Positions 1 through 64,000 of a DNA stretch of 64,000 bases are shown here, in pieces; position 1 is the stretch's first letter; every line of letters starts with the position of its first letter. Under the pieces are notes generated by a model. It was given only the letters and a program-made list of their open reading frames with translations, did no database searches and was not told the origin of the DNA. The translations under genes were made by a program, and so were the position numbers. Origin of the DNA: Planotetraspora silvatica (GTDB taxonomy: Bacteria; Actinomycetota; Actinomycetes; Streptosporangiales; Streptosporangiaceae); NCBI RefSeq assembly GCF_016863315.1, contig NZ_BOOQ01000003.1, positions 62,001 through 126,000 of the forward strand. Reading direction: 5' to 3'.

Positions 1-274
1 CCGCGGCGGCGCGAACGGCGTCCCGCACGGCGGCGAGCACGAGGTCGGCGATCGTCTCGGCGGTCTCCTGCGGGTCGCCCGCGTCGATGGCGTTCGGGCT
101 GATCTCGAGTTCGAGCAGCTCTCCGCTGCCGTTCACGGTCGCGACCACGAGGCCGCCCCCCGCGCTTCCCTCGACCTCCGCATCGCTGAGCTCCTGCTGC
201 GCGGAGACGAGCTGCTGCTGCATCAGCTGAGCCTGCTCCAGCAACTGCTGGAGGTTGACATCCCCTGGGTTCAC
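1..274 (-). CDS. YbaB/EbfC-family nucleoid-associated protein (partial, C-terminus off the left edge)
   Basis: The reverse strand reads from a GTG at 274, preceded by GAGGAG about 8 nt upstream, into a glutamine-rich helix ([15 protein letters not shown]) and then the [20 protein letters not shown] beta strand typical of YbaB/EbfC. These small dimeric DNA-binding proteins coat DNA and are usually encoded beside recR and dnaX. About 91 codons are visible and the frame is still open at base 1, so the last residues lie outside. dnaX lies upstream on the same strand but an opposite-strand regulator gene separates the two. The family assignment is firm; the cellular role is only known in general terms. 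Confidence 0.9.
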
Positions 275-524
275 AATCGTGCGCTCCTCAGCGTCCAGCG
301 ACGTGTTCGTCGCGACGAGCCTACGGGGTTCGCGGCTGTTCTGGCACTGGCGCGCCTGCGTGTTCCCCGCAATCGGCAGCACAATCACAAACAACGGTCA
401 AGAGCCGTAGGCGCAGGCAGGAGGACGCAACACTCGTGCCAACCGGGCCTCTCGGCAGCCTCAGCCCACTCGTTCGATGAACGGGAAAAGAGGCATTAAC
501 CGGAAATGACGTAAGGAACCGCAC

Positions 525-616
525 GGATGGGGACCGCGCTACCCCCACAGTCCCCATCCATGCGGAATCCTGGACCGGACGGTTCCCGTCCCCCCTCCAG
601 CGGCAGGGAACCGTCC
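525..616. repeat. Two consecutive inverted repeats in the ybaB / GAF-regulator intergenic region
   Basis: Two potential hairpins lie between the divergent genes. The first pairs GGATGGGGAC (525-534) with GTCCCCATCC (550-559). The second pairs GGACGGTTCCC (577-587) with GGGAACCGTCC (606-616). Both are perfect 10-11 bp arms with 15-18 nt loops. They could be operator dyads or RNA hairpins in the leader of the downstream gene. The rest of 275-796 holds nothing else I can name. Confidence 0.55.
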
Positions 617-796
617 CTTCCATCACGCCTGGTCGTTGCCGTCCGGTGTGACGAGAGAAACGTAACCGGCCTTACGTTGCATACAGGTTGCGATCAATTG
701 GTTACTCCTGGAGATTGGCAAATGCCGTCTCGGATGTTAGGCAGTTGTCGAGAGACGTCCTCTATACGCTTCACCCGACGGACCCGGGGGTGCTGG

Positions 797-2206
797 ATGC
801 CGGACCTGTCAGTCCGTCGGCTACATGAGGCGGCGATGAGGGGAGACCGCACCGGCGACGGTGGGCCACGCAAGGTCATCTGGGAGTCGTGGTGCCGGTC
901 CCTCGACGCCGGCATCGATCCCGAGTGGCATGCCGCCCCGCTGGTCTACGACACCGACGAGATCGACGACGCGCGGGCGAGCCATCCGATGAGCCGGCTC
1001 CTTCCGATGCTCCGCCACACTCTGCTGCAGATCGCCGACGAGGCCGCGCACATCATGGTGATCACCGATGCCGACGGCCGCGTCCTCTGGCGAGAGGGGA
1101 ACCACCAGGTCCGCAAGCGGGCGGACGCGATCGGCCTCGCCGACGGCTTCCAGTGGTCCGAGCAGGTGGTCGGCACCAACGGGATCGGCACGGCCCTGGC
1201 CATGAAGAAGCCGACCCATGTGTACGCGGCCGAGCATCTCGCCCTCGCACTGCACGACTGGTCCTGCGCCGGCGCGCCCGTCGTCGACCCGGACTCGGGC
1301 GGCGTGCTCGGCTGCCTCGACATCACCGGCACCTCACGCGCCCTCCATCCCGCCTCCGTGGCCCTGATCGCCGCGGCGGCCCGGCTGGCGGAGAGCCACC
1401 TCATGTTGTGGATGCGCGAGCACGACGAGCGGCTGCGCGCGCGCCACCACCGCCCGGGCCGTTCCGGCACCCTCGTCACCCTGACCGGCCGGATCATCGC
1501 CGGCGACCGGCGGCTCGGCGCGCGGGTCCGCCTCCCCGACAACGGCGACCGGATGGTGCTGCCGGACGGCCGCGTCGTCCTCCTCGAACCCCTCGGCGAC
1601 GCCTACCGGCTCCACACGCTGGACTCGTTCCCCGTTCCCCGGCTCACGCTGAACCTGCTCGGGGCCGACCACCCGTTCGCCTACCTCGATGGCGTCCGGG
1701 TCCCGTTATCCCTCAGGCACGCGGAGATCCTCACCCTGCTGGCCTCCCACCCGCGCGGACTGACCGCCGAGAGGCTCTCCTTCCTCCTGTACGGCGACGA
1801 CGGCAACCCGGTGACCATCCGCGCCGAGATCCACCGTCTACGGGCCCAGTTGACCCGGACCATCGCCGCCAAGCCGTACCGGCTGACCTGCGAGGTCTCC
1901 GGTGACTTCCTCGCCGTACGGCAGGCACTCGCGGCCGGTGACCTCGCGAGCGTCGCCCGCCACTACCAGGGTCCGCTGCTTCCCCGCTCGGAGGCTCCGG
2001 CCATCCGGCAGATACGCGACGAGTTGGAGGCCAGGGTCCGCACCGGGCTGTTGACGAGGGGCACGATCGACGACCTGTGGTCCTACGCGCAGACCACCAC
2101 CGGACATGACGACGTGGAGGTGCTCGAACGCCTGGTGGCGACGCTGCCGGCGGGGGATGAGCGCCACGCCGCCGCTTCGGTACGGCTCAGCCTCGACGGC
2201 GGATGA
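797..2206 (+). CDS. GAF-domain transcriptional regulator with a C-terminal winged-helix-like region
   Basis: The protein is about 469 residues from the ATG at 797 (MPDLSVRRLHEAA), chosen because related proteins begin with a short helix followed by the VxxSWxRS-type motif, seen here as IWESWCRSL. The frame stays open further upstream, so a longer start is possible. The N-terminal half is a GAF sensor domain with the VVGTNGIGTALA signature found in AcoR-like activators. There is no AAA+ sigma-54 activation domain. Instead the C-terminal part (HAEILTLLASHPRGLTAERL...AEIHRLRAQL) resembles an OmpR/BTAD-type winged helix. By family precedent it is a ligand-responsive DNA-binding regulator. Ligand and targets are unknown. 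Confidence 0.75.
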   Translation: MPDLSVRRLHEAAMRGDRTGDGGPRKVIWESWCRSLDAGIDPEWHAAPLVYDTDEIDDARASHPMSRLLPMLRHTLLQIADEAAHIMVITDADGRVLWREGNHQVRKRADAIGLADGFQWSEQVVGTNGIGTALAMKKPTHVYAAEHLALALHDWSCAGAPVVDPDSGGVLGCLDITGTSRALHPASVALIAAAARLAESHLMLWMREHDERLRARHHRPGRSGTLVTLTGRIIAGDRRLGARVRLPDNGDRMVLPDGRVVLLEPLGDAYRLHTLDSFPVPRLTLNLLGADHPFAYLDGVRVPLSLRHAEILTLLASHPRGLTAERLSFLLYGDDGNPVTIRAEIHRLRAQLTRTIAAKPYRLTCEVSGDFLAVRQALAAGDLASVARHYQGPLLPRSEAPAIRQIRDELEARVRTGLLTRGTIDDLWSYAQTTTGHDDVEVLERLVATLPAGDERHAAASVRLSLDGG

Positions 2207-2215
2207 CCTCTGCCC

Positions 2216-4672
2216 TCAGGAGTGGTCGATCTCCTCGATGATCCGGCCGCCGAGCTCACGCTGGATGAGCGCCATGCCGCTGAGCTCGTTCGCCTCGGTG
2301 TCGGCGTCGTTCAGCGGATCGACGTCGTCGGCGTCCGACGCGGGCGACGCGCTTTTACGGCCCGGCACCGACTCGGGCCATGCCTGGCGCGGTCCCGCCT
2401 GGGCGGCGGCTCTGGCAGCCGATTTCGCGGCGGCCAGGCCGGGGCTCGACACCGGCCCGCTCCGCGCGCCGGCCATGGCCATTCCCGGGCTTTCGTCGTC
2501 GTCCGACGGCTCGTCCGGCCAGGACTCGTCGGTCACACCGGCCGTTCCCGAGGCGACCGGGCCACGCGCGACCGGGCTCGCCGTCCCGTTCCGGGTGGCC
2601 TGCGGGCGCCGTGCCGTACCGGAACCGTTGCGCGCGGCGCCGTTCTGCGCTGAACCATTCTGGCCCGAGGTGTTCTGGGGAGCGCTGGTCTGGGCGCCGT
2701 CGTCCCCGCCCGCGCCGTTCTGCACCGCTCCGGTATCGGCGGGGACCGGGTCCTCGCCTCCGGCCGTCTGCGAGCCCGGACCCGGCGACCCGGCGGAGGA
2801 CCGCGCCTCCGGGCCCTGGCCTCCTGCCGTCCCCGCGCCGCCGTCCACCGGCGATCCGGGCGAGGGAGACGTGCCCGGCCCGGGGCCGTGACCGTTGGGG
2901 CCGCCGGAACCGCCCGCGGGGCCGCTCCCTCCGGACGGGCCGGCGGGACCCCGGGAGCCCATACCGCCGCCGCCGGGACCGGATCCGCCGACGACCACGT
3001 CGACCCGCCAGTTGCCGCCGAGCACGTCGCCGAGCGCCGCGGCCACCACCTCGTCGCGCTTGCCCTTGAGGAACCCCTGCACGTCACCCGGCTTCTCGAA
3101 GCCCACGGTGACGACGTTGCCCTCGACGCCCAGCAACCGGCCCTGGGCGTTCAGGATCATCCAAGCGACGCGCTGCCTGTTCTTGATCGCTTCCAGAACC
3201 CGCGGCCATGCCTGCTGCACCGGCCCCGCCGTACCCCCGGCGGAATCGTGCCCCACAGGGGCGGCTTCGGGCGTCGCGGCCTGTGTGGACGGCCCCGCGG
3301 GTGCGGGCCAGTCGGTGTCCTGAGCGGCGACGGCCGTACCGGGTTCAGCGGCGGGGCCTGCCGCCGGGACCGGCGCGGCGGGAGCGGACGGCTCGGGCCT
3401 GGAGGCCGACGTAACCGGTGCGGCCTGTGGTTGCGAATGAGCCTGAACGGGCACCTGCACCGCCGGCGACACAGGCGGCGGCACGGGGACCGGCGCCGCG
3501 TACGCGGCCGCGGGCACCCCACCGCGCTCAAGACGTTCGAGGCGTGCCAACACCGCGGCCTCGCCCTGGTCGACGGCGGGCAACAGGACGCGGGCGCACA
3601 TCAACTCGAGGAGCAATCGGGGGGACGTCGCCCCACGCATCTCGGTCAGCCCCGCGTTGAAGACCTCGGCGGCCCGGGTGAGCTCGGCGGGCCCCATGGA
3701 GGCGGCCTGCGCCTGCAGGCTCGCCAGTTCGTCGGCGGGCCGGTCGAGGAGGCCGTTGCCCGCGGCCTCGGGGACGTTCGCGAGGATCACCAGGTCGCGG
3801 AAGCGCTCCAGCAGGTCCATGGCGAAGCGGCGAGGGTCGTGCCCCCCCTCGATGACGCGGTTCAGCGACTGGAAGACCTGCGCGCCGTCGTGCTTGGCGA
3901 AGGCGCCGATCACCTCGTCGAGCAGGCCACCGTCGGTGTAGCCGAGCAGGGAGACCGCGCGCTGGTAGGTGATGCCGCCCTCGTCGGCCCCCGCCAGCAG
4001 CTGGTCGAGGATCGAAAGGGAGTCTCTGGCCGAGCCCGCGCCGGCGCGGACCACCAGCGGCAGCGCGGCCGGTTCGTACGGCACCGCCTCCGACTCGAGG
4101 ATCTCCTCCATGAGCTGCCGGAGCGTGGTCGGCGGCATGAGCCGGAAGGGGTAGTGGTGAGTGCGGGACTTGATCGTCCCGATGACCTTCTCCGGCTCGG
4201 TGGTCGCGAAGACGAACTTCAGATGCGGCGGAGGCTCCTCGACGAGCTTGAGAAGCGCGTTGAAGCCCTCACGGGTGACCATGTGGGCCTCGTCGATGAT
4301 GTAGATCTTGAAGCGCGCGGCGACCGGGGCGAAGAAGGCCCGCTCACGAAGGTCACGGGCGTCGTCCACACCACCGTGGGAAGCGGCGTCGATCTCGATG
4401 ACGTCGAGGTGGCCGGGCCCGGTGGGCGCCAGGGCGACGCAGGAGTCGCACTCGCCACAGGGATCAGGCGTGGGGCCCTTCTCGCAGTTCAGGGATCGGG
4501 CGAGGATGCGGGCGCTGGAGGTCTTGCCGCAACCGCGGGGACCGCTGAAGAGGTAGGCGTGGTTGATCCGGCCGCTGCGAAGCGCCTGGCGCAGCGGTTC
4601 TGTTACGTGTTCCTGCCCCTTGACCTCGGCGAACGTCCCGGGCCTGTACTTGCGGTACAGCGCAAGGCTCAT
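2216..4672 (-). CDS. dnaX: DNA polymerase III subunits gamma and tau
   Basis: This is the clamp-loader ATPase that opens the sliding clamp at primed sites. The start is the ATG at 4672 (MSLALYRKYRP), with GAGGAG just upstream; an in-frame ATG seven codons earlier lacks support. Walker A GPRGCGKT is at residues 44-51, the zinc-binding cysteines are at 63, 72, 75 and 78, and Walker B IIDEAH is at 125-130. Sensor motif FATTEPEKV and the arginine-finger segment SRTHHYPF follow. The protein is about 818 residues; roughly the last half is a proline/alanine/glycine-rich tail as is common for actinobacterial tau, with a short conserved C-terminus. No clear slippery heptamer for programmed frameshifting was noticed. 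The SRP RNA gene lies immediately upstream. Confidence 0.96.
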   Translation of the reverse strand: MSLALYRKYRPGTFAEVKGQEHVTEPLRQALRSGRINHAYLFSGPRGCGKTSSARILARSLNCEKGPTPDPCGECDSCVALAPTGPGHLDVIEIDAASHGGVDDARDLRERAFFAPVAARFKIYIIDEAHMVTREGFNALLKLVEEPPPHLKFVFATTEPEKVIGTIKSRTHHYPFRLMPPTTLRQLMEEILESEAVPYEPAALPLVVRAGAGSARDSLSILDQLLAGADEGGITYQRAVSLLGYTDGGLLDEVIGAFAKHDGAQVFQSLNRVIEGGHDPRRFAMDLLERFRDLVILANVPEAAGNGLLDRPADELASLQAQAASMGPAELTRAAEVFNAGLTEMRGATSPRLLLELMCARVLLPAVDQGEAAVLARLERLERGGVPAAAYAAPVPVPPPVSPAVQVPVQAHSQPQAAPVTSASRPEPSAPAAPVPAAGPAAEPGTAVAAQDTDWPAPAGPSTQAATPEAAPVGHDSAGGTAGPVQQAWPRVLEAIKNRQRVAWMILNAQGRLLGVEGNVVTVGFEKPGDVQGFLKGKRDEVVAAALGDVLGGNWRVDVVVGGSGPGGGGMGSRGPAGPSGGSGPAGGSGGPNGHGPGPGTSPSPGSPVDGGAGTAGGQGPEARSSAGSPGPGSQTAGGEDPVPADTGAVQNGAGGDDGAQTSAPQNTSGQNGSAQNGAARNGSGTARRPQATRNGTASPVARGPVASGTAGVTDESWPDEPSDDDESPGMAMAGARSGPVSSPGLAAAKSAARAAAQAGPRQAWPESVPGRKSASPASDADDVDPLNDADTEANELSGMALIQRELGGRIIEEIDHS

Positions 4673-4721
4673 GCCGTCTCCTCGGGGGTTCAACCCGGCG
4701 GGCGGTCCCGCTAACTGAAAA

Positions 4722-4812
4722 GAACCCCTCGCGCACCCGCCAGAGCCCGCTTATCCTTGCTGCCTTCCGGCCCTGGGGAGGTTCACAGGATGACGCCGCG
4801 CGAGGGGTCCGT
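4722..4812 (-). ncRNA. ffs: Bacterial small signal recognition particle RNA (4.5S type)
   Basis: On the reverse strand the apical loop reads GGCCGGAAGGCAGCAAGG with the following ATAAG, the invariant Ffh-binding tip of SRP RNA. The ends pair (GACCCCTCGCGC with GCGCGAGGGGTT), closing a single long hairpin of about 90 nt with no Alu domain. It would bind Ffh and target nascent membrane proteins to the translocon. Its position directly upstream of dnaX is common in bacteria. Ends are estimated from the terminal stem. Confidence 0.93.
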
Positions 4813-4907
4813 GGCACAGTCTAACCACTCCGGGCGGGTGCGCAGGCCGTGAAAACCCGCGAAAACCAGGGTCACTACATGGCCGAACGTCCGCTAAGCT
4901 GTTCGGC

Positions 4908-4993
4908 GGAGGATTCGCCTAGTTGGCCTAGGGCGCACGCTTGGAAAGCGTGTTGGGGGCAACCCCTCAGGAGTTCGAATCTCCTATCCTCCG
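4908..4993 (+). tRNA. tRNA-Ser (anticodon GGA)
   Basis: The acceptor stem GGAGGAT (4908-4914) pairs with ATCCTCC (4986-4992), with discriminator G at 4993. The anticodon loop CTTGGAAAG places GGA at 4943-4945. The long variable arm (TGTTGGGGGCAACCCCTC) is characteristic of class II serine tRNAs, and the T loop GGAGTTCGAATCTCC is canonical. No CCA is encoded after the discriminator. Confidence 0.97.
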
Positions 4994-5011
4994 CGCCTGG
5001 TTGAGGCAGAA

Positions 5012-5051
5012 CGAAGAGGGGCCGACCCCATCCAAGTCGGCCCCTCTTCGC
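5012..5051 (+). terminator. Terminator hairpin after tRNA-Ser(GGA)
   Basis: CGAAGAGGGGCCGAC (from about 5012) pairs with GTCGGCCCCTCTTCG (ending about 5050), a 15-bp near-perfect GC-rich stem with an 11-nt loop. There is no long T tract, which is usual in actinobacteria. Confidence 0.8.
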
Positions 5052-5364
5052 TGTCTCCGTCCTCATCGTGTGCTCAATCCCTGCTCCCGGCGTGTCCCAC
5101 GACAGGGAGGTCCACGTGACCCCCTCTAGGCGGGCGAGTCGGCCGGCCCGGCAAGGGTGAGGAGCCCTCGGGTCAGTACCTGAGGGTGGGTCACCATCGC
5201 CAGGCGCCCGACTCCCTTCAGCATGATCACCCGCATCCTGCGCTGGGCGCCGCATTAATTGCAATATGTCCGGTCATCGACGCGCCTGGTAGGGCAGGCA
5301 CTACCCCGGATGTGGGTGCGCGCAGGCTGGGGGCGTGATCGTCACCGTCCCTAACGTCGGGGTC
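5052..5364. other. Intergenic stretch before the lipase gene
   Basis: About 310 bases between the tRNA terminator and the secreted lipase. A locally AT-rich patch (TTAATTGCAATATG, near 5254-5268) is a plausible promoter area for the lipase. I see no open frame or structured RNA that I can defend. Confidence 0.4.
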
Positions 5365-6621
5365 ATGCGATCACACCTTCCCTTCACCCGCCGTCTGCTT
5401 GCTCTGGCATGTGCCACCAGCGTCCTCACGGTCCCCGCCGCGACGGTCGCCATGGCCGCCACCTCCCCCGCCGCCTCACGTCCGCACGCTGTCGCGGCCG
5501 GACCCGATCGTGGCGAGGTGCTGACGGCCACCAAAGTGGAGCGTCTTTCGGGCAAGCAGGTGACGGCCTATCTTCGCAAGACCGGATTTCCCGCCCCCAA
5601 GTCCGTCGGCGGCGTCGATCTCTACACCCTCGTGTACGGCACCGTCACGGTGGACGGGAAACCGACGACGGCCAGCGGCGTGGTGGCCCTCCCGCAGAAG
5701 CGGCGGCGCGACATCCAGACAGTGATCTACGAACACGGCACCATGCCCACCCGGAAGGACGCACCGTCCATGGAGAGCGACGGCGACGGCCGGGCGATAC
5801 CGATCTCCTTCGCCTCAGCGGGCTTCGCGGGGGTCGCCCCCGACTACCTCGGCCTGGGAAGTGGCCCCGGATTCCATCCCTACATGCACGCGGAGTCCGA
5901 GGCGACGGCGTCCGTCGACCTTCTGCGTGCGGCTCGCACGTTGGCGGCCCGCCACGGGCAGACGTTGAACGGCCAGGTCCTGGCCACCGGGTTCTCCCAG
6001 GGCGGCCAGGCGGCCATGGCCCTCGGCCGCGCGCTGCAACGTGGCGCCGACGCCCACCTGCGGCTGACCGCGCTCGCACCGATCAGCGGCCCCTACGACG
6101 TGGAGGGCGCCGAACTTCCCGCCGCGCTCTCCGGCGACCTGGACCCGCTCAGCTCGACGTTCTACCTCGCCTACTGGATCGTCTCGATGAACCGCGTCTA
6201 CCCCTTCTACGACACCCCTGACCAGGTGTTCCGCGCGCCGTACGACACGACGATGGAGAAGCTGTTCGACGGTGACCACGCGTTCGAGGACATCGCGGCC
6301 GGGCTGCCGCAGAACCCGCGGGAACTGCTCACCGACGGGTTCGTCCGACGGCTCGAGCACCCCACCGGAGCCCTGCTCAAGGCCATGCGCGCCAACGACA
6401 CCACCTGCACCGACTGGAGTCCCCGCGTGCCGGTACGCCTCTACGGGGCCAAGGGGGATGGGGACGTCGCCTTCGCCAACGCCGAGCACTGCCTGCGAGA
6501 CCTGCGCGCCCGGGGCGCCGACGTGTCACTGACCGATGTGGGCGACGTCGACCACAACACCTCCGCCTACCGCTCCATGCCCTTGGTGCTGCGCTGGTTC
6601 CAGCAGATCCAGAAGCATTGA
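5365..6621 (+). CDS. Secreted lipase / alpha-beta hydrolase
   Basis: The start is the ATG at 5365 (MRSHLPFTRRLLALACATS), which begins directly with a twin-arginine-free Sec-type signal peptide ending near AMAA; a GTG at 5335 would add ten residues. The nucleophile elbow GFSQG places the catalytic serine at residue 211. Asp365 or Asp367 (GDGDV) and His397 (DVDHN) complete a plausible triad in the order expected for the LIP-type secretory lipases. HGT near residue 125 is a typical oxyanion-hole element. It would act outside the cell on esters or triacylglycerols. The gene is monocistronic and converges on the mannosyltransferase gene. Exact substrate is unknown. Confidence 0.85.
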   Translation: MRSHLPFTRRLLALACATSVLTVPAATVAMAATSPAASRPHAVAAGPDRGEVLTATKVERLSGKQVTAYLRKTGFPAPKSVGGVDLYTLVYGTVTVDGKPTTASGVVALPQKRRRDIQTVIYEHGTMPTRKDAPSMESDGDGRAIPISFASAGFAGVAPDYLGLGSGPGFHPYMHAESEATASVDLLRAARTLAARHGQTLNGQVLATGFSQGGQAAMALGRALQRGADAHLRLTALAPISGPYDVEGAELPAALSGDLDPLSSTFYLAYWIVSMNRVYPFYDTPDQVFRAPYDTTMEKLFDGDHAFEDIAAGLPQNPRELLTDGFVRRLEHPTGALLKAMRANDTTCTDWSPRVPVRLYGAKGDGDVAFANAEHCLRDLRARGADVSLTDVGDVDHNTSAYRSMPLVLRWFQQIQKH

Positions 6622-6642
6622 ACGAGAAGACGAAGCGGCCGG

Positions 6643-8232
6643 TCAGACCCAGCTGCGCGGAATCATGCGCCACAACCAGTCCTGATAGGAGATGGTCGTC
6701 GCGGTGAGGACGGGTGACAACCACCAGAAGTTCATCAGGGCGAGCAGGGCGAACGCGCCCACCACCGAGGTGCCGCCGACCCGGCGCCTCGCGGACGCCC
6801 CCACGGGCCCGATGATCAGCCCTGCCACCAGCACGAGCGCCAGGATCATGAACGGCGCCATCGGGAGTGCGTAGAACAGGAACATGGTCCGATGGTCGGC
6901 CAGCGCGAAGTAGAACCACGGCGCCCACCCGGCCAGATAGGCGCCGAGGACGGCTCCCGCCCGCCAGTCGCGCGTGCTGAAGTACCACGCGACCAGCGCG
7001 ATCAGCGCCGCCACGGCCCCGAACCAGATCACGGGGGTGCCGGTCGCCAGCACGGCCGACGAGCAGGTGTCCGCGCCGCAACCCCCGGTCGGCGTCTGGT
7101 AGTAGAACGACACCGGTCTGAGCAGCAAGGGCCACTGCCAGGGGGACGACTGGTAGTCGTGGTGGGTGGTCAGCCCCTCATGGAAGCCGAGCACCTGGTC
7201 CTGATAGCCCATCCAGGACCGGAACGAGTCGAAGACGAAGAAGGCCCATCCGTTCGAGGTCGCCTGCTCCCAATTGCGGCCCCAGCCCTTGTCCGTGGCG
7301 AACCACCCGGCGGACGAGGAGATCCACGTCACCACAGGCACGACGGCCGTCCAGGCGATGCCGAGTGGCCAGTCCAGACGCCATGCCGTCCGATAGGGCT
7401 GCGGCAGGCCGATCGCCCGGCGGGCCCCCGCGTCCCACAGCAGCGTCATGATCACGAAGGCCAGGATGAAGAACGCACCCGTCCACTTGGTGGCCAGCGC
7501 GGCCCCCAGGCAGAGTCCGGCGGCGAGACGCCACGGCCGTAGCCCCAGCCGGGGGCCGGGCGCGGTCACCGCCGAGCTCTGGTACCAGTCGACGAGCCGT
7601 TCCCTGCTGCGGTCCCGGTCGACCACCAGGCAGGCGAACCCGGCGAGCACCCAGAACATCAGGAAGACGTCGAGCAGCGCCGTACGGGACAACACGAAGT
7701 GCAGGCCGTCCAGCGCCAGCAGGAAGCCGGCGAGACAGCCGAGCATGGTCGAGCGCGTGAGACGGCGGGCCACCCTGGCCAGGACGAACAGTGAGAGGGT
7801 CCCCACGAGGGCGGCCATGAACCGCCAGCCGAACGGCGTGAGACCGAACAGCCACTCGCCGAGGCCGATCATCCACTTGCCGAGCGAGGGATGCGCGACG
7901 AAGGCCCCGCACTGTTCCGGGGTGGGGCAGGTCTTGAAGATCTGCGTGCTCCCTCGGAGCATCAGGGCGTCTGCCCCGTCGACGAACTGCCGCTCGACGC
8001 CATAGGTGATAGTGGAGAAGGCGTCCTTGGCGTAGTAGGTCTCGTCGAACACGACCGCATGCGGAGTGCCGAGACGGTTGAACCGGAGTATTCCTCCGAA
8101 GACCGCGACGATCAGCGGGCCGAGCCATCCCCACAGGGGGCTCCCCGGCATCGGCGGCACCAATCGGTCCCTGACCGACACCGGCGCACTCCCGCCGAGT
8201 TCCCCGACTGCCCGATCGGACGTCTGCGCCAC
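6643..8232 (-). CDS. Polyprenol-phosphate-mannose-dependent protein O-mannosyltransferase (PMT family, GT39)
   Basis: A multi-spanning membrane protein of about 529 residues. The first external loop carries the Asp-Glu pair (AVVFDETYYAKDA, residues 63-64 from the GTG at 8232) that is essential in PMT enzymes. Actinobacterial PMTs transfer mannose from polyprenyl-phosphate mannose to secreted proteins as they cross the membrane. The C-terminal half has the expected series of membrane helices. The start is uncertain: TTG at 8250, GTG at 8232 and GTG at 8181 are all in frame, and the last has the best ribosome site (GGGAG, 7-nt spacing). A degenerate donor-synthase remnant lies 3.5 kb away in the 10-12 kb island. 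Confidence 0.88.
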   Translation of the reverse strand: MAQTSDRAVGELGGSAPVSVRDRLVPPMPGSPLWGWLGPLIVAVFGGILRFNRLGTPHAVVFDETYYAKDAFSTITYGVERQFVDGADALMLRGSTQIFKTCPTPEQCGAFVAHPSLGKWMIGLGEWLFGLTPFGWRFMAALVGTLSLFVLARVARRLTRSTMLGCLAGFLLALDGLHFVLSRTALLDVFLMFWVLAGFACLVVDRDRSRERLVDWYQSSAVTAPGPRLGLRPWRLAAGLCLGAALATKWTGAFFILAFVIMTLLWDAGARRAIGLPQPYRTAWRLDWPLGIAWTAVVPVVTWISSSAGWFATDKGWGRNWEQATSNGWAFFVFDSFRSWMGYQDQVLGFHEGLTTHHDYQSSPWQWPLLLRPVSFYYQTPTGGCGADTCSSAVLATGTPVIWFGAVAALIALVAWYFSTRDWRAGAVLGAYLAGWAPWFYFALADHRTMFLFYALPMAPFMILALVLVAGLIIGPVGASARRRVGGTSVVGAFALLALMNFWWLSPVLTATTISYQDWLWRMIPRSWV

Positions 8233-8474
8233 ACCGGCATAGTGCCACAAACCCCTATAAAAATGGCCAATAATATGAGCGATCCGCCGCAGGTAATGGC
8301 GTTCGCCGTTGGCCTGCTACTTCATCCTGAGCGGTCCGATGGCGCATGTCGTGCCGCCGTCGCCACGGCCGCCCGGATTCCGATCGGTGAATGGTCTTCC
8401 ATATCGAGGGCAGAACGCGCGGAGCGACAACATCTACCGCGCGATCAGCGCGCCCACATTTGGGAGCGTCACAG

Positions 8475-9338
8475 ATGGATTTCGACGACGATGCGCGACT
8501 CGACGCGTCGCAGGTGGAAGACGTCGGCGGGCGAGGCCGCGGTATGCCGCGCGGTGGGATCGCGATCGGCGGCGGAGCCGCCGGCATCATCGCGCTCATC
8601 CTGGCCCTCATCTTCGGCTTGAATCCCGGCGACATCACCGGCGGAGCCGAGCAGCCCACCGGGCTTCAGCCGGGTTCGGATCTGAGCCAGCAATGCCGCA
8701 CCGGGGCCGACGCCGACCAGTCAGAAAAGTGCAGGGTCGTCGGGGTGGTCAACAGCATCCAGGACTACTGGGGGGGAAAGATCCAGGGCTACACCCCCGC
8801 CAAGACGGTCCTGTTCTCGGGCGGCGTGCAGACCGGGTGCGGCGCCGCCGACTCCTCGGTCGGCCCGTTCTACTGCCCCGCAGACCAGAAGGTCTATCTG
8901 GATCTCAACTTCTTCAACGACCTCCGGACGCGTTTCGGCGCCGAGGGAGGGCCGTTCGCCCAGGCTTACGTCATCGCCCACGAGTACGGCCACCATGTGC
9001 AGGACCTGCTCGGCACCATGAACCGGGTCGGCCAGGGCCGGGGCGCGGAGGGCGCGTCCGTGCGACTGGAGTTGCAGGCGGACTGCTACGCGGGCATCTG
9101 GGCCCGCAACGCCGTGAGCACCGGTTTCTACGCCAAGCCGTTCACCGATGCCGATATCCGTGAGGCCCTCGACGCGGCGTCGGCGGTCGGCGACGACCGC
9201 ATCCAGGAGCAGACGAGCGGGCGCATCGACCAAGACGCCTTCACGCACGGGACCTCGGCCCAGCGGACCAAGTGGTTCACCAACGGCTACAAGTCAGGCG
9301 ACCCCGCGCGCTGCGACACCTTCTCCGGAGGCATCTGA
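8475..9338 (+). CDS. YpfJ-type neutral zinc metallopeptidase, membrane anchored
   Basis: About 287 residues from the ATG at 8475, which has GGGAG 9 nt upstream. A charged N-terminus (MDFDDDARLDASQVEDVGG) is followed by one glycine/isoleucine-rich membrane helix at about residues 28-49. The extracytoplasmic domain carries HEYGHH at 169-174, the zincin motif, with the Gln-Ala-Asp-Cys segment (LELQADCYAG) supplying the downstream zinc ligand region. Several cysteines suggest disulfides. This matches the putative neutral zinc metallopeptidase (YpfJ) family. Substrate is unknown in the family. Confidence 0.9.
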   Translation: MDFDDDARLDASQVEDVGGRGRGMPRGGIAIGGGAAGIIALILALIFGLNPGDITGGAEQPTGLQPGSDLSQQCRTGADADQSEKCRVVGVVNSIQDYWGGKIQGYTPAKTVLFSGGVQTGCGAADSSVGPFYCPADQKVYLDLNFFNDLRTRFGAEGGPFAQAYVIAHEYGHHVQDLLGTMNRVGQGRGAEGASVRLELQADCYAGIWARNAVSTGFYAKPFTDADIREALDAASAVGDDRIQEQTSGRIDQDAFTHGTSAQRTKWFTNGYKSGDPARCDTFSGGI

Positions 9339-9402
9339 TGCACCGTGCCGAAGAAACGGGCCCGGAGGAAATCGACGTCATTCCTCTCTTAAACTACGTA
9401 CC

Positions 9403-9699
9403 GTGATCTTTAAGTTGGTCGGCGACGGACGGCCTTACCCCGAACACGGCCTGTCCCATCGCGAGTGGGCGCAGATTCCACCGCGACAGGTCAGGCTGGA
9501 CACGCTGATCACCACGAAGGCGGTGCTGGATCTGCACTCGTTGCTCGCCAAGGACTCCACGTTCTACGGCGACCTGTTTCCGCACGTCGTCCAGTGGAAT
9601 GGTGAGCTCTACCTTGAGGACGGCCTGCACCGCGCCCTGCGGGCGGCGCTGCACCAGCGATCGGTCCTGCACGCGAGGATCCTCGACATCCAGTCCTGA
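9403..9699 (+). CDS. Small conserved actinobacterial protein (sometimes labelled VapB-family antitoxin)
   Basis: 98 residues from the GTG at 9403 (MIFKLVGDGRPYPEHGLSH). It contains DTLITTKAVLDL, DSTFYGDLFPHVV and LYLEDGLHRALRAAL. The last resembles the GRHR/DGxHR segment of ParB/Srx-fold domains. Close relatives occur widely in actinomycetes under hypothetical or VapB-like antitoxin names, but no PIN-domain toxin gene is adjacent here, so the toxin-antitoxin label is weak. It follows the metallopeptidase by 64 bases. A DNA- or nucleotide-binding role is only a structural guess. Confidence 0.7.
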   Translation: MIFKLVGDGRPYPEHGLSHREWAQIPPRQVRLDTLITTKAVLDLHSLLAKDSTFYGDLFPHVVQWNGELYLEDGLHRALRAALHQRSVLHARILDIQS

Positions 9700-9829
9700 G
9701 GGATCGAGCCGCCCCGGGCAGGGGTCGGACTCAGAGTGACGCCCGCGTGGCAGCCGGCCGCACGAGGACGCCAGGCCGAAATTATCCGCTTTGTACTAAT
9801 TTTTAGCTAGATTTTCTATCCTGCGCGAT

Positions 9830-10046
9830 ATGAGCTCTCCTCTGGATGAGTTCCTCCACGCTCGGCGTCGACCCGGTGCGGCTAAAGCGTGACGATCGCC
9901 GCCGGACCCCGGGGTCGTGCCGCGAAGAGGGGTCGATGCCGATCGGCGTGAGCATCGACTACAACATACGACTGGAGCAGGGCCGGGAACGTCGCCCGTC
10001 GGACCAGGTGCTCGGGGCCTCGGCCGGGGCGCCCCGCCAGCCGGGA
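9830..10046 (+). pseudogene. Remnant of an XRE/HTH-family transcriptional regulator
   Basis: From the ATG at 9830 the frame reads MSSPLDEFLHARRRP and stops after 20 codons. Another frame of the same strand then continues DDRRRTPG, CREEG, and GVSIDYNIRLEQGRERRPSD with QVLG after it. Together these reproduce the N-terminal half of a very common actinomycete HTH regulator (LGEFLRARR ... RRTPGLRREEVAxLAGVSxDYYxRLEQGR...PSxQVL) with one frameshift and internal loss. The homology stops right at the terminator repeat at 10050. I read it as a decayed, truncated gene. An AT-rich stretch just upstream (9780-9825) may be its old promoter. Confidence 0.7.
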
Positions 10047-10049
10047 ATC

Positions 10050-10088
10050 AAAAGAGCCGCCGACCTGTGAACGCAGGCCGGCGGCTCA
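10050..10088 (-). terminator. Terminator copy A (repeat bounding the 10-12 kb island)
   Basis: GAGCCGCC...GGCGGCTC forms a strong hairpin around a TGAAC loop. Read on the minus strand it is followed by CTTTTGATTC, giving a short U-run, so it should terminate the glycosyltransferase gene that ends at 10101. The first 28 bases (10050-10077) are identical to 12091-12118. Confidence 0.8.
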
Positions 10089-10100
10089 TTGTCGGTGCTT

Positions 10101-11621
10101 CTACGGACTGACGGGCTTGGGCAGGTACGCGACATAGGTGCTGTTCGGCAATTTCAGACGGCGCCAATCAGCCATGAACGCGGGTACATGTTCCTTTCCC
10201 CTCATCCGCACGATCACATCGTTACCGTGCGCAATCGCGTCCGCGATCAGAGGCTCCTTGCTCGGAAGGGTCTCCTCGGTGGCATACTCCGACCTGCATC
10301 GCAGGGGATATCCCTGTTGGATCGCACCGGCACCGACGATCAGGCATGGGGCATGGACCCCATACTTCTCACGGAGGAACTTGGCCTGCGCGGTGTGGTT
10401 GCGGCCTTCCTCGATCACTCCATCATTCGCCCTGGTGAACGGCACCTGCTGCACGACCACGTGGCCGACGATGAGGCTCGTCACAATCGCCGCCATCGCC
10501 ACTCGCGCCCATGTACGGCGCCGCGCCAGGAGCCACACCACTCCAAATGCGATCGGGATCGAAAGCAGGGCGTAGGCGGGCAACAGGAATCGCGGCGCGG
10601 CATAGTCGATCAGCAGCCAGTAGGGCAGTGCGACAGCCAGCGCACAACTTATCGTGACCAGGATTCGGGTCAGGTGACCGTGCCGGCGGGCCGGGTATAT
10701 GGCCAGTGCCACCAAAGCCGGCAGAAGAAGCCACCAGAGGGAATTCGAGAGCTCGAAACCGTCGCACAGGTTGTGCGGTCGGCAGAGCAGATACTTTCCG
10801 TCCAGCGCGTCGAGGTATCTCGGCAGGCTCCACGTCAGTCCGCCTTCATTGACCTCCGCACCACCGCGCAACCGCGCAATTGGGCCGCCGAAGCTGATGA
10901 ACGCCTCGATGATCCATGCGCCCCACCCGACCGCCAAGCCCGCCGCAACGGCACCGATCGGTCGGAGTCGTCGCCAGGCCGGGATGACGACAGAGGCAAG
11001 GAAAAGCGGCGCCGCGGCGGCCAGAGAGTCCGTGGGGCGTAGCAGCGACGCTGCCGCGAACGCGGCCACGATGCACAACATCGCTCCGACAGTGGCTTTC
11101 GATGCGCTGACCGCTCGGAAGAATAGGCCGGTTCCGGCCATCAAGGTGAAGGCCAACCACAGATTCGGGTAGGCCATGTCGCCGTAAAGCACCGTCATCC
11201 ACAGCGTGGCGAACAGTCCTGCGGCCAGCGCCGGCACGTACCGCCAGTTCTTGCCACCCTGTTGAAATAAGGAGAGCCATGGCATGAACGCCGCATACAG
11301 GAGGACGCCGGCGAGGATGACCAGATAGACGCGAATGGCAAAGACCGACGCCGTGAACAGGCCTACAGGCGCCAACAGCAGAGGCATTCCACGCGCCCTC
11401 GGCGCGCTGAACATAACGTTGGGAACGTCGTGCACGATCTGGCTGGCATAGACGACCTCATCCCACTGCATCCCCATCGTCTGCGACGTCCTCAAGAACA
11501 CCGCAATGGAATAGCCGAGAGCAACAAGGATCAGCAGGGCATGCTCTGGTGCGATCGATCTCCATGTCCATTTACTTCGGCTCGGCGCCGCAGTCTCTAT
11601 TGGGCTGGTAGCTAGGGACAC
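10101..11621 (-). CDS. GT-C-type membrane glycosyltransferase (GT39/PMT-like family)
   Basis: 506 residues from the GTG at 11621, with AAGGAG 5 nt upstream. About a dozen membrane helices are visible. The first loop has MQWDEVVYASQIV, an acidic pair in the position used by lipid-phosphate-sugar-dependent GT-C enzymes. A C-terminal soluble segment (from about residue 400) contains CLIVGAGAIQQGYPL. It likely transfers a sugar from polyprenyl phosphate at the outer membrane face. Base composition is visibly lower in GC than the neighbours and the gene sits in a degenerate island beside tRNA-Ser(CGA), so lateral acquisition is likely. Acceptor is unknown. Confidence 0.75.
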   Translation of the reverse strand: MSLATSPIETAAPSRSKWTWRSIAPEHALLILVALGYSIAVFLRTSQTMGMQWDEVVYASQIVHDVPNVMFSAPRARGMPLLLAPVGLFTASVFAIRVYLVILAGVLLYAAFMPWLSLFQQGGKNWRYVPALAAGLFATLWMTVLYGDMAYPNLWLAFTLMAGTGLFFRAVSASKATVGAMLCIVAAFAAASLLRPTDSLAAAAPLFLASVVIPAWRRLRPIGAVAAGLAVGWGAWIIEAFISFGGPIARLRGGAEVNEGGLTWSLPRYLDALDGKYLLCRPHNLCDGFELSNSLWWLLLPALVALAIYPARRHGHLTRILVTISCALAVALPYWLLIDYAAPRFLLPAYALLSIPIAFGVVWLLARRRTWARVAMAAIVTSLIVGHVVVQQVPFTRANDGVIEEGRNHTAQAKFLREKYGVHAPCLIVGAGAIQQGYPLRCRSEYATEETLPSKEPLIADAIAHGNDVIVRMRGKEHVPAFMADWRRLKLPNSTYVAYLPKPVSP

Positions 11622-11835
11622 ACCCGCTCCTTAATCAGTTTCTCGGTCGTCCGAAAAGGATGCGCCGGTAGCGGCGCAGCGTACCGTGCCCCCGCCGGAA
11701 CGGTCATTTCGGGTGATGTCGTAGCCGGCGTGAGCCAGGCGGCATGACGCCCGCTTGCCTTCTCGGGAGGGCGGGGGGTCTCCGCATGGGCCTCTCTACC
11801 GGCACTTCCGCTCGCGGCACGCCCCGCGCCAGGGT

Positions 11836-12064
11836 TCACTCGGCTCGTCGCGTCCCCAAGCGGGATGTCAGCCCCCAAGCAGTGACACGCCAGAACGCCT
11901 CGACGACGATCGCCCGAGTCATCTTGCCGACCCCGTGCTCGACGAACGTGATCGGCACCTCGACCACGCGGAACCCGCGGGCGACCGCACGCCGTACCAG
12001 GTCCCGACCCCAGCACGAGGCCGGCCCGCTCCAGCGCGGTCAGCAACCCGCGGCGGTTCCTCTC
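11836..12064 (-). pseudogene. Remnant of polyprenol monophosphomannose synthase (GT2)
   Basis: On the reverse strand one frame gives RGLLTALERAGLVLG, and then a second frame gives DLVRRAVARGFRVVEVPITF, followed by VEHGVGKMTRAIVVEAFWRV and a stop at 11836-11838. These are the middle and C-terminal signatures of actinobacterial dolichol/polyprenol-phosphate mannose synthases. Roughly eighty residues between GLVLGS and the RAVARGFRV segment are missing and the frame changes at the junction. The gene is therefore an internally deleted, frameshifted relic. Its product would have supplied the mannose donor for enzymes such as the neighbouring GT-C proteins. Confidence 0.75.
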
Positions 12065-12090
12065 GTGAGCGCCCCCATGGCGTGGGAAGC

Positions 12091-12129
12091 AAAAGAGCCG
12101 CCGACCTGTGAACGCAGGTCAGCGGCTCA
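12091..12129 (-). terminator. Terminator copy B, downstream of tRNA-Ser(CGA)
   Basis: GAGCCGC/GCGGCTC and GACCTG/CAGGTC stack into one near-perfect stem. Read on the minus strand it ends in CTTTTGCTTC, a short U-run, eight bases past the 3' end of tRNA-Ser(CGA). It shares 28 identical bases with copy A at 10050-10077. Confidence 0.82.
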
Positions 12130-12136
12130 ATTTCAG

Positions 12137-12226
12137 TGGCGGTGGAGGTGGGATTTGAACCCACGGATAGGTTGCCCCATCACACGCTTTCGAGGCGTGC
12201 GCCCTCGGCCACTAGGCGACTCCACC
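12137..12226 (-). tRNA. tRNA-Ser (anticodon CGA)
   Basis: Reverse-strand acceptor GGTGGAG pairs with CTCCACC. The anticodon loop CCTCGAAAG places CGA at 12192-12190. A long variable arm and the T loop GTGGGTTCAAATCCCAC are present. The discriminator G is followed by an encoded CCA (12137-12139), unlike the tRNA-Ser(GGA) at 4.9 kb. Confidence 0.96.
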
Positions 12227-12345
12227 GCGCAGTAGCCTACCGGACGAACACACCTGTCCGCGCATCCGTTCGCCCCGGCGAAAGCTCAGAAAACCGTCCC
12301 GGCGAAAGCGTCGAAAACGACGGCGCCGCCAGGGGAACCGAACCG

Positions 12346-12816
12346 TCAGGGACGGCGGTCGGCGAAGAAATCCCTGAGAACGGCGGCGCACTCGCCGGCC
12401 AGCACCCCCATGACCACCTCGGGGCGGTGATTCAGCCGGCGGTCCCTGATCACATCCCAGACGGAGCCCGCGGCCCCCGCCTTCTCGTCGGCCGCGCCGT
12501 ACACGACCCGGTCGACCCGGGCGAGCACCGCGGCGCCGGCGCACATGGTGCAGGGCTCAAGAGTGACCACGAGCGTGCAGCCGGCCAGCCGCCACCGTCC
12601 GGCCGCTTCGGCGGCGGCGCGGAGGGCGAGCACCTCGGCGTGGGCCGTCGGGTCGCCGCTCGTCTCCCGGTCGTTGCCAGCCCCCGACAACACCGAGCCG
12701 TCCCGGTCCACCACGACCGCGCCGACGGGAACCTCGCCACGCCGTCCCGCTCGTACGGCCTGCGCCAGAGCGAGCCGCATGGCGGCCTCGAAGTCCTCCG
12801 GAGACGAGCCGTTCAC
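12346..12816 (-). CDS. tadA: tRNA adenosine(34) deaminase
   Basis: 156 residues. It converts A34 to inosine in tRNA-Arg(ACG) so that one tRNA reads several codons. The zinc-dependent cytidine-deaminase fold is complete: HAE at residues 59-61 (zinc His59, proton-shuttle Glu61) and PCTMC at 88-92 (zinc Cys89 and Cys92). The GTG start at 12816 overlaps the stop of the preceding gene in a GTGA arrangement, indicating translational coupling to its partner gene. Length and motifs are normal for the family. Confidence 0.95.
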   Translation of the reverse strand: MNGSSPEDFEAAMRLALAQAVRAGRRGEVPVGAVVVDRDGSVLSGAGNDRETSGDPTAHAEVLALRAAAEAAGRWRLAGCTLVVTLEPCTMCAGAAVLARVDRVVYGAADEKAGAAGSVWDVIRDRRLNHRPEVVMGVLAGECAAVLRDFFADRRP

Positions 12817-13295
12817 CGCAGCCGATCGAACTCGTCGGCGAAGGAGAGGCGTTCGGCGATCACGGCCAGAACGTCCGCGGGGAGCGCGCCCTCTTCCATG
12901 CTGAGCTCCAGCAACTCCTCGGCGGACAGCGAGAAGTCGGCCAGCAGTTCGAAGTCCCCGGCCGGCCGTACGCCGAGGTCGGGGGTGTCCTTGTCCATGG
13001 CCACACCGGCGAGCTCGGCGAAGATCTCCCCGAGGGGGTCCGCCAGCGCGGCGTGGGCGTCGGAGAGGAACATCCGGGGGTCCGCGTCACCGTCGTAGCG
13101 GACGATCGCGAACCACTCGTCCTCGATCTCGACGTACAGCAGCGCCAGCTCATCGCCATTGAGCCCGAGCGCCTCATGGACGGAGTCGGTCAGATCGTCG
13201 GCGATCTCGACGTCGCCGAGATCCACCTCGGTCCCGCTCCACCCACCGTCGATCTTCACGAAGGCGGCGGAAAAGAGATTCGGTCTGGAGGGCAT
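12813..13295 (-). CDS. tRNA adenosine deaminase-associated protein (copy 1)
   Basis: 160 acidic residues (MPSRPNLFSAAFVKIDGGW...). It has repeated EL/EE-rich helices at the C-terminus (FSLSAEELLELSMEEGALP, VLAVIAERLSF). It belongs to the actinobacterial family named after its constant position upstream of tadA. It overlaps tadA by four bases and lies 15 bases after a paralogue. No catalytic motif is apparent. A chaperone or regulatory role toward TadA is suggested only by the linkage. Confidence 0.85.
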   Translation of the reverse strand: MPSRPNLFSAAFVKIDGGWSGTEVDLGDVEIADDLTDSVHEALGLNGDELALLYVEIEDEWFAIVRYDGDADPRMFLSDAHAALADPLGEIFAELAGVAMDKDTPDLGVRPAGDFELLADFSLSAEELLELSMEEGALPADVLAVIAERLSFADEFDRLR

Positions 13296-13310
13296 GGCCG
13301 TCTCCCGAGG

Positions 13311-13799
13311 TCAGCCGATGGCGGCGTCGACGGCGCGTTCGAACGGCTGGGAGAACCCAAGCCGTGCGGCGATGCTCGACAGCACCTCGTCCGGCAGCAG
13401 GTCGAGATCTCCGGAGAGGGCTCCGAGTTCCATCTCGTCGAGCCCGAGGTCGGCGAAGATCGACAGGTCTCCCGCGGGAAGGACGCTGTCGAGCTCCTCC
13501 TCCTCGGGGACGGGCACATCGAGGTACTCGAGGACCTGCTGCGCGAGCGGCCAGTCCCAGGAGGCGGTGATGTCGGAGAGAAAAATGCCTATTTCATCAC
13601 CAAAGAGCCGTAATGCCACGAAGAAGTCATCCCCCACGGCGACCAGGCCAATCGTGGTCCCCATGCTCGGCGTCTGTCGCAGCGCGTGGATCAGGCCACG
13701 CAGGTCGGAGGTGAGCGCCACGGGAAGCATCTCCGCCTCCCATTGATCGTCTTCGCGGTAGACCACGATGGCGAAGTCAAGCGCATCCACGTCTGTCAT
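13311..13799 (-). CDS. tRNA adenosine deaminase-associated protein (copy 2)
   Basis: About 162 residues from the ATG at 13799 (MTDVDALDFAIVVYREDDQW), chosen because TAGGG lies 6 nt upstream; in-frame ATGs at 13805 and 13817 are alternatives. It shares with copy 1 the N-terminal sheet, a central FLSDxxA segment (FLSDITASWDWPLAQ versus FLSDAHAALADPLGE), and the acidic tail with PAGDxxxxADxxLxxxELxxL and LPxxVLxxIAxRLxFxxxF. The two are tandem paralogues in one operon with tadA. Confidence 0.8.
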   Translation of the reverse strand: MTDVDALDFAIVVYREDDQWEAEMLPVALTSDLRGLIHALRQTPSMGTTIGLVAVGDDFFVALRLFGDEIGIFLSDITASWDWPLAQQVLEYLDVPVPEEEELDSVLPAGDLSIFADLGLDEMELGALSGDLDLLPDEVLSSIAARLGFSQPFERAVDAAIG

Positions 13800-13940
13800 C
13801 GTCATCCCTACGGGCATGGTCCTCACGTCAGGTAATGGTCCCAGACTCGGAGTCCCACCGTCCGGCGCTCGCCCCAAATTGTGATCAAAAGAGTCAGGCG
13901 GCGTCGATGGCTCCGCCAGGGGACGGTAACTTCTTTAGCC

Positions 13941-14579
13941 ATGGAGACCCTGGTAGTCGATCACCCGCTCGTCGCTCACAAGCTGACCACGCTTCGCGAC
14001 GTCCGGACCGACTCGCCGACGTTCCGGCGCCTTGCTGACGAGCTCGTCACCCTACTCGCCTACGAGGCCACGCGTGACGTCCGCGTCGTCGACGCGACGG
14101 TCGACACCCCCGTCGCCCCGGCCCACGGCGTACGGCTGGCACGTCCGGTGCCGCTCGTCGTACCGATCCTGCGCGCCGGCCTGGGGATGCTCGACGGGAT
14201 GACCCGCCTCCTGCCCACCGCGGAGGTCGGCTTCCTCGGCATGATCCGCGACGAGTCCACTCTCAAGGCCCAGACGTACGCCACCCGGCTGCCCGAGGAC
14301 CTGTCGGGACGTCAGTGCTACGTGCTCGACCCGATGCTCGCCACCGGCGGCACGCTGGCCGCGGCGGTCCAGTTCCTGTTCGACCGCGGCGCCGACGACG
14401 TGACCGCGATCTGCCTGCTGGCGGCTCCCGAGGGCATCGCGCACATGGACGCCGCCTTCCAGGGTTCGGGCAAGCCCCTCCGCCTCGTGACGGCGGCGCT
14501 CGACGAGCGGCTGAACGAGCAGGGCTACATCATGCCGGGCCTCGGCGACGCAGGAGACCGCCTCTACGGCGTGGTCTGA
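13941..14579 (+). CDS. upp: Uracil phosphoribosyltransferase
   Basis: 212 residues from the ATG at 13941 ([20 protein letters not shown]). It salvages uracil with PRPP to UMP. The PRPP loop is [17 protein letters not shown]. The uracil-binding end is [18 protein letters not shown], both diagnostic. It is transcribed divergently from the tadA operon across an interval of about 140 bases. A strong hairpin follows at 14608. Confidence 0.96.
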
Positions 14580-14607
14580 TCTCCCCTCGCGTCTCCCCGC
14601 GCCATAG

Positions 14608-14641
14608 TTACTCTGCGCACCCTTTCGGGTACACAGAGTAA
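14608..14641 (+). terminator. Terminator hairpin after upp
   Basis: TTACTCTG (14608-14615) pairs with CAGAGTAA (14634-14641), with an inner ACCC/GGGT stem around a TTTC loop. There is no T tract. Confidence 0.75.
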
Positions 14642-14693
14642 TAGACGACGTCGCCTCGCCCTCGCGCGAGCGGACGCGCCAGCGGGGAGAGTC

Positions 14694-14912
14694 ATGAGTC
14701 AGCTTCCGGACAGTGAGCAGTACGAGCAGGTCGAGGCCATGCTCAGGGACGAGTTCGCCGGCATTCACCCGGCGGCCACCGTCAATCGCTGCGTCCAAGC
14801 CGCGCACCACGGTGCGGTGGAAGTGACAGGCCACGCCCCGCCGAGCCTGGTGGAGCGCATCGCGCGCAAGCATCTCCAGGTTCTCGCGACCGCCGCGGCG
14901 GAGCGGGGGTGA
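14694..14912 (+). CDS. Three-helix-bundle dimerization-domain protein
   Basis: 72 residues (MSQLPDSEQYEQVEAMLRDEF...). It is a compact all-alpha protein with the pattern HPAATVNRCVQAA, PPSLVERIARKHL, matching the small actinobacterial three-helix bundle family. GGGGAG lies 7 nt before the ATG. No partner is obvious nearby. Function is unknown. Confidence 0.75.
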   Translation: MSQLPDSEQYEQVEAMLRDEFAGIHPAATVNRCVQAAHHGAVEVTGHAPPSLVERIARKHLQVLATAAAERG

Positions 14913-14950
14913 CGCCGCTCTATATCGACATGGCTCGACATTCATATTTT

Positions 14951-14972
14951 GCCGCTTTACCGAACTAGCGGC
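14951..14972 (+). terminator. Short hairpin between two small genes
   Basis: GCCGCT (14951-14956) pairs with AGCGGC (14967-14972). It is a 6-bp stem without a T tract and may terminate the preceding gene. Confidence 0.4.
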
Positions 14973-14990
14973 CTGGGTAATGTATAGCTC

Positions 14991-15167
14991 ATGGGAGTGG
15001 TGACGGCAGTGCAGGCCAAGAAGCTGATTAAGTGGGGGGCCATCGGGATGGCGGCCTTCTACCTCTTGAACAAGCCCGCAGACGCGGCGCAGACGGTCCA
15101 CGGCGCGTTCAACGGGCTCGTGACCGCGGGTAACTCGATGGCGCAGTTCTTCGCGCAGCTGACATGA
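14991..15167 (+). CDS. Small hydrophobic protein coupled to the PH-domain gene
   Basis: 58 codons from the ATG at 14991: MGVVTAVQAKKLIKWGAIGM, then AAFYLLNKPADAAQTVHGAF and a hydrophobic C-terminus ending FFAQLT. Its TGA overlaps the next ATG in an ATGA junction (15164-15167), strong evidence for a real translated, coupled gene. One amphipathic or membrane helix at residues 12-26 is visible. Function is unknown; it may act with the PH-domain membrane protein. The ribosome site is weak, so a GTG start at 15000 is possible. Confidence 0.7.
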   Translation: MGVVTAVQAKKLIKWGAIGMAAFYLLNKPADAAQTVHGAFNGLVTAGNSMAQFFAQLT

Positions 15168-15691
15168 GACTTGTGACCCACGGGGACTCAGCCCCGTCGT
15201 CGGTCAACCGTTACCTCCTCCCCCACGAACAACAAGTCATCATGGTTCGGCGCCATCCCGCCGTGCTCCTCCGGCCCGTCGCCGAGATCTTCGGCGGGCT
15301 GATCCTCGCGGGCCTGCTCAGCAAGTGGCTGAGCGGCACGGGGGGAAGTGAGGCCCTTGTCATCATCTGGTGGGCCTGGCTGTTGCTACTCATCCGTTTC
15401 GTCTGGAAAGTAGCCGAGTGGTCCGTCGACTACTTCGTCGTCACGTCACAGCGCATGCTCCTCACCACCGGCCTCATCACGCGCAAGGTCGCGATGATGC
15501 CGCTGGGCAAGGTCACGGACATGAGCTTCCAGCGGTCGCTGCTCGGGCGGCTGCTCGGCTACGGAGAGTTCGTCCTGGAGTCGGCCGGCCAGGACCAGGC
15601 GCTGCGGTCGGTCCCCTACATCCCCTATCCGGAGACCTTGTACCTGGAGGTCTGTCAGATGATCTTCCCCAGCAAGGACGACGACGACTGA
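15164..15691 (+). CDS. PH-domain-containing membrane protein
   Basis: 175 residues. Two adjacent membrane helices (about 38-52 and 62-78) are followed by the bacterial PH (bPH2/DUF304-type) core: VDYFVVTSQRMLLTTGLITRK then VTDMSFQRSLLGRLLGYGEF. The layout matches YdbT/YdbS-like membrane-anchored PH proteins. It is translationally coupled to the small upstream gene. Its biochemical role is unknown. It ends in a poly-aspartate tail. Confidence 0.82.
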   Translation: MRLVTHGDSAPSSVNRYLLPHEQQVIMVRRHPAVLLRPVAEIFGGLILAGLLSKWLSGTGGSEALVIIWWAWLLLLIRFVWKVAEWSVDYFVVTSQRMLLTTGLITRKVAMMPLGKVTDMSFQRSLLGRLLGYGEFVLESAGQDQALRSVPYIPYPETLYLEVCQMIFPSKDDDD

Positions 15692-15827
15692 CGAGCGCGA
15701 AAGCTGACACACAGCGTCTCGTGATCGAACCTTCACCGTCGTGATTCTTGACGGAGGGTTACACGATTCGGTCGCTTCGTGCCATTATGGCGAGACCATT
15801 GACCATTCCCCCGCCCTGAGAGATCCA

Positions 15828-17156
15828 ATGCCGAGTCAGGGAACCATCGGTGACCGCGTCCGCGGATTGCGGTTGAGCAGGCGCATGTCGCAAGCCCAGT
15901 TGGCCGGGCCTGACCTGTCCGACAGTTATGTCTCACTCATCGAGTCCGGAAAGCGGACGCCTACGCCGGTCGTCGCGCGGCTCCTCGCCGAGCGACTCGG
16001 ATGCACCACCGAGTTCCTGCTTCACGGGATAGAACCTCGGCAGCGCATCGACACCGAGCTCGGCCTGCGTCATGCCGAGCTCGAGCTGTATCACGGCGAT
16101 CCCGTCGTTGCGGCCGACCGGTTCGGAGACATCGTCAAGGCCGCAGGCGACGACAACGCGATGCTCGCCGCGCACGCGCGGCTGGGCAGGGCTCGCGCGC
16201 TGGACGCGCAGGGCCGGACCGGCCGCGCCGTCGAGGCGTACGAGCGGCTCCGCCGTGAGGCCGCCGCCCACCCCGAGCGTCTGGCCGACCTCCCCCTCAC
16301 TGTGGCGCTCTGCCGGTGCTACCAGAGGGCGGGCGACATGCTCCGCGCCCGCGACCTCGGCGCTCATGCGCTGGCCCAGGTCGAGCGCCTCGGTTTCGTC
16401 CACGGCGAGATCGCCGTCGAGCTGGCCCTCGCGCTGGTGGAGACCCAGACCGGCCTGCCGTACGTCGAGCGGGTCCTGGCCGCGTCCGGAGTGCCGTCGG
16501 CGGTCGACCGCAGGTCGGAGGCCCTCGATCTCTGGCAGGCCAGCGTGACCGCGGCCGACGGCGAGGACTCCGCTCTGGCGGTGCAGCTCGCTGACGACGC
16601 TCTCGCAGCCGGACGGTCCGCGCGCATGGCCATCCGGTGCGCCAGGATCGCCGTGCAGTGGGCTCGGCTCGCGGCGGCAAGTCCCGAAGGCGCCGATTTG
16701 GATCGAGCCAACGAACTCGCCCTGTCGGCGAGCCGCGTCCTCGCCGGCTTCCCCGCCGAGAAGCTGGATCACGCGCGCAGCCTCGTGGCGCTGTCACGTG
16801 TACGGCTTCGCACAGGTGAGGCGGACGGCGCGCTGAGCGCGGCGGGTCAGGCGCTGGACGTGCTCGCCGACTCGCCCGGTACGACGGCGGCCGACGCGCA
16901 TCTGGTTCTCGCCGAAGTCGCGTTGGCACGCTCCGAAGACGCCGCAGGACCGCTCCAGCGCGCGGAGGATCTGCTCGACACCCGTACGGAGGCCCCCGAC
17001 CGGGAGACCGCGCAGACCTGGCGTCAGCTCGGTGACCTGTGGGGACAGGCCGGATCTATTGATCAACAGGCGAAGGCATATCGTAAGGCGCTGGAGGCCG
17101 TCGGCATCCACGTGAACATTCCGGGCTCCACCGCTGCGGCGGTGCTCACCCGTTAG
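15828..17156 (+). CDS. HTH (XRE) regulator with TPR-like repeats
   Basis: 442 residues from the ATG at 15828 (MPSQGTIGDRVRGLRLSRRM). An N-terminal helix-turn-helix (SQAQLAGPDLSDSYVSLIESG) is followed by a long alpha-helical region rich in alanine and arginine with TPR-like pairs (for example MLAAHARLGRARALDAQGRT, then AVEAYERLRRE). Such HTH-TPR proteins are common in actinomycetes, and in other bacteria the fold senses peptides. No small peptide gene was recognised nearby. The frame is open 87 bases further upstream but that part has no family resemblance. Confidence 0.8.
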   Translation: MPSQGTIGDRVRGLRLSRRMSQAQLAGPDLSDSYVSLIESGKRTPTPVVARLLAERLGCTTEFLLHGIEPRQRIDTELGLRHAELELYHGDPVVAADRFGDIVKAAGDDNAMLAAHARLGRARALDAQGRTGRAVEAYERLRREAAAHPERLADLPLTVALCRCYQRAGDMLRARDLGAHALAQVERLGFVHGEIAVELALALVETQTGLPYVERVLAASGVPSAVDRRSEALDLWQASVTAADGEDSALAVQLADDALAAGRSARMAIRCARIAVQWARLAAASPEGADLDRANELALSASRVLAGFPAEKLDHARSLVALSRVRLRTGEADGALSAAGQALDVLADSPGTTAADAHLVLAEVALARSEDAAGPLQRAEDLLDTRTEAPDRETAQTWRQLGDLWGQAGSIDQQAKAYRKALEAVGIHVNIPGSTAAAVLTR

Positions 17157-17164
17157 CCTCCCTG

Positions 17165-17186
17165 GAGCTCCGGCGTTCCGGAGGCT
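17165..17186 (+). terminator. Hairpin after the HTH-TPR gene
   Basis: CTCCGG (17168-17173) and CCGGAG (17178-17183) enclose CGTT, with flanking GGAG/CTCT extending it slightly. It lies just past the stop at 17156. Confidence 0.5.
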
Positions 17187-17205
17187 CTGGAATAATTGGG
17201 GTCGG

Positions 17206-17232
17206 CCAGTCATTCAATCATGGGATGACTGG
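17206..17232. promoter_or_regulatory. Dyad upstream of the FadR-type regulator
   Basis: CCAGTCAT (17206-17213) and ATGACTGG (17225-17232) form a perfect 8-bp inverted repeat with an 11-bp gap, ending 23 bases before the GTG start at 17256. It is positioned to be an autoregulatory operator, but the gap is longer than the short spacer of classical FadR sites, so the assignment is inference. Confidence 0.5.
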
Positions 17233-17255
17233 TGTTTCCCAAGAGGAGGCGGACT

Positions 17256-17945
17256 GTGAGTCTGCGGACGGCGCAGCGAGCGTCTCTCGTCGACCAGGTG
17301 ATCGACCAGCTGAAGGAGCAGATCACTTCAGGCTCCTGGCAGATGCACGGCAAGATCCCTACTGAGACCGTGCTGGCCGAGCACCTCGGCGTGGGCCGGA
17401 ACACGGTTCGTGAGGCCGTGCGCGCACTGACCCACGCCGGACTGCTGGAATGCCGCCAGGGCGACGGCACTTACGTCCGGGCCATCAGCGAGCTGTCCGG
17501 CGCCATGGCGAGACGACTTCGGACGGCGGAACAACTCGAGATCCTCGAGGTCCGGCGCGCCCTCGAAGTCGAGGCGGCCAGGCTCGCCGCGGCCCGGCGC
17601 ACCGACAAGGACATCGTCGCCATCGAGGCGGCCCTGGCCGAGCGGGAGAAGGCCTGGGCGAGCGGGGAGCCCGACAGGTTCGTCGAGGCCGACCTCGCAT
17701 TCCACGTGGCGGTCGTCGAGGCGACCCACAACAGCGTGCTGACCGACCTCTACATCGACTTCTCCGCGGCCCTGCGTGCGAGCATCGCGGCGGCGGGCGG
17801 CACGCTGGAGCAGAACTACATCCCCCACGACGCGATCTTCAGGGCGATCGTCGCCGGCGACTCGGCGGCGGCCGAGCGGGCAGGACACGCGTGCATGGAG
17901 CACATCCTCATCGCGCTCACCGAGTCGCAGGATCTGACCGCCTGA
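17256..17945 (+). CDS. GntR/FadR-family transcriptional regulator
   Basis: 229 residues from the GTG at 17256; AGGAGG 8 nt upstream decides this start over the in-frame ATG-like codon at 17232. The N-terminal winged helix (LKEQITSGSWQMHGKIPTET, then VLAEHLGVGRNTVREAVRAL) and the FCD effector domain are complete. In the FCD domain DLAFHVAVVEATHNSVL supplies the Asp and His residues that usually ligate a metal or contact a carboxylate effector. No metabolic operon is attached, so the effector cannot be named. A dyad sits just upstream. Confidence 0.88.
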   Translation: MSLRTAQRASLVDQVIDQLKEQITSGSWQMHGKIPTETVLAEHLGVGRNTVREAVRALTHAGLLECRQGDGTYVRAISELSGAMARRLRTAEQLEILEVRRALEVEAARLAAARRTDKDIVAIEAALAEREKAWASGEPDRFVEADLAFHVAVVEATHNSVLTDLYIDFSAALRASIAAAGGTLEQNYIPHDAIFRAIVAGDSAAAERAGHACMEHILIALTESQDLTA

Positions 17946-17982
17946 TCACTCCGCCCCAGGCGGGCCCGGCCGGAGTGCCGGG

Positions 17983-19074
17983 TCAGCCGAGGCGGAGCGA
18001 CATCACCAGGTAGCGGAAGTCGGGATCGTCACCCTCGTTGGCGATCAACGCCGGACGAGTCGGCGAGTCCATGTTGAGCCGGACCCGCTCGGTCTCGACT
18101 CCCACCAGCCCGTCGAGCAGGAAATGGGGCTGGAACGCGATCTGGATGTCGTCACCCTCGAGCTCGGCCTCCAGGACCTCGGCTCCTCGCCCGATCTCAC
18201 CGCCCCCGGCCTGGATGAGCACCTGGCCCTGGGAGAACGACAGGCGCACCGCCGTGTTGCGCTCCGCCACCAGCGCCACCCGCTTGATGGCCTCGACGAA
18301 CGGGGCGGCCTCCACGTCGGCGTGGATCGCCCACTGCTCGGACAGCCGGGACCGGTAGTCGATGAACTGGTCGTCCAGGAGCCGGACCGTGGTGGTGCGG
18401 CCCTGACTCTCGAATCCGGCCACGTTGTCGTCGAGGCCGATCACGACCTCACCGCCACGCAGGGAACGGGCCACCTCGACCAGGACCCGGGCCGGCACCA
18501 TCGCCGCCCGGCTCTCGTCCTCTCGCTCCGGATGCCAGAGGAACTCCCTGGCGGCGATCCGATAGCGGTCGGTGGCCGCCATCGACATCTGAACTCCGTC
18601 GATGTCGAGCCGCACACCGGTCAGCATGGGCAGCGTGTCGTCGCGGCTCGCGGCGGCCGACACCTGTCCGACTGCGGTGGCGAAGACCCCGCCGCCGACC
18701 ATGCCGACTCTGGACGGCATGGCGGGCATCGTCGGAAAGTCCTCATCCGGCAGCGTGAGCAGGCCGAACTCGGCACTCCCGCAGGTCAGCACGGCCTCGG
18801 ATCCACTCCGGACGATCTCCACCGGCCGGTTCGGCAGACTTCGGGTGATCTCGGCGAGCACCTTGCCGGGGATCAGGACACGCCCGGGCTCCGCCACCTC
18901 CGCCTCGACGTCGGCGCGGGCGGAGACGTCGTAGTCGAACGCGGAGACGCGCAGGGCCTCGCCGGCCTCGATCAGCAGTCCCGACAGCGCGGGAACGGCC
19001 GGACGGCCCGGCAGCACCCGAGCCGTCCACGCCACGGCGTCGGCGAGAACATCGCGGTTCACCTGGAACTTCAC
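17983..19074 (-). CDS. DNA polymerase III beta subunit (sliding clamp) paralogue
   Basis: 363 residues, full length for a beta clamp. It begins MKFQVNRDVLADAVAWTARV and shows the three-domain clamp pattern: LSGLLIEAGEALRVSAFDYD in domain I, LPMLTGVRLDIDGVQMSMAA-TDRYR in domain II and the C-terminal DPDFRYLVMSLRLG. The principal dnaN of actinobacteria sits beside dnaA near oriC, which lies past the right edge of this window, so this should be a second clamp gene. It stands alone between a FadR regulator and a two-component system, with no polymerase or repair gene attached. A specialised clamp for repair or translesion synthesis, or a non-canonical role, are possibilities. Confidence 0.88.
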   Translation of the reverse strand: MKFQVNRDVLADAVAWTARVLPGRPAVPALSGLLIEAGEALRVSAFDYDVSARADVEAEVAEPGRVLIPGKVLAEITRSLPNRPVEIVRSGSEAVLTCGSAEFGLLTLPDEDFPTMPAMPSRVGMVGGGVFATAVGQVSAAASRDDTLPMLTGVRLDIDGVQMSMAATDRYRIAAREFLWHPEREDESRAAMVPARVLVEVARSLRGGEVVIGLDDNVAGFESQGRTTTVRLLDDQFIDYRSRLSEQWAIHADVEAAPFVEAIKRVALVAERNTAVRLSFSQGQVLIQAGGGEIGRGAEVLEAELEGDDIQIAFQPHFLLDGLVGVETERVRLNMDSPTRPALIANEGDDPDFRYLVMSLRLG

Positions 19075-19185
19075 AAGACCTCCTGCGACTGTCGCGCCGA
19101 GCCGTACCTCGCTGAAGGTAACGTGTGCGACCGACAGAACGGCCGTAGGCCCCAGTGTGCCACCGACGGCGCTCCGAGGGCGGTG

Positions 19186-19833
19186 CTACTTCTCGTTCAG
19201 GAAGGCGAGGACGGCGAGCACGCGGCGATTGTCGTCATCGGACGGAACGAGGCCGAGCTTGCCGAAGATGTTCGCCGTGTGCTTGCCGACCGCGCTCTCG
19301 CTCAAGTAGAGCCGCTGCCCGATGGCGGCGTTCGACCGGCCCTCCGCCATGAGTTCCAGGACCTCCCGCTCGCGCGGGGTGAGTCGCCCAACGGGTTCGT
19401 TGCGCGCATTGCTGGCGAGCAGTTTGGCGATGACCTCCGGATCCATCGCCGTGCCTCCGGCGGCGACGCGCTTCACGGCGTCGATGAACTGCTCGCCGTT
19501 GAACACGCGGTCCTTCAGGAGATAGCCGATTCCGCCCGAGCCGTCGGCGAGCAGTTCCCTGGCGTACAACTGCTCGACGTGCTGCGACAACACCAGAACG
19601 GGCAGCCCGGGGATGCGCTTGCGCGCCGTGAGCGACGCCTGGAGTCCCTCGTCGGTGAACGTCGGCGGGAGCCGTACATCGACGACCGCGACGTCGGGGC
19701 GCTCCTTGAGCAGGGCCTCGAGCAACTCGGGGCCGGACTCGACCGCGGCCACGACGTCGAGCCCGTGCGCGCGCAGCAGGTGGACGAGCCCTTCCCTGAG
19801 CAGATGCAGGTCTTCGGCGATTACTACGCGCAC
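19186..19833 (-). CDS. NarL/LuxR-family response regulator
   Basis: 215 residues. The receiver domain has the acidic pocket (Glu7, Asp8) and phosphoacceptor Asp52 (VVDVRLPP), with Lys in GYLLKDRVF. The C-terminal LuxR-type helix-turn-helix reads LTPREREVLELMAEGRSNAA, then IGQRLYLSESAVGKHTANIF. It overlaps the histidine kinase gene by ten bases, so the two are a cognate pair. Regulon is unknown. Confidence 0.92.
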   Translation of the reverse strand: MRVVIAEDLHLLREGLVHLLRAHGLDVVAAVESGPELLEALLKERPDVAVVDVRLPPTFTDEGLQASLTARKRIPGLPVLVLSQHVEQLYARELLADGSGGIGYLLKDRVFNGEQFIDAVKRVAAGGTAMDPEVIAKLLASNARNEPVGRLTPREREVLELMAEGRSNAAIGQRLYLSESAVGKHTANIFGKLGLVPSDDDNRRVLAVLAFLNEK

Positions 19834-21329
19834 GCGACCTCATTCGCCTTCCGGTGTTGCGCCGACAGGGTGGCTGCGGTGGCGAGCATCCCGGTGCCCA
19901 GAAGGATCATGCCGATGATGGTCGGCCACTGAAGCGACGGCGGCATGTGAAGGGCGAGGAACCAGGACTTCTCGGTGATGCCCACCAGCTTGAGGATCAT
20001 CGCGACGAATCCCTGCGGAAAGAGGGGAATCCAGCAGAGCGACCAGCATATGCCCATCGTCACGGTCCGCCAGGTGACCGGGGGACGTACGACCTGCAGT
20101 GCCCGCGGCAACTCGATCACGGCCGTCGTCGGGCCGCCCATGGGGCTGTTCAGGGCGAGGATGCCGTCGAACGCGCCGAGCCGTCGCTCGATGCCGGCGA
20201 GGCCGGTGCCGCGCGAGGCGTCCGCACCGCCGTGGCCGTCGTCGGTCACCGTGATCCGCAGCCTGTCGCCCGAGGTGCTGACGTCGATCCACGCCTGCGT
20301 CGCGCCGCTGTGCCGTACGACATTGGTGAGCACCTCGCTCACCGCGAAGTACGCCGCCGACTCCAGCGGAGCGTTGAGCCTGCCGGGCAGCTCCACTGTC
20401 ACGTGCGTCCGGAGAGGGGTGTCCAGGGCGAGGGCGCGCACGGCGTCCGCGAGGCCGCGCTCGGCGAGCACCGGAGGATGGATGCCGCGCACCAGCTGAC
20501 GGAGCTCCTGCAATGCCGTCGAGGATGCGTCCCTGGCCTTCGCGAGCAGGGCCTTCGCGGCGGCGGGGTCGGACTCCATCAGCTCCTCGGCCGCACCGAT
20601 CGTCATGCCGACCGCGACGAGGCGGGCCTGCGCACCGTCGTGCAGATCGCGCTCGATCCTGCGCAGCTCGGCCGCCTGAGAGTCGACGACGTCCGTACGG
20701 GCCCGGGCCAGGCGGCTGACCTGCTGCGCGAGCCTGGCCTTCTCGGTCCGGCCCAGCATCACCCTGGCGATCACCCCGTGCACGTGCACCGCCCAGGGGG
20801 CGTACCAACGGGCGGCGCCGAGCACGAGCAGCAGCCAGAGGAGACCGATCGGGCTGCCGCCGGCCAGTTGGACGACACCGACCACGACGAGGATCGCGGG
20901 GGCGCCCGCGAGCAGCCCGCCCGCCCACATGTCCGCCGCGAGGAACCCGAAGTCACGCCACGTCGCCGAATCTTTCAGCAGCCAGCTCAGCCGGCGGTTG
21001 AACGCGGGGATCCTGGGCGTGCGGTAGAGGGAACGGCCGTCCCGGTACCAGCCGTCGGGGAGCCGCACCGGAGGGTCGGGCTCGGGGAGGTAAGGCTCGT
21101 CGATCTCGACACCGGACCACTCGCGCGCCAGCCTCCGGTTCAGCCCGGTCAGCCGCCGGACCAGCCGGACGACCGGCGGGACAAGGAAGATCATGCCGAG
21201 CACCGTGCTCAGCACCATTGCGACCAGCGCGACCACGGCGACCAGTTCGCCGAGCAACGCCACGCAGAAGAGGGCGGTGCCTGTCACCAGCGCCCGTGTC
21301 GTCATCCGGCCTGTCCCGCTCTCATCCAT
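19824..21329 (-). CDS. NarL-type sensor histidine kinase with a C-terminal membrane segment
   Basis: 501 residues. N-terminal membrane helices (about 13-45 and 130-185) lead to the HisKA_3 dimerization box LRRIERDLHDGAQARLVAVG with the phosphorylated histidine. An HATPase domain follows: SEVLTNVVRHSGA (N box), DDGHGG (G1) and GTGLAGIERRLGA (G2). Unusually, two or three further hydrophobic helices follow the ATPase domain (MGICWSLCWIPLFPQGFVAM, then PTIIGMILLGTGMLATAATL). Start may be 21329 or the ATG at 21305. It is partnered with the overlapping response regulator. Confidence 0.88.
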   Translation of the reverse strand: MDESGTGRMTTRALVTGTALFCVALLGELVAVVALVAMVLSTVLGMIFLVPPVVRLVRRLTGLNRRLAREWSGVEIDEPYLPEPDPPVRLPDGWYRDGRSLYRTPRIPAFNRRLSWLLKDSATWRDFGFLAADMWAGGLLAGAPAILVVVGVVQLAGGSPIGLLWLLLVLGAARWYAPWAVHVHGVIARVMLGRTEKARLAQQVSRLARARTDVVDSQAAELRRIERDLHDGAQARLVAVGMTIGAAEELMESDPAAAKALLAKARDASSTALQELRQLVRGIHPPVLAERGLADAVRALALDTPLRTHVTVELPGRLNAPLESAAYFAVSEVLTNVVRHSGATQAWIDVSTSGDRLRITVTDDGHGGADASRGTGLAGIERRLGAFDGILALNSPMGGPTTAVIELPRALQVVRPPVTWRTVTMGICWSLCWIPLFPQGFVAMILKLVGITEKSWFLALHMPPSLQWPTIIGMILLGTGMLATAATLSAQHRKANEVACA

Positions 21330-21459
21330 GCCGTCAGTCTGGGACCGGGAGACATCGTTGGACAGTGGCGGCAGGTGCCCGGCCGGGGTGGGGATAGGTA
21401 CACCCCGAGTCGGTCTTCAGCCGCATTCCCGACGAAGCTCACCCACCCTCACCCCTCGC

Positions 21460-21760
21460 CGTGATCATGCACAGGCTCGGGAAATGATGCCCTCACCAGC
21501 CAAACCTCCCAGCGTGATCATGCACAGGTTCGGAGATCGCCCGGCTGAGCTGCGGAAACTCACGGCGTGATCATGCGCGCATTCTGTCGAATCACCGCTG
21601 ACCTGCGACGACATTATTTGTGATCATGCACTGAACGGCCGGTGCATGATCACGAACGATGTTTTCGCAGGCGAGAGGCCACGATTCCGAACCTGCGCAT
21701 GATCACGAACGGCGAATGCGCAGGTCGGAGGGCATGATTACGAACCTGTGCATGATCACG
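21460..21760. repeat. Intergenic dyad array 1: 20-bp boxes at 53-bp period, right-pointing then left-pointing
   Basis: A 20-bp box, consensus CGTGATCATGCACAGGTTCG, occurs in forward orientation starting at 21460, 21513, 21566 and 21619, exactly 53 bp apart. It occurs in reverse complement ending at 21654, 21707 and 21760, again 53 bp apart. A partial extra copy of its core, GCATGATTACG, lies at 21732-21742. The innermost pair makes a perfect 12-bp inverted repeat (GTGATCATGCAC and GTGCATGATCAC) around a 10-nt loop. A second conserved motif, CTGAGCTG-like, lies 32 bp from the start of each forward unit (21492, 21545, 21598) and in mirrored positions on the right (21668, 21721). The remaining sequence between boxes is not conserved. 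The array fills the space between the divergent kinase and HTH genes. Confidence 0.93.
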
Positions 21761-21782
21761 CCCCATTGCGCTTGCTCTTTGG

Positions 21783-21797
21783 TTACCTGTGAGGTAA
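21783..21797. promoter_or_regulatory. Palindromic operator candidate upstream of the HTH regulator
   Basis: TTACCT (21783-21788) and AGGTAA (21792-21797) form a perfect 6-bp inverted repeat around GTG, 38 bases before the regulator's GTG start and 22 bases after the end of repeat array 1. Short palindromes in this position are typical autoregulatory sites of HTH proteins. Binding is inferred. Confidence 0.5.
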
Positions 21798-21834
21798 TCG
21801 CTCGGGTACAGGGGGGTGGATAGCGTCTGGGGGT

Positions 21835-22626
21835 GTGACCGTAGCGCAGCTTCACCAGCGGCCGTTCGGCGAACTACTCCGCCAGTGGCGGGAGCGCCGG
21901 CGGCTGAGCCAGCTCGAACTCTCGATCCAGGCCGAGATCTCCACCCGGCACGTCAGCTTCCTGGAGACGGGCCGCGCCAAGCCCAGCCGCGACATGGTGC
22001 TACATCTCGGCGAGCATCTGTCCCTGCCTCTCCGCGAGCGCAACCACCTGTTGTTGGCCGCCGGTTATGCCCCGGTCTACACGGAGTCGCCCCTGGACTC
22101 CCCGCACATGGCCGCCATCTGCGCGGCGATCCGGCAACTGCTCACCGCACATGAGCCGTACCCCGCCGTCGTCGTGGATCGGGGCTGGAACCTCGTCGAC
22201 GCCAACGCGGGCATCGGGCGGCTCACCGAGGGGATCGATCCCGATCTGCTCGGGAACGTCCTGCGGGCGAGCCTGCATCCCGAGGGGCTCGCGCCGCACA
22301 TCGTCAACCTCGGCGAATGGCGCGCCCATCTGCTCGGCCGGTTGAGGCGGCAGATCACCCAGACCGCCGATCCGGAGCTGGGCGACTTGTACGCGGAATT
22401 GCTCGACTACCCCTGCGACCAGCCCGAACCCGAGGTCGAGCTACCGGGCCCGGGCGACATCCTCGTCCCGCTGCGCATGCGGCGTGGGGAGCGGGAGTTG
22501 TCGTTCTTCAGCATCGTCGCGACATTCGGGACCCCGCTCGACGTCACGGTCGCCGAGCTCGCCATCGAGTCGTTCTTTCCGGCCGACCCGGACACGGCCG
22601 CCTTCCTCCGTGACACCCCTTCGTGA
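21835..22626 (+). CDS. XRE-family regulator with MmyB-like ligand-binding domain
   Basis: 263 residues from the GTG at 21835 (GGGGG just upstream). The helix-turn-helix is LSQLELSIQAEISTRHVSFL followed by ETGRAKPSRDMVLHLGEHL. The C-terminal two thirds match the MmyB-like PAS-type domain: YPAVVVDRGWNLVDANAGIG, LRASLHPEGLAPHIVN, and FSIVATFGTPLDVTVAELAI with ESFFPAD. Homologues often control a neighbouring dehydrogenase or reductase; here the next gene is an SRPBCC protein. It lies beside repeat array 1. Confidence 0.88.
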   Translation: MTVAQLHQRPFGELLRQWRERRRLSQLELSIQAEISTRHVSFLETGRAKPSRDMVLHLGEHLSLPLRERNHLLLAAGYAPVYTESPLDSPHMAAICAAIRQLLTAHEPYPAVVVDRGWNLVDANAGIGRLTEGIDPDLLGNVLRASLHPEGLAPHIVNLGEWRAHLLGRLRRQITQTADPELGDLYAELLDYPCDQPEPEVELPGPGDILVPLRMRRGERELSFFSIVATFGTPLDVTVAELAIESFFPADPDTAAFLRDTPS

Positions 22627-22701
22627 TCATCCTGCGCTTCCCCCCAAATGGTGGTTCTTGCCACAATTTCAGGACATATCGCGCTGGACGCAGGAGGCCG
22701 A

Positions 22702-23163
22702 GTGTCGAACAGGGTGCTGACCCACGATTTCCATGTGGAGGCCGCGCCGGAGAAGGTGTTCGAGCACCTGACCACTCCCGAGAACTACATCGGCCTGTCC
22801 CCCCTCGTCGTCGCCGTCAGCGACGTGGATCGATCCGAGCCGGGGGTCATCCGGTACACCGCCGTCGAACGCTTCCGGTTCCTGTGGGTGATCACCCACG
22901 ACAACCCCATCCGGGTGGCCCTCCACACTGACGGCTTGTCGGTCCACGGCGAAGTGCGCAGCCCTGGGCGCATCCGGATGGCGTACCGCTTCGATCTCGA
23001 GGCGGACGGCACGGGCACGCGGGTGAACGACAAGCTGGACCTGACGGCCCCGTGGCTCCTCGTCGGGTTCGCCGCGGGCGAGGCGCGCAAAGTCCAGCTC
23101 GCTCGCGCGCGGATCCTGGCCGAGCGCTTGTCGAGTGAAGACCGGCCCGCCGTGGGCCGATGA
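22702..23163 (+). CDS. SRPBCC-family (START/polyketide-cyclase-like) protein
   Basis: 153 residues from the GTG at 22702, decided by AGGAGG 5 nt upstream. The opening HDFHVEAAPEKVFEHLTTPE is the standard SRPBCC start. The core includes RIRMAYRFDLEADGTGTRVN and the C-terminal helix AAGEARKVQLARARILAERL. The fold makes a deep hydrophobic pocket for lipid or aromatic ligands. No pathway context is visible. Confidence 0.82.
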   Translation: MSNRVLTHDFHVEAAPEKVFEHLTTPENYIGLSPLVVAVSDVDRSEPGVIRYTAVERFRFLWVITHDNPIRVALHTDGLSVHGEVRSPGRIRMAYRFDLEADGTGTRVNDKLDLTAPWLLVGFAAGEARKVQLARARILAERLSSEDRPAVGR

Positions 23164-23237
23164 CCACCCCCGCGGCTCCTGACGCCCGACCAGGCGCGTG
23201 AGAGGCTGAACACACCGATCCCGCGGAGGTAGCCCTC

Positions 23238-23972
23238 ATGCTCGTGCTCGCCCATGTGAGTGACATCCACGTCGACGGAACCGAGCGGAACACCTCCCGG
23301 GCCGCCCGCGCGCTCGACTACGCCAGGGCGCTGCGCCCCGACGCGATCCTGCTCACGGGCGACATCGCCGACAACGGCGCGGTCGAGGAGTACGAGATCG
23401 TCCGCGAGCTGATCAAGGGGGACGACGTTCCTCTCGTCCTGTGTCCCGGCAACCACGACGCCCGCGGCAACCTGCGGAAGGTGCTGCTCGGCCTCGACGG
23501 CGACCACCCGGCCAACCAGGCGCTCAACCTCGAAAACGCCACGATCGCGCTGTGCGACTCCAGCATCCCGGGCCTGCCGGAAGGACGGCTCGACGACGAG
23601 ACGCTCGACTGGCTCGACGGAGTGCTGAGCGCCACTCCGGGGGTTCCCGCCTTCGTCGGCATGCACCACCCGGCCGCCGAGCTGGGCATCCCCTACGTCG
23701 ACGGCATCCGGCTCCGCGAGCCGGAGCGGCTCGCCCGGGTGCTCGGCCGCCACGACCACGTCGTCGCGGTGCTCGCCGGGCACGCGCACACGGCCGCCGC
23801 CACCACGTTCGCCGGCCTGCCGCTCCTCGTCGCACCCGGCGTGGTCAACACGGGGTTGCTGCCCTTCGAAACCGACGCGCTCCCGCCGGTCGACCTCACC
23901 CTTCCTCCGGCCATCGCCATCCACCTGCTCGACGACGGCCGGATCACGACCCACTACCGCCCGGTGCCCTGA
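23238..23972 (+). CDS. Metallophosphoesterase (CpdA/Icc-like)
   Basis: 244 residues with all five calcineurin-like blocks: SDIHVDG (DxH), LLTGDIADNG (GDxxD-type), PGNHDARG (GNH[DE]), GMHHPAAE (H) and AGHAHTAA (GHxH). Blocks and size resemble cyclic-nucleotide phosphodiesterases of the CpdA class. Substrate is not determined by sequence. A ribosome site GGAGG precedes the ATG at 23238. Confidence 0.88.
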   Translation: MLVLAHVSDIHVDGTERNTSRAARALDYARALRPDAILLTGDIADNGAVEEYEIVRELIKGDDVPLVLCPGNHDARGNLRKVLLGLDGDHPANQALNLENATIALCDSSIPGLPEGRLDDETLDWLDGVLSATPGVPAFVGMHHPAAELGIPYVDGIRLREPERLARVLGRHDHVVAVLAGHAHTAAATTFAGLPLLVAPGVVNTGLLPFETDALPPVDLTLPPAIAIHLLDDGRITTHYRPVP

Positions 23973-24050
23973 GTCACTCGTCTCGGGGATCCAGGAGCCG
24001 TGGAACCCGGCGGGACCGGCGCGGGAGCCGTACGGACTCAGGGTGGGGCG

Positions 24051-25067
24051 TCAGCCGTCCCTGCTCTCGCTGAGGACCTCTCTGCGCAACCTGCGTCCGT
24101 GCGGCTCGGACAGGCCGAGCGCGCGGCCGATCGCCGCCCCGGTCATCTGCGGGTCCTGCGCGAGCAGCGCGGCGACCTGCGCACGGCGATCGCCGCTCAT
24201 CTGATCGTCCCCCGGTACGGCCAGGCCCTGTCGATCCGATCGCTCGTCCCAGGGCCTGATCGCCTGAGCGAGCGGTTCACGCACCTCGGTGCGATCGGCC
24301 CGGTCGGTGCGGTCAGTGCCCCCGGGATCGGCTCGATCGGTGTGGTCCGTGCGGCCGGGATCGGTGCGATCGGCCCGATCGGCCCGGTCGGTGCGGCCGG
24401 AATCGGTGCGATCGGCCCAGTCGGCGCGATCGGTCACCCGATCCTGAACCGCCGTGGACTCGGTGAGGCTGGCGGCGAAGGCTCGCCTGGCCTGACCTGC
24501 GAGCCCGCCTCTGCCGACGAGTTCGCGATCGCCCACGACCGGCCGATCGCCCTCGTTCTGCTGAGCCGGGACACCGTTCTCGACATCCGGGACAGTGAGC
24601 GGGCCCGTCGCCATGGCCCGCTCGCTCGCCTCGACCGTCACGCGCTCGGACACCTCCCTGCCCGAACGGATCACCCACATCGTCAGCTCATAGGCGATCA
24701 CGAGGGCGATCGCCGGCCACGCGGCCAGAGCCGCCGCGAGCGCGCCGCGCTCGATTCCATGCAGGATGTTCGCCGCGAGCGTCGCGGCGATGCCGAGGGC
24801 GAGCGCCCATCGAGCGAGCGCGGGCACCTTCAACTGGTAGCGGGCGCACCACAACAACACCATCGAGCTGGCGTAGATCATGCCGTCGACGGTGACCGGG
24901 ACCAGGTGGGCCGAAAGTTCGTCCTCCGCGCCGTAGCGCTCGATGACGGCGACGGCGTGCCAGTAGCTGACCCAGCCGGCCACCACGGCCACTCCCAGGA
25001 CCACGACCGTCATGGACACGCGGATGAGGCGATCGCCGACGCTGTAGGTGTGCCCTGTGGTGCTCAC
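24051..25067 (-). CDS. DUF2637-domain membrane protein with Asp-Arg-rich repeats and C-terminal HTH
   Basis: About 338 residues from the GTG at 25067. Four membrane helices in the first 150 residues form a DUF2637 domain (VSYWHAVAVIERYGA, DGMIYASSMVLLWCARYQ, LAANILHGIE). A low-complexity stretch of Asp-Arg-Ala/Thr units (DRTDRADRADRTDPGRTD and similar) follows at about residues 220-270, encoded by imperfect short tandem repeats. The C-terminal end MTGAAIGRALGLSEPHGRRL looks like a helix-turn-helix. DUF2637 proteins are frequent on actinomycete integrative and conjugative elements, so it may be a domesticated or relict mobile-element gene. Its role is unknown. Confidence 0.75.
   Translation of the reverse strand: MSTTGHTYSVGDRLIRVSMTVVVLGVAVVAGWVSYWHAVAVIERYGAEDELSAHLVPVTVDGMIYASSMVLLWCARYQLKVPALARWALALGIAATLAANILHGIERGALAAALAAWPAIALVIAYELTMWVIRSGREVSERVTVEASERAMATGPLTVPDVENGVPAQQNEGDRPVVGDRELVGRGGLAGQARRAFAASLTESTAVQDRVTDRADWADRTDSGRTDRADRADRTDPGRTDHTDRADPGGTDRTDRADRTEVREPLAQAIRPWDERSDRQGLAVPGDDQMSGDRRAQVAALLAQDPQMTGAAIGRALGLSEPHGRRLRREVLSESRDG
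24285..24440. repeat. Imperfect tandem repeat encoding the Asp-Arg-rich stretch
   Basis: Units of about 9-12 bp such as GATCGGCCCGGTCGGTGCG recur through this interval inside the DUF2637 gene. On the coding strand they encode DR-A/T-D repeats. Slippage-driven length variation would be expected. Confidence 0.75.
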
Positions 25068-25265
25068 GAGGACGATGGTGCCACGCCACAATGTCGGCTA
25101 TGTGACTTTCTTCATGCCGCCGGGTTTGCTTCATTGTCATCTTCGCCGACCCGCGTCCGCCGGGCCCGCGGGAGGCGGCACGGGTTTCCGGCTCGACGGA
25201 ACGATCGCCATCTCAGGACTACGAGCGCCCCACCTGCGCATCCATGATCCGATGAGGCGGGACGG

Positions 25266-25898
25266 CTAGAGCCTGCCCGCCTCGGCGAGGGCGAGGACGT
25301 CGGTCGCCGCGCGGAGGGCCTGGCCGTCGATCTCGTCCGCTCCGGGGATCGCACCGCCGAGCAGGACCTTTTCGAAGAGGCCCGCGCGGAGCAGCGCCCC
25401 GAACCGGCGCGCGGCGTGGACGGGATCGTTGATCTTTTCCCGCAGGTCGGCCGGCCAGCGTGCGACATAGCGGGCCACCAGTTCGATGTCGTGCCCGACG
25501 ACCTTCTGCTGATACCGCTGCCCCAGTTCCGGGAACCGTTGCGACTCCCTGACGACCACGCGATAGAGCCCCAGCTGTTCATCCGACAGCACGCGCCGCA
25601 GGTGTTCGGCTCCGGCCCCGGTCAGCCCTGCCAGCGGCGGCGCATCGAACCAGGGTGGATCCGTCGTGTCCGTGTCCAGGGTGCAGGCGGACTGGATCAC
25701 CGCGATGAACAGGTCGTCCTTGTCGTCGAAATGCCGGTAGAGGGTCTTGATGGAGACGCCCGCGCTCGCCGCGATCCGGTTGACCGAGCTTCCCGCATAC
25801 CCCTCGTCGAGGAAGGCTTGCAACGCGGCGCCGACGAGCGCTTCGCGCTTGCGCGCCATCAGCCCCGCCTTCGGGTCATCCGCGGCCCACGTGCGCAT
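25266..25898 (-). CDS. TetR/AcrR-family repressor
   Basis: 210 residues from the ATG at 25898, with AAGGAGG upstream; this favours it over the longer in-frame start. The N-terminal DNA-binding domain reads ALVGAALQAFLDEGYAGSSV, then NRIAASAGVSIKTLYRHFDD, the standard TetR pattern. The C-terminal domain resembles the AefR-like type (GLYRVVVRESQRFPELGQRY). It is divergent from the NmrA-like gene with an inverted repeat in between, so it probably represses that gene and itself. Confidence 0.9.
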   Translation of the reverse strand: MRTWAADDPKAGLMARKREALVGAALQAFLDEGYAGSSVNRIAASAGVSIKTLYRHFDDKDDLFIAVIQSACTLDTDTTDPPWFDAPPLAGLTGAGAEHLRRVLSDEQLGLYRVVVRESQRFPELGQRYQQKVVGHDIELVARYVARWPADLREKINDPVHAARRFGALLRAGLFEKVLLGGAIPGADEIDGQALRAATDVLALAEAGRL

Positions 25899-25927
25899 AC
25901 GCCCTCCTTCGTCTTGACAGAAGCATA

Positions 25928-25970
25928 CGACAGCGAACACTATCGTGACGTCCGACAGTGACCGCTGTCG
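25928..25970. promoter_or_regulatory. TetR operator candidate between the tetR and nmrA-like genes
   Basis: CGACAG (25953-25958) and CTGTCG (25965-25970) form an inverted repeat with a 6-bp spacer. A further CGACAG is at 25928-25933. The sites lie in the 93-bp divergent promoter region, where a TetR protein normally binds. Confidence 0.55.
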
Positions 25971-25991
25971 AATGACGAAGGGGGAGAAACG

Positions 25992-26909
25992 ATGCAGGCC
26001 AACGAGGTTGCGCGCGTGCTGGTGCTCGGCGCGAGCGGAAGGACCGGAGGGATGATCGCGGCCGCTCTTGAGGCGTCCCCGACCGGGGTCACCGTGGTCC
26101 GAGCCTCACGTGACCACGAGACGGTCGAGCGCTGGCGAGCGGAAGGACGCGCCGCAGTGCACCTCGACCTCGACGACGCGCGCACCTTCCCCGCGGCGCT
26201 CGAGGGCGTCGACCGGTTGTTCCTCATGGCCGGCTACACGGTGGCGATGACGCACCAGGCCAAGACGATCGTGGACGCCGCCGCCGACGCCGGTGTCGGG
26301 TTCATCGTCCATCTGGGCGTCTTCGGGAACGGACGCTCCACCGACCCGCATTTCGCGTGGCACGAACTGGTCGAGCGATACATCGAGGGAAGCGGGATCC
26401 CCTGGACCCATCTGCACCCGCACATGTTCATGGAGAATCTGCTGACCAGCCTCAGGCTGCGCGACGGGCGCCTGCCCTGGCCGATGGGCGACAAGCCGAC
26501 CGGATGGATCGCCGTGGACGACCTGGCGGCGGTCGCGGCGAAGGTCCTCGCCGAGGGGCCGGAGATCCACGCGGGCAAGGGGTACTGGATGTCGACCGAG
26601 CTCCTCAACGGAGTCCAGGCGGCGGACATCCTCCGGCAGTCCCTCGATCAGCCCATCACAGCCCTGGTGATGACTCCGGACGACCTGCTGCGCATGGGCT
26701 CGGACGCCGCGCCGTCCTTCATGGAGGCGACGTACGCGGCCAGCACCCTGGAGTGGTTACAGCAGACGTACGACGGCCGGCTGGACTACGCCGCAGTGAC
26801 GACCTCGACGATCGAGGAGCTCCTCGGCCGGCCGCCGTTGCACCTCGCGGACTGGGCGACCCGCAATCGGCAGGCTCTCCTCGGCGACTCCGTCCCGCAC
26901 ACCGCGTAA
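25992..26909 (+). CDS. NmrA-like NAD(P)-binding oxidoreductase/sensor
   Basis: 305 residues. The Rossmann glycine motif VLVLGASGRTGGMI opens the protein, followed by ASPTGVTVVRASRDHETVER and the DRLFLMAGYTVAMTHQAKTI segment typical of NmrA-type atypical SDRs such as NAD(P)H-quinone oxidoreductases. It lacks the YxxxK catalytic pair of classical SDRs. GGGGGAGAAACG precedes the ATG. It is probably controlled by the divergent TetR gene; substrate is unknown. Confidence 0.87.
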   Translation: MQANEVARVLVLGASGRTGGMIAAALEASPTGVTVVRASRDHETVERWRAEGRAAVHLDLDDARTFPAALEGVDRLFLMAGYTVAMTHQAKTIVDAAADAGVGFIVHLGVFGNGRSTDPHFAWHELVERYIEGSGIPWTHLHPHMFMENLLTSLRLRDGRLPWPMGDKPTGWIAVDDLAAVAAKVLAEGPEIHAGKGYWMSTELLNGVQAADILRQSLDQPITALVMTPDDLLRMGSDAAPSFMEATYAASTLEWLQQTYDGRLDYAAVTTSTIEELLGRPPLHLADWATRNRQALLGDSVPHTA

Positions 26910-27015
26910 CCGGCATTCGGCTGTGCGCCCGCGTATCCGATGTCCTCGAGCAGACCGCTCATCCGCCGGTGATCACGGTAGGGGCCGACCCGGGTTCGCC
27001 GTAGGACGGGACGAC

Positions 27016-27047
27016 GTGGGCCCCGCCGGATGTCCGGCGGGGCCCAC
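27016..27047. terminator. Strong bidirectional terminator
   Basis: GTGGGCCCCGCCGG and CCGGCGGGGCCCAC form a perfect 14-bp stem around ATGT. It separates the convergent NmrA-like and large secreted-protein genes and can serve both. Confidence 0.88.
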
Positions 27048-27071
27048 CCCGTTGTTTCAGTACCGCTGGGT

Positions 27072-30000
27072 TCAGCGGGCGACCGCCGACGTCGCCCTGC
27101 TGGTGGCGGTGCCGTCGGCGTGGCCGGTGCGGCGGGCGGTCACCTTCACGGTGATCTTCTTGCCACGCTGGGTGGACCCGAGCCTCAGCGAGGAATGGGT
27201 CGCGCCCTTGATCGCCTTGCCGTTCGCGTACCACTGGTAGGCGTACGACGTCGGAGCGGGCGTCCAAGTGCCGTGAGCGGCGGTGAGGGTGCGGCCCACC
27301 TTGGCCGTGCCGGAGATGCTCGGCGCCTTGGTGACCTTGGGGGCGGCCCCCTTGGCGACGGTGACCGCGGCGGTGGTCGCCGTGCCGTTCGCATGGCCGG
27401 TGCGGCGGGCCGTGACCACGACTGTCAGCTTCTTGCCCAACAACGACGCGGGCACCGTATACGTGGACGCCGTGGCCCCGGCGACCGACGTGCCGTTCGC
27501 CTTCCACTGATAGGAGTACGACGTCGCGGCAGGCGTCCAAGTCCCCGGCGAGACCGTGAGCTTGACACCGACCGTGGCGGTCCCTGTGATCTTGGCGGCT
27601 GCGGTGTTCTTCAGCGAGGCCTGGGTGACGGTGAAGCTGCCGAGGGAGTACTCGATGCCGTTGTGGGTGACGACGCTGAGGCTCCATGTGCCCACGGTGG
27701 CACCGGCCAGATCCAGGACCGCCGTCAGGCGTTTCCGGTCCGCCGACACCGCGGTCGTGACCGCGCGCCGTGTGCTGCCCGACCGGTATATCTGGACCTT
27801 GTCGTCCTCGTGTAGAGCGGTCCCCGTCACCGTCAGGGTGGCCTTGCCGCCGTTCCCGGCGGTGGCCGGGGTGACCCCGGTGGCACTGACCTGCTCAGGG
27901 CCGCAGCGGATGCCCGTGCAGGCGAGTTGCACACGGTAGGAGGTGCGCGCCGCCTTCTCCGGCAGGCCGATGACCAGGATGCTGGGAGAGACGGCCGTGG
28001 AGGACGGCTCGTTCAGGTAGCACTGATAGTCGCTGGGAAGGGACAGCACACAGTTGTCAGCCAGGCTCTTGCCGTACAACGCCGGGACGGCGGTCTCGGT
28101 GCCCCCGGCGGTGTCGCTGATCGTGAAGTCGAACCGGTCCCGGTACGCGGTGGGCAGCGCCGCACAGACGGCGGTGTGCTGCTCGTCCAGGGTGCCGCTG
28201 ATCGGCCCGTACCCGTAACTGACGTTCGGTACGGCAGTGCACTCGGCGGCCGGTCCGGCCGCGGTGGCGATGCGCAGGGCGTCGAAGCGGTACGAGTCGG
28301 GGGCCTGCCGGCCCTTCCAGACGCTCACGAGAACCTGGTAGCTGGTTGATCCGGTGACCGCGCACGCCTTGGTGGTGTTGCCGCAGGCGAACTTGCCATG
28401 GGCGTCGAAGGCCCACAGAACCGCGGTGCCGAGGGCGTCGCGAACGTTCAGGTGCAGAACGTCCGTGGCGTTGCCGGTGGTCACCCGGCGGCACACCAAG
28501 GCGCCCAACGCGCCTTGCGCGCCGAGGGCGCCGCCCGACGACGGACCGCCGACCGCGGTCGCGGGGGTCGCGGCGCAGCCCTTGGCGGTCGTGGTGACGT
28601 CGCGGCGGGTCAGGGTGTAGCCGGCCGAGGCGTCGGCTCCGGCGACCAGGACGGTGTGGGCGACGCCGGGGGCGAGGCCGCAGGTGGTCCAATTGGACAG
28701 CCAACTGGCGACGGAGCAGACCTGCTTGCCTGCCGCGTCGAGGACCGACACGTCGGCCGGGGCGGTGCCGGAAACCGTTCGCAGCTCGAGGTTCTCCACT
28801 GCGCTGTGGGCGTCCGCCGGAATGGTGAGGCAGGTCGAGAAGACGCCGTCGCCGGTACTGAACGACGCCGCGGGACTGTTGGCGGTGAAGTCGCCCGCAG
28901 GGAGCGTCTGGCAGGTGTTCGCGGCGTCGGTGCGATACAGCACAACGGTGTACGAGCCGATGGACTCGTCTCCGTCGTAAGCGGAGACCAGGGCGCGGTA
29001 CGGGGCCGTGCCGGTGAGGGCACAGGTCCCCGCGGAGAGGGTGTCCGTGTCACACTGCGTGGTTCCGTCGGCGTCGAGGACGGTCACGTCGGGGTGCGGG
29101 CCCGGCTCGTTCAGGGCTGTCAGCGCGGCCATCCGGGCGCCCTGGGGAAGAGGCAGCGTCAGGCAGTCCACCTCACCGTCCGCCGTGAAGGCGCCATGGT
29201 GAGCACCGAGTTGGACAGGCGCACAACCGGTCGTGGCGGCGCGGTCGAGGATCAAGGTCGGGCTGCCGGTGATCAGGGTGTACCTGCCCGCGGCGGGCAC
29301 CGTGCACGGGGACTGCCAGATCTCGCAGACGGTCTTCCCGTCGTGGTCGTAGACCGTGGGCACGGATCGGCTACCGGACGAGACCCCGTAGACCGCGTAG
29401 CGTCCGGCGGCCGGGGCGGTGAAGATCTTGCAGTCGGAGTCCGGGTCCGGAGTGGTGGGCGCGGAGTTGTAGGAGTTGAGTGGAACGCTCGCGCAGCCCT
29501 GCGGGCTGGAGAGGCGGCGGATCTTCAGCGTGTATCCGGCCGGGAAGCCGCTCTCGATTTCACTGACCCGGAAGAGGACCCGGTAGGGGCCGTCGCCGGG
29601 CAGTACGCAGCCGTCACTGTCGTCTTCGTTGAATCGCGGGCAGATATGGTCACCCGTCCCGTCGGTGATCCACCACGACGAGCTGCCATAGGCGGTGATG
29701 CCCAGGTCGACGGTGATCCGCTCACCGGCGTGTCCCGTGAACGGCTGGCACATGATCGCCAGCCGGCCTGGGGACGAGCCGGTCACAGGCGGGTCGGCGT
29801 AGGTGGTTCCCGTCTCCCGCGCGCATCCGGCGGTGGCGGCGAGAGGGAACACGGAGACGATTGCCTCGGGCATGTCGCTGACACCGTCGTTGACGAGCTT
29901 CAGTGTGTAGCTGCCCGCATGCGGCAGTCGGCACCAGCCGGCACCCCATGTCGGCTCGTAGCAGTCCACCTGCGTGTCGCCGTCGAAGACCTGGGCATAC

Positions 30001-30326
30001 GCACCGTGGACGTCGTCCACGGCGACACGGTGGAGACCTGCCTGTTCGGCGGTGAAGGTGAAGCAGGCGCTGCCGCCCACCGGAATCGCCGCCTTGCCCA
30101 CCGCCTCATCCGCCTCGCCGAAGGCGGCAGTCGGGAGGATGGGGCAATCGGCGGCGGCGGTACGTGCGGGGGCGACGGCGGTACGTGCGGCCGGGGCGAC
30201 GGCGACAGTGTCCGTCGCCGCCCACGCGGCGCCGACCGGCAGCAGCGTCGTCAGCAGGACCGCGAGCGTGAGCATTAAGGCGGTGTACGGCGCGGTTCTC
30301 CCGGCCGTACCCGGTTGATCAGACAT
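27072..30326 (-). CDS. Large modular secreted protein with repeated Cys-containing domains and two C-terminal Ig-like repeats
   Basis: About 1084 residues from the ATG at 30326 (AGGGG 6 nt upstream). A signal peptide (ALMLTLAVLLTTLLPVGAAW) is followed by some seven modules of 90-110 residues, each with paired cysteines and the pattern C..F/L....G.Y.V.V..., resembling bacterial pre-peptidase C-terminal-like beta-sandwiches. A TIG-like domain (VTPATAGNGGKATLTVTGTA) follows. The protein ends in two about 90-residue Ig-like repeats sharing GTWTPAxTSYxYQWxANGxx and VTARRTGHAxGTAT. There is no sortase motif, membrane anchor or catalytic signature. A surface or extracellular binding role is inferred from architecture alone. 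Confidence 0.8.
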   Translation of the reverse strand: MSDQPGTAGRTAPYTALMLTLAVLLTTLLPVGAAWAATDTVAVAPAARTAVAPARTAAADCPILPTAAFGEADEAVGKAAIPVGGSACFTFTAEQAGLHRVAVDDVHGAYAQVFDGDTQVDCYEPTWGAGWCRLPHAGSYTLKLVNDGVSDMPEAIVSVFPLAATAGCARETGTTYADPPVTGSSPGRLAIMCQPFTGHAGERITVDLGITAYGSSSWWITDGTGDHICPRFNEDDSDGCVLPGDGPYRVLFRVSEIESGFPAGYTLKIRRLSSPQGCASVPLNSYNSAPTTPDPDSDCKIFTAPAAGRYAVYGVSSGSRSVPTVYDHDGKTVCEIWQSPCTVPAAGRYTLITGSPTLILDRAATTGCAPVQLGAHHGAFTADGEVDCLTLPLPQGARMAALTALNEPGPHPDVTVLDADGTTQCDTDTLSAGTCALTGTAPYRALVSAYDGDESIGSYTVVLYRTDAANTCQTLPAGDFTANSPAASFSTGDGVFSTCLTIPADAHSAVENLELRTVSGTAPADVSVLDAAGKQVCSVASWLSNWTTCGLAPGVAHTVLVAGADASAGYTLTRRDVTTTAKGCAATPATAVGGPSSGGALGAQGALGALVCRRVTTGNATDVLHLNVRDALGTAVLWAFDAHGKFACGNTTKACAVTGSTSYQVLVSVWKGRQAPDSYRFDALRIATAAGPAAECTAVPNVSYGYGPISGTLDEQHTAVCAALPTAYRDRFDFTISDTAGGTETAVPALYGKSLADNCVLSLPSDYQCYLNEPSSTAVSPSILVIGLPEKAARTSYRVQLACTGIRCGPEQVSATGVTPATAGNGGKATLTVTGTALHEDDKVQIYRSGSTRRAVTTAVSADRKRLTAVLDLAGATVGTWSLSVVTHNGIEYSLGSFTVTQASLKNTAAAKITGTATVGVKLTVSPGTWTPAATSYSYQWKANGTSVAGATASTYTVPASLLGKKLTVVVTARRTGHANGTATTAAVTVAKGAAPKVTKAPSISGTAKVGRTLTAAHGTWTPAPTSYAYQWYANGKAIKGATHSSLRLGSTQRGKKITVKVTARRTGHADGTATSRATSAVAR

Positions 30327-30607
30327 TACGGCCCCTGGGGCTATTAATGGCGTGCGCACGCCATGGGGGGTGCGATAACGGTGCCAAAAGTGACTAATGG
30401 TAAAGATGTGACAATGATCGCATATGCCAGCTGATCGCTGAAGCCCGGCAATTCACCAGCTATGTCTATTACGCGACACCAGGGCTGACTGCCGACCGGC
30501 ACGCCGTCGATGACGCTGGGGAAATCTCAAGCCTGTGTCACTTGTGCAATCTGGGTGTCATCGCAGATGAGAAAGCGTCACGGAACTTGAGACCCTACAG
30601 AACCGGG

Positions 30608-31975
30608 TCAGTGGGTGGCCATGTCGACGAAGCGGCTGTAGTGGCCCTGGAAGGCGACCGTGACGGTGGCCGTGGGACCGTTACGGTGCTTGGCCACGAT
30701 CAGGTCGGCCTCTCCCGCCCGAGGAGACTCCCGCTCGTAGGCGTCTTCTCGGTGCAGCAGGATGACCATGTCCGCGTCCTGCTCGATGGACCCGGATTCA
30801 CGCAGGTCGGACACCTGGGGCCTCTTGTCGGTACGTTGCTCGGGACCACGGTTGAGCTGGGAGATCGCGATGACCGGCACTTCGAGCTCCTTCGCGAGGA
30901 GCTTGAGAGCACGCGACAGCTCAGAGACCTCCTGCTGGCGACTCTCGGTCCGCTTGGGCGAGCTCATGAGCTGCAGGTAGTCGACGATCACGAAGCGGAG
31001 ATCGTTGCGCTGCTTGAGCCGGCGGCACTTCGCCCGGATCTCCATCATCGACATGTTGGGTGAGTCGTCGATGAACAGGGGCGCCTCGGCGACCTCCCCC
31101 ATCCGGCGGGCCATCCGCGTCCAATCGTCGTCGCTCATCATCCCTGAGCGCATGGTGTGCAGCGCGACCCGCGCCTCGGCGGAGAGCAGTCGCATCGTGA
31201 TCTCGTTGCGCGACATTTCCAGCGAGAAGATGACGGTGGTCAGACCATTCTTGATCGCCGCAGACCGGGCGAAATCCAAACCTAGAGTCGACTTGCCGAT
31301 GGCAGGTCGCGCGGCCACGACGATCATCTGGCCGGGGTGCAGGCCGTTCGTCAGGGCGTCGAGGTCCTGGAAGCCGGTGGGGACACCGACCATCTGGCCG
31401 CCGCGGCTGCCGATCGCCTCGATCTCGTCGAGCGCGGCGGGCATGATCTCTGAGAGGGGGAGGTAGTCCTCCGACGTGCGGCGCTCGGTGACCTTGTAGA
31501 TCTCGGCCTGCGCGCGGTCGACGAGGTCGTCGACCTCCTCGCCCTGCCCGCCGTACCCATAGGAGGCGATCCGGGTGCCCGCCTCGATCAGGCGCCGCAG
31601 CACTGCCTGCTCTCGCACGATCTTGGCGTAGTAGCCGGCGTTCGCGGCCGTGGGGACGATTGCCGTCAGCGTGTGCAGATAGGCGCCGCCGCCGACGCGG
31701 GCGACCTCACCGCGCTTGAGCAGGTCGTCGAGGACGGTGACCGAGTCCGCGGGCTCGCCCCGGCCGTAGAGGTCGATGATGACGTCGAAGATGATCTGAT
31801 GGGCCGGCCGGTAGAAGTCGTCGGAACGCAGCACCTCGATCACGTCGGCGATGGCGTCCTTCGACAACAACATGCCGCCGAGCACCGACTGCTCGGCCTC
31901 GATGTTGTTAGGCGGGGTTCGCTCGAACGTCGAGTCCGATTCCCCGGGACCGCCCGGGAAGTCGATCACGCTCAT
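30608..31975 (-). CDS. dnaB: Replicative DNA helicase
   Basis: 455 residues from the ATG at 31975 (MSVIDFPGGPGESDSTFERT); GGGGG lies 8 nt upstream. The N-terminal DnaB domain has PPNNIEAEQSVLGGMLLSKD. The RecA-like core has Walker A ARPAIGKSTLG, the DnaB switch FSLEMSRNEITMRLLSAEA, Walker B FVIVDYLQLM, and the arginine-finger region LRESGSIEQDADMVILLHRE. It unwinds DNA as a hexamer ahead of the replisome. No intein interrupts it. DnaA boxes lie upstream of its start. Confidence 0.97.
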   Translation of the reverse strand: MSVIDFPGGPGESDSTFERTPPNNIEAEQSVLGGMLLSKDAIADVIEVLRSDDFYRPAHQIIFDVIIDLYGRGEPADSVTVLDDLLKRGEVARVGGGAYLHTLTAIVPTAANAGYYAKIVREQAVLRRLIEAGTRIASYGYGGQGEEVDDLVDRAQAEIYKVTERRTSEDYLPLSEIMPAALDEIEAIGSRGGQMVGVPTGFQDLDALTNGLHPGQMIVVAARPAIGKSTLGLDFARSAAIKNGLTTVIFSLEMSRNEITMRLLSAEARVALHTMRSGMMSDDDWTRMARRMGEVAEAPLFIDDSPNMSMMEIRAKCRRLKQRNDLRFVIVDYLQLMSSPKRTESRQQEVSELSRALKLLAKELEVPVIAISQLNRGPEQRTDKRPQVSDLRESGSIEQDADMVILLHREDAYERESPRAGEADLIVAKHRNGPTATVTVAFQGHYSRFVDMATH

Positions 31976-32069
31976 TCTCACACCCCCTACCCAGCGGCCC
32001 CACCATCCCCAAGTTGTAGTGGCCGAGTCCGACAGTTTCCCGGCCATGGACGCCCCACGGCAACTCGAC

Positions 32070-32211
32070 CTGTCGACAACGTTGTGGACAACCTGTGCGA
32101 TCTCCCCTGGTCACATGTGGGAACCCTGGGGACAAGCCTGTGGACGAGCACGAACTCCTCGACGGAAACCCCAGCTGACCAGGGACCTTGGTGTCCACCG
32201 GGTGTGGATGA
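32070..32211. promoter_or_regulatory. Cluster of DnaA boxes between dnaB and the MATE gene
   Basis: TGTGGACAA at 32083-32091 is the exact complement of the actinobacterial DnaA box TTGTCCACA. TGTGGACGA (32139-32147) and TGTGGATGA (32203-32211) are one- or two-base variants in the same orientation, and TGTCGACAA (about 32071-32079) is a weaker one. The boxes fill the roughly 300-bp gap upstream of dnaB. DnaA binding, and any effect on dnaB expression, are inferred. Confidence 0.6.
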
Positions 32212-32275
32212 AAGAAAGTCTGCTCCGGAGGCCGATACCGAACGGGCATACGTCAGTAAGTTGCAAAATAGCCTC

Positions 32276-33601
32276 ATGCCACTTACGACCGGAATCGGCC
32301 GAAACATCCGACAGGGTCGCACCCATGACAGGGAGATCCTGCGGCTGGCCGTCCCGGCGTTCGGGGCCCTCGTGGCCGAGCCGCTGTTCCTGCTCACCGA
32401 TTCGATCATCGTCGGACACCTTCCCGATCCGGCGCTGGGCGCCCTCGGCGTCGCCGGCGCGGCCCTGACGGCCCTCGTGGGCCTGTGCGTGTTCCTCGCG
32501 TACGCCACCACCGCCGCCGTGGCCCGGCAACTCGGGGCGGGCGACCTGCGGCGGGCGATGCGCCAGGGTGTCGACGGCATATGGCTGGCGGCCGCCATCG
32601 GCGTGGCGATCGGCGTGGCCTGCTGGTCTCTTGCGCCATTTATCGTACATCTGTTCGGAGCGACGGGCGACCTCGCCGCGCTGGCCGTCACGTTCATGCG
32701 GGTCAGCCTGCTGGGCACCCCGGGCATGCTCATCGTGCTCGCGGGGACCGGTGTGCTGCGCGGAATGCAGGACACCCGGACGCCGCTCGCCGTGTCGGTC
32801 GGCTCGTTCGTGCTCAACGGCCTGCTGAACCTCTGGTTCGTCCTGGGTCTGGGATGGGGCATCGCCGGGTCGGCGTGGGGGACGGTGATCGCGCAGACCC
32901 TGTCCGCCGCGGTCTACGTCACGCTCGTCGTGCGGGCGGCGCGGCGGCACGGCGCCTCGTTGCGGCCCGACCTGCCCGGCGTGCGCGCCGCGGGGGCCGC
33001 GGGCTTCGCCCTCGTCATCCGTACGGCATGCCTCCAGCTCGTGCTGCTCGTCGCGACGTCTCTCGCCACGAGGATGGGAGAGACCCAGATCGAGGCCCAC
33101 ACCATCGCCGCACGGCTCTGGACGTTCCTGGCGTTCTCCCTCGACGCCATCGCCATCGCGGGCCAGGCCATCACCGGCCGGGCACTCGGAGCTGGAGACG
33201 TCGCGGCCACCAGGTCGGCCACGAAACGCATGGTCATGTGGGGCGTCGTGTCGGGCATCGTGTTCGGCGTCGTGGTGCTCCTGGCCCGGCCCGTCATCCC
33301 CGGGCTGTTCGACGCGGACGACGCGGTGGCCGCGCAGCTGATGACGGCATTGTGGCCGGTGGCACTGTTCCAGCCCGTCGCGGGCATCGTCTTCGTCCTG
33401 GACGGCGTGCTCATCGGAGCCGGCGACCGGCGCTATCTCGCCTGGGCGTCGCTGTCGTCCACCCTCGTCTACCTGCCGTTCGCCACCTTCGCCGGAAGCC
33501 TGCTCGCGCTGTGGCTTGCGCTCGGCGCATGGATGGTCGCGCGCATGATCACCCTGAGCGTCCGCGCGTACGGCAGGGCCTGGATGGTGACGGGAGCCTG
33601 A
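32276..33601 (+). CDS. MATE-family efflux transporter (DinF-like)
   Basis: 441 residues with twelve predicted helices. The opening REILRLAVPAFGALVAEPLF with LLTDSIIVGHLPDPALGALG is the MATE start signature, and the second half repeats the pattern (TQIEAHTIAARLWTFLAFSL, then DAIAIAGQAITGRALGAGD). These transporters export organic cations or drugs using Na+ or H+. The ATG at 32276 lacks an obvious ribosome site, so the start is moderately certain. It converges on the ABC transporter genes with 11 bases between stops. Confidence 0.9.
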   Translation: MPLTTGIGRNIRQGRTHDREILRLAVPAFGALVAEPLFLLTDSIIVGHLPDPALGALGVAGAALTALVGLCVFLAYATTAAVARQLGAGDLRRAMRQGVDGIWLAAAIGVAIGVACWSLAPFIVHLFGATGDLAALAVTFMRVSLLGTPGMLIVLAGTGVLRGMQDTRTPLAVSVGSFVLNGLLNLWFVLGLGWGIAGSAWGTVIAQTLSAAVYVTLVVRAARRHGASLRPDLPGVRAAGAAGFALVIRTACLQLVLLVATSLATRMGETQIEAHTIAARLWTFLAFSLDAIAIAGQAITGRALGAGDVAATRSATKRMVMWGVVSGIVFGVVVLLARPVIPGLFDADDAVAAQLMTALWPVALFQPVAGIVFVLDGVLIGAGDRRYLAWASLSSTLVYLPFATFAGSLLALWLALGAWMVARMITLSVRAYGRAWMVTGA

Positions 33602-33612
33602 TCGGCGACCCG

Positions 33613-34356
33613 CTACAGTCGGTCGGCGTCGAGCACCCGCTGGAGGAATCCGCGAGTCCGAGGATGTGCTGGAGTGGTGAAGATCTGCTCGGGCGACCCG
33701 TGCTCCAGCAACACCCCGCCTTCGAGGAAGCAGACGGTGTCGGCGATGTCCCTGGCGAAGCCCATCTCGTGGGTGGCGATGATCATCGTCATCCCCGCGT
33801 CCTTGAGTTCGCGGATGACGGCCAGGACCTCCGTCACCAGCGTGGGGTCGAGCGCGGAGGTGACCTCGTCGAGCAGGAGCAGACGGGGCTGGGTGGCGAG
33901 CGACCGGACGATGGCGACCCGCTGCTGCTGCCCGCCGGAGAGGCGGTCCGGATATTCATCCGCCTTGTCCGCGAGGCCGAACCGGGCGAGCAACTCCCTG
34001 GCCTCCGCCTCCGCCTGATCGGGGCGGGTCTTGTGGACCTTACGCGGCGCGAGGGTGACGTTGTCCAGCACGGTCATGTGCGGGAACAGGTTGTAGGACT
34101 GGAAGACCATGCCGATCCGCCTGCGGACGTCGTCCGGGTCGGTCCGCACCTCCGTGATATCCGACCCGTCGAGGTAGATCGCACCGTCGTCGATCGTCTC
34201 CAGCAGGTTGACGCAGCGCAGGAGCGTCGACTTCCCCGAGCCGGAGGCCCCGATAAGGCAGACCACCTCGTGCGGCGCCACCTCGAGGTCGATTCCGCGC
34301 AACACACTGTGGTGGTGGTAGTTCTTCCACACACCCTCGACGGTCAGCAGGCTCAC
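33613..34356 (-). CDS. Polar amino acid ABC transporter, ATP-binding protein
   Basis: 247 residues from the GTG at 34356, fixed by GGAGG 6 nt upstream and a GTGA overlap with the permease stop. Walker A GASGSGKST, Q-loop VFQSYNLFPH, signature LSGGQQQRVAIVRSL, Walker B LLLLDEVTSALDP and switch histidine IIATHEMGF are all intact. It is of the GlnQ/HisP class. It energises the permease encoded just upstream in the same operon. Confidence 0.94.
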   Translation of the reverse strand: MSLLTVEGVWKNYHHHSVLRGIDLEVAPHEVVCLIGASGSGKSTLLRCVNLLETIDDGAIYLDGSDITEVRTDPDDVRRRIGMVFQSYNLFPHMTVLDNVTLAPRKVHKTRPDQAEAEARELLARFGLADKADEYPDRLSGGQQQRVAIVRSLATQPRLLLLDEVTSALDPTLVTEVLAVIRELKDAGMTMIIATHEMGFARDIADTVCFLEGGVLLEHGSPEQIFTTPAHPRTRGFLQRVLDADRL

Positions 34357-35270
34357 AGGTGTCCTCCCGCCATCTGGCGACGGGCCGTACGCGCGGCGAG
34401 ATGGTCGGTGAGCCGGGCCATCGGCACCGTGAGCGCGATGAACAGCAGCGCCGCGCACAGGTAGGGCGCGTAGTTGAACGTGGAGGAGGCATGGATCGAC
34501 GCCTGACGCAGCGCCTCGAGCGGGCCGAGGACGGACACTAGCGCGGTGTCCTTCTGCAGCGACACGAAGTCGTTGAGCAGCGGCGGGATCACCCGGCGGA
34601 CCGCCTGGGGGACCACGACGTACCGCATCGTCTGCCCGTGACTGAGCGCCAGGGAACGCGCGGCCGCACGCTGGCTGGGATGAACCGACTCGATGCCCGA
34701 ACGGAACACCTCGGCGACGTAGGCGCCGTAGGACAGCACGAGCGCGATGATGCCGAGCGTGACCGGGTCGTTCGGCGCACCCTGCAACTCCAGCGCGGGG
34801 ATGCCGAAGCCGATCAGGTAGATCAGCAGAATCGTCGGAATGCCGCGGAAGACGTCGGTGTAGAAGACGGCCGCCGCCCTGAGCGGGAAGAACACCGGCG
34901 ACCGCAAGGTGCGCACGAGCGCGACGACGAGGCCGATGATCAGGATCAGCAGCTCCGCGATCAAGAAGATCTTGACGTTGAGCAGGAACCCTCGCCACAC
35001 GTCGGGGAAGGCGGCGGCGAACTGCGAGGGGTTGAAGAAGGCCTCCTGGACCCGCGGCCAGCCGGGTGACGCGGTGACGGCCACGACGACCGCGGTGGCG
35101 ACCACGATGGTGGAGGCGGTGGCGATCGACGTCGATCGCCTCGCCCGCCGCCGCAGGTCGGCCTCCCGGCGAATCTGCCGGTCGCTCTTCGTCCATTGGG
35201 CCAGAGCGGCCGGAGCGGCGGCTTCAGGGGCGTCGGAGTCGGCAGGCGGGGCGGCCTCTCCTTCGGTCAC
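34353..35270 (-). CDS. Polar amino acid ABC transporter, permease
   Basis: 305 residues from the GTG at 35270, which overlaps the preceding stop (GTGA) and has GGAG 6 nt upstream. A charged cytoplasmic N-terminus precedes five or six helices. The EAA coupling loop reads EVFRSGIESVHPSQRAAARS with LALSHGQTMRYVVVPQAVRR, and DVFRGIPTILLIYLIGFGIP is typical of the HisM/GlnP family. A long N-terminal acidic extension is the only oddity. Confidence 0.93.
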   Translation of the reverse strand: MTEGEAAPPADSDAPEAAAPAALAQWTKSDRQIRREADLRRRARRSTSIATASTIVVATAVVVAVTASPGWPRVQEAFFNPSQFAAAFPDVWRGFLLNVKIFLIAELLILIIGLVVALVRTLRSPVFFPLRAAAVFYTDVFRGIPTILLIYLIGFGIPALELQGAPNDPVTLGIIALVLSYGAYVAEVFRSGIESVHPSQRAAARSLALSHGQTMRYVVVPQAVRRVIPPLLNDFVSLQKDTALVSVLGPLEALRQASIHASSTFNYAPYLCAALLFIALTVPMARLTDHLAARTARRQMAGGHL

Positions 35271-36124
35271 TTCAGCTCCGGGGCGCCGGCGCTGCCGGTC
35301 AGCCACTGGGTCTCGATGGTGGCCAGCTCACCGGACGACTTGAGGTCGCCGACGGCCTTGTCGAGGCAGGAGGTCAGGCCGCTGCCCTTCTGCGCCAGCA
35401 GGCCGAACTCCTCCGGCGTACCGCCGGTCGCCGCGAACTGGCCGACGATCTTGGAGTTGTCGACCTGGGCCGCGGTCACGTAGAACCCGGTCGGCAGGTC
35501 CACCACGATCGCGTCGATCTGCTTGTTCTTCAGCGCGCTGATCGCGTCGATCTGCTGGTTGTAGACGCTCGGGTCGGAGGCGGGCTGGATGACCCGCTGG
35601 ACCGCCTGCAGGGAGGTGGTGCCGGCCTGCACACCGATCTTGGCATCCTTGAGCTCGGCCAGGGTCGTGGCGCCGGCGTACTTGGAGCCCTCGAGCGCGA
35701 CCACGGACTGCTTGACCGTGTAGTAGCCCTGGCTGAAGTCCACGGCCTTCTGACGCTCGGGTGAGATGGAGATCTGGTTGACGTCGAAGTCGAACTTCTT
35801 CGGCCCCGGCGCGTACGAGGAGTCGAACGGCACGACCGTCCAGGTGACCTCGTCCTTGGTGAAGCCCAGCTTCTGCGCCACCGCGTAGGCCACGGCGCTC
35901 TCGAAGCCCTGGCCGTTGGACGGATCGTCGTTCTTGAACCAGGGCTCGAAGGCCGGCTTGTCGGTGCCGATCGTGAGCTTGCCCGGTGTGGTCAGCGGGA
36001 GCTGGCCCTTCGTGCAGGTCGCGGAGGCCGCCGGGCTCGCCGTGGAGGTGTCGTTCGCCGGTGCGCACGCGGCCGCCGCCACCGCGAGTACACCGAACGC
36101 CAGCAATATCGAAGTACGGCGCAT
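35267..36124 (-). CDS. Polar amino acid ABC transporter, substrate-binding lipoprotein
   Basis: 285 residues from the ATG at 36124 (GGAGG upstream). A lipoprotein signal (MRRTSILLAFGVLAVAAAAC) ends in an AAAC lipobox, giving lipidation at Cys20. The mature part is a SBP_bac_3 domain: GKLTIGTDKPAFEPWF, then NQISISPERQKAVDFSQGYY and KIGVQAGTTS. First gene of the three-gene uptake operon; the bound amino acid cannot be read from sequence. Confidence 0.93.
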   Translation of the reverse strand: MRRTSILLAFGVLAVAAAACAPANDTSTASPAASATCTKGQLPLTTPGKLTIGTDKPAFEPWFKNDDPSNGQGFESAVAYAVAQKLGFTKDEVTWTVVPFDSSYAPGPKKFDFDVNQISISPERQKAVDFSQGYYTVKQSVVALEGSKYAGATTLAELKDAKIGVQAGTTSLQAVQRVIQPASDPSVYNQQIDAISALKNKQIDAIVVDLPTGFYVTAAQVDNSKIVGQFAATGGTPEEFGLLAQKGSGLTSCLDKAVGDLKSSGELATIETQWLTGSAGAPELK

Positions 36125-36252
36125 TCCAGCCTCCACCAGCAAGATCTTCCACGAAATCCGCGCAATTGATTGGGAAGATACTAGCGTTTCGTGGCAACCC
36201 GCTTACCTGGGGGGATTTGTCACCGGCTGACCCCACGAGTGGCGGATACGAA

Positions 36253-36284
36253 AAGACCCCCTCCCGTCACCGGGAAGGGGTCTT
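36253..36284. terminator. Terminator downstream of rplI
   Basis: AAGACCCCCTCCCG and CGGGAAGGGGTCTT form a long stem around TCAC. On the minus strand it is followed by TTCGTATCC after a T-rich flank, ending the rpsF-ssb-rpsR-rplI operon. Confidence 0.88.
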
Positions 36285-36302
36285 CGTGGAACCGTTGCCG
36301 GA

Positions 36303-36749
36303 TCAGTCGGCGATGATCTCGACCTCGACCGTGGCGGCCAACTCGGGGTGCAGCTTGACGCTGACCCGGTGGGTGCCCAGGCTCTTGATCGCGCTGCCGA
36401 TCTCGATGCGGCGACGGTCGAGCTGCGGGCCGCCCGCGGCCTTGACTGCGTCGGCGATGTCACTCGTCGTCACCGAGCCGAAGAGCCGGCCGGACTCGCC
36501 CGCACGGGTCTTCAGCTTCACCTTGAGCGCGCCGAGCTGGCCGGCGACCTCCTTGGCGGTGCCCAGGTCGCGGATCTCGCGGGCGTCGCGCGCCTTCTTG
36601 ATCGAGGCGATCTGGGACTCGGCGCCGCGGGTCCAGCGGATCGCGAAACCGCGCGGGATCAGGTAGTTGCGGCCGTAGCCGTCCTTGACCTCGACGATGT
36701 CGCCAGGGGCGCCGAGACCGGAGACCTCAGTGGTGATAATGAGCTTCAT
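36303..36749 (-). CDS. rplI: Ribosomal protein bL9
   Basis: 148 residues. The N-terminal domain MKLIITTEVSGLGAPGDIVE with VKDGYGRNYLIPRGFAI is the L9 signature. A long connecting helix and the C-terminal domain (GRLFGSVTTSDIADAVKAAG) complete it. Last gene of the operon, followed by a terminator. Confidence 0.97.
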   Translation of the reverse strand: MKLIITTEVSGLGAPGDIVEVKDGYGRNYLIPRGFAIRWTRGAESQIASIKKARDAREIRDLGTAKEVAGQLGALKVKLKTRAGESGRLFGSVTTSDIADAVKAAGGPQLDRRRIEIGSAIKSLGTHRVSVKLHPELAATVEVEIIAD

Positions 36750-36766
36750 GTCCTGAGACTCCTTTC

Positions 36767-37003
36767 CTAGCGCGCGGTGCTCGTGTACGGCAGCAGGGCC
36801 ATCTCACGAGCGTTCTTGATAGCGGTGGCCACGTCGCGCTGGTGCTGGGTGCAGTTGCCCGTCACCCGGCGAGCACGGATCTTGCCGCGGTCGGAGATGA
36901 ACTTCCGCAGCAGCGCCGTGTCCTTGTAGTCGACGTAGGAGATCTTGTCGTGGCAGAACAGGCAAACCTTCTTCTTCGGCTTGCGCAGTGCCGGCTTCGC
37001 CAT
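36767..37003 (-). CDS. rpsR: Ribosomal protein bS18
   Basis: 78 residues with the S18 core [20 protein letters not shown] followed by [20 protein letters not shown]. It carries CxxC (CLFCHDK) plus a third cysteine, the zinc-binding-type arrangement, so expression may be zinc-sensitive if a cysteine-free paralogue exists elsewhere. It pairs with bS6 on the 30S platform. Confidence 0.97.
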
Positions 37004-37097
37004 CGTGGTGCTCCTTTCAGAGCCCCGCAGAATGCGGGAATGGTCGGTCGGTTTACTAATGATGTTGTGACGAGAGACGCGAGATCAGAGGTGAGGG

Positions 37098-37658
37098 TCA
37101 GAAGGGCGGTTCGTCGCTGAAGTCGCCGCCGAAACCGCCGCCGCCACCTTGGCCACCGCCGAAGCCGCCTGCCTGGCCGCCCTGGTTGAAGCCGCCGCCA
37201 CCCTGAGGTGACGGGGAGGCGGTCGCCCAGGGGTCGCCCCCGGGCCCGCCGCCGAAACCGCCGCCGCCCTGGCCACCTTGGCCGCCCTGGCGGGCGGTCT
37301 TGTTCACCTTGGCGGTGGCGTTGCGCAGCGAGGGGCCGACCTCGTCGACCTCGACCTCGTAGACCGTGCGCTTCTCGCCTTCCTTGGTCTCATACGACCT
37401 TTGGCGCAGCCGTCCCTGCACGATGACCCGCATGCCACGCTGCAGGCTCTCGGCGACGTTCTCCGCCGCCTGGCGCCACACGTTGCAGGTCAGGAACAGG
37501 CCTTCGCCGTCCTTCCACTCGTTGGTCTGCCTGTCAAGGAACCTCGGAGTGGATGCGATGCGGAATCGGGCCACGGCTTGCCCCGTCGGGGTGAAGCGCA
37601 GCTCCGGATCGTCGACAAGATTGCCGACAATGGTGATCGTGGTGTCGCCTGCTGCCAT
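37098..37658 (-). CDS. ssb: Single-stranded DNA-binding protein
   Basis: 186 residues. The OB fold ([20 protein letters not shown], then [20 protein letters not shown] and [15 protein letters not shown]) is followed by a glycine-rich linker and the acidic tip DFSDEPPF that recruits partner proteins. It lies between rpsF and rpsR, the standard bacterial arrangement. Confidence 0.97.
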
Positions 37659-37751
37659 CGGTCGCTTTCGCCTTCCTATCCCGCCGGCCGAGCCTTTAGG
37701 GGCTCAGAGTACGGCTATCGCCCGACAAACCGCCGGGCTTCGCGTCACTGG

Positions 37752-38042
37752 TCAGTGAAGCTCGGGGCGGATGACCTTGGTACGGAGAATGCCCTCGTTC
37801 AGGTTGAGCTGACGGTCCAGCTCCTTGACCGTGGCGGGCTCCGCGGACAGGTCGACGACGGCGTAGATGCCCTCGGACTTCTTGGCGATGTCGTAGGACA
37901 GCCGGCGACGTCCCCAGACGTCTACCTTCTCGACGCTTCCGCCGTCGTTGCGCACGACGGTGAGGAACTGGTCGAGTGAGGGCTGCACTGTGCGCTCATC
38001 GAGGGACGGGTCGAGAATGACCATCATCTCGTAACGACGCAT
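37752..38042 (-). CDS. rpsF: Ribosomal protein bS6
   Basis: 96 residues from the ATG at 38042 ([20 protein letters not shown]); AGGAGG lies 11 nt upstream. The C-terminal part [20 protein letters not shown] is standard. First gene of the rpsF-ssb-rpsR-rplI operon. Confidence 0.97.
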
Positions 38043-38070
38043 GTGGAATCCAACCTCCTCTGGACTCTTG

Positions 38071-38095
38071 CGGTCACGACGCCTTGCCGTGACAG
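38071..38095 (-). promoter_or_regulatory. Possible S6:S18 leader hairpin of the rpsF operon
   Basis: On the minus strand TCACG and CGTGA pair across GCAAGGCGT and are followed by CCGC, about 30 nt upstream of rpsF. Many bacteria carry an S6:S18-binding leader with a CCG element here. The resemblance is slight and unproven. Confidence 0.3.
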
Positions 38096-38212
38096 GAGGG
38101 CACTGCGAGAGGCCTGGCATACACCCGGGCCTATATCAGACGCAGCCGAACAAGGCTACCAGGCACCTGGCCGTACCCCGGCACTCGCGGCAAACTGGAG
38201 GGAGGAGAGGGG

Positions 38213-38551
38213 GTGGCCTCGATGCGAAACGTTCTTGGCCCCGCCAGCAACACCGCCGGACACGCGCCCAGCAGGTTCACGCTCAACACCGACGGGGTCA
38301 GGCACCCGGCGGAGAACGCCATGACAGTGGGGACACTGCTGGTGGGCCTGCTGGCCTTCGTCACCGGTTTCATCGTCAACGCCCACGTGATCGCCTCGTG
38401 GGCGGGCGCCGTCGGATTCCTCGGCGGCCTCTACACCCAGTACGTCTCGGCGACGACGGCTCAGCGGAGCCTCATCATCGTGGGCGTCGTGGGGTCCTTC
38501 GTCGGGGCGGCGCTGGGCATCGCCCACGGCGGGTTCCTCCCGACGCCCTGA
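38213..38551 (+). CDS. Small membrane protein, unknown function
   Basis: 112 residues from the GTG at 38213 (GGAGGAG upstream; an ATG at 38222 is an alternative). After a polar N-terminus of about 35 residues come three hydrophobic helices: MTVGTLLVGLLAFVTGFIV, ASWAGAVGFLGGLYTQYV and SLIIVGVVGSFVGAALGI. No known family recognised. It is divergent from the rpsF operon. Confidence 0.7.
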   Translation: MASMRNVLGPASNTAGHAPSRFTLNTDGVRHPAENAMTVGTLLVGLLAFVTGFIVNAHVIASWAGAVGFLGGLYTQYVSATTAQRSLIIVGVVGSFVGAALGIAHGGFLPTP

Positions 38552-38552
38552 C

Positions 38553-38578
38553 CGGGCCCGGCACATGCGCCGGGCCCC
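38553..38578. terminator. Terminator between convergent small membrane-protein genes
   Basis: GGGCCCGGC and GCCGGGCCC pair around ACATGC, with a second GC-rich arm (GGCCCGG) further on that can form an alternative stem. Confidence 0.75.
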
Positions 38579-38620
38579 GGGGCAGGTCCGGGGCCCGGCG
38601 TATGACGGTGCGGTCCGGCA

Positions 38621-38800
38621 TCACCCTCCGCCGATGTGCAGATTCACACCGAGGAGGATGAGGAACCACAGGAAGATCGCGAGCAGGGCCTGGGCGATCT
38701 GCCTCAGCAGGGTGGGCGTCAGGTAGTCGTGCACCCATGCCACGTAGAGGCCGACCAGGATGTAGATGAGTAAGAGGAAGCTTCCCAGCCGATATCGCAT
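38621..38800 (-). CDS. 59-residue membrane protein
   Basis: From the ATG at 38800, with GGAG 6 nt upstream, the frame reads MRYRLGSFLLLIYILVGLYV, continues through AWVHDYLTPTLLRQIAQALL and ends AIFLWFLILLGVNLHIGGG. Two membrane helices are clear. Coding is supported by codon bias and the ribosome site. Similar short two-helix proteins are encoded in this neighbourhood in other actinomycetes, as far as I recall. Function is unknown. Confidence 0.72.
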   Translation of the reverse strand: MRYRLGSFLLLIYILVGLYVAWVHDYLTPTLLRQIAQALLAIFLWFLILLGVNLHIGGG

Positions 38801-38976
38801 GCTCGTCTCCTTGTATCATCGGCGCGCGGGTCGCAGGGCGCGTGCGACCTTGCGACTGCCCGGGTGTGCCCCCTTGAAACGCTCTTGGAAGACGCCTAGG
38901 GTTCGGCACTTTCCTTTTTGAGTCCTGTTGCTCCCGGATCACCCGGCGAGTGGCACGCGAGTGATGGAGGAACCGG

Positions 38977-39771
38977 ATGGAAAGGCATCACGGCGACCAG
39001 TCCCTGCGAATCGGGGCCCACGTCGACCAGGACGATCCTCTGGCTCACGCCGCCTCGCGCTCCGCCGATGTGGTCCAGTTCTTCCTCGGCGACCCCCAGG
39101 GGTGGAAGGGCCCGGTCATCCCCGACTCCGCCGACGCGCTTCGCGACTCCGACGTGGACGTCTACGTCCACGCGCCCTACGTGATCAACGTCGCGACGGT
39201 GAACAACCGGATCCGGATTCCCAGCAGGAAACTCCTGGACGGCCAGTTGAAGGCCGCGGCGTCGATCGGGGCCAAGGGCCTGATCGTGCACGGCGGCCAC
39301 GTGAACGCCTCGGACGACCCTCAGATCGGCTTCGACAACTGGCGCAAGGTCTTCGAACGCACGGAGTGCCCCATCCCCGTGCTCATCGAGAACACGGCGG
39401 GCGGCGGCAACGCGATGGCCCGCAAGCTCGACCGGATCTCCCGCCTCTGGGACGCGGTCACCTCGGGCGCACCCGACCCTTCGGTCGTCGGGTTCTGCCT
39501 CGACACCTGCCACTTCCACGCCGGCGGCGAGGAACTGCTCGACATCGTGGACCGGGTGATGGCCATCACCGGCCGGATCGACCTCGTGCACTGCAACGAC
39601 TCACGGGACTCCTTCGACTCGGGCGCCGACCGGCACGCCAACCTGGGCAGCGGGCAGATCGATCCTGAGTTGATCCTCGCCGTGTGCCGGGCCGCCGGGG
39701 CGCCGATCGTCGTGGAGACCCCCGCCGAGGGCCAGGCCGACGACATCGCCTTCCTCCGCAAGCACCTCTAG
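38977..39771 (+). CDS. Endonuclease IV-like / AP-endonuclease-fold TIM-barrel protein
   Basis: 264 residues from the ATG at 38977 (GGAGG upstream). The xylose-isomerase-like barrel shows the metal-ligand motifs of deoxyribonuclease [71 protein letters not shown] and a final ETPAEG. These contain the expected His, Glu, Asp ligands of the trinuclear zinc site. It probably nicks DNA at abasic sites in base excision repair. A sugar-phosphate isomerase role is less likely. Confidence 0.87.
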
Positions 39772-39800
39772 AGATATCCACAGCCTGTGGACCAATCTCT
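39770..39800 (+). terminator. Hairpin after the endonuclease IV-like gene
   Basis: AGAGAT pairs with ATCTCT and TCCACAG with CTGTGGA, overlapping the TAG stop. The arms also resemble DnaA-box halves (TATCCACA, TGTGGACCA), but the symmetry and position suit a terminator better. Confidence 0.6.
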
Positions 39801-39836
39801 GGATTGAGGCTCGCGGGGATCGGGTAGCCTCCGCTC

Positions 39837-41090
39837 TCACACGGTCGGTACGGCGAGGCGGTGGGCAGGGACCCCCGCCGTCCTCCTCCGGCTCCCGGTG
39901 CTGCGCCACAGCCGGACGAAGGACATGATCGCGGCCACGACCAGGATGAGGTTGCGGGCGGCGAGCACGAGGGTCCCGGGCAGGTCACCCGTCCAGCTGT
40001 AGTCCTGTTCCAGCCACGGATACGTGATTCCCGTCAGCAGGGTCGCGGCGAGGACCAGCCACACGACCGGTCGTTGCCCGGCTCCGGGACCGCTGGGCCG
40101 TACGGTCAGGACGACCGCCGCGACGCCGGCCACCCAGGTCATGTACTGCGGCGAGAGCACCCTGCTGGTGACCACGAGGAAGAGCACCGCGGTGAGCGCC
40201 GCGTCGTAGTAGGTCCCGGCGTTCGGCGTCGCCCGCACCCACCACAGCGCCAGCAAGGCGAGGGCCACCGGAGTCGCGAACAGCGTCAACTGTTCCGCCG
40301 TGGCGACTCCGGGTCCGACCGCCTCCATCGCGCCGTGCTGGTAGTTGGTGTAGCCGTCCCACCAGCCGAACGCGCGAGCGAGGGCGAACGGGGTCGCGGC
40401 CGGAGACTCGATCTGCAGTCCCCTGTCCTCCTGGGCCGTGAGGAAGTCGAGGGCGTGCGGCATGAGCAGGACGGCCACACCGCAGCCCGCCGCGGCGACG
40501 GCGAGCGCCGATCCGGCACCGGTCAGGGCCTCACGTCCGCGCCGGAGCCCGGCGAGCAGCGCGACCGGCCAGACTTTGACGAGGAGGCCGATTCCGATGA
40601 GCATCCCTCGGATGACGGGGTCGGCCGACGCGGTCAGCGCCATGACCGCCACGAGCGTCACCGTCAGGTCGTAGCGCGAGATGAGCAGTGGTCCGAGGAG
40701 TGCCGCACCCACGGTCCAGGCCCACAGACCGGTACGGCCGGCACCCACCTTGCGGGCGAATCTCCACAGGAGGAGCAAAATCCCCAGATCGCAGAGCAGC
40801 GCGACCAGGTAGAAGTCGAGGTGGTAACTCCATGGCAGCAGGCGGGGCACGACCATCGGCGCGGCCGCGAGCGGGGGGTACTGCCACTTGTCGTCACCGG
40901 CCGGGAACTGCCCGGCGAGCAGGGTCTGCGACCAGTCTCGGTAGAGCGACACGTCGTTCTCGAAATGCCCGGCATGGCCGACGGGGATGAACTGGGTGAC
41001 GGCGAGGAGCAACGCCGCCCGGGTCACCACCCAGACGATCAGCACTCGCCACGGGAGACTCTTTCGCACCTGACGCCCTGCCTCCGGCAT
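39837..41090 (-). CDS. Glycosyltransferase family 87-type membrane mannosyltransferase
   Basis: 417 residues, about ten membrane helices. An early loop carries HFENDVSLYRDWSQTLLAGQ followed by PAGDDKWQYPPLA, the acidic motif typical of GT87/GT-C enzymes that use polyprenyl-phosphate mannose. Later TSRVLSPQYMTWV matches the conserved SPQYxxW element. The gene lies upstream of, and convergent with, the endonuclease gene and follows a second GT87-like gene on the same strand. It may act on envelope glycolipids. Confidence 0.8.
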   Translation of the reverse strand: MPEAGRQVRKSLPWRVLIVWVVTRAALLLAVTQFIPVGHAGHFENDVSLYRDWSQTLLAGQFPAGDDKWQYPPLAAAPMVVPRLLPWSYHLDFYLVALLCDLGILLLLWRFARKVGAGRTGLWAWTVGAALLGPLLISRYDLTVTLVAVMALTASADPVIRGMLIGIGLLVKVWPVALLAGLRRGREALTGAGSALAVAAAGCGVAVLLMPHALDFLTAQEDRGLQIESPAATPFALARAFGWWDGYTNYQHGAMEAVGPGVATAEQLTLFATPVALALLALWWVRATPNAGTYYDAALTAVLFLVVTSRVLSPQYMTWVAGVAAVVLTVRPSGPGAGQRPVVWLVLAATLLTGITYPWLEQDYSWTGDLPGTLVLAARNLILVVAAIMSFVRLWRSTGSRRRTAGVPAHRLAVPTV

Positions 41091-41235
41091 CCGATTCAGG
41101 CCTTCCGGACCGTTGGAACAAGGCTACAGAGGGTGTGCCGCACCGGCTCGGCGAGCACGAATGTGGGGCCGTCCGCCCACCGTTGACGCGCTCCACGCTA
41201 CCGAAATGTCCGCCCTGCCAGGCCGTACGGACCGA

Positions 41236-42543
41236 TCAGGCGACTCGTGGGGGCAGGACGAACCGATCGGGAGCGCCGTCGAAGACTCCACCGGACTGGT
41301 CGTCCACCCCGTTCCTGCGGACGACGTCCGACTCCGGCCGCAGGACGTCCCTGACCACCAGCGCCATCAGGACCACGATCGTGAACGCCCTGGCCCACAT
41401 CGCCAGGAAGTACGCCGTGTCACCGATGCCGAGGCTCGCGTGCTCCGGGTCCTGGGAGACGAGATAGAGCCAGATCGAGAAGAAGTACCAGCATTCGGCC
41501 ACCTGCCAGGCCACCAGCGCGCCCCACTTGGGCCTGGCCAGCACCGCGAAGGGCACCAGCCACAACACGTACTGCGGCGACCAGACCTTGTTGGTGATCA
41601 TGAATGCGGCCAGCGCGAGGAAGCACAACTGCATGAGCCGCGGCCTTCGCGGGGCGAAGAGCGCGAGTGCCGCCACCCCGAGCAGGAGCACGGCCAGCGC
41701 GGCCATCGCCAGCCTGTTCAGCAGGTCCGGATCGGCGAGCACGCCCCAGTTCTTGGCCTGGAAGAAGAACCAGAGCCCGCCCCAGTCGGCGCCGCGCTCA
41801 CTGCTGAACGTGTAGAACCTCTTCCAGCCGTCGAAGCTGATCATCATGATGGGCACGTTGACCAGCAGCCACGTCCCGGCGGCGGCCCCGGCGGTCTTCA
41901 GGAACGGGATCCACTTGGCCGTCCTGACCGTGAGGAGGAACAGCGCCCCGAAGAACATCAGCGGGTAGAACTTCGTGGCGACCGCCAGGGCGAGCAGGAC
42001 GCCGGCGAGATACTGCCGCTCACGAGACCAGGCCAGCAGGCCCCCGAGGGCGAGCGCGCCGGCGGCCAGGTCCCAGTTGATGTAGGCGCACAGGATGACG
42101 GCCGGGCCGATGGCGTACCACAGCGCGTCCCACCGGCGGGACGGCCCGGCGAGCGCGGCCATGAGCAGGACGCCGACGACCAGCGCGATGCCCATGAGGA
42201 TGACGGTGATGTCGTAGAACGCCAGCCCGTCCCCCTGCGCCAGGCGACGGACCAACTCCATGATCCCGCCGATGCCGACCGGGTACTCGACCGGATAGTC
42301 GACGTAGGGGATCTTTCCCTCGTTGAGGTGCTCGGCCCACCAGAGCGGATAGATGTCCGTGTAGCAGAAGTTGGTGTACTGGCCGACCCCGGTGTTCCAC
42401 GCGCCGCCGAACCGGCAGGGCGACTTCCACAGGAAGGCGAGCACGGCGCCGAGTCCTGCGAGGAGCCCGAGAGGCAGGTACGGCACTGCCCGCTGGGCGA
42501 GCCCCGGCACAGGGCTGGACGCGTTCGCGGTCGGGGTTGTCAT
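41236..42543 (-). CDS. Second GT87-type membrane glycosyltransferase
   Basis: 435 residues from the ATG at 42543 (MTTPTANASSPVPGLAQRAV). It shares with the neighbouring GT87 gene the loop architecture CYTDIYPLWWAEHLNEGKIP with YVDYPVEYPVG, and the NKVWSPQYVLWLVPF motif. About ten membrane helices. The two genes flank a 145-bp gap and probably derive from one ancestor. It lies directly downstream of the class A PBP gene, consistent with envelope assembly. Confidence 0.8.
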   Translation of the reverse strand: MTTPTANASSPVPGLAQRAVPYLPLGLLAGLGAVLAFLWKSPCRFGGAWNTGVGQYTNFCYTDIYPLWWAEHLNEGKIPYVDYPVEYPVGIGGIMELVRRLAQGDGLAFYDITVILMGIALVVGVLLMAALAGPSRRWDALWYAIGPAVILCAYINWDLAAGALALGGLLAWSRERQYLAGVLLALAVATKFYPLMFFGALFLLTVRTAKWIPFLKTAGAAAGTWLLVNVPIMMISFDGWKRFYTFSSERGADWGGLWFFFQAKNWGVLADPDLLNRLAMAALAVLLLGVAALALFAPRRPRLMQLCFLALAAFMITNKVWSPQYVLWLVPFAVLARPKWGALVAWQVAECWYFFSIWLYLVSQDPEHASLGIGDTAYFLAMWARAFTIVVLMALVVRDVLRPESDVVRRNGVDDQSGGVFDGAPDRFVLPPRVA

Positions 42544-42711
42544 GGTGGGTATTGCACCACTCCACGCCCGAGGTCCGCGACACCGCCGGCACAACATTTC
42601 CGCTCTGACATCACGCGGGCGGCATCTGACATCACGCGGGCGCTCGCTCGGACGCCGTCATGACCGAAGGTCGGCGCCGGGACCGGCTTCATCCGGTCCC
42701 GGCGCCCGACG

Positions 42712-45700
42712 TCATCGACGCGCGAACCTTCGGAGGTTATCCGACTGGGTCGTCACCGGCGTGTTCGGCTGGTTCGGCTGATTTGGCTGGTTCGGCTGGT
42801 TCGGCTGGTTCGGCTGGTTCGGGTCGGTGGCCTGGCACTGCGGCCTGGTGTCACCCGGCTGGCACTGCTGACCCTGGCCCTGGCCCTGGCACTGCGGCCT
42901 GGTGTCACCGGGTTGGCACTGCTGACCCTGGTTCTGGTTCTGGCACTGAGGGCGGTTGGGGTGCTGCTGACAGAACTGACTCTGGTTCTGGCCCTGGTCC
43001 TCCGGCGGCTTCGGGGGAGCCGGGGGCCCCACGATGTCGTTGGGCGAGCCGATCAAGGCCTTCTGCGGGAACTGCTCGATCGGCTTGCCCTCCATCGCCG
43101 CCGTCATGAAGGCGCGCCAGATCGTGGTGGGCCGGTCGGCACCCTGGAAGCCCAGCGACACCTCGTAGGGCAAGCTGTACGGCTTCTGCGGGGTGTACTT
43201 GGTGTTCTTCTTGCCGTCCGACCAGGGGCAGTTCGAATACTCGGGCTGGACGACCTTGCCCTTCTTGGTGCGGCACTCCTCGCGGTACATCCCGACCGCG
43301 GTGCTCAACTGCGGGGTGAAGCCGACGAACCAGGCTTCCTTCTCGTCGTTGTTCGTTCCCGTCTTGCCGGCCGCCGGACGGCCGATTCCCTTGCCCGCGG
43401 CCGTACCGACCTTGAGCACTTCCTCCATCGCCGAGGTCGCGTCGGCCGCCGACTCCTCCGAGATGACCTGCCGGAGGGACTTGAGCTCGGGCAGCACGGT
43501 CGTCTTGCCCTGCGTCACCGACTTGATCACGTGGTAGTCGGCGTGCAGACCCTTGTTCGCGAAGATCGAGTAGCCGGCGGCCTGCTCGACCGGCGTGACC
43601 CCGACGCTGCCGATCGCGAGCTGGTAGCCGTGCCCGTGCTCACCGTTGACGCCTTTCTCGTCCTGCTTCAGCGCCGTCTCACTGATTCCCGCCTGCTCGG
43701 CCAGCGACCTCACATCGCCCAGCTTGCCGGGCAACGCGAAGGCCATCGAGGCGAAGGCCGTGTTGATCGAGTGCGCGGTCGCGTAGGTCACGTCGATGGA
43801 AGGATTGACGACCTCATCGTTGGAGATCTTCGTGGTGCCCGGAAGCTCCGCGGGAACCGTCTGCTTCCCGGGCACCCAGCTGTTAAGGCTGTACCCCGCC
43901 TCGAGCCAGGCGGCGAGGACGTAGGGCTTGAAAGCGGACGCCGCCTGCTTCCTGGAGTCGAACGGCTCGTTCCACGGGTCGTGCTCGTAGTCGTCTCCGC
44001 CATAGAAGGCGACGACCCGCCCGGTCTTGGGGTCGACGGCCGCGAGTCCGGCGTGGAAGTCCTTGGCCATGCCATTGGTCGTGGCCTTGACGGCCGCCTT
44101 CGCCGCCCCCATGAGCTTCCGATCGAACGTCGTGACGATCTTGTAGCCCTGGCTCTCGACCTGGTCAGCCTGGATGCCTCTCTTCGCCAGCTCCCGGAGC
44201 GCCACTTCGACCATGTAGCCCTTGGAGCCGCTGAGGTCCTGATTGGTGCTCGACTTGATCGTCTTGGGGAACTTGGCGGTGGTCGGCAGGCTGCCGTATT
44301 TCGTGGGGTTGTAGGCCGCCATCGCGTTGATGACGTCCTTGAACCGGCCCTGGAGTTGCGGAGAGTCCGCCTCGAGGGCCGGCGTCTGGATGCGGGCCGC
44401 GAGGTAGGCGCCCTCCGCCGGGGTGAGTTGCTTGGCGGTCTTCTTGAAGTAGGCCTTGGCGGCGGCCTGGATGCCGTAGGCACGGCCGAAGTTCACGGTG
44501 TTGAGGTACTGCTCGAGGATCTTGTCCTTCGTCAGGGACTTGTCGAGCTTGACCGCGACGAAGATCTCCTTGAGCTTTCGTTTGATCGACACGTCCTGGC
44601 TGAGGCCGTCGTAGTAGTTGCGGGCCATCTGCTGCGTGATCGTGGACGCGCCCTGCAACTGCTGGCCCGTCGCCGTCATCCAGACGGAGCGCGCCATTCC
44701 GGGGACCGAGATTCCGGAGTCCTGATAGAACGTCTTGTTCTCGATCGATACGACGGCGTCCCGGACGTGCTCGGGGACGTCGCTGATGGGGATGATCTCA
44801 CGGGGGGCCCCGTAGTGAGAGATGAGCGTCTTGCCGTCGGAGTAGTAGATGCCACTGCCCTGCGCGAGGGCCTCGTCCTGCTTGGCCGTGGGGACCGGAG
44901 TGTTCGCGTAGGCCACCGCGATCATGCCGAAGACGCCTGCGACCAGGATCGTGAAGCCGGCCACGACGATCTTCCAGTTGGGGATGAACCGCTTCCAGTC
45001 GCGACGCTTCTCGTCGTCATCGTCGTCGAACGGGTCGCGGGGTCCGCGGCCGCCGGGACCACCCGGTCCGCCAGGACCACCCGGTCCGCCGGGACCACCC
45101 GGTCCGCCGGGGCCCATGCGACGCCTGCCGGGCTCGCCCGCCCTGCGGCGGCCTCCCGCGGACATCGCCTGGGTGCCTTCACCGTCCTGATCGCGACGGA
45201 AGCCGCCCGCGGACGCTCCCAGAGCCTGCGTCCGGTCGCCGCCGGGCGCACCCGGACCACCGCGGCCTCGGCCTCCGTCGGGGGCACCGGGGCCGCCGGG
45301 GCGTGCGGACCTGCCAGGTCCCGCGGGGACGAGAGCGCCGCCGGGACCTGCCTGAGCACCGGGTCCAGCGGGGGCGCCAGGCGGCCGGGGGCCGGCAGCA
45401 CGGGGGTCGACACCACGGGGACCGACGCCACCGGGGCCTGCGCCCTGTCGCGGGTCGCGGCCGGACTGGCGAGGGTCTCCCGAAGGCTGGCGCTGATCGG
45501 GTCGGCGGCCACCTGCCGGCGGCGGCACCGCGCCCATCGCGGCCGTGTCCTCGAAGGCGGACTGGCTACGGCGAGGGTCGGCCGGGGCACTGGGCCGCGC
45601 CGGCCGAGGGGCCGCGGAAGGCGGCTGCTGAGCGTGCGGACGGCCTTGTCCTGGCTGGGGCTGCTCGCCGCGGGCCGTCGCACGGTTGTCCCCGCTCGGT

Positions 45701-45783
45701 CCGGGCGAACGGCGGCGACGCCCAGGGCGGGGCGATCCGCCGGAGCCCGAAGGTTCCTCTTGGCCGTAGCTGCTGTTAGTCAC
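42712..45783 (-). CDS. Class A penicillin-binding protein (glycosyltransferase-transpeptidase)
   Basis: 1023 residues. The first about 260 residues are a cytoplasmic Pro/Gly/Arg-rich tail including a run of Gly-Gly-Pro triplets. One membrane helix follows (IVVAGFTILVAGVFGMIAVA). The GT51 domain has SIENKTFYQDSGI (catalytic Glu), QGASTITQQMARNYY and NTVNFGRAYGIQAAA. The transpeptidase domain has SAFK (SxxK nucleophile), SIN (SxN) and KTGT. The C-terminus is a low-complexity tail with two QQCQPGDTRPQCQ copies and a PNQ repeat. It polymerises and cross-links peptidoglycan. The tails are much longer than the enzymatic core needs. Confidence 0.94.
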   Translation of the reverse strand: MTNSSYGQEEPSGSGGSPRPGRRRRSPGPSGDNRATARGEQPQPGQGRPHAQQPPSAAPRPARPSAPADPRRSQSAFEDTAAMGAVPPPAGGRRPDQRQPSGDPRQSGRDPRQGAGPGGVGPRGVDPRAAGPRPPGAPAGPGAQAGPGGALVPAGPGRSARPGGPGAPDGGRGRGGPGAPGGDRTQALGASAGGFRRDQDGEGTQAMSAGGRRRAGEPGRRRMGPGGPGGPGGPGGPGGPGGPGGRGPRDPFDDDDDEKRRDWKRFIPNWKIVVAGFTILVAGVFGMIAVAYANTPVPTAKQDEALAQGSGIYYSDGKTLISHYGAPREIIPISDVPEHVRDAVVSIENKTFYQDSGISVPGMARSVWMTATGQQLQGASTITQQMARNYYDGLSQDVSIKRKLKEIFVAVKLDKSLTKDKILEQYLNTVNFGRAYGIQAAAKAYFKKTAKQLTPAEGAYLAARIQTPALEADSPQLQGRFKDVINAMAAYNPTKYGSLPTTAKFPKTIKSSTNQDLSGSKGYMVEVALRELAKRGIQADQVESQGYKIVTTFDRKLMGAAKAAVKATTNGMAKDFHAGLAAVDPKTGRVVAFYGGDDYEHDPWNEPFDSRKQAASAFKPYVLAAWLEAGYSLNSWVPGKQTVPAELPGTTKISNDEVVNPSIDVTYATAHSINTAFASMAFALPGKLGDVRSLAEQAGISETALKQDEKGVNGEHGHGYQLAIGSVGVTPVEQAAGYSIFANKGLHADYHVIKSVTQGKTTVLPELKSLRQVISEESAADATSAMEEVLKVGTAAGKGIGRPAAGKTGTNNDEKEAWFVGFTPQLSTAVGMYREECRTKKGKVVQPEYSNCPWSDGKKNTKYTPQKPYSLPYEVSLGFQGADRPTTIWRAFMTAAMEGKPIEQFPQKALIGSPNDIVGPPAPPKPPEDQGQNQSQFCQQHPNRPQCQNQNQGQQCQPGDTRPQCQGQGQGQQCQPGDTRPQCQATDPNQPNQPNQPNQPNQPNQPNTPVTTQSDNLRRFARR

Positions 45784-45865
45784 GCGTCCTCGTTAGCTGT
45801 TGGGGGAAATCGCCGACATCGGGTCGACAGGCCGGTGAGCGTACCTCTTGGAGCTGAAAGTCGCC

Positions 45866-46249
45866 CTAAAGGCAGGGGCCCGGGGGGTCGCCTGTTCCGA
45901 GCACGAACGAGACCGCCAGATGGTTCCAAGAACAACCTTGACAGACCTCGACCACGTAGACCCGAAATTCACCGTATTCCTGGGCCATCTCCACAAGATC
46001 GGCCGTCACTTTGACGCGTCCGGCCAGGCGTCCTAATTCGTCCCCGTAAACGTAAGTGACGTTGGTCACGTTCCTGTGCTCACAGATGGGGCAGGCGCGT
46101 TCCGTCGGCTCGCCGTGGAACCGCGCGGCGCGCAGCAGGTACGGATGGGCGTCGCAGACATCCCGCGGCTCCATGTGGCCGGAGCGGATCGACTGAATCG
46201 TCGCCCGCCTAGCGAGGCCGTAGTCCACGACCGCCCGCTGTGACCACAT
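45866..46249 (-). CDS. DUF5318-family protein
   Basis: 127 residues from the ATG at 46249 (MWSQRAVVDYGLARRATIQS). It carries two CxxC pairs (ACPICEHRN and EVCQGCSWN), a probable zinc ribbon, plus VCDAHPYLLRAARFHGE. It matches the actinobacterial DUF5318 family, which is regularly found beside the PBP and ino1 genes. Function is unknown. It is divergent from padR. Confidence 0.82.
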   Translation of the reverse strand: MWSQRAVVDYGLARRATIQSIRSGHMEPRDVCDAHPYLLRAARFHGEPTERACPICEHRNVTNVTYVYGDELGRLAGRVKVTADLVEMAQEYGEFRVYVVEVCQGCSWNHLAVSFVLGTGDPPGPCL

Positions 46250-46298
46250 GTGACCCAGATTACGACTGTTTGCCGAACCTTGCCCAACCATTCATCCG

Positions 46299-46351
46299 TT
46301 GCGCGATATGACGGCGCGACGTATCCTGCGGATGTATCGGTTCGATACATC
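46299..46351 (+). promoter_or_regulatory. padR-ino1 promoter with a PadR-type operator
   Basis: TTGCGC (46299-46304), a 17-bp spacer and TATCCT (46322-46327) make a good -35/-10 pair. Directly downstream, GATGTATCG (46331-46339) and CGATACATC (46343-46351) form a perfect 9-bp palindrome around GTT, containing the ATGT...ACAT core known for PadR-family operators. Repressor bound here would block transcription at the start site, implying autoregulation and control of ino1. Confidence 0.7.
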
Positions 46352-46375
46352 GGTCTGACACAGGGGGTGGATCCA

Positions 46376-47023
46376 GTGACGGGCTCTCGTGGAGGCGTGC
46401 TGGAGCTCGCCGTCCTGGGGTCACTGCATGAGACTCCTCTGCACGGTTATGAGCTGCGCAAACGGCTCAACACCCTGCTCGGGATGTTCCGCGCCTTCTC
46501 GTACGGCTCGCTTTATCCCTGCCTGCGAGGGCTGCTCAACGACGGGCTCATCGTCGAGGAGGAGCCGCCACAGGAAACGGTCCTCGGCCGCAGGTCGAAG
46601 ATCGTCTACAAACTGACCGCGGAGGGCAAGGAGCGTCTCCAGGAGTTGCTGACCCAGGCGGGCCCCTCCGCCTGGGAGGACGAGAGCTTCGGCATCCACT
46701 TCGCGTTCTTCCGCCACACGGAGGCAGAGGTGCGGCTTCGCATCCTCGAAGGCCGCCGTAGCCGCCTGGAGGAACGTCTCGAAGGTGTCCGTACGGCTCT
46801 CGCCCGGACCAGGGAACGGCTGGACAGCTACACCCTCGAACTCCAGCGCCATGGGCTGGAGTCGGTCGAGCGCGAGGTCCGCTGGCTGAACGAGCTGATC
46901 GATTCAGAACGGCGAAGCACCACGACTCCGCGCGCGGAAGAGGGGAACGCCGCCGAGCCCGATCAGCCGCAGGCGGTACAAGAAGCATCAGATAGGGCCG
47001 AAGGGCCCGAAACAGATAAGTAA
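46376..47023 (+). CDS. PadR-family transcriptional regulator
   Basis: 215 residues from the GTG at 46376 ([20 protein letters not shown]). Starts further upstream would run across the operator and promoter and are rejected. The winged helix is [20 protein letters not shown] with [18 protein letters not shown] and [18 protein letters not shown], followed by a long coiled-coil dimerization helix. It sits 25 bases upstream of ino1, an arrangement conserved in actinomycetes, so inositol synthesis is its likely target. Confidence 0.92.
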
Positions 47024-47048
47024 GACAATAAGCAAAGGAGCAGGTGCG

Positions 47049-48128
47049 ATGGGTTCGGTGCGCGTAGCCATCGTTGGTGTGGGTAACTGCGCCGCGTCGC
47101 TGGTCCAGGGTGTCCACTACTACAGGGACGCAGATCCGGGCACCCGTGTGCCGGGCCTGATGCACGTGCGGTTCGGCGACTACCACGTCGGGGACGTCGA
47201 GTTCGTCGCCGCTTTCGACGTGGACGCCAAGAAGGTCGGCCGCGACCTCTCGGAGGCCATCGTCGCCTCCGAGAACAACACGATCAAGATCACTGACGTG
47301 CCGCCGCTTGGTGTGACCGTGCAGCGCGGGCCCACGTTCGACGGTCTCGGCGAGTACTACCGCGAGATCATCGAGGAGTCCGACGAGAAGCCGGTCGACG
47401 TCGTGCAGGCGCTCAAGGACGCCCAGGTCGACGTCCTGGTCTCCTATCTCCCCGTGGGATCGGAGGAGGCCGACCGTTTCTACGCGCAGTGCGCCATCGA
47501 CGCCCGTGTGGCCTTCGTCAACGCGCTGCCCGTCTTCATCGCCTCGGACGCCGAGTGGGCCGCGAAGTTCACCGAGGCCGGCGTTCCCATCGTGGGCGAC
47601 GACATCAAGTCGCAGGTCGGTGCGACCATCACCCACCGCGTGCTGGCCAAGCTGTTCGAGGACCGCGGCGTCGAGTTGCTGCGCACGTACCAGCTGAACT
47701 TCGGCGGCAACATGGACTTCATGAACATGCTGGAGCGCAAGCGCCTCCAGTCCAAGAAGATCTCCAAGACGCAGTCGGTCACCTCGCAGATCCCGCACGA
47801 GATGGCCAAGGCCGACGTCCACATCGGCCCGTCCGACCACGTGCCGTGGCTCGACGACCGCAAGTGGGCCTACGTCCGCCTGGAGGGTAGGTCCTTCGGC
47901 GACACCCCGCTCAACCTGGAGTACAAGCTCGAGGTCTGGGACTCGCCCAACTCCGCCGGCATCATCATCGACGCCGTCCGCGCGGCGAAGATCGCTCTCG
48001 ACCGGGGCATCGGCGGGCCGCTGCTGTCGCCGTCTTCCTACTTCATGAAGTCGCCGCCGGAGCAGTACTCCGACGACGCCGCGCGTGATGCCGTCGAGCA
48101 GTTCATCCGCGGCCAGGTGGAGCGCTAA
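47049..48128 (+). CDS. ino1: Inositol-3-phosphate synthase
   Basis: 359 residues, the short actinobacterial form. It converts glucose 6-phosphate to inositol 3-phosphate, the precursor of phosphatidylinositol and mycothiol. The NAD-binding motif [20 protein letters not shown] is at the N-terminus. Active-site segments [57 protein letters not shown] and KTQSV are present. AAAGGAG precedes the ATG. It is co-transcribed with padR and ends at a strong terminator. Confidence 0.96.
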
Positions 48129-48197
48129 CCCCACCCGGCGGGCCCACGCGTTCGGCCGCGATGTCGGCGCACGTCACGCACGTACGTCACCTGATCA

Positions 48198-48235
48198 CAA
48201 GATGCCCCGGCTCAACGGCGAGCCGGGGCATCTTG
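48198..48235. terminator. Terminator after ino1
   Basis: CAAGATGCCCCGGCTC and GAGCCGGGGCATCTTG form a perfect 16-bp stem around AACGGC. It separates ino1 from the convergent idi gene. Confidence 0.92.
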
Positions 48236-48278
48236 CCGTCCAGGCACATGTGCGGCGGCCATGAGATCCCAGCGGCCC

Positions 48279-48385
48279 GCGAACGGTCCGCTAGCGGTCG
48301 CGCGAGACCTCAGCACGCCGGGAACAGTCGCGGGTGAGCTCGCGGGCTGCGAACGGTCCGTGAGTGCTGCGCGCGAGACCTCAGC
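48279..48385. repeat. Imperfect 36-bp direct repeat at the 3' end of idi
   Basis: Bases 48279-48314 and 48349-48385 share GCGAACGGTCCG at one end and CGCGCGAGACCTCAGC (or close to it) at the other, differing mainly in the middle. The right copy spans the idi stop codon. It looks like a local tandem duplication. Confidence 0.7.
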
Positions 48386-48962
48386 GGGCCGCAGGCGGCA
48401 GGTTCGCGCGGTCGGCCGACGGCCAGGTCAGCGGATCCGGGCCGAGCGCGACGAGGAGCGGCACCTGTTCGCGCGCCCAGGGGGATATCGGCATCTCCCC
48501 GCTCAGCACCTCGTCGGCGAACTCCTTCCACGGAACCCACCGGATCGCGCCGACCTCTTCCGCGTTCGGTACGGCATCGGCCGACACGATCACCCGGTAG
48601 ACCGGGCAGAGCTCGTGTTCCATGATCCCGTTGTCCATGACGGCCTTGTAGGAGAAGTCCGGCAGCACCAGATCGATCGAGTCGACGTGCAGTCCGAGCT
48701 CGAAATCGAGCCTGCGGGTGACCGCGGACTCCAGTGCCTCGCCGGGCAACGGGTGGCCGCAACAACTGTTGGTCCACTCGCCGGGCCAGGTGATCTTGTG
48801 ATCCGCCCGCCGGGACAGCAGAACACGGGCCTGCCTGTCGAAGACATAACTCGAGAACGCGAGATGCAGAGGAGTCTCCACGCCGTGGACCGTGGACTTG
48901 GGAGCGGTGCCGATCGGGTTTCCCTCGCCATCGACCAGCACGACGTGTTCGTCATAGGTCAC
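48381..48962 (-). CDS. idi: Isopentenyl-diphosphate delta-isomerase, type I
   Basis: 193 residues. It interconverts IPP and DMAPP for isoprenoid and polyprenyl lipid synthesis. The Nudix-like fold has the catalytic cysteine in NSCCGHP (Cys68), metal ligands in the same segment, and the EHELCPVY region with the catalytic glutamate. The N-terminus MTYDEHVVLVDGEGNPIGTA is standard. The gene stands alone; a local duplication covers its 3' end. Confidence 0.96.
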   Translation of the reverse strand: MTYDEHVVLVDGEGNPIGTAPKSTVHGVETPLHLAFSSYVFDRQARVLLSRRADHKITWPGEWTNSCCGHPLPGEALESAVTRRLDFELGLHVDSIDLVLPDFSYKAVMDNGIMEHELCPVYRVIVSADAVPNAEEVGAIRWVPWKEFADEVLSGEMPISPWAREQVPLLVALGPDPLTWPSADRANLPPAAR

Positions 48963-49071
48963 TCAACAGAGAGTACTTGATCATGTGCGTTCCGGCAGGC
49001 CGACGCGCGATCAGTGGTTGATCAGGGATCTCCCGGATGGTGCGGCTGATCTACCCGCGTAGGCTGTCGCC

Positions 49072-50373
49072 GTGTCCTTCGTATCCGACCTGCGCGTGGT
49101 ATTGCAGGGCCAGAACTTCCGCCGGCTCTTCGGCACCCGGCTGGTCTCGCAGTTCTCGGACGGGATCTTCCAGTTCGCGGTCACGGGCTATGCGTTCTTC
49201 AGCCCCGAGCGGCAGACCAACGCCCTCGAGATCGCCGCGGGAATGGCCGTGCTGCTGCTGCCGTACAGCCTGCTCGGGCCTTTCGTCGGCGTCTTCATCG
49301 ACCGCTGGTCGAGGCGGCAGATCCTGCTGATCGCGCCGTTCGTCCGGGGGGTGTTGCTCATCGCCACGGCCGCTCTCCTGGCCGGCGGAGCGTCGGACAC
49401 GGTCTTCTACGCCGCCGCGCTGGGCGTTCTCGGCGTGAACCGCTTCTTCCTGGCGGCTCTCGGGGCCTCTCTTCCCCACGTGGTCCCCGCCGACCGGCTC
49501 ATGATGGCCAACGCGGTCACTCCCACGTCCGGAACGGTCGTGACCTTCATCGGGTTCGGGGCCGGGTTCGTGCTCCGCGAGGTGTTCGGCTCGGACGCGA
49601 ACGGCACCGCCATGCTGCTGGTGAGCTCGGGGGTCGTCTTCGGCCTGAGCGCTCTCATCGCGAGGACGATGGACAGGTCTCTGCTCGGCCCCGCCTACGA
49701 CCCCCTGCTTCCCCAGGCACGCGAGGCCGTACGGCACGTGCTGAGCGGACTCGTCGACGGTGCCCGGTACATCGCGCACCGCAAGCAGGCGGCCGCGGCG
49801 CTGGGCGGCATGGCGACCCACCGCCTGCTCTACGGCACGCTCCTCGCGATGGTGGTCATGCTGTATCGCTACTACTTCACCACCGACGCCGATGCCGCGC
49901 TCCGCGGGATCGCGCTCGTGGTGGGGACGTCGGGAGTCGGGTACTTCGTCGCCGCACTGATCACCCCCTGGGCCGGGCAACGGTTCCGCCTCGAGACCTG
50001 GATCCCGGCGATGCTCGTCAGCAGCGGAGTGCTCAGCTTCGCGCTGTGCGCGACCTTCAAAGAGTGGGCCATCATGGCGGCCGGCTTCGTGGTCGGCGTG
50101 GCCATCCAGAGCGTGAAGATCTGCACGGACACCATCGTTCAGCGGGACATCGAGGACGCCTACCTGGGCCGCGTCTTCTCCATCTACGACATGCTCTTCA
50201 ACGGCACGACCGTGGTCGGGGCGGCCTTCGCGGCGGCACTGCTCCCGCCGAACGGCAAGTCCTACTTCGCGCTCGCCGTCATCGCCGGGGGTTACCTGCT
50301 GGGCGCCCTCGTCTACCGGCTCGTGGTGTCCGGCGGGAACGGCGGGCGGGAGCCCGCGGTCGCGACCGACTGA
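49072..50373 (+). CDS. Major facilitator superfamily transporter
   Basis: 433 residues with about twelve helices. The loop between helices 2 and 3 reads GPFVGVFIDRWSRRQILLIA, the MFS motif A variant common in MFS_3 exporters. GNxRRLFGTRLVS-type start (FRRLFGTRLVSQFSDGIFQF) supports the GTG at 49072. TAGGCT lies only about 7 bases upstream of the start, so the transcript may be leaderless. Substrate is unknown. Confidence 0.87.
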   Translation: MSFVSDLRVVLQGQNFRRLFGTRLVSQFSDGIFQFAVTGYAFFSPERQTNALEIAAGMAVLLLPYSLLGPFVGVFIDRWSRRQILLIAPFVRGVLLIATAALLAGGASDTVFYAAALGVLGVNRFFLAALGASLPHVVPADRLMMANAVTPTSGTVVTFIGFGAGFVLREVFGSDANGTAMLLVSSGVVFGLSALIARTMDRSLLGPAYDPLLPQAREAVRHVLSGLVDGARYIAHRKQAAAALGGMATHRLLYGTLLAMVVMLYRYYFTTDADAALRGIALVVGTSGVGYFVAALITPWAGQRFRLETWIPAMLVSSGVLSFALCATFKEWAIMAAGFVVGVAIQSVKICTDTIVQRDIEDAYLGRVFSIYDMLFNGTTVVGAAFAAALLPPNGKSYFALAVIAGGYLLGALVYRLVVSGGNGGREPAVATD

Positions 50374-50424
50374 GCGGCGAGTGAGCGACCGACTGAACGG
50401 CGGGGGTGGACGGCGGGTGATCGC

Positions 50425-51708
50425 CTACAGGCTCGCCGCCGCCGCGACCATGGCCCGGGTGATCATCGCGATCTCCTCGGGCCGGCAGGCGTAGGGCGGC
50501 ATGGTGTAGAGCAGGCGCCCGAAGGGCCGGAGCCAGACGTCATGGTCCATCACGACGTCCTGAATTTTCGCAACATCCACTGGTTCGACCGTTTCGATGA
50601 CCCCGATCGCGCCCAGAACCCGGACGTCCTGGACCCCGGGCATGTGCACGGCTTCCGCCAGGCCGTCGAGGAGGGCCGCCTCGATCTGTTTGACCTCTTC
50701 CCGCCAGGGCCGTTCGGCCAGCAACTCGAGAGAGGCGTTCGCCACGGCCGTCGCGAGGGGGTTGCCCATGTAGGTCGGCCCGTGCATCAGGACGCCGATG
50801 CCGTCGGCGACCTCCTTGGTGCTCAGCGTCGCGGCCAGCGTCATGTATCCACCCGTCAGGGCCTTGCCGACGCACATGATGTCCGGCCTGATCCCCGCGT
50901 GGTCACAGCCGAACATCTCACCCGTCCGCCCGAAGCCGGTGGCGATCTCGTCGGCGATCAGCAGGACGCCGTGCTCGTCGGCGAGCTCACGGAGCCGGCG
51001 CAGGTACGCCGGATGGTAGAACCGCATGCCCCCCGCGCCCTGGACCACCGGTTCCACGATGATCGCGGCCAGCTCGTGCGCGTGCGCCGCGACAAGGGCC
51101 TCCAGTTCCCCGAGGTAGGCCGTGTCGGGGCGGGCTTCGACCGCCTCTCCCGGGCGGGAGCCGTACCCCCCTGGAGGGATCGGCGCGAAAACGTGCTGGG
51201 GCAGCAGGCCGGAGAACAGGTGATGCATGCCGTTGACCGGGTCACAGACCGACATCGCCCCGAAGGTGTCGCCGTGGTAGCCGCCGCGGACGGTGAGCAG
51301 CTTCGAACGGCCCGCGCCGCCGGTGGCCGCGGCGTACTGGAAGGCCATCTTGATGGCCACCTCGACGGCCACAGAACCGGAGTCGGCGAGGAACACCCGG
51401 TCCAGCCCCGTCATTCGGGCCAGCGTCCCGGCCAGCCGTACGGCGGGCTCGTGGGTGAGGCCGCCGAACATGACGTGAGCCATGTCGTCGAGCTGGTCGC
51501 GAACGGCCGCGTTGAGCCGGGGGTGGTTGTATCCGTGGATCGCGGCCCACCAGGACGACATGCCGTCGACGAGCTCACGACCGTCGGCCAGGGTCAGCCG
51601 CACGCCCTCCGCCCTGCGGACGGCGTGGACGGGAACGGTGGACGGCACAGCCGCGTACGGGTGCCACACATGATCCTCATCCATCCGAAGGATGTCCCCG
51701 TCGTTCAT
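50425..51708 (-). CDS. bioA: Adenosylmethionine-8-amino-7-oxononanoate aminotransferase
   Basis: 427 residues. It aminates KAPA to DAPA in biotin synthesis using SAM. Key features: HVWHPYA start, [15 protein letters not shown], the substrate-specific [27 protein letters not shown] with the PLP aspartate, the PLP lysine in [10 protein letters not shown], and [14 protein letters not shown]. No bioF, bioD or bioB is adjacent, so the gene is isolated from the rest of the pathway. Repeat array 2 begins 46 bases upstream of its start. Confidence 0.95.
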
Positions 51709-51754
51709 CCCCCCACCCTAGAGGCCCACCCCCAGCAGACCCCCCCACCCTTCG

Positions 51755-52110
51755 GCGTGATCATGCACAGGTTCGTGGAAAGCCCCTCTGAGCTGCCCTT
51801 TCCCCGGGCGTGATCATGCACGGGTTCGGGCGCAGGGCCACTGAACTGGGATTCCCCTATCCGTGATCATGCGCAGGTTCGGACACGGTGCCGTTCACCT
51901 GGGGTTTCTTGCTCCGTGATCATGCAGATCCTCGGAGCGTGCATGATCACGCCTGATGAACGCCCAGGTCGAATCCATTGATCGCGAACTTGCGCATGAT
52001 CACGATGTGCATCACACCTGCTCAACAGCCATGTGACCGAACTCGTGCATGATCACGCCAGGGATTCGGGCTGGTCATCGCCCATCCCACCGAACCTGTG
52101 CATGATCACG
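51755..52110. repeat. Intergenic dyad array 2: four right-pointing and four left-pointing 20-bp boxes
   Basis: Forward boxes (consensus CGTGATCATGCACAGGTTCG) start at 51755, 51809, 51862 and 51915, spaced 54, 53 and 53 bp. Reverse-complement boxes end at 51951, 52004, 52057 and 52110, each 53 bp apart. The central pair gives a perfect 12-bp inverted repeat (CGTGATCATGCA and TGCATGATCACG) with a 13-nt loop. The secondary motif lies about 32 bp into each forward unit (CTGAGCTG 51788, CTGAACTG 51841, TTCACCTG 51894) and at mirrored positions on the right (51965, 52018, 52071). The array lies between the bioA start and the cca stop, a different gene context from array 1. Confidence 0.95.
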
Positions 52111-52122
52111 CGCAAATGGTGG

Positions 52123-53616
52123 TCAGGGGAGGATGCCTTGGGAGTGGGCCCATTTCAGGAGGGCCTCCTTGGCGGCCTCCTTGCCGATCATGCCCTCGTC
52201 CATGCGGATGTCCAGCATGTGCTTGTAGGCCGTACCGATCACCGGACCGGGTGAGAGGCCGAGGATCTCCTGGATCTCGTTGCCGTCGAGCTCCGGCCGG
52301 ATCTTGGCCAGCTCCTCCTCCTCGGCCAGCCGGGAGATGCGTTCCTCCAGCTGGTCGTACGTCTGCGAGAGGGCGGCCGCCTTCCGCTTGTTGCGGGTCG
52401 TGCAGTCGGCTCGGGTCAATTTATGCAGCCGTTCCAGCAGATGTCCGGCATCACGGACGTACCGGCGGACCGCGCTGTCCGTCCACTCGCCTGAGCCGTA
52501 CCCGTGGAACCGCAGATGGAGCTCGACGAGCCGCGAAACGTCGGCCACGACGTCCTTGGGGAATTTGAGCTCGCTCATCCGCTTCTTGGCCATCTGGGCC
52601 CCGACCACCTCGTGGTGATGGAAGGAGACCCGGCCGCCGGGCTCGTTGCGGCGGGTCTTCGGCTTGCCCACGTCGTGCAGGAGCGCGGCCCACCGGAGCA
52701 CCCGGTCGGGGCCGGAGGTCTCCAGCCCCACCGCCTGTTCCAGCACGATCAATGTGTGCTCGTAGACGTCCTTGTGCCGGTGATGCTCGTCGATCTCCAG
52801 CCGAAGCTTGGGCAATTCGGGCAGGACGTGGGCCGCGAGGCCCGTGTCCACCAGCATGGCCAGGCCGTCACGCGGCCCGGCCCCGCAGATCAGCTTGTCC
52901 AGCTCCTCACGGATGCGCTCGGCCGACACGATCTCGATGCGGCCGGCCATCGCCGTCATCGCCTCGACGGCCTTCGGATCCACCGAGAAACCGAGCTGGG
53001 AGGCGAAGCGCGCCGCGCGGAGCATCCGCAGCGGATCGTCGTCGAACGAGTCCTCAGGCGCTCCCGGCGTGCGCAGCACCTTCGCCGCGAGGTCGGGCAG
53101 CCCGCCGAACGGGTCGACGAACTCGTGGCTCGGCACCCGGACCGCCATCGCGTTGACCGCGAAGTCCCGGCGGCGGAGGTCGCCGTCCAGCGTGTCGCCG
53201 TAGGACACCTCGGGTTTGCGCGAGGAGGGGTCGTACGACTCGCTGCGGTATGTGGTGATCTCCAGCTGCCAGCCGCCCTTGCGGACGCCGACCGTGCCGA
53301 AGTCGATCCCGATCGTCCAGACGGCCTCGGCCCAGTCCTTGACTATTTCCAGTACGCGCTCGGGCCTGGCGTCCGTGGTCAGATCGAGGTCATGGCCGAC
53401 ACGGCCGAGCAGGACGTCGCGGACGGAGCCGCCGACGAGGGCCAACTCGTGCCCGCGGGCCGCGAACAGCTCTCCGAGCTCGTCGGCCACCGGGGCAATG
53501 CGCCTGAACAGGTCATCTACGGCTCGCTGCTGGCGGTCGCTCAGATTTGAAACGGACAAGGCTGGGTAGGTCCTTCGGTCACGGAACGATTCTCCCCCGT
53601 CGCATCCTGGTGTCAC
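52123..53616 (-). CDS. cca: CCA tRNA nucleotidyltransferase
   Basis: About 497 residues if started at the GTG at 53616; homology begins near NLSDRQQRAVDDLF, so the first 20-25 residues are doubtful. The class II nucleotidyltransferase head has ALVGGSVRDVLLGRVGHDLD with the metal-binding Asp pair, RRRDFAVNAMA, DDDPLRMLRAARFASQLGF and ERIREEL. A C-terminal HD domain carries HDVGKPKT. It adds or repairs the 3' CCA, which matters because at least one tRNA here (4908) lacks an encoded CCA. A TATCCC box about 8 nt upstream could give a leaderless transcript. Confidence 0.93.
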   Translation of the reverse strand: MTPGCDGGESFRDRRTYPALSVSNLSDRQQRAVDDLFRRIAPVADELGELFAARGHELALVGGSVRDVLLGRVGHDLDLTTDARPERVLEIVKDWAEAVWTIGIDFGTVGVRKGGWQLEITTYRSESYDPSSRKPEVSYGDTLDGDLRRRDFAVNAMAVRVPSHEFVDPFGGLPDLAAKVLRTPGAPEDSFDDDPLRMLRAARFASQLGFSVDPKAVEAMTAMAGRIEIVSAERIREELDKLICGAGPRDGLAMLVDTGLAAHVLPELPKLRLEIDEHHRHKDVYEHTLIVLEQAVGLETSGPDRVLRWAALLHDVGKPKTRRNEPGGRVSFHHHEVVGAQMAKKRMSELKFPKDVVADVSRLVELHLRFHGYGSGEWTDSAVRRYVRDAGHLLERLHKLTRADCTTRNKRKAAALSQTYDQLEERISRLAEEEELAKIRPELDGNEIQEILGLSPGPVIGTAYKHMLDIRMDEGMIGKEAAKEALLKWAHSQGILP

Positions 53617-53692
53617 CTAGGGGGGATACACACCTAGCAATCACCAGGCTACGGTCAGTTCGGGGGCGCTGGACAAAGCAAGGAGCTCAGAG

Positions 53693-54229
53693 ATGAAAGA
53701 CGCTCTCGCGATTCACCGCTGGCTCCTCGCCCATCAGATCCACCATGAGATCGTACGGCTTCCTCGTGCGTTGACATCCTCGCAAGAGCTTCCCGAGGTT
53801 CTCGGGATCGGTGCCGGGACCTGCGTGAGCGTACGGGTGTTCGAGGTCTCGTCCGAGGACGGCCGGGACCCGGTCGCCGTCGTCGGCACCGTCGACACCC
53901 CGCCCAAGGCCAAGGCGGTCGGAGCACTGTTTCGTGCCCGGCGCGTCGTACCCGCCTCCGCGTTCGTAGTGAATTCGGCCACCGACTACGCGGACGGCCT
54001 GGTCTGCCCGCTTCTGCTTCCCGAGCAGCTGACCACCCTCATCGACCAACGCCTCATCGACGGCCTGGATCCGGATGAACCTGTCGTCACAGCCACCGGA
54101 GAGCGGTCCACAGCGCTACGACTACGTGCTTTTCACCTGTTGGACCTGATGGCGGGCAAGCCCGTCGACCTCACGACGCCCAGACGACGCGGCCTGGCGG
54201 GTGTGGCCAGCCCAATGAGTACGGCTTAG
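53693..54229 (+). CDS. YbaK/aminoacyl-tRNA deacylase-domain protein
   Basis: 178 residues; AAGGAG precedes the ATG. The YbaK/ProX fold is suggested by HRWLLAHQIHHEIVRLPRAL with TSSQELPEVLG, VAVVGTVDTPPKAKAVGALF and the C-terminal PLLLPEQLTTLIDQRL. In the family the conserved lysine region (PPKAKAV here) is required for hydrolysis of mischarged tRNA. It is divergent from cca, another tRNA-related gene. Substrate specificity is unknown. Confidence 0.82.
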   Translation: MKDALAIHRWLLAHQIHHEIVRLPRALTSSQELPEVLGIGAGTCVSVRVFEVSSEDGRDPVAVVGTVDTPPKAKAVGALFRARRVVPASAFVVNSATDYADGLVCPLLLPEQLTTLIDQRLIDGLDPDEPVVTATGERSTALRLRAFHLLDLMAGKPVDLTTPRRRGLAGVASPMSTA

Positions 54230-54275
54230 GCCATAGCATTCTGGGCGTGCGCCGAACCCCACTGCAGGCCCGCAC

Positions 54276-56519
54276 ATGATCCGTAAGGCCGCTCTGCTCG
54301 CCCTGCTGACCACTGCCCTGCTCGTCCCCCCGAGCATGGCCGGTACGGCTGTCGCGGCTCCCCGAGGTCTGGGCAAGATCGCTGCTCCCGCGAACCCGCT
54401 CCTGGTGGGGCGGATCACACCTGAGGTGCCGCGCGAGCCGACCATCCCCATTCAGGTCACGGGCACGGTCACGGGCACCCCAATGGCCCCTGTGCGCGTC
54501 CGCATTCACTATTCACCCGGACAGCCGTTCCGAACCCGCGCCGACATGGCGCAATTCGCCACCGGTCAGGGAATCGTCACCACCTCGTACAGCACCAAGG
54601 TGCAGTTCACGACGCTCGATCAGTCGGGGAAGCTGGCGTTCACCTTCAACGTGACGCCACACGAGCTCGGCATGACCCAGATGGGGGTCTACCCGTTCGG
54701 CATCGAGGTGCTCGACGGCAACACGGGCGCGCAGATCGCCATGGATCGCACGTTCCTGACCTACGTGCCCAAGGACCAGCAGCCCCCGAAGATCAAGCTG
54801 GCCGTCGCCCTGCCGCTCGTCGACCGGCCCCACCGCGCCGACGACTCGACCTTCATGGACGACGATCTCCACACGTCGGTCACCTCAGGGCGCCTGTCGA
54901 AGCTGCTCGAACTGGTCCAGAGCACGGGGAAGACCGTGACCTGGTTCCTCGATCCCGCCGTCCTCGATGACGTCCGCCAGTCGTCGGCCGGGCCGTACAC
55001 CGTGGTGAAGGGCGACGAGAACACCCGCAAGGCGCCGGACGCGGCCGCGGCCCAGTGGTTCGAGGCCGTTCGTACGGCTCTCGCCGACAAACCCGTCATG
55101 GCCACGCCGTACGGGGATCCGGACGTCACGGCGCTCGTCCACAACGGGCTCGACGCGCCGGCCGCGGCCGCCATCCAGAGAGGCGCGGCGGCGGCGACGG
55201 CGCAGCTCGGCCGGGAGGTGCCGACGTCCGTCGCATGGCCGTCAGGTGGTGCGGCGGACCGCGACGCGATCGACGAGCTGGCCACGGCCGGGGTGAAGTC
55301 CGTGCTGCTCTCCGGCGACACCCTCCCCCCCGACCCACCCGTCTCCACCACTCCGGACGCCGCGTCGCGCCTGGACACCGTGTCCGGGCCCCTCGCGGCG
55401 CTCGTCTCCGATCCGACGCTGAGCCAGCTCCTCGGTGGTGACGTCTCCGCTCCCGGAAGCGCGCTGCTCGCACGGCAGCGGTTCATCGCCGAGACCGCGA
55501 TGATCGCGTTCGAGCCACCGGGTTCGCAGTCCCAGGGAACGCCCTTGACGGGCGGCCAGACGACCGGGGGTGGCCAAGGGACCGGAGGCGGCCAGACGAG
55601 CGGAGGTGCCCGTACGGCCAGGACGATCGTCGTGGCGCCTCCCGCTGAGCTGTGGAACCCCGACCCCAAGTTCGTGTCGGCGCTTCTCAAGAACGTGTCG
55701 GCGGCTCCGTGGTTGAAGATGACCACGCTCGACTCCGTCAAGCCGACCAAGGCCCAGGTGCACAGGTCCGACCTCGTCTACACCACCCGCGACCGCCAAG
55801 CCGAGCTGGGGAAGTCCTACCTGGCCACGGTACGCAAGCTCAGCGACAAGGCCGACGCGGCGGCCACGGTGACGGAGGAGCACACCCAGCTCTTCCACGA
55901 CGCCATCCTCCGGCTGACCTCGTCGTCATGGCGCGGAGACTCGAAGCGGGCGACCGCCTTCGCCGCGCAGGTGGAGAAGGCGGTCGACACCCGCATCGAC
56001 GATGTGCTGGTGGTCGGCACGGCACGCGCGGTGGCCGGGGCGAACGGCCAGGTGCCGGTCAGCGTCTCCAACAGCCTCGACAAGCCCATCCGGATAAAGA
56101 TCCGGGTCACCTCGGACAATACGTCGAGACTCGGGATCGACGCCCCCGGAGGGGTCTACGAGACCCCCGAGACCACGATCCTCAAGTCGCGTACCCTCCT
56201 CGAGAACGTGCCGGTGACCGTGCCTCAGGGCGGCGGCGAGGCGACCATCGCCATCCAGCTCCTGACGGCCGAGGGCAAGCGTTACGGCGACGCCGTCCAC
56301 GTCACCGTCCGCGCCACCGGCTACACCGGCATCGCGCTGGTCATCGTGGGTGCGGCGCTGACGATCATGCTGGCCGCCGTGGTGATGCGGATCCTTCGCC
56401 GCCGTTCGAGGAAGTCCTTCCCGTTCAGCCCCGCCGAGCCCGCCGGGCCCGAGTCCGTGCCTCCGCCGGGGGGGCCCCAGGCCGTCCCGGCGGACCAGCG
56501 TGAGTCGCCGCCGACATAG
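54276..56519 (+). CDS. DUF6049-family secreted/membrane protein upstream of murJ
   Basis: 747 residues. A signal peptide (MIRKAALLALLTTALLVPPS) leads to a large extracytoplasmic region, then one membrane helix near the end (IALVIVGAALTIMLAAVVM) and a short basic, proline-rich cytoplasmic tail. A glycine/threonine/glutamine-rich linker (GGQTTGGGQGTGGGQT) sits near residue 430. This protein precedes murJ throughout actinobacteria and likely works with it in lipid II export or its control. No enzyme motif is evident. Confidence 0.85.
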   Translation: MIRKAALLALLTTALLVPPSMAGTAVAAPRGLGKIAAPANPLLVGRITPEVPREPTIPIQVTGTVTGTPMAPVRVRIHYSPGQPFRTRADMAQFATGQGIVTTSYSTKVQFTTLDQSGKLAFTFNVTPHELGMTQMGVYPFGIEVLDGNTGAQIAMDRTFLTYVPKDQQPPKIKLAVALPLVDRPHRADDSTFMDDDLHTSVTSGRLSKLLELVQSTGKTVTWFLDPAVLDDVRQSSAGPYTVVKGDENTRKAPDAAAAQWFEAVRTALADKPVMATPYGDPDVTALVHNGLDAPAAAAIQRGAAAATAQLGREVPTSVAWPSGGAADRDAIDELATAGVKSVLLSGDTLPPDPPVSTTPDAASRLDTVSGPLAALVSDPTLSQLLGGDVSAPGSALLARQRFIAETAMIAFEPPGSQSQGTPLTGGQTTGGGQGTGGGQTSGGARTARTIVVAPPAELWNPDPKFVSALLKNVSAAPWLKMTTLDSVKPTKAQVHRSDLVYTTRDRQAELGKSYLATVRKLSDKADAAATVTEEHTQLFHDAILRLTSSSWRGDSKRATAFAAQVEKAVDTRIDDVLVVGTARAVAGANGQVPVSVSNSLDKPIRIKIRVTSDNTSRLGIDAPGGVYETPETTILKSRTLLENVPVTVPQGGGEATIAIQLLTAEGKRYGDAVHVTVRATGYTGIALVIVGAALTIMLAAVVMRILRRRSRKSFPFSPAEPAGPESVPPPGGPQAVPADQRESPPT

Positions 56520-56603
56520 CCTCTGGGAGACTCCGAGGATGGGGCGTCAGGACCCGCCGGCGCACGGACACGGCCGAACGGGCCGCCGAGTTGAAGGAAG
56601 ACT

Positions 56604-58202
56604 ATGAGCAGGATGCTTCGGGCCAGCGCGATCATGGCGGCCGGCACGATGGTGTCCAGGCTGACCGGCTTCCTGCGTACGGCGGTGCTCGCCGCGGCCA
56701 TCGGCACCTTCGCGCTCGGTGACGCGTACAACGCCGCCTACCAGATCCCGTTCATCCTGTTCGACCTGCTGATCGGCGGCGTGCTGAGCAGTGTGATCGT
56801 CCCGATGATCGTCCGCGCGAAGAAGCGGGACGCGGACGGGGGGCAGGCCTTCGAGCAGCGGCTGATGACGCTCGCGATCGTGGTGCTCACCCTGATCGCC
56901 GCCGTCGGCGTGCTCCTCGCACGACCGATCATGGAGCTCTACACGGCGTCCAACTGGTCGTCGTACAAGATCGACGTGGCGAGCACGCTCGCCAGGTTCA
57001 TCCTCCCGCAGATCGCGTTCTTCGGGATCGGCGCCATGGCCGGCGCGATCCTGAACACGCGGGACAGGTTCGCCGCACCCATGTGGGCGCCGGTGCTCAA
57101 CAACCTCGTCGTGATCGGGGTGGCGATCGCCTACCTGGCCGTCGGGTCGTCCGACATCGAGCACGTCACCCACCAGGACCTCACGCTGCTCGGCGTCGGC
57201 ACCACGGCCGGCATCGTGGTCCAGTCGATCGTGCTGGTCATCGCACTGCACCGGGCCGGTTTCCGGTTCCGGCCCCGCCTCGGGCTGCGTGACACGGGAC
57301 TCGGCGAGACCGCCAGGACGGCGGTGTGGACCTTCGCCTACGTCGGCATCACCCAGTTCGGCTTCTGGGTCACCACCAAGCTCGCCACCGGCGCCGGCGA
57401 GCGGGCCCCCGGAGCGGGCAACAGTTCCTACTCCTACGCGTTCCAGCTGTTCCAGTTGCCGTACGGGATCATCGCGGTGTCGGTGATCACGGCGATGCTC
57501 CCCCGGATGAGCCGGTACGTCGCGGACGGGGAGTTCGACGCGGCCCGGACGGAGTTCGGCTCCGGAGTGCGCCTCGTCTCGTCGGTCATCGTCCCGGCCG
57601 GCCTGCTCCTGATGGTCCTGGGCCCCGCCGTCACCACGCTGATCTTCTCGTGGGGCAACATGACCGCGGCCAACGCGCTCTACATCGGCAACGTGCTGCA
57701 GGTCTTCGGGCTGGCGCTCGTGCCGTTCTCGATCTTCCAGCTTCTCCTCCGGGTCTTCTACAGCTTCGGTGACACGAAGACCCCGGCGCTTATTGCTGGA
57801 GTAAATGTCGCAATAAATGCAAGTTTGAGCCTTATTGCGTATTTCACGCTTCCCGCCCGGTACATCGTGATCGGTCTGGCCTTCGCGTTCACGTTGACGT
57901 ACGTGATCGGCAGCGGCATCGCCTGGCTGCTGGCGAGCCGGAGGATCCGCGGTCTCGGCGGCCGGTCTGTGGCGTCGGGGCTTTCCCGAATGTACGTCGC
58001 GGCGATCCCCGCAGCCGTCGTCGCGCTGGCCGTCCTCTGGCTGACCAGGGAGATCACACCGATCACGGCGCTCAGCTCCGCGGTCATCCTCGCGGCAGGC
58101 GGCGGCTTCGGCCTGCTGCTCTACCTGCTGGCCGCGCACCGGATGCGTGTCACCGAGGTGAGCTCCATCATTGGACTCGTTACGAGCCGGGTAGGACGGT
58201 AA
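56604..58202 (+). CDS. murJ: Lipid II flippase
   Basis: 532 residues with about fourteen helices. The MviN/MurJ start ASAIMAAGTMVSRLTGFLRT is diagnostic, as are DAYNAAYQIPFILFDLLIGG with VLSSVIVPM and the helix-7/8 region RTAVWTFAYVGITQFGFW. It moves lipid II across the membrane for peptidoglycan synthesis. AAGGAAG precedes the ATG. In mycobacteria the protein is fused to a C-terminal pseudokinase; here that module is a separate gene 200 bases downstream. A short AT-rich codon patch occurs at 57788-57850. Confidence 0.95.
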   Translation: MSRMLRASAIMAAGTMVSRLTGFLRTAVLAAAIGTFALGDAYNAAYQIPFILFDLLIGGVLSSVIVPMIVRAKKRDADGGQAFEQRLMTLAIVVLTLIAAVGVLLARPIMELYTASNWSSYKIDVASTLARFILPQIAFFGIGAMAGAILNTRDRFAAPMWAPVLNNLVVIGVAIAYLAVGSSDIEHVTHQDLTLLGVGTTAGIVVQSIVLVIALHRAGFRFRPRLGLRDTGLGETARTAVWTFAYVGITQFGFWVTTKLATGAGERAPGAGNSSYSYAFQLFQLPYGIIAVSVITAMLPRMSRYVADGEFDAARTEFGSGVRLVSSVIVPAGLLLMVLGPAVTTLIFSWGNMTAANALYIGNVLQVFGLALVPFSIFQLLLRVFYSFGDTKTPALIAGVNVAINASLSLIAYFTLPARYIVIGLAFAFTLTYVIGSGIAWLLASRRIRGLGGRSVASGLSRMYVAAIPAAVVALAVLWLTREITPITALSSAVILAAGGGFGLLLYLLAAHRMRVTEVSSIIGLVTSRVGR

Positions 58203-58359
58203 GAGTCCTCGAGAGTGACCGAACGGTAGAGGCTTGACCAAAAGTCCGATTCAGACCTCTTCGATCGGGAAGGCGGGCAGGACCGGCACGGCACTAGCAT
58301 GGTGCGCCTAGAGTTCGACCGGCGAGCGGAAGCGGGAAGGCGTGGGCGAAACCACCCGG

Positions 58360-58381
58360 CATCGGCTGATGCATGCCGATG
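58360..58381 (+). repeat. Inverted repeat in the leader of the pseudokinase gene
   Basis: CATCGGC (58360-58366) and GCCGATG (58375-58381) flank TGATGCAT, 22 bases before the ATG at 58404. It could be an RNA hairpin or protein-binding dyad; no regulator is implied. Confidence 0.4.
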
Positions 58382-58403
58382 AGCCGCGGATTGAGGCGGC
58401 CCT

Positions 58404-59909
58404 ATGAGTATGTCCGCAGTCGAACCAGGGACCCGGCTGGCGAATCGTTTCCGGCTGGAGGACAGGGTCACCGAATTCGGCGGTGCGACGCTCTGGAAGG
58501 CCATCGACGAGATCCTCGCCCGGCCGGTCGCCGTCCACACCTTCAGCCCCGAGTTTCCCCGCGTGAACGAGGTGGTGCTGGCCGCGCGCGCGGCCAGCCG
58601 CCTCACCGATCCCCGTCTCACCCAGGTGTTCGACGCGGCCGACCAGGACGGCACCGCCTACGTGGTCAGCGAGTGGGTCAGCGGTGAGTCCCTCCTCGAC
58701 CTGCTGACCAGCCGGCCGATCGAGCCCGAACGCGGCGCGGCGCTGGTGGCCGAGGCCGCCGAGGCGCTCGCCCACGCCCACGCGGCGGGCCTCACGCATC
58801 TCCATCTGACGCCCAGTCGCCTCGTCTGGACGAGTGGCGGCACCGTCAAACTGCTCGGCGTCGCGGTCGACGCTGCGATCCTGGGCCTGTCGAGCGACGA
58901 TCCGGTCCGGGAGGACACCGAGGGGCTGGGACGCCTCCTGTACGCCGCCGTGACCGGCCACTGGCCAGGCGACATGGACTGCGGACTCCCTCCCGCCCCC
59001 CTCGACTACGGACGGCTGTGCACGCCTCGTCAGGTGACCGCGGGCGTCCCGGGCTATCTCGACGCCATCACCTGCCGGGTGCTCCTCCAGGAGCCCCGCC
59101 GGGGCCAGCCGCCGCTGACCACCCCCGCGGAGGTCGCCGAGGCGCTCTCCGAGGTGCCACGGCCCACGCCCGCACCGATCTCCTCCGCGCCACCCTCACT
59201 GAACCTGCGTTCCGAGGCGCCGGACACGATGGACCCGTGGCCGACGCCTTCTCCGCAGCCTCCCGTCCAGGGATCGCAGCACGGTCAGCGCTCACAGACC
59301 GGACCCGCGAGCAAGGTCCTTCTGACCATCATCGTGTTGCTGGTCATGGCCGCCGTCGGCCTCGGCGCGTGGACCGTGGGCAAGAATCTGGGCAACACCC
59401 CGCCGGTGGCTCACAACAGCAGCAGCGGCCCCACGTCCTCCGCACCCTCGGCCAAGCCGGTCACCGTCAAGCCGGTCAGCGCCACGGGCTTCGATCCCCT
59501 GGGTGACGACAAGCAGGAGAACCCCGAGTACGCGGACGCGGCGATCGACGGCAAGTCCTCGACCGACTGGCACACCGACACGTACAAGAGCGCCGAACTG
59601 GGGCGGCTCAAGTCGGGTGTCGGCCTGATCCTCGACATGGGCAAGCCGATTCAGGTCTCCAACATCACCCTCTCGCTGCCGGAGGCCGACGGCGCGAGCG
59701 TGGAACTCAGGGTCGGCGACGCCGCCGATCTGTCCTCGCTCAAGTCCGTGGCCAAGAACGAGAACGCCTCCGGGTCGGTCACCCTCACGCCGAGCAAGGC
59801 GGCGACCGGTCAGTACGTCCTGGTCTGGTTCACGCGACTGCCCTACTTTGATGGGAAGTATCGCGGGACAATTTATGACATACTGGTCCATTCTCCCGCA
59901 TCCGCATAG
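58404..59909 (+). CDS. MurJ-associated pseudokinase with a C-terminal discoidin-like domain
   Basis: 501 residues. The protein-kinase fold is recognisable (LANRFRLEDRVTEFGGATLW, then VVSEWVSGESLLDLL and a C-lobe), but the catalytic residues are missing. The VAIK lysine is replaced (PVAVHTF), HRD-x-KxxN reads HLHLTPSRLVW without the aspartate, and DFG is LLGVAVDA. A membrane helix (SKVLLTIIVLLVMAAVGLGA) precedes an extracellular beta-sandwich (DGKSSTDWHTDTYKS...). By analogy with the pseudokinase part of mycobacterial MviN, it should bind phospho-threonine-reader partners to regulate MurJ. Confidence 0.88.
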   Translation: MSMSAVEPGTRLANRFRLEDRVTEFGGATLWKAIDEILARPVAVHTFSPEFPRVNEVVLAARAASRLTDPRLTQVFDAADQDGTAYVVSEWVSGESLLDLLTSRPIEPERGAALVAEAAEALAHAHAAGLTHLHLTPSRLVWTSGGTVKLLGVAVDAAILGLSSDDPVREDTEGLGRLLYAAVTGHWPGDMDCGLPPAPLDYGRLCTPRQVTAGVPGYLDAITCRVLLQEPRRGQPPLTTPAEVAEALSEVPRPTPAPISSAPPSLNLRSEAPDTMDPWPTPSPQPPVQGSQHGQRSQTGPASKVLLTIIVLLVMAAVGLGAWTVGKNLGNTPPVAHNSSSGPTSSAPSAKPVTVKPVSATGFDPLGDDKQENPEYADAAIDGKSSTDWHTDTYKSAELGRLKSGVGLILDMGKPIQVSNITLSLPEADGASVELRVGDAADLSSLKSVAKNENASGSVTLTPSKAATGQYVLVWFTRLPYFDGKYRGTIYDILVHSPASA

Positions 59910-59917
59910 CAGGGTAT

Positions 59918-60547
59918 GTGACCTACTCAGACGATCCCCCGCCCGCTGAGCACATAACGCGCCCGGCGCTGACGGATGCCGATCTTCTGAGTCGTCACCT
60001 CGGGGGCGATCCCGACGCGTTCCGCGAGATCGTCAAACGACATCGCGAGCGCCTGTGGGTGGTCGCCCTGCGGACGCTGGGCGACCCCGACGAGGCGGCG
60101 GACGCCGTACAGGACGCCTTCGTCTCCGCCTACCGCAAGGCGGGGAGCTTTCGGGGCGAGGCCGCGGTCACCACGTGGCTTCGCCGCATCGTGGTCAATG
60201 CCTGTCTCGACCGGATGCGCCGCAAACCGGTACGGCCCGTGGCCGACGACGAGCTCATCGAAGCCGCCGACCGGGAGGTCTCTCTCGCGGACCAGACGGA
60301 CGAGCATGAGATCTCGATGGAGATCGAGGCGGCGCTCAAGCGCCTTCCCATCGACCAGCGGGCGGCTCTGGTGCTGGTCGACATGATGGGGTACTCGGTG
60401 GAGGACGCGGCCACCGTGCTCGACGTACCGGCGGGAACGGTGAAGAGCCGCTGTTCCCGCGGGCGGGCCAAACTCGTGCCCATGCTCTCGCATCTACGGA
60501 GCCGGCCGGGCCTGACCAGAGGACCGAAGGTCGCCAGGGCCTCCTGA
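59918..60547 (+). CDS. sigM: ECF sigma factor, SigM-like
   Basis: 209 residues from the GTG at 59918. Region 2 is [20 protein letters not shown] with [20 protein letters not shown] and [17 protein letters not shown]. Region 4 is [20 protein letters not shown] followed by [20 protein letters not shown]. Position between murJ/pseudokinase and trxBA equals that of actinobacterial sigM. The usual downstream anti-sigma gene is absent: trxB follows directly. Its promoter may lie in the AT-rich 3' end of the pseudokinase gene. Confidence 0.9.
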
Positions 60548-60651
60548 GGGTCAGGCCACACGATCGCGTCGGGTACGGACAGAGACCTCACCAGGCGAAA
60601 TCCGTCACTTCGGCACCACGGATGGGGCGTCGTGTCCGCCGTGACCGTAGC

Positions 60652-60678
60652 GGGAATCCTGAAGACCTAGGATCTGTT
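60652..60678 (+). promoter_or_regulatory. SigR/SigH-type promoter of trxBA
   Basis: GGGAAT at 60652-60657, an 18-bp spacer and GTT at 60676-60678 match the consensus of the thiol-oxidative-stress sigma factor SigR (GGGAAT-N18/19-GTT). It lies 40 bases before the trxB start, and trxBA is the classical SigR target. A match to consensus is visible; use in vivo is inferred. Confidence 0.82.
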
Positions 60679-60717
60679 GACGCCACTGCATCGAACAGCA
60701 CCCGGAAGGCGAATCCG

Positions 60718-61647
60718 TTGAGCGACGTCCGTAACGTGATCATCATAGGGTCGGGCCCCGCCGGCTACACGGCGGCCGTCTACTCCGCCCGAGCCGATCT
60801 CAAGCCGCTCGTGTTCGAAGGATCGGTCACCGCCGGCGGCGCTCTCATGAACACCACCGATGTGGAGAACTTCCCCGGCTTCCCTGACGGGATCATGGGT
60901 CCTGACCTGATGGACAACCTGCGCAAGCAGGCGGAGCGGTTCGGCGCCGAACTGGTGGCCGACGACGTGACCGAGGTCGACCTCGCGGCCGATCCCAAGG
61001 TCGTCAAGACGCACACCGACACCTTCTACGCGAAGTCCGTGATCCTCGCGACCGGGTCGGGCTACCGCGAACTGGGGCTGCCGAACGAGAAGCGCCTGTC
61101 CGGCCGCGGCGTCTCCTGGTGTGCCACCTGTGACGGGTTCTTCTTCCGCGACCAGGACATCGTGGTCGTCGGCGGGGGCGACACCGCGATGGAGGAGGCG
61201 ACGTTCCTTACCCGTTTCGCCAAGTCTGTGACCATCGTGCACCGGCGTGACGAGCTGCGCGCCAGCAAGATCATGCAGGATCGGGCGTTCGGCAACGAGA
61301 AGATCCGTTTCGTCTGGGACAGCGAGGTCGTCGACATCCTGGGCGACACGCGCGTCTCCGCGGTGCGCGTACGGAACCTCAAGACGGGTGAGGAGACCGA
61401 GCTTCCCGCGTCCGGTCTGTTCATCGCCATCGGCCACGATCCGCGCACGGATCTGGTCCGGGGGCAGATCGACCTGGACGACGAGGGATACATCCTGGTC
61501 GACGCCCCGACGACGAAGACCAACCTCGACGGGGTGTTCGCGGCCGGCGACGTCGTCGACCACACCTACCGGCAGGCGATCACCGCGGCGGGGACCGGAT
61601 GTGCCGCGTCCCTCGACGCCGAGCGCTGGCTCACCGACCACAGCTGA
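60718..61647 (+). CDS. trxB: Thioredoxin-disulfide reductase
   Basis: 309 residues from the TTG at 60718, with GGAAGG 8 nt upstream; a longer in-frame start would cross the SigR promoter. FAD motif [12 protein letters not shown] (residues 8-19), redox-active CATC at 135-138, NADPH motif [13 protein letters not shown] and the C-terminal [10 protein letters not shown] are all present. It reduces thioredoxin with NADPH and is co-transcribed with trxA 64 bases downstream. Confidence 0.97.
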
Positions 61648-61711
61648 CGCCGGGAATGCGCGGGCAGGCTCCGCGGTTACACCGACCACACAGATCAAGG
61701 GGAGAGATACC

Positions 61712-62035
61712 TTGGGCGCCATCAAGAGCGTGACCGACGGCACCTTCGATGCCGAGGTCCTCAAGAGTGACAAGCCGGTCATCGTGGACTTCTGGGCAGA
61801 GTGGTGCGGTCCTTGCCGCCAGGTCGCCCCGATCCTCGAGGAGATCGCGAGCGAGAACGCCGAGAAGCTGACCGTGGTCAAGCTGAACATCGACGAGAAC
61901 CCGGCGACTCCGCGCGACTACGGCGTGCTCCAGATCCCCACGCTGAACGTCTACAAGGGTGGAGAGGTCGTGAAGCAGATCATCGGCGCCAAGCCGAAGG
62001 CGATGCTGCTCCGCGAGCTCGAGGGCATCATCTGA
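61712..62035 (+). CDS. trxA: Thioredoxin
   Basis: 107 residues from the TTG at 61712, with AGGGGAG upstream. The active site WCGPC has Cys32 and Cys35, the buried Asp26 and the cis-proline [10 protein letters not shown] are conserved. Both trxB and trxA start with TTG. It is the disulfide reductant fed by TrxB. Confidence 0.97.
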
Positions 62036-62095
62036 CGGTCGTGCCCCCTGCGGCGTGAGCCGTACCACCGCCTTTCCGGCGGAACACACCCACAA

Positions 62096-62136
62096 GAGAG
62101 CCCCTCTCGCCCAGCGGCGCGGGGGGCTTTCGGGTT
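62096..62136 (+). terminator. Terminator after trxA
   Basis: GAGCCCC pairs with GGGGGCTT around a GC-rich inner region, followed by TTTCGGGTTTTC. It ends the trxBA operon. Confidence 0.7.
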
Positions 62137-62260
62137 TTCACGACGCCGCCGGTCGAACGTGGGTGCTTTCACGGCCCGCGCCGGCTTCGGACGGCCCGGC
62201 CCTACCGCTCTGACGGTTCCCAAGAGGTGGCTGGGGCGAGGGCGACGGGCTGAGATCGTC

Positions 62261-62878
62261 TCAGACGGGCCGTAGCGCTCTCTCTGGACTCATTGATCCA
62301 AGAAGGCGTTCAAGGGCCACCTCGACGTCCTCACGCCACGAGACGGCCGTCTTGAGCTCCAACCGGAGCCGGGGGAAGCGCAAATGTGGGCGAACTGTTT
62401 TGAAACCAACCGAAAGCAGATATTCGGCTGGCATGACGCAGCTGGGCTGTTCCCATTTCAGGTCGCCGAACGCCTCGATCGCCCGCACTCCCCGGCGCGT
62501 CAGGTCCTTGGCCACCCCCTGGACGAGCATCCGGCCGAGCCCTCCCCCGGAGAACTCGGGCATGATGTGCGCCGTCATGAGCAACACCGCGTCGGAGCTG
62601 ACCGGCGAGGTCGGGAAGGCGATCGAGCGGGGCACGTAGAGCGGAGGCGCGTAGAGCACGAATCCGGCGGCCACTCCGTCGACATAAACGATCTTCCCGC
62701 AGCTCCCCCAGTCCAGGAGCGTTCCGGAGATCCACGCCTCCTTCTCCAGGCCCGGGTCGCCGGCCTGTACGGCACGCTCCCCACCGACGGGGTCGAGCTC
62801 CCAGAACACGCACTGCCGGCAACGGCGTGGCAGGTCGTCAAGGTTGTCGAGGGTGACGTTGGCCAGCCGACGCGACAC
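62261..62878 (-). CDS. GNAT-family N-acetyltransferase
   Basis: 205 residues from the GTG at 62878 (MSRRLANVTLDNLDDLPRRC), with GGGG upstream; the frame runs 64 codons further but that part shows no conservation I recognise. CRQCVFWELDP is typical of this actinobacterial group. The acetyl-CoA loop is PEFSGGGLGRMLVQGVAKDL, followed by GVRAIEAFGD. It occupies the usual spot between trxA and parB/parA-region genes. Substrate is unknown. Confidence 0.83.
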   Translation of the reverse strand: MSRRLANVTLDNLDDLPRRCRQCVFWELDPVGGERAVQAGDPGLEKEAWISGTLLDWGSCGKIVYVDGVAAGFVLYAPPLYVPRSIAFPTSPVSSDAVLLMTAHIMPEFSGGGLGRMLVQGVAKDLTRRGVRAIEAFGDLKWEQPSCVMPAEYLLSVGFKTVRPHLRFPRLRLELKTAVSWREDVEVALERLLGSMSPERALRPV

Positions 62879-63163
62879 GTGTTGCCCCAATCCCCGCCAG
62901 GAGTGTTGCCAGGAAAAGCGCGCGAATACGGCGTCTCCAGCTGGCATCGTAACCCAGGGAAAGGGGGCGGAGGCCGGACGCCACAACCTTCCCCCGCCCC
63001 TGTTTCCACGGGTGTCAGAGCCCGTCTCCGGAGCCGTCTCCGGCCGCCCGCCGACGTTGCGGAGCGGCAAGGCCGAGCGCCCTTCATGGTCAAGGCCCTG
63101 CTGTGATCGGCGTGGCGCGCTACCGTACTCTGGATTTCTCGGCTACGTGATCGGAGGTGGACC

Positions 63164-64000
63164 GTGACCCATGAACTCGATCACGGTCGAACGAACGCGG
63201 CCCAAGGGTCGCGAATTGACGCCTACATCGACCGGTACGCAGCACGCGCAGCCGGCATGGTCGCCTCCGAAGTCCGAGCTCTTTTCGCCGTCGCATCGAG
63301 GCCCGAGGTGGTCTCGCTCGCCGGCGGCATGCCGTACGTCACGGCCCTCCCCCTCGACGTGGTCGGCGAGCTCGTCGCCGATCTCGTCGCCAAACGTGGT
63401 CCCGTCGCCCTGCAGTACGGCTCGGGCCAGGGAGACCCCGACCTGCGCGAGCAGATCTGCGAGGTCATGCGGATGGAGGGCATCGAAGCCGGCGCCGACG
63501 ACGTCGTCGTCACCGTGGGCTCTCAGCAGGCCCTCGACCTGATCACCCGGATCTTCATCGACCCGGGTGACGTCGTTCTGGCGGAGGGGCCCTCCTATGT
63601 GGGCGCGCTCGGGACGTTCGGCGCCTACCAGGCCAAGGTCGTGCATGTCGCCATGGACGACCAGGGGCTCATTCCCGAGTCACTCGCGCAGACCATCTAC
63701 GCGCTGCAGACGGCGGGGAACCGCATCAAGTTCCTCTACACGATCCCGACCTTCCAGAACCCGGCCGGGGTCACGCTCAACGAGGTCCGCCGCCGCCAGG
63801 TTCTCGAGATCTGCCAGCGGGCCGGAGTCCTGGTGGTCGAGGACAACCCCTACGGGCTGCTCGGTTTCGACGGGGAGCCGTTGCGCGCACTGCGGGCCGA
63901 CGATCCTGACGGTGTCGTCTATCTCGGCTCGTTCTCCAAGACGCTGGCGCCGGGCTTCCGCGTCGGCTGGGCACTGGCTCCGCACGCGGTCCGCGACAAG
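63164..64000 (+). CDS. PLP-dependent class I aminotransferase (partial, C-terminus off the right edge)
   Basis: 279 codons are visible from the GTG at 63164, which has GGAGGTG 5 nt upstream. It resembles the 2-aminoadipate/aromatic aminotransferase (LysN, AruH-like) group: VVSLAGGMPYVTALPLD, LQYGSGQGDPDLREQI, TVGSQQALDLITRIFIDPGD, TIPTFQNPAGVTL, VEDNPYGLLGF and the PLP lysine in GSFSKTLAPGFRVGW. No GntR domain precedes it. It is divergent from the GNAT gene. In actinomycetes a homologue commonly lies here between trxA and parAB. Confidence 0.92.
   Translation, partial: MTHELDHGRTNAAQGSRIDAYIDRYAARAAGMVASEVRALFAVASRPEVVSLAGGMPYVTALPLDVVGELVADLVAKRGPVALQYGSGQGDPDLREQICEVMRMEGIEAGADDVVVTVGSQQALDLITRIFIDPGDVVLAEGPSYVGALGTFGAYQAKVVHVAMDDQGLIPESLAQTIYALQTAGNRIKFLYTIPTFQNPAGVTLNEVRRRQVLEICQRAGVLVVEDNPYGLLGFDGEPLRALRADDPDGVVYLGSFSKTLAPGFRVGWALAPHAVRDK

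Follow-up and report, generated by a model that had tools for sequence, protein, structure and literature searches.

Inward-facing arrays of a 53-bp unit between the genes of Planotetraspora silvatica: candidate protein scaffolds at transcription-unit boundaries

Here we describe an intergenic element of Planotetraspora silvatica, in which short DNA boxes recur at a rigid step of 53 bp, forming arms that face inward where two of them lie close together. The boxes are constrained at orthologous sites while the spacers between them drift, and the element keeps its position by vertical descent among the species of the genus and, at a subset of sites, between genera as well. We tentatively propose that the arrays are scaffolds for a putative sequence-specific DNA-binding protein, which would mark or insulate the boundaries of transcription units; the protein-DNA part of this reading, taken by itself, is in our opinion quite probable.

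In the window (the whole stretch of 64,000 nucleotides that was analysed) the element fills the gap between cca and bioA (array 2, 51756-52110), where four plus-strand boxes face four minus-strand boxes (Table 1). Each side is composed of three full boxes and one inner half box, and every one of the six box-to-box steps measures exactly 53 bp. At its outer edges the array leaves 12 bp to the cca stop codon and about 48 bp to the start of bioA. The preliminary description of this array had correctly recognised its 4+4 layout and its location between bioA and cca (confirmed with family models), placing the forward-box starts within 1 bp of those in Table 1 and the reverse-box ends exactly. Of the spacing of 53-54 bp given there, only the first value holds. 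The innermost box, rightly counted among the four of each arm, is not a full one, being shortened, as in other arms, to about GTGATCATGCA. Finally, the spacers do differ from those of the other array in the window, but not completely, since the units have a second conserved motif midway, of which the copies in array 2 are variant forms.

Table 1. Features of array 2, its flanking genes and array 1 (window positions)
Feature	Position	Strand	Basis
bioA	50425-51708	minus	family model
Box A1, full, CGTGATCATGCACAGGTTCG	51756..51775	+	sequence
Mid motif B, unit 1, TGAGCTGC (family consensus TGACCTGC)	51789..51796	+	sequence, consensus
Box A2, full	51809..51828	+	sequence
Mid motif B, unit 2, TGAACTGG	51842..51849	+	sequence, consensus
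Box A3, full	51862..51881	+	sequence
Mid motif B, unit 3, TCACCTGG	51895..51902	+	sequence, consensus
Box A4, inner truncated half box, CGTGATCATGCA, end of left arm	51915..51926	+	sequence
Centre of array 2, separating both arms (start-to-start measure 24)	51927..51939	.	
Box A5, inner truncated half box, right arm	51940..51951	-	sequence
Mid motif B, CGACCTGG	51964..51971	-	sequence, consensus
Box A6, full	51985..52004	-	sequence
Mid motif B, TGAGCAGG	52017..52024	-	sequence, consensus
Box A7, full	52038..52057	-	sequence
Mid motif B, TGACCAGC	52070..52077	-	sequence, consensus
Box A8, full, 12 bp off cca stop codon	52091..52110	-	sequence
cca	52123-53616	minus	family model
Array 1, same element, between histidine-kinase gene (minus) and HTH regulator gene (plus)	~21460..21760	.	

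The consensus of the unit was built from 601 box occurrences (the window plus loci L053-L154). It is 53 bp long and contains the box CGTGATCATGCAcaggTTCG and the mid motif TGACCTGC: box A, of the form CGTGATCATGCAC-agg-TTCGg, occupies unit positions 0-20, motif B positions 33-40, and the next box A begins at 53. Among same-strand neighbours no more than 130 bp apart in 2.02 Mb of the P. silvatica genome, 301 of 341 are separated by 53 bp, 17 by 52 bp and 2 by 54 bp. The remaining distances are scattered; those of 18 and 35 bp (4 each) reflect an extra box within a unit, and only 4 (41, 42, 62 and 64 bp) come near 53 bp minus or plus one helical turn. When distances from 45 to 61 bp were scanned in a wider set of loci, 568 out of 603 were exactly 53 bp. 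The arms (163 counted) mostly contain 3, 4 or 5 boxes (53, 65 and 35 arms, respectively), more rarely 2 (9 arms) or 6 (a single arm). The inner boxes of 67 full arrays are most commonly 24 bp apart, start to start (19 arrays), with 23 bp in 4 arrays and 77 bp (i.e. 24+53) in 5, and helical phasing of the arm-to-arm distance is weak (p=0.03 to 0.60, depending on the cut). Ahead of the outermost box of an arm there is a C-rich strip that lacks motif B and is found there regardless of the direction of the neighbouring gene (64 and 40 arms), which indicates that the element is defined on the DNA and not on a transcript. Some arms of P. kaengkrachanensis (L057, 4554-4773, and L286) carry extra boxes at about 20-30 bp at their outer ends, a local departure from the 53-bp rule.

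The 20-bp box pattern CGTGATCATGCNCNNNTTCG has 589 exact matches in the 8.66-Mb genome (308 forward and 281 reverse), and its backward-read control has none. Within the window, the pattern GTGATCATGC (at most 1 mismatch) occurs at 26 sites, compared with a mean of 4.4 and a maximum of 10 in 100 shuffles. Array 1 consists of four forward boxes, three reverse boxes and one displaced reverse copy with a single mismatch. Two lone minus-strand boxes (window 5221-5230 and 33541-33553) have no partners at 53 bp; a tRNA-Ser (gga) gene is situated about 230 bp from one of them, and near this gene lies a normal feature, the bacterial small SRP RNA (RF00169, window 4716-4813).

Placement was analysed in 2.02 of the 8.66 Mb (six contigs, long stretches), using our own GC3-based gene calls with unrefined starts. 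This part of the genome contains 105 arms at 71 sites, namely 34 double, 22 single forward and 15 single reverse. None of the 71 site midpoints falls within a called gene, and in an overlapping wider set that includes other species only 1 of 183 arms lies in a gene call. About 7% of the gaps hold an array, and the 64 arms located at 3' ends are a median of 15 bp from the called stop codon. Convergent gaps are over-represented (23 of 71 sites versus 195 of 978 gaps, p=0.009) and divergent gaps under-represented (9 of 71 versus 249 of 978, p=0.010), a modest, roughly twofold bias, with divergent gaps also holding arrays (e.g. array 1). The 589 matches and 71 sites bear out the initial proposal that the element is scattered over the chromosome in gene neighbourhoods unrelated to one another, and the many such intergenic sites support the view that it is not the operator of one gene. 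The possibility, raised at the same time, that only two arrays exist is contradicted by the 71 sites found in 2.02 Mb.

The orientation of the arms follows a clear rule. Opposite-strand neighbour boxes within 300 bp face inward in 35 cases and outward in one, where a lone box (C2:346753) precedes an arm; in the wider set, outward-ordered arms were found in none of 112 intergenic regions. Single arms separated by less than 3 kb form six pairs, all of them inward-facing as well, which enclose one or two ordinary genes and, once, only a doubtful short frame. One of the enclosed genes is typA (recognised by eye), and cobD/cbiB and fdhD are further bracketed genes. The uniform opposite orientation of single arms is limited to these six pairs: a general alternation was considered, as opposite neighbours outnumber same-orientation ones overall (22 versus 9, p=0.015), but it was rejected because beyond 4 kb the ratio is 16 versus 9. 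Between tandem genes the single arms are evenly split, 11 pointing along transcription and 11 the opposite way.

The cca-bioA gap carries the element in 5/5 Planotetraspora genomes (only remnants in G397); its position is therefore kept within the genus, in disagreement with the suggestion that the arrays may be unconserved in close relatives. At six orthologous loci shared with P. mira (out of seven aligned), the box core changed by 2.7%, motif B by 5.6% and the spacers by 18.4%; in the 28 units compared (units with more than 3 gaps were skipped here, as in the other per-unit comparison) box positions 3-10 are unchanged and the spacers have no gaps. The units were selected by a box match in the P. 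silvatica genome, which does not force a match in the relative. The same order is seen with P. kaengkrachanensis (six of ten loci, 25 units; core 6.1%, motif B 17.5%, spacers 38.5%), where gaps affect about 9-10% of the array positions, and with G396 (one locus; 10.9, 22.9 and 60.7%, respectively, no gaps). Gaps take up 56-78% of the array at the two loci that bear the label phitsanulokensis/G397; taken together with the gaps in P. kaengkrachanensis, this means that spacer length is not inviolable. The arrays of G397 are decaying: this genome has 157 box pairs, compared with 600-757 in its four congeners.

Two explanations of this pattern were tried and rejected. Spacers differ from those of P. 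mira more than 4-fold codon sites do (18.4% versus 7.8%), which might suggest faster-than-neutral change; however, the 4-fold sites are probably held by codon bias, and we therefore claim only that the spacers look unconstrained. Gene conversion as the cause of box identity does not fit the P. mira comparison, in which the number of changes in a unit follows a binomial distribution (mean 4.64, variance 3.87). In the P. kaengkrachanensis comparison the per-unit variance is 11.4 versus 5.95, and gene conversion may have operated there.

Related elements with other boxes occur in further genera of the family. Among 341 family genomes, exact-core box pairs number 560 in G457 and 1-15 in five species of g301. 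Genus g301 uses its own dialect, with the outer box CGTGATCTTGTAGTTTGTCGCA (present in 5 of 15 species) and inner boxes CGTGATC(A/T)TGCA, the same motif B and the same 53 bp, often in 3+3 arrays; box pairs of this dialect number 208 in G553, 63 in G544, 57 in G548 and 45 in G432 (genus g270). The dialects of G396 and G457 are CGTGATCATGCAGAAcTTCGG and CGTGATCATGCAcaggTTCCc, respectively. Across the dialects the consensus of motif B, (T/C)GACCTGC, is constant and the box tails drift. The centre of g301 arrays is 11 bp shorter than that of Planotetraspora by the same measure (15 bp in 12 out of 17 counts, with one site or more entered twice, versus 26 bp), which is suggestive only.

Several sites are common to more than one genus (tilS, the L209/L109 gap, C2:235 kb, C3:295 kb, fdhD and C26:7.5-8.8 kb), and at several of them, e.g. 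tilS and around fdhD, both the position and the single or double state are kept although the boxes differ. Of eight distinct g301/G432 sites with a flanking gene mapping to the 2.02 Mb, four are matched by an array at the corresponding position in P. silvatica and four are not, according to our reading, with two of the four relying on one flanking gene with a 55% match. The tilS loci of 30 relatives include 9 with an array (among them G550), 20 without and one unreadable; nine species of g301 are among those without, as are G432 and G457, which bear arrays elsewhere. The absence of arrays from some close relatives implies that their function is dispensable. A one-gene tree bearing on gain or loss of the arrays in g301 mixes bearers and non-bearers, but the gene used looks locally recombined (G550 versus G545: 98.6% in the gene, 94-95% in its flanks), which makes sister status within g301 unsure.

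The 12-mer CGTGATCATGCA occurs in 246 of 394 class genomes, nearly all having 0-8 copies, while its reversed control reaches at most 1 per genome. Its enrichment is patchy and extends to four further actinobacterial families: P. silvatica has 751 copies, G062 (f5) 288, G812 and G494 (f101) 287 and 35, G937 and G853 (f109) 100 and 29, G797 (f103) 22, and G544 (g301) 20. Boxes in the loci read from other families stand alone, in pairs or in short series; their outer flanks are C-rich and their tails differ from family to family. Neighbours within 100 bp outside the family of P. silvatica are convergent in 9 cases, divergent in 1 and tandem in 27. Judging from the shared core, these boxes may belong to the same system. 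One locus of G448, from the same family as P. silvatica, has an outward pair. In the distant actinobacterium G062 (L216, L225-L230, L399-L402) the core mostly carries the tail ATCCCGCCACCC in the loci read, and several arrays have a second inverted repeat, AGAATGCTGG...CCAGCATTCT, at their centre. G797 (L383 and L384; tail GTTGWTGT) and G784 (L379) have nearly perfect palindromes, about 60 bp long, that begin and end with the core; one of them adjoins what appears, by eye, to be the end of a tRNA gene. Among the matches listed from IMG/VR there are 34 viral stretches, with one exact box match each.

The anatomy of the arrays offers clues to how they might act. An arm, with its usual 3-5 boxes spaced by 53 bp, would be a scaffold for one or more putative DNA-binding proteins recognising box A and motif B and assembling along the DNA with a fixed ruler of 53 bp, i.e. 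about five helical turns, up to the truncated inner box. Head-to-head arms, adjacent or flanking a gene, could thereby give rise to a symmetric complex that marks a transcription-unit boundary, acting as an insulator or a roadblock; the facing arms might also loop together. The rigid spacing, the midway motif, the truncated inner end and the constraint on boxes argue for proteins on double-stranded DNA and not for RNA, as does the indifference to transcription direction. A boundary role is the weakest step of this proposal; judged from placement alone, i.e. the excess of convergent and the deficit of divergent gaps, it is the most likely one. Several observations speak against the scaffold reading: the even orientation of single arms between tandem genes is unlike known polar roadblocks, and arrays are missing here from half of the eight cross-genus sites and from tilS of G432 and G457. 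The modest context bias, the variable spacer length, the weak helical phasing and the absence of arrays from some close relatives weigh on the same side. A bolder version, to which we attach little credence, would regard the arms as polar boundary elements of a putative bacterial architectural protein, its core site CGTGATCATGCA being actinobacteria-wide and the dialects co-evolving with the protein.

If the arms instead paired in the transcript, they would form a long hairpin acting as a bidirectional terminator or being processed, and a structured RNA had also been suggested in the preliminary description. The strand of array 2 folds far better than shuffles (z -12.7), but such a fold follows from the inverted layout. 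The preference for convergent gaps and the 1+1 palindromes of other families agree with this possibility, as does a slightly greater likeness of mirrored than of non-mirrored spacers (0.404, n=166, versus 0.373, n=403); units within one arm are, however, equally alike in their spacers (0.405). Mirrored boxes are no more similar at the three variable positions than non-mirrored boxes (0.528 versus 0.540), and an arm-to-arm hairpin was rejected for want of compensatory variation in the boxes. So was a stem between box A and motif B, whose consensus sequences are complementary (GCACAGGT / ACCTGCGC) yet do not covary. Moreover, 37 of the 71 sites have a single arm only, a state kept across genera at tilS, and no Rfam family exceeds its gathering score at array 2; the suggestion of an RNA is thus unsupported and we consider it distinctly unlikely. 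Centromere-like or nucleoid-organising sites, serving segregation or compaction of spore chromosomes, would explain arrays of direct repeats that have fixed spacing, as in plasmid centromeres, and are widely dispersed. DnaA-like boxes on contig C3, of which the window covers positions 62001-126000, are densest at 134-141 kb (5 of the 19 regex hits on this contig), loosely pointing to a putative origin, but sites are sparser on C3 (19 per Mb) than on any of the other five contigs (32, 32, 39, 45 and 67 per Mb). No array occurs at C3:113.9-292.6 kb (178 kb, where about 3 would be expected at the mean density of C3), which leaves the putative origin without arrays over about 20 kb in one direction and 150 kb in the opposite one. 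The proposed link with oriC is therefore unsupported, clustering of the parS type near oriC being absent from the 2.02 of 8.66 Mb covered, with the origin placed by DnaA-like boxes only. As some species also have no array at the tested sites, this role appears quite improbable.

The high copy number could also be due to mobility. The ends of Tn7-like elements contain several transposase sites, and REP/REPIN elements are mobilised by RAYT transposases; a mobile or selfish repeat of the REPIN type, or a miniature transposon with multi-site ends, might owe its spread and persistence to a transposase. Compatible with this are the hundreds of copies, their inward orientation, a patchy distribution across families and a tilS array present in some g301 species and absent from others. 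With the RAYT/Y1 family PF01797 as the transposase looked for, matches were obtained in 7 of 24 genomes, including the bearers G396, G432 and G544, but most array-bearing genomes lack them (none in P. silvatica, P. mira, P. kaengkrachanensis, G397, G457, G553, G548, G062, G812, G494, G937, G853 and G797), and a REPIN/RAYT system was rejected on this ground. Boxes constrained at single orthologous sites with drifting spacers also tell against mobility, and an alignment of tilS from nine g301 species revealed neither a target-site duplication nor a simple empty site. We regard a mobile origin as unlikely, although the transposon ancestry raised in the preliminary description keeps some probability. 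Another type of repeat reaching patchy high copy numbers is the DNA-uptake signal, such as the DUS of Neisseriaceae, which would accumulate via biased uptake of kin DNA. The shared 12-mer core with lineage-specific tails recalls its dialects; the lack of sites in called genes (0 of 71), the rigid 53-bp arrays with a second motif and the conserved positions make this explanation very improbable.

The scaffold reading, if correct, is of broader interest. We know of no bacterial chromosome with scores of rigid, symmetric multi-box scaffold arrays among its housekeeping genes. Related species with and without arrays (non-bearers are G545, G547, G551, G552, G463 and G776), together with one whose arrays are decaying (G397), provide a built-in test, and the cognate protein would reveal whether chromosome boundaries of an insulator type, or a new mode of ending transcription, exist in bacteria. 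Searches of the open literature with motif strings and topic terms returned no description of such arrays; the only actinobacterial match to a motif string is a predicted ArgR site of Streptomyces coelicolor (PMC5839063), from which we conclude nothing.

It is instructive to compare the arrays with known systems. Like REP/REPIN elements, they are short intergenic sequences present in hundreds of copies, frequently paired in inverted orientation, with outer heads that are conserved (paired inverted repeats occur at 34 of the 71 sites), but they differ in being rigid multi-box structures with boxes constrained at orthologous sites, mostly without a Y1 transposase. Plasmid centromeres such as sopC of F, with its 43-bp repeats, share direct repeats spaced near a whole number of helical turns; such a centromere is, however, one plasmid locus, whereas here there are many chromosomal sites with two facing arms. 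Repeats of about 20 bp, spacers of constant length (about 33 bp) and a degenerate last repeat are also typical of CRISPR, and software could call the arrays as such, but here the spacers share motif B and many tiny arrays are dispersed in facing pairs. Orthologous spacers differ by scattered point changes in the P. mira comparison, not by gain and loss of whole units, which tells against CRISPR. The stoperators of mycobacteriophage L5 and its relatives, repressor sites that have been proposed to halt elongation (PMC9283540), resemble the boxes as short asymmetric protein-binding sites (putative in our case) dispersed in intergenic spaces, a location found here for all 71 site midpoints. They are 13-mers that follow transcription in a phage genome, while the arrays described in this study have 3-5 boxes at 53 bp on bacterial chromosomes, in arms that face inward and whose direction is not tied to transcription. 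In the bolder version given above, the facing arms would be comparable to convergent CTCF sites, joining or holding two points and fencing off single genes or neighbourhoods.
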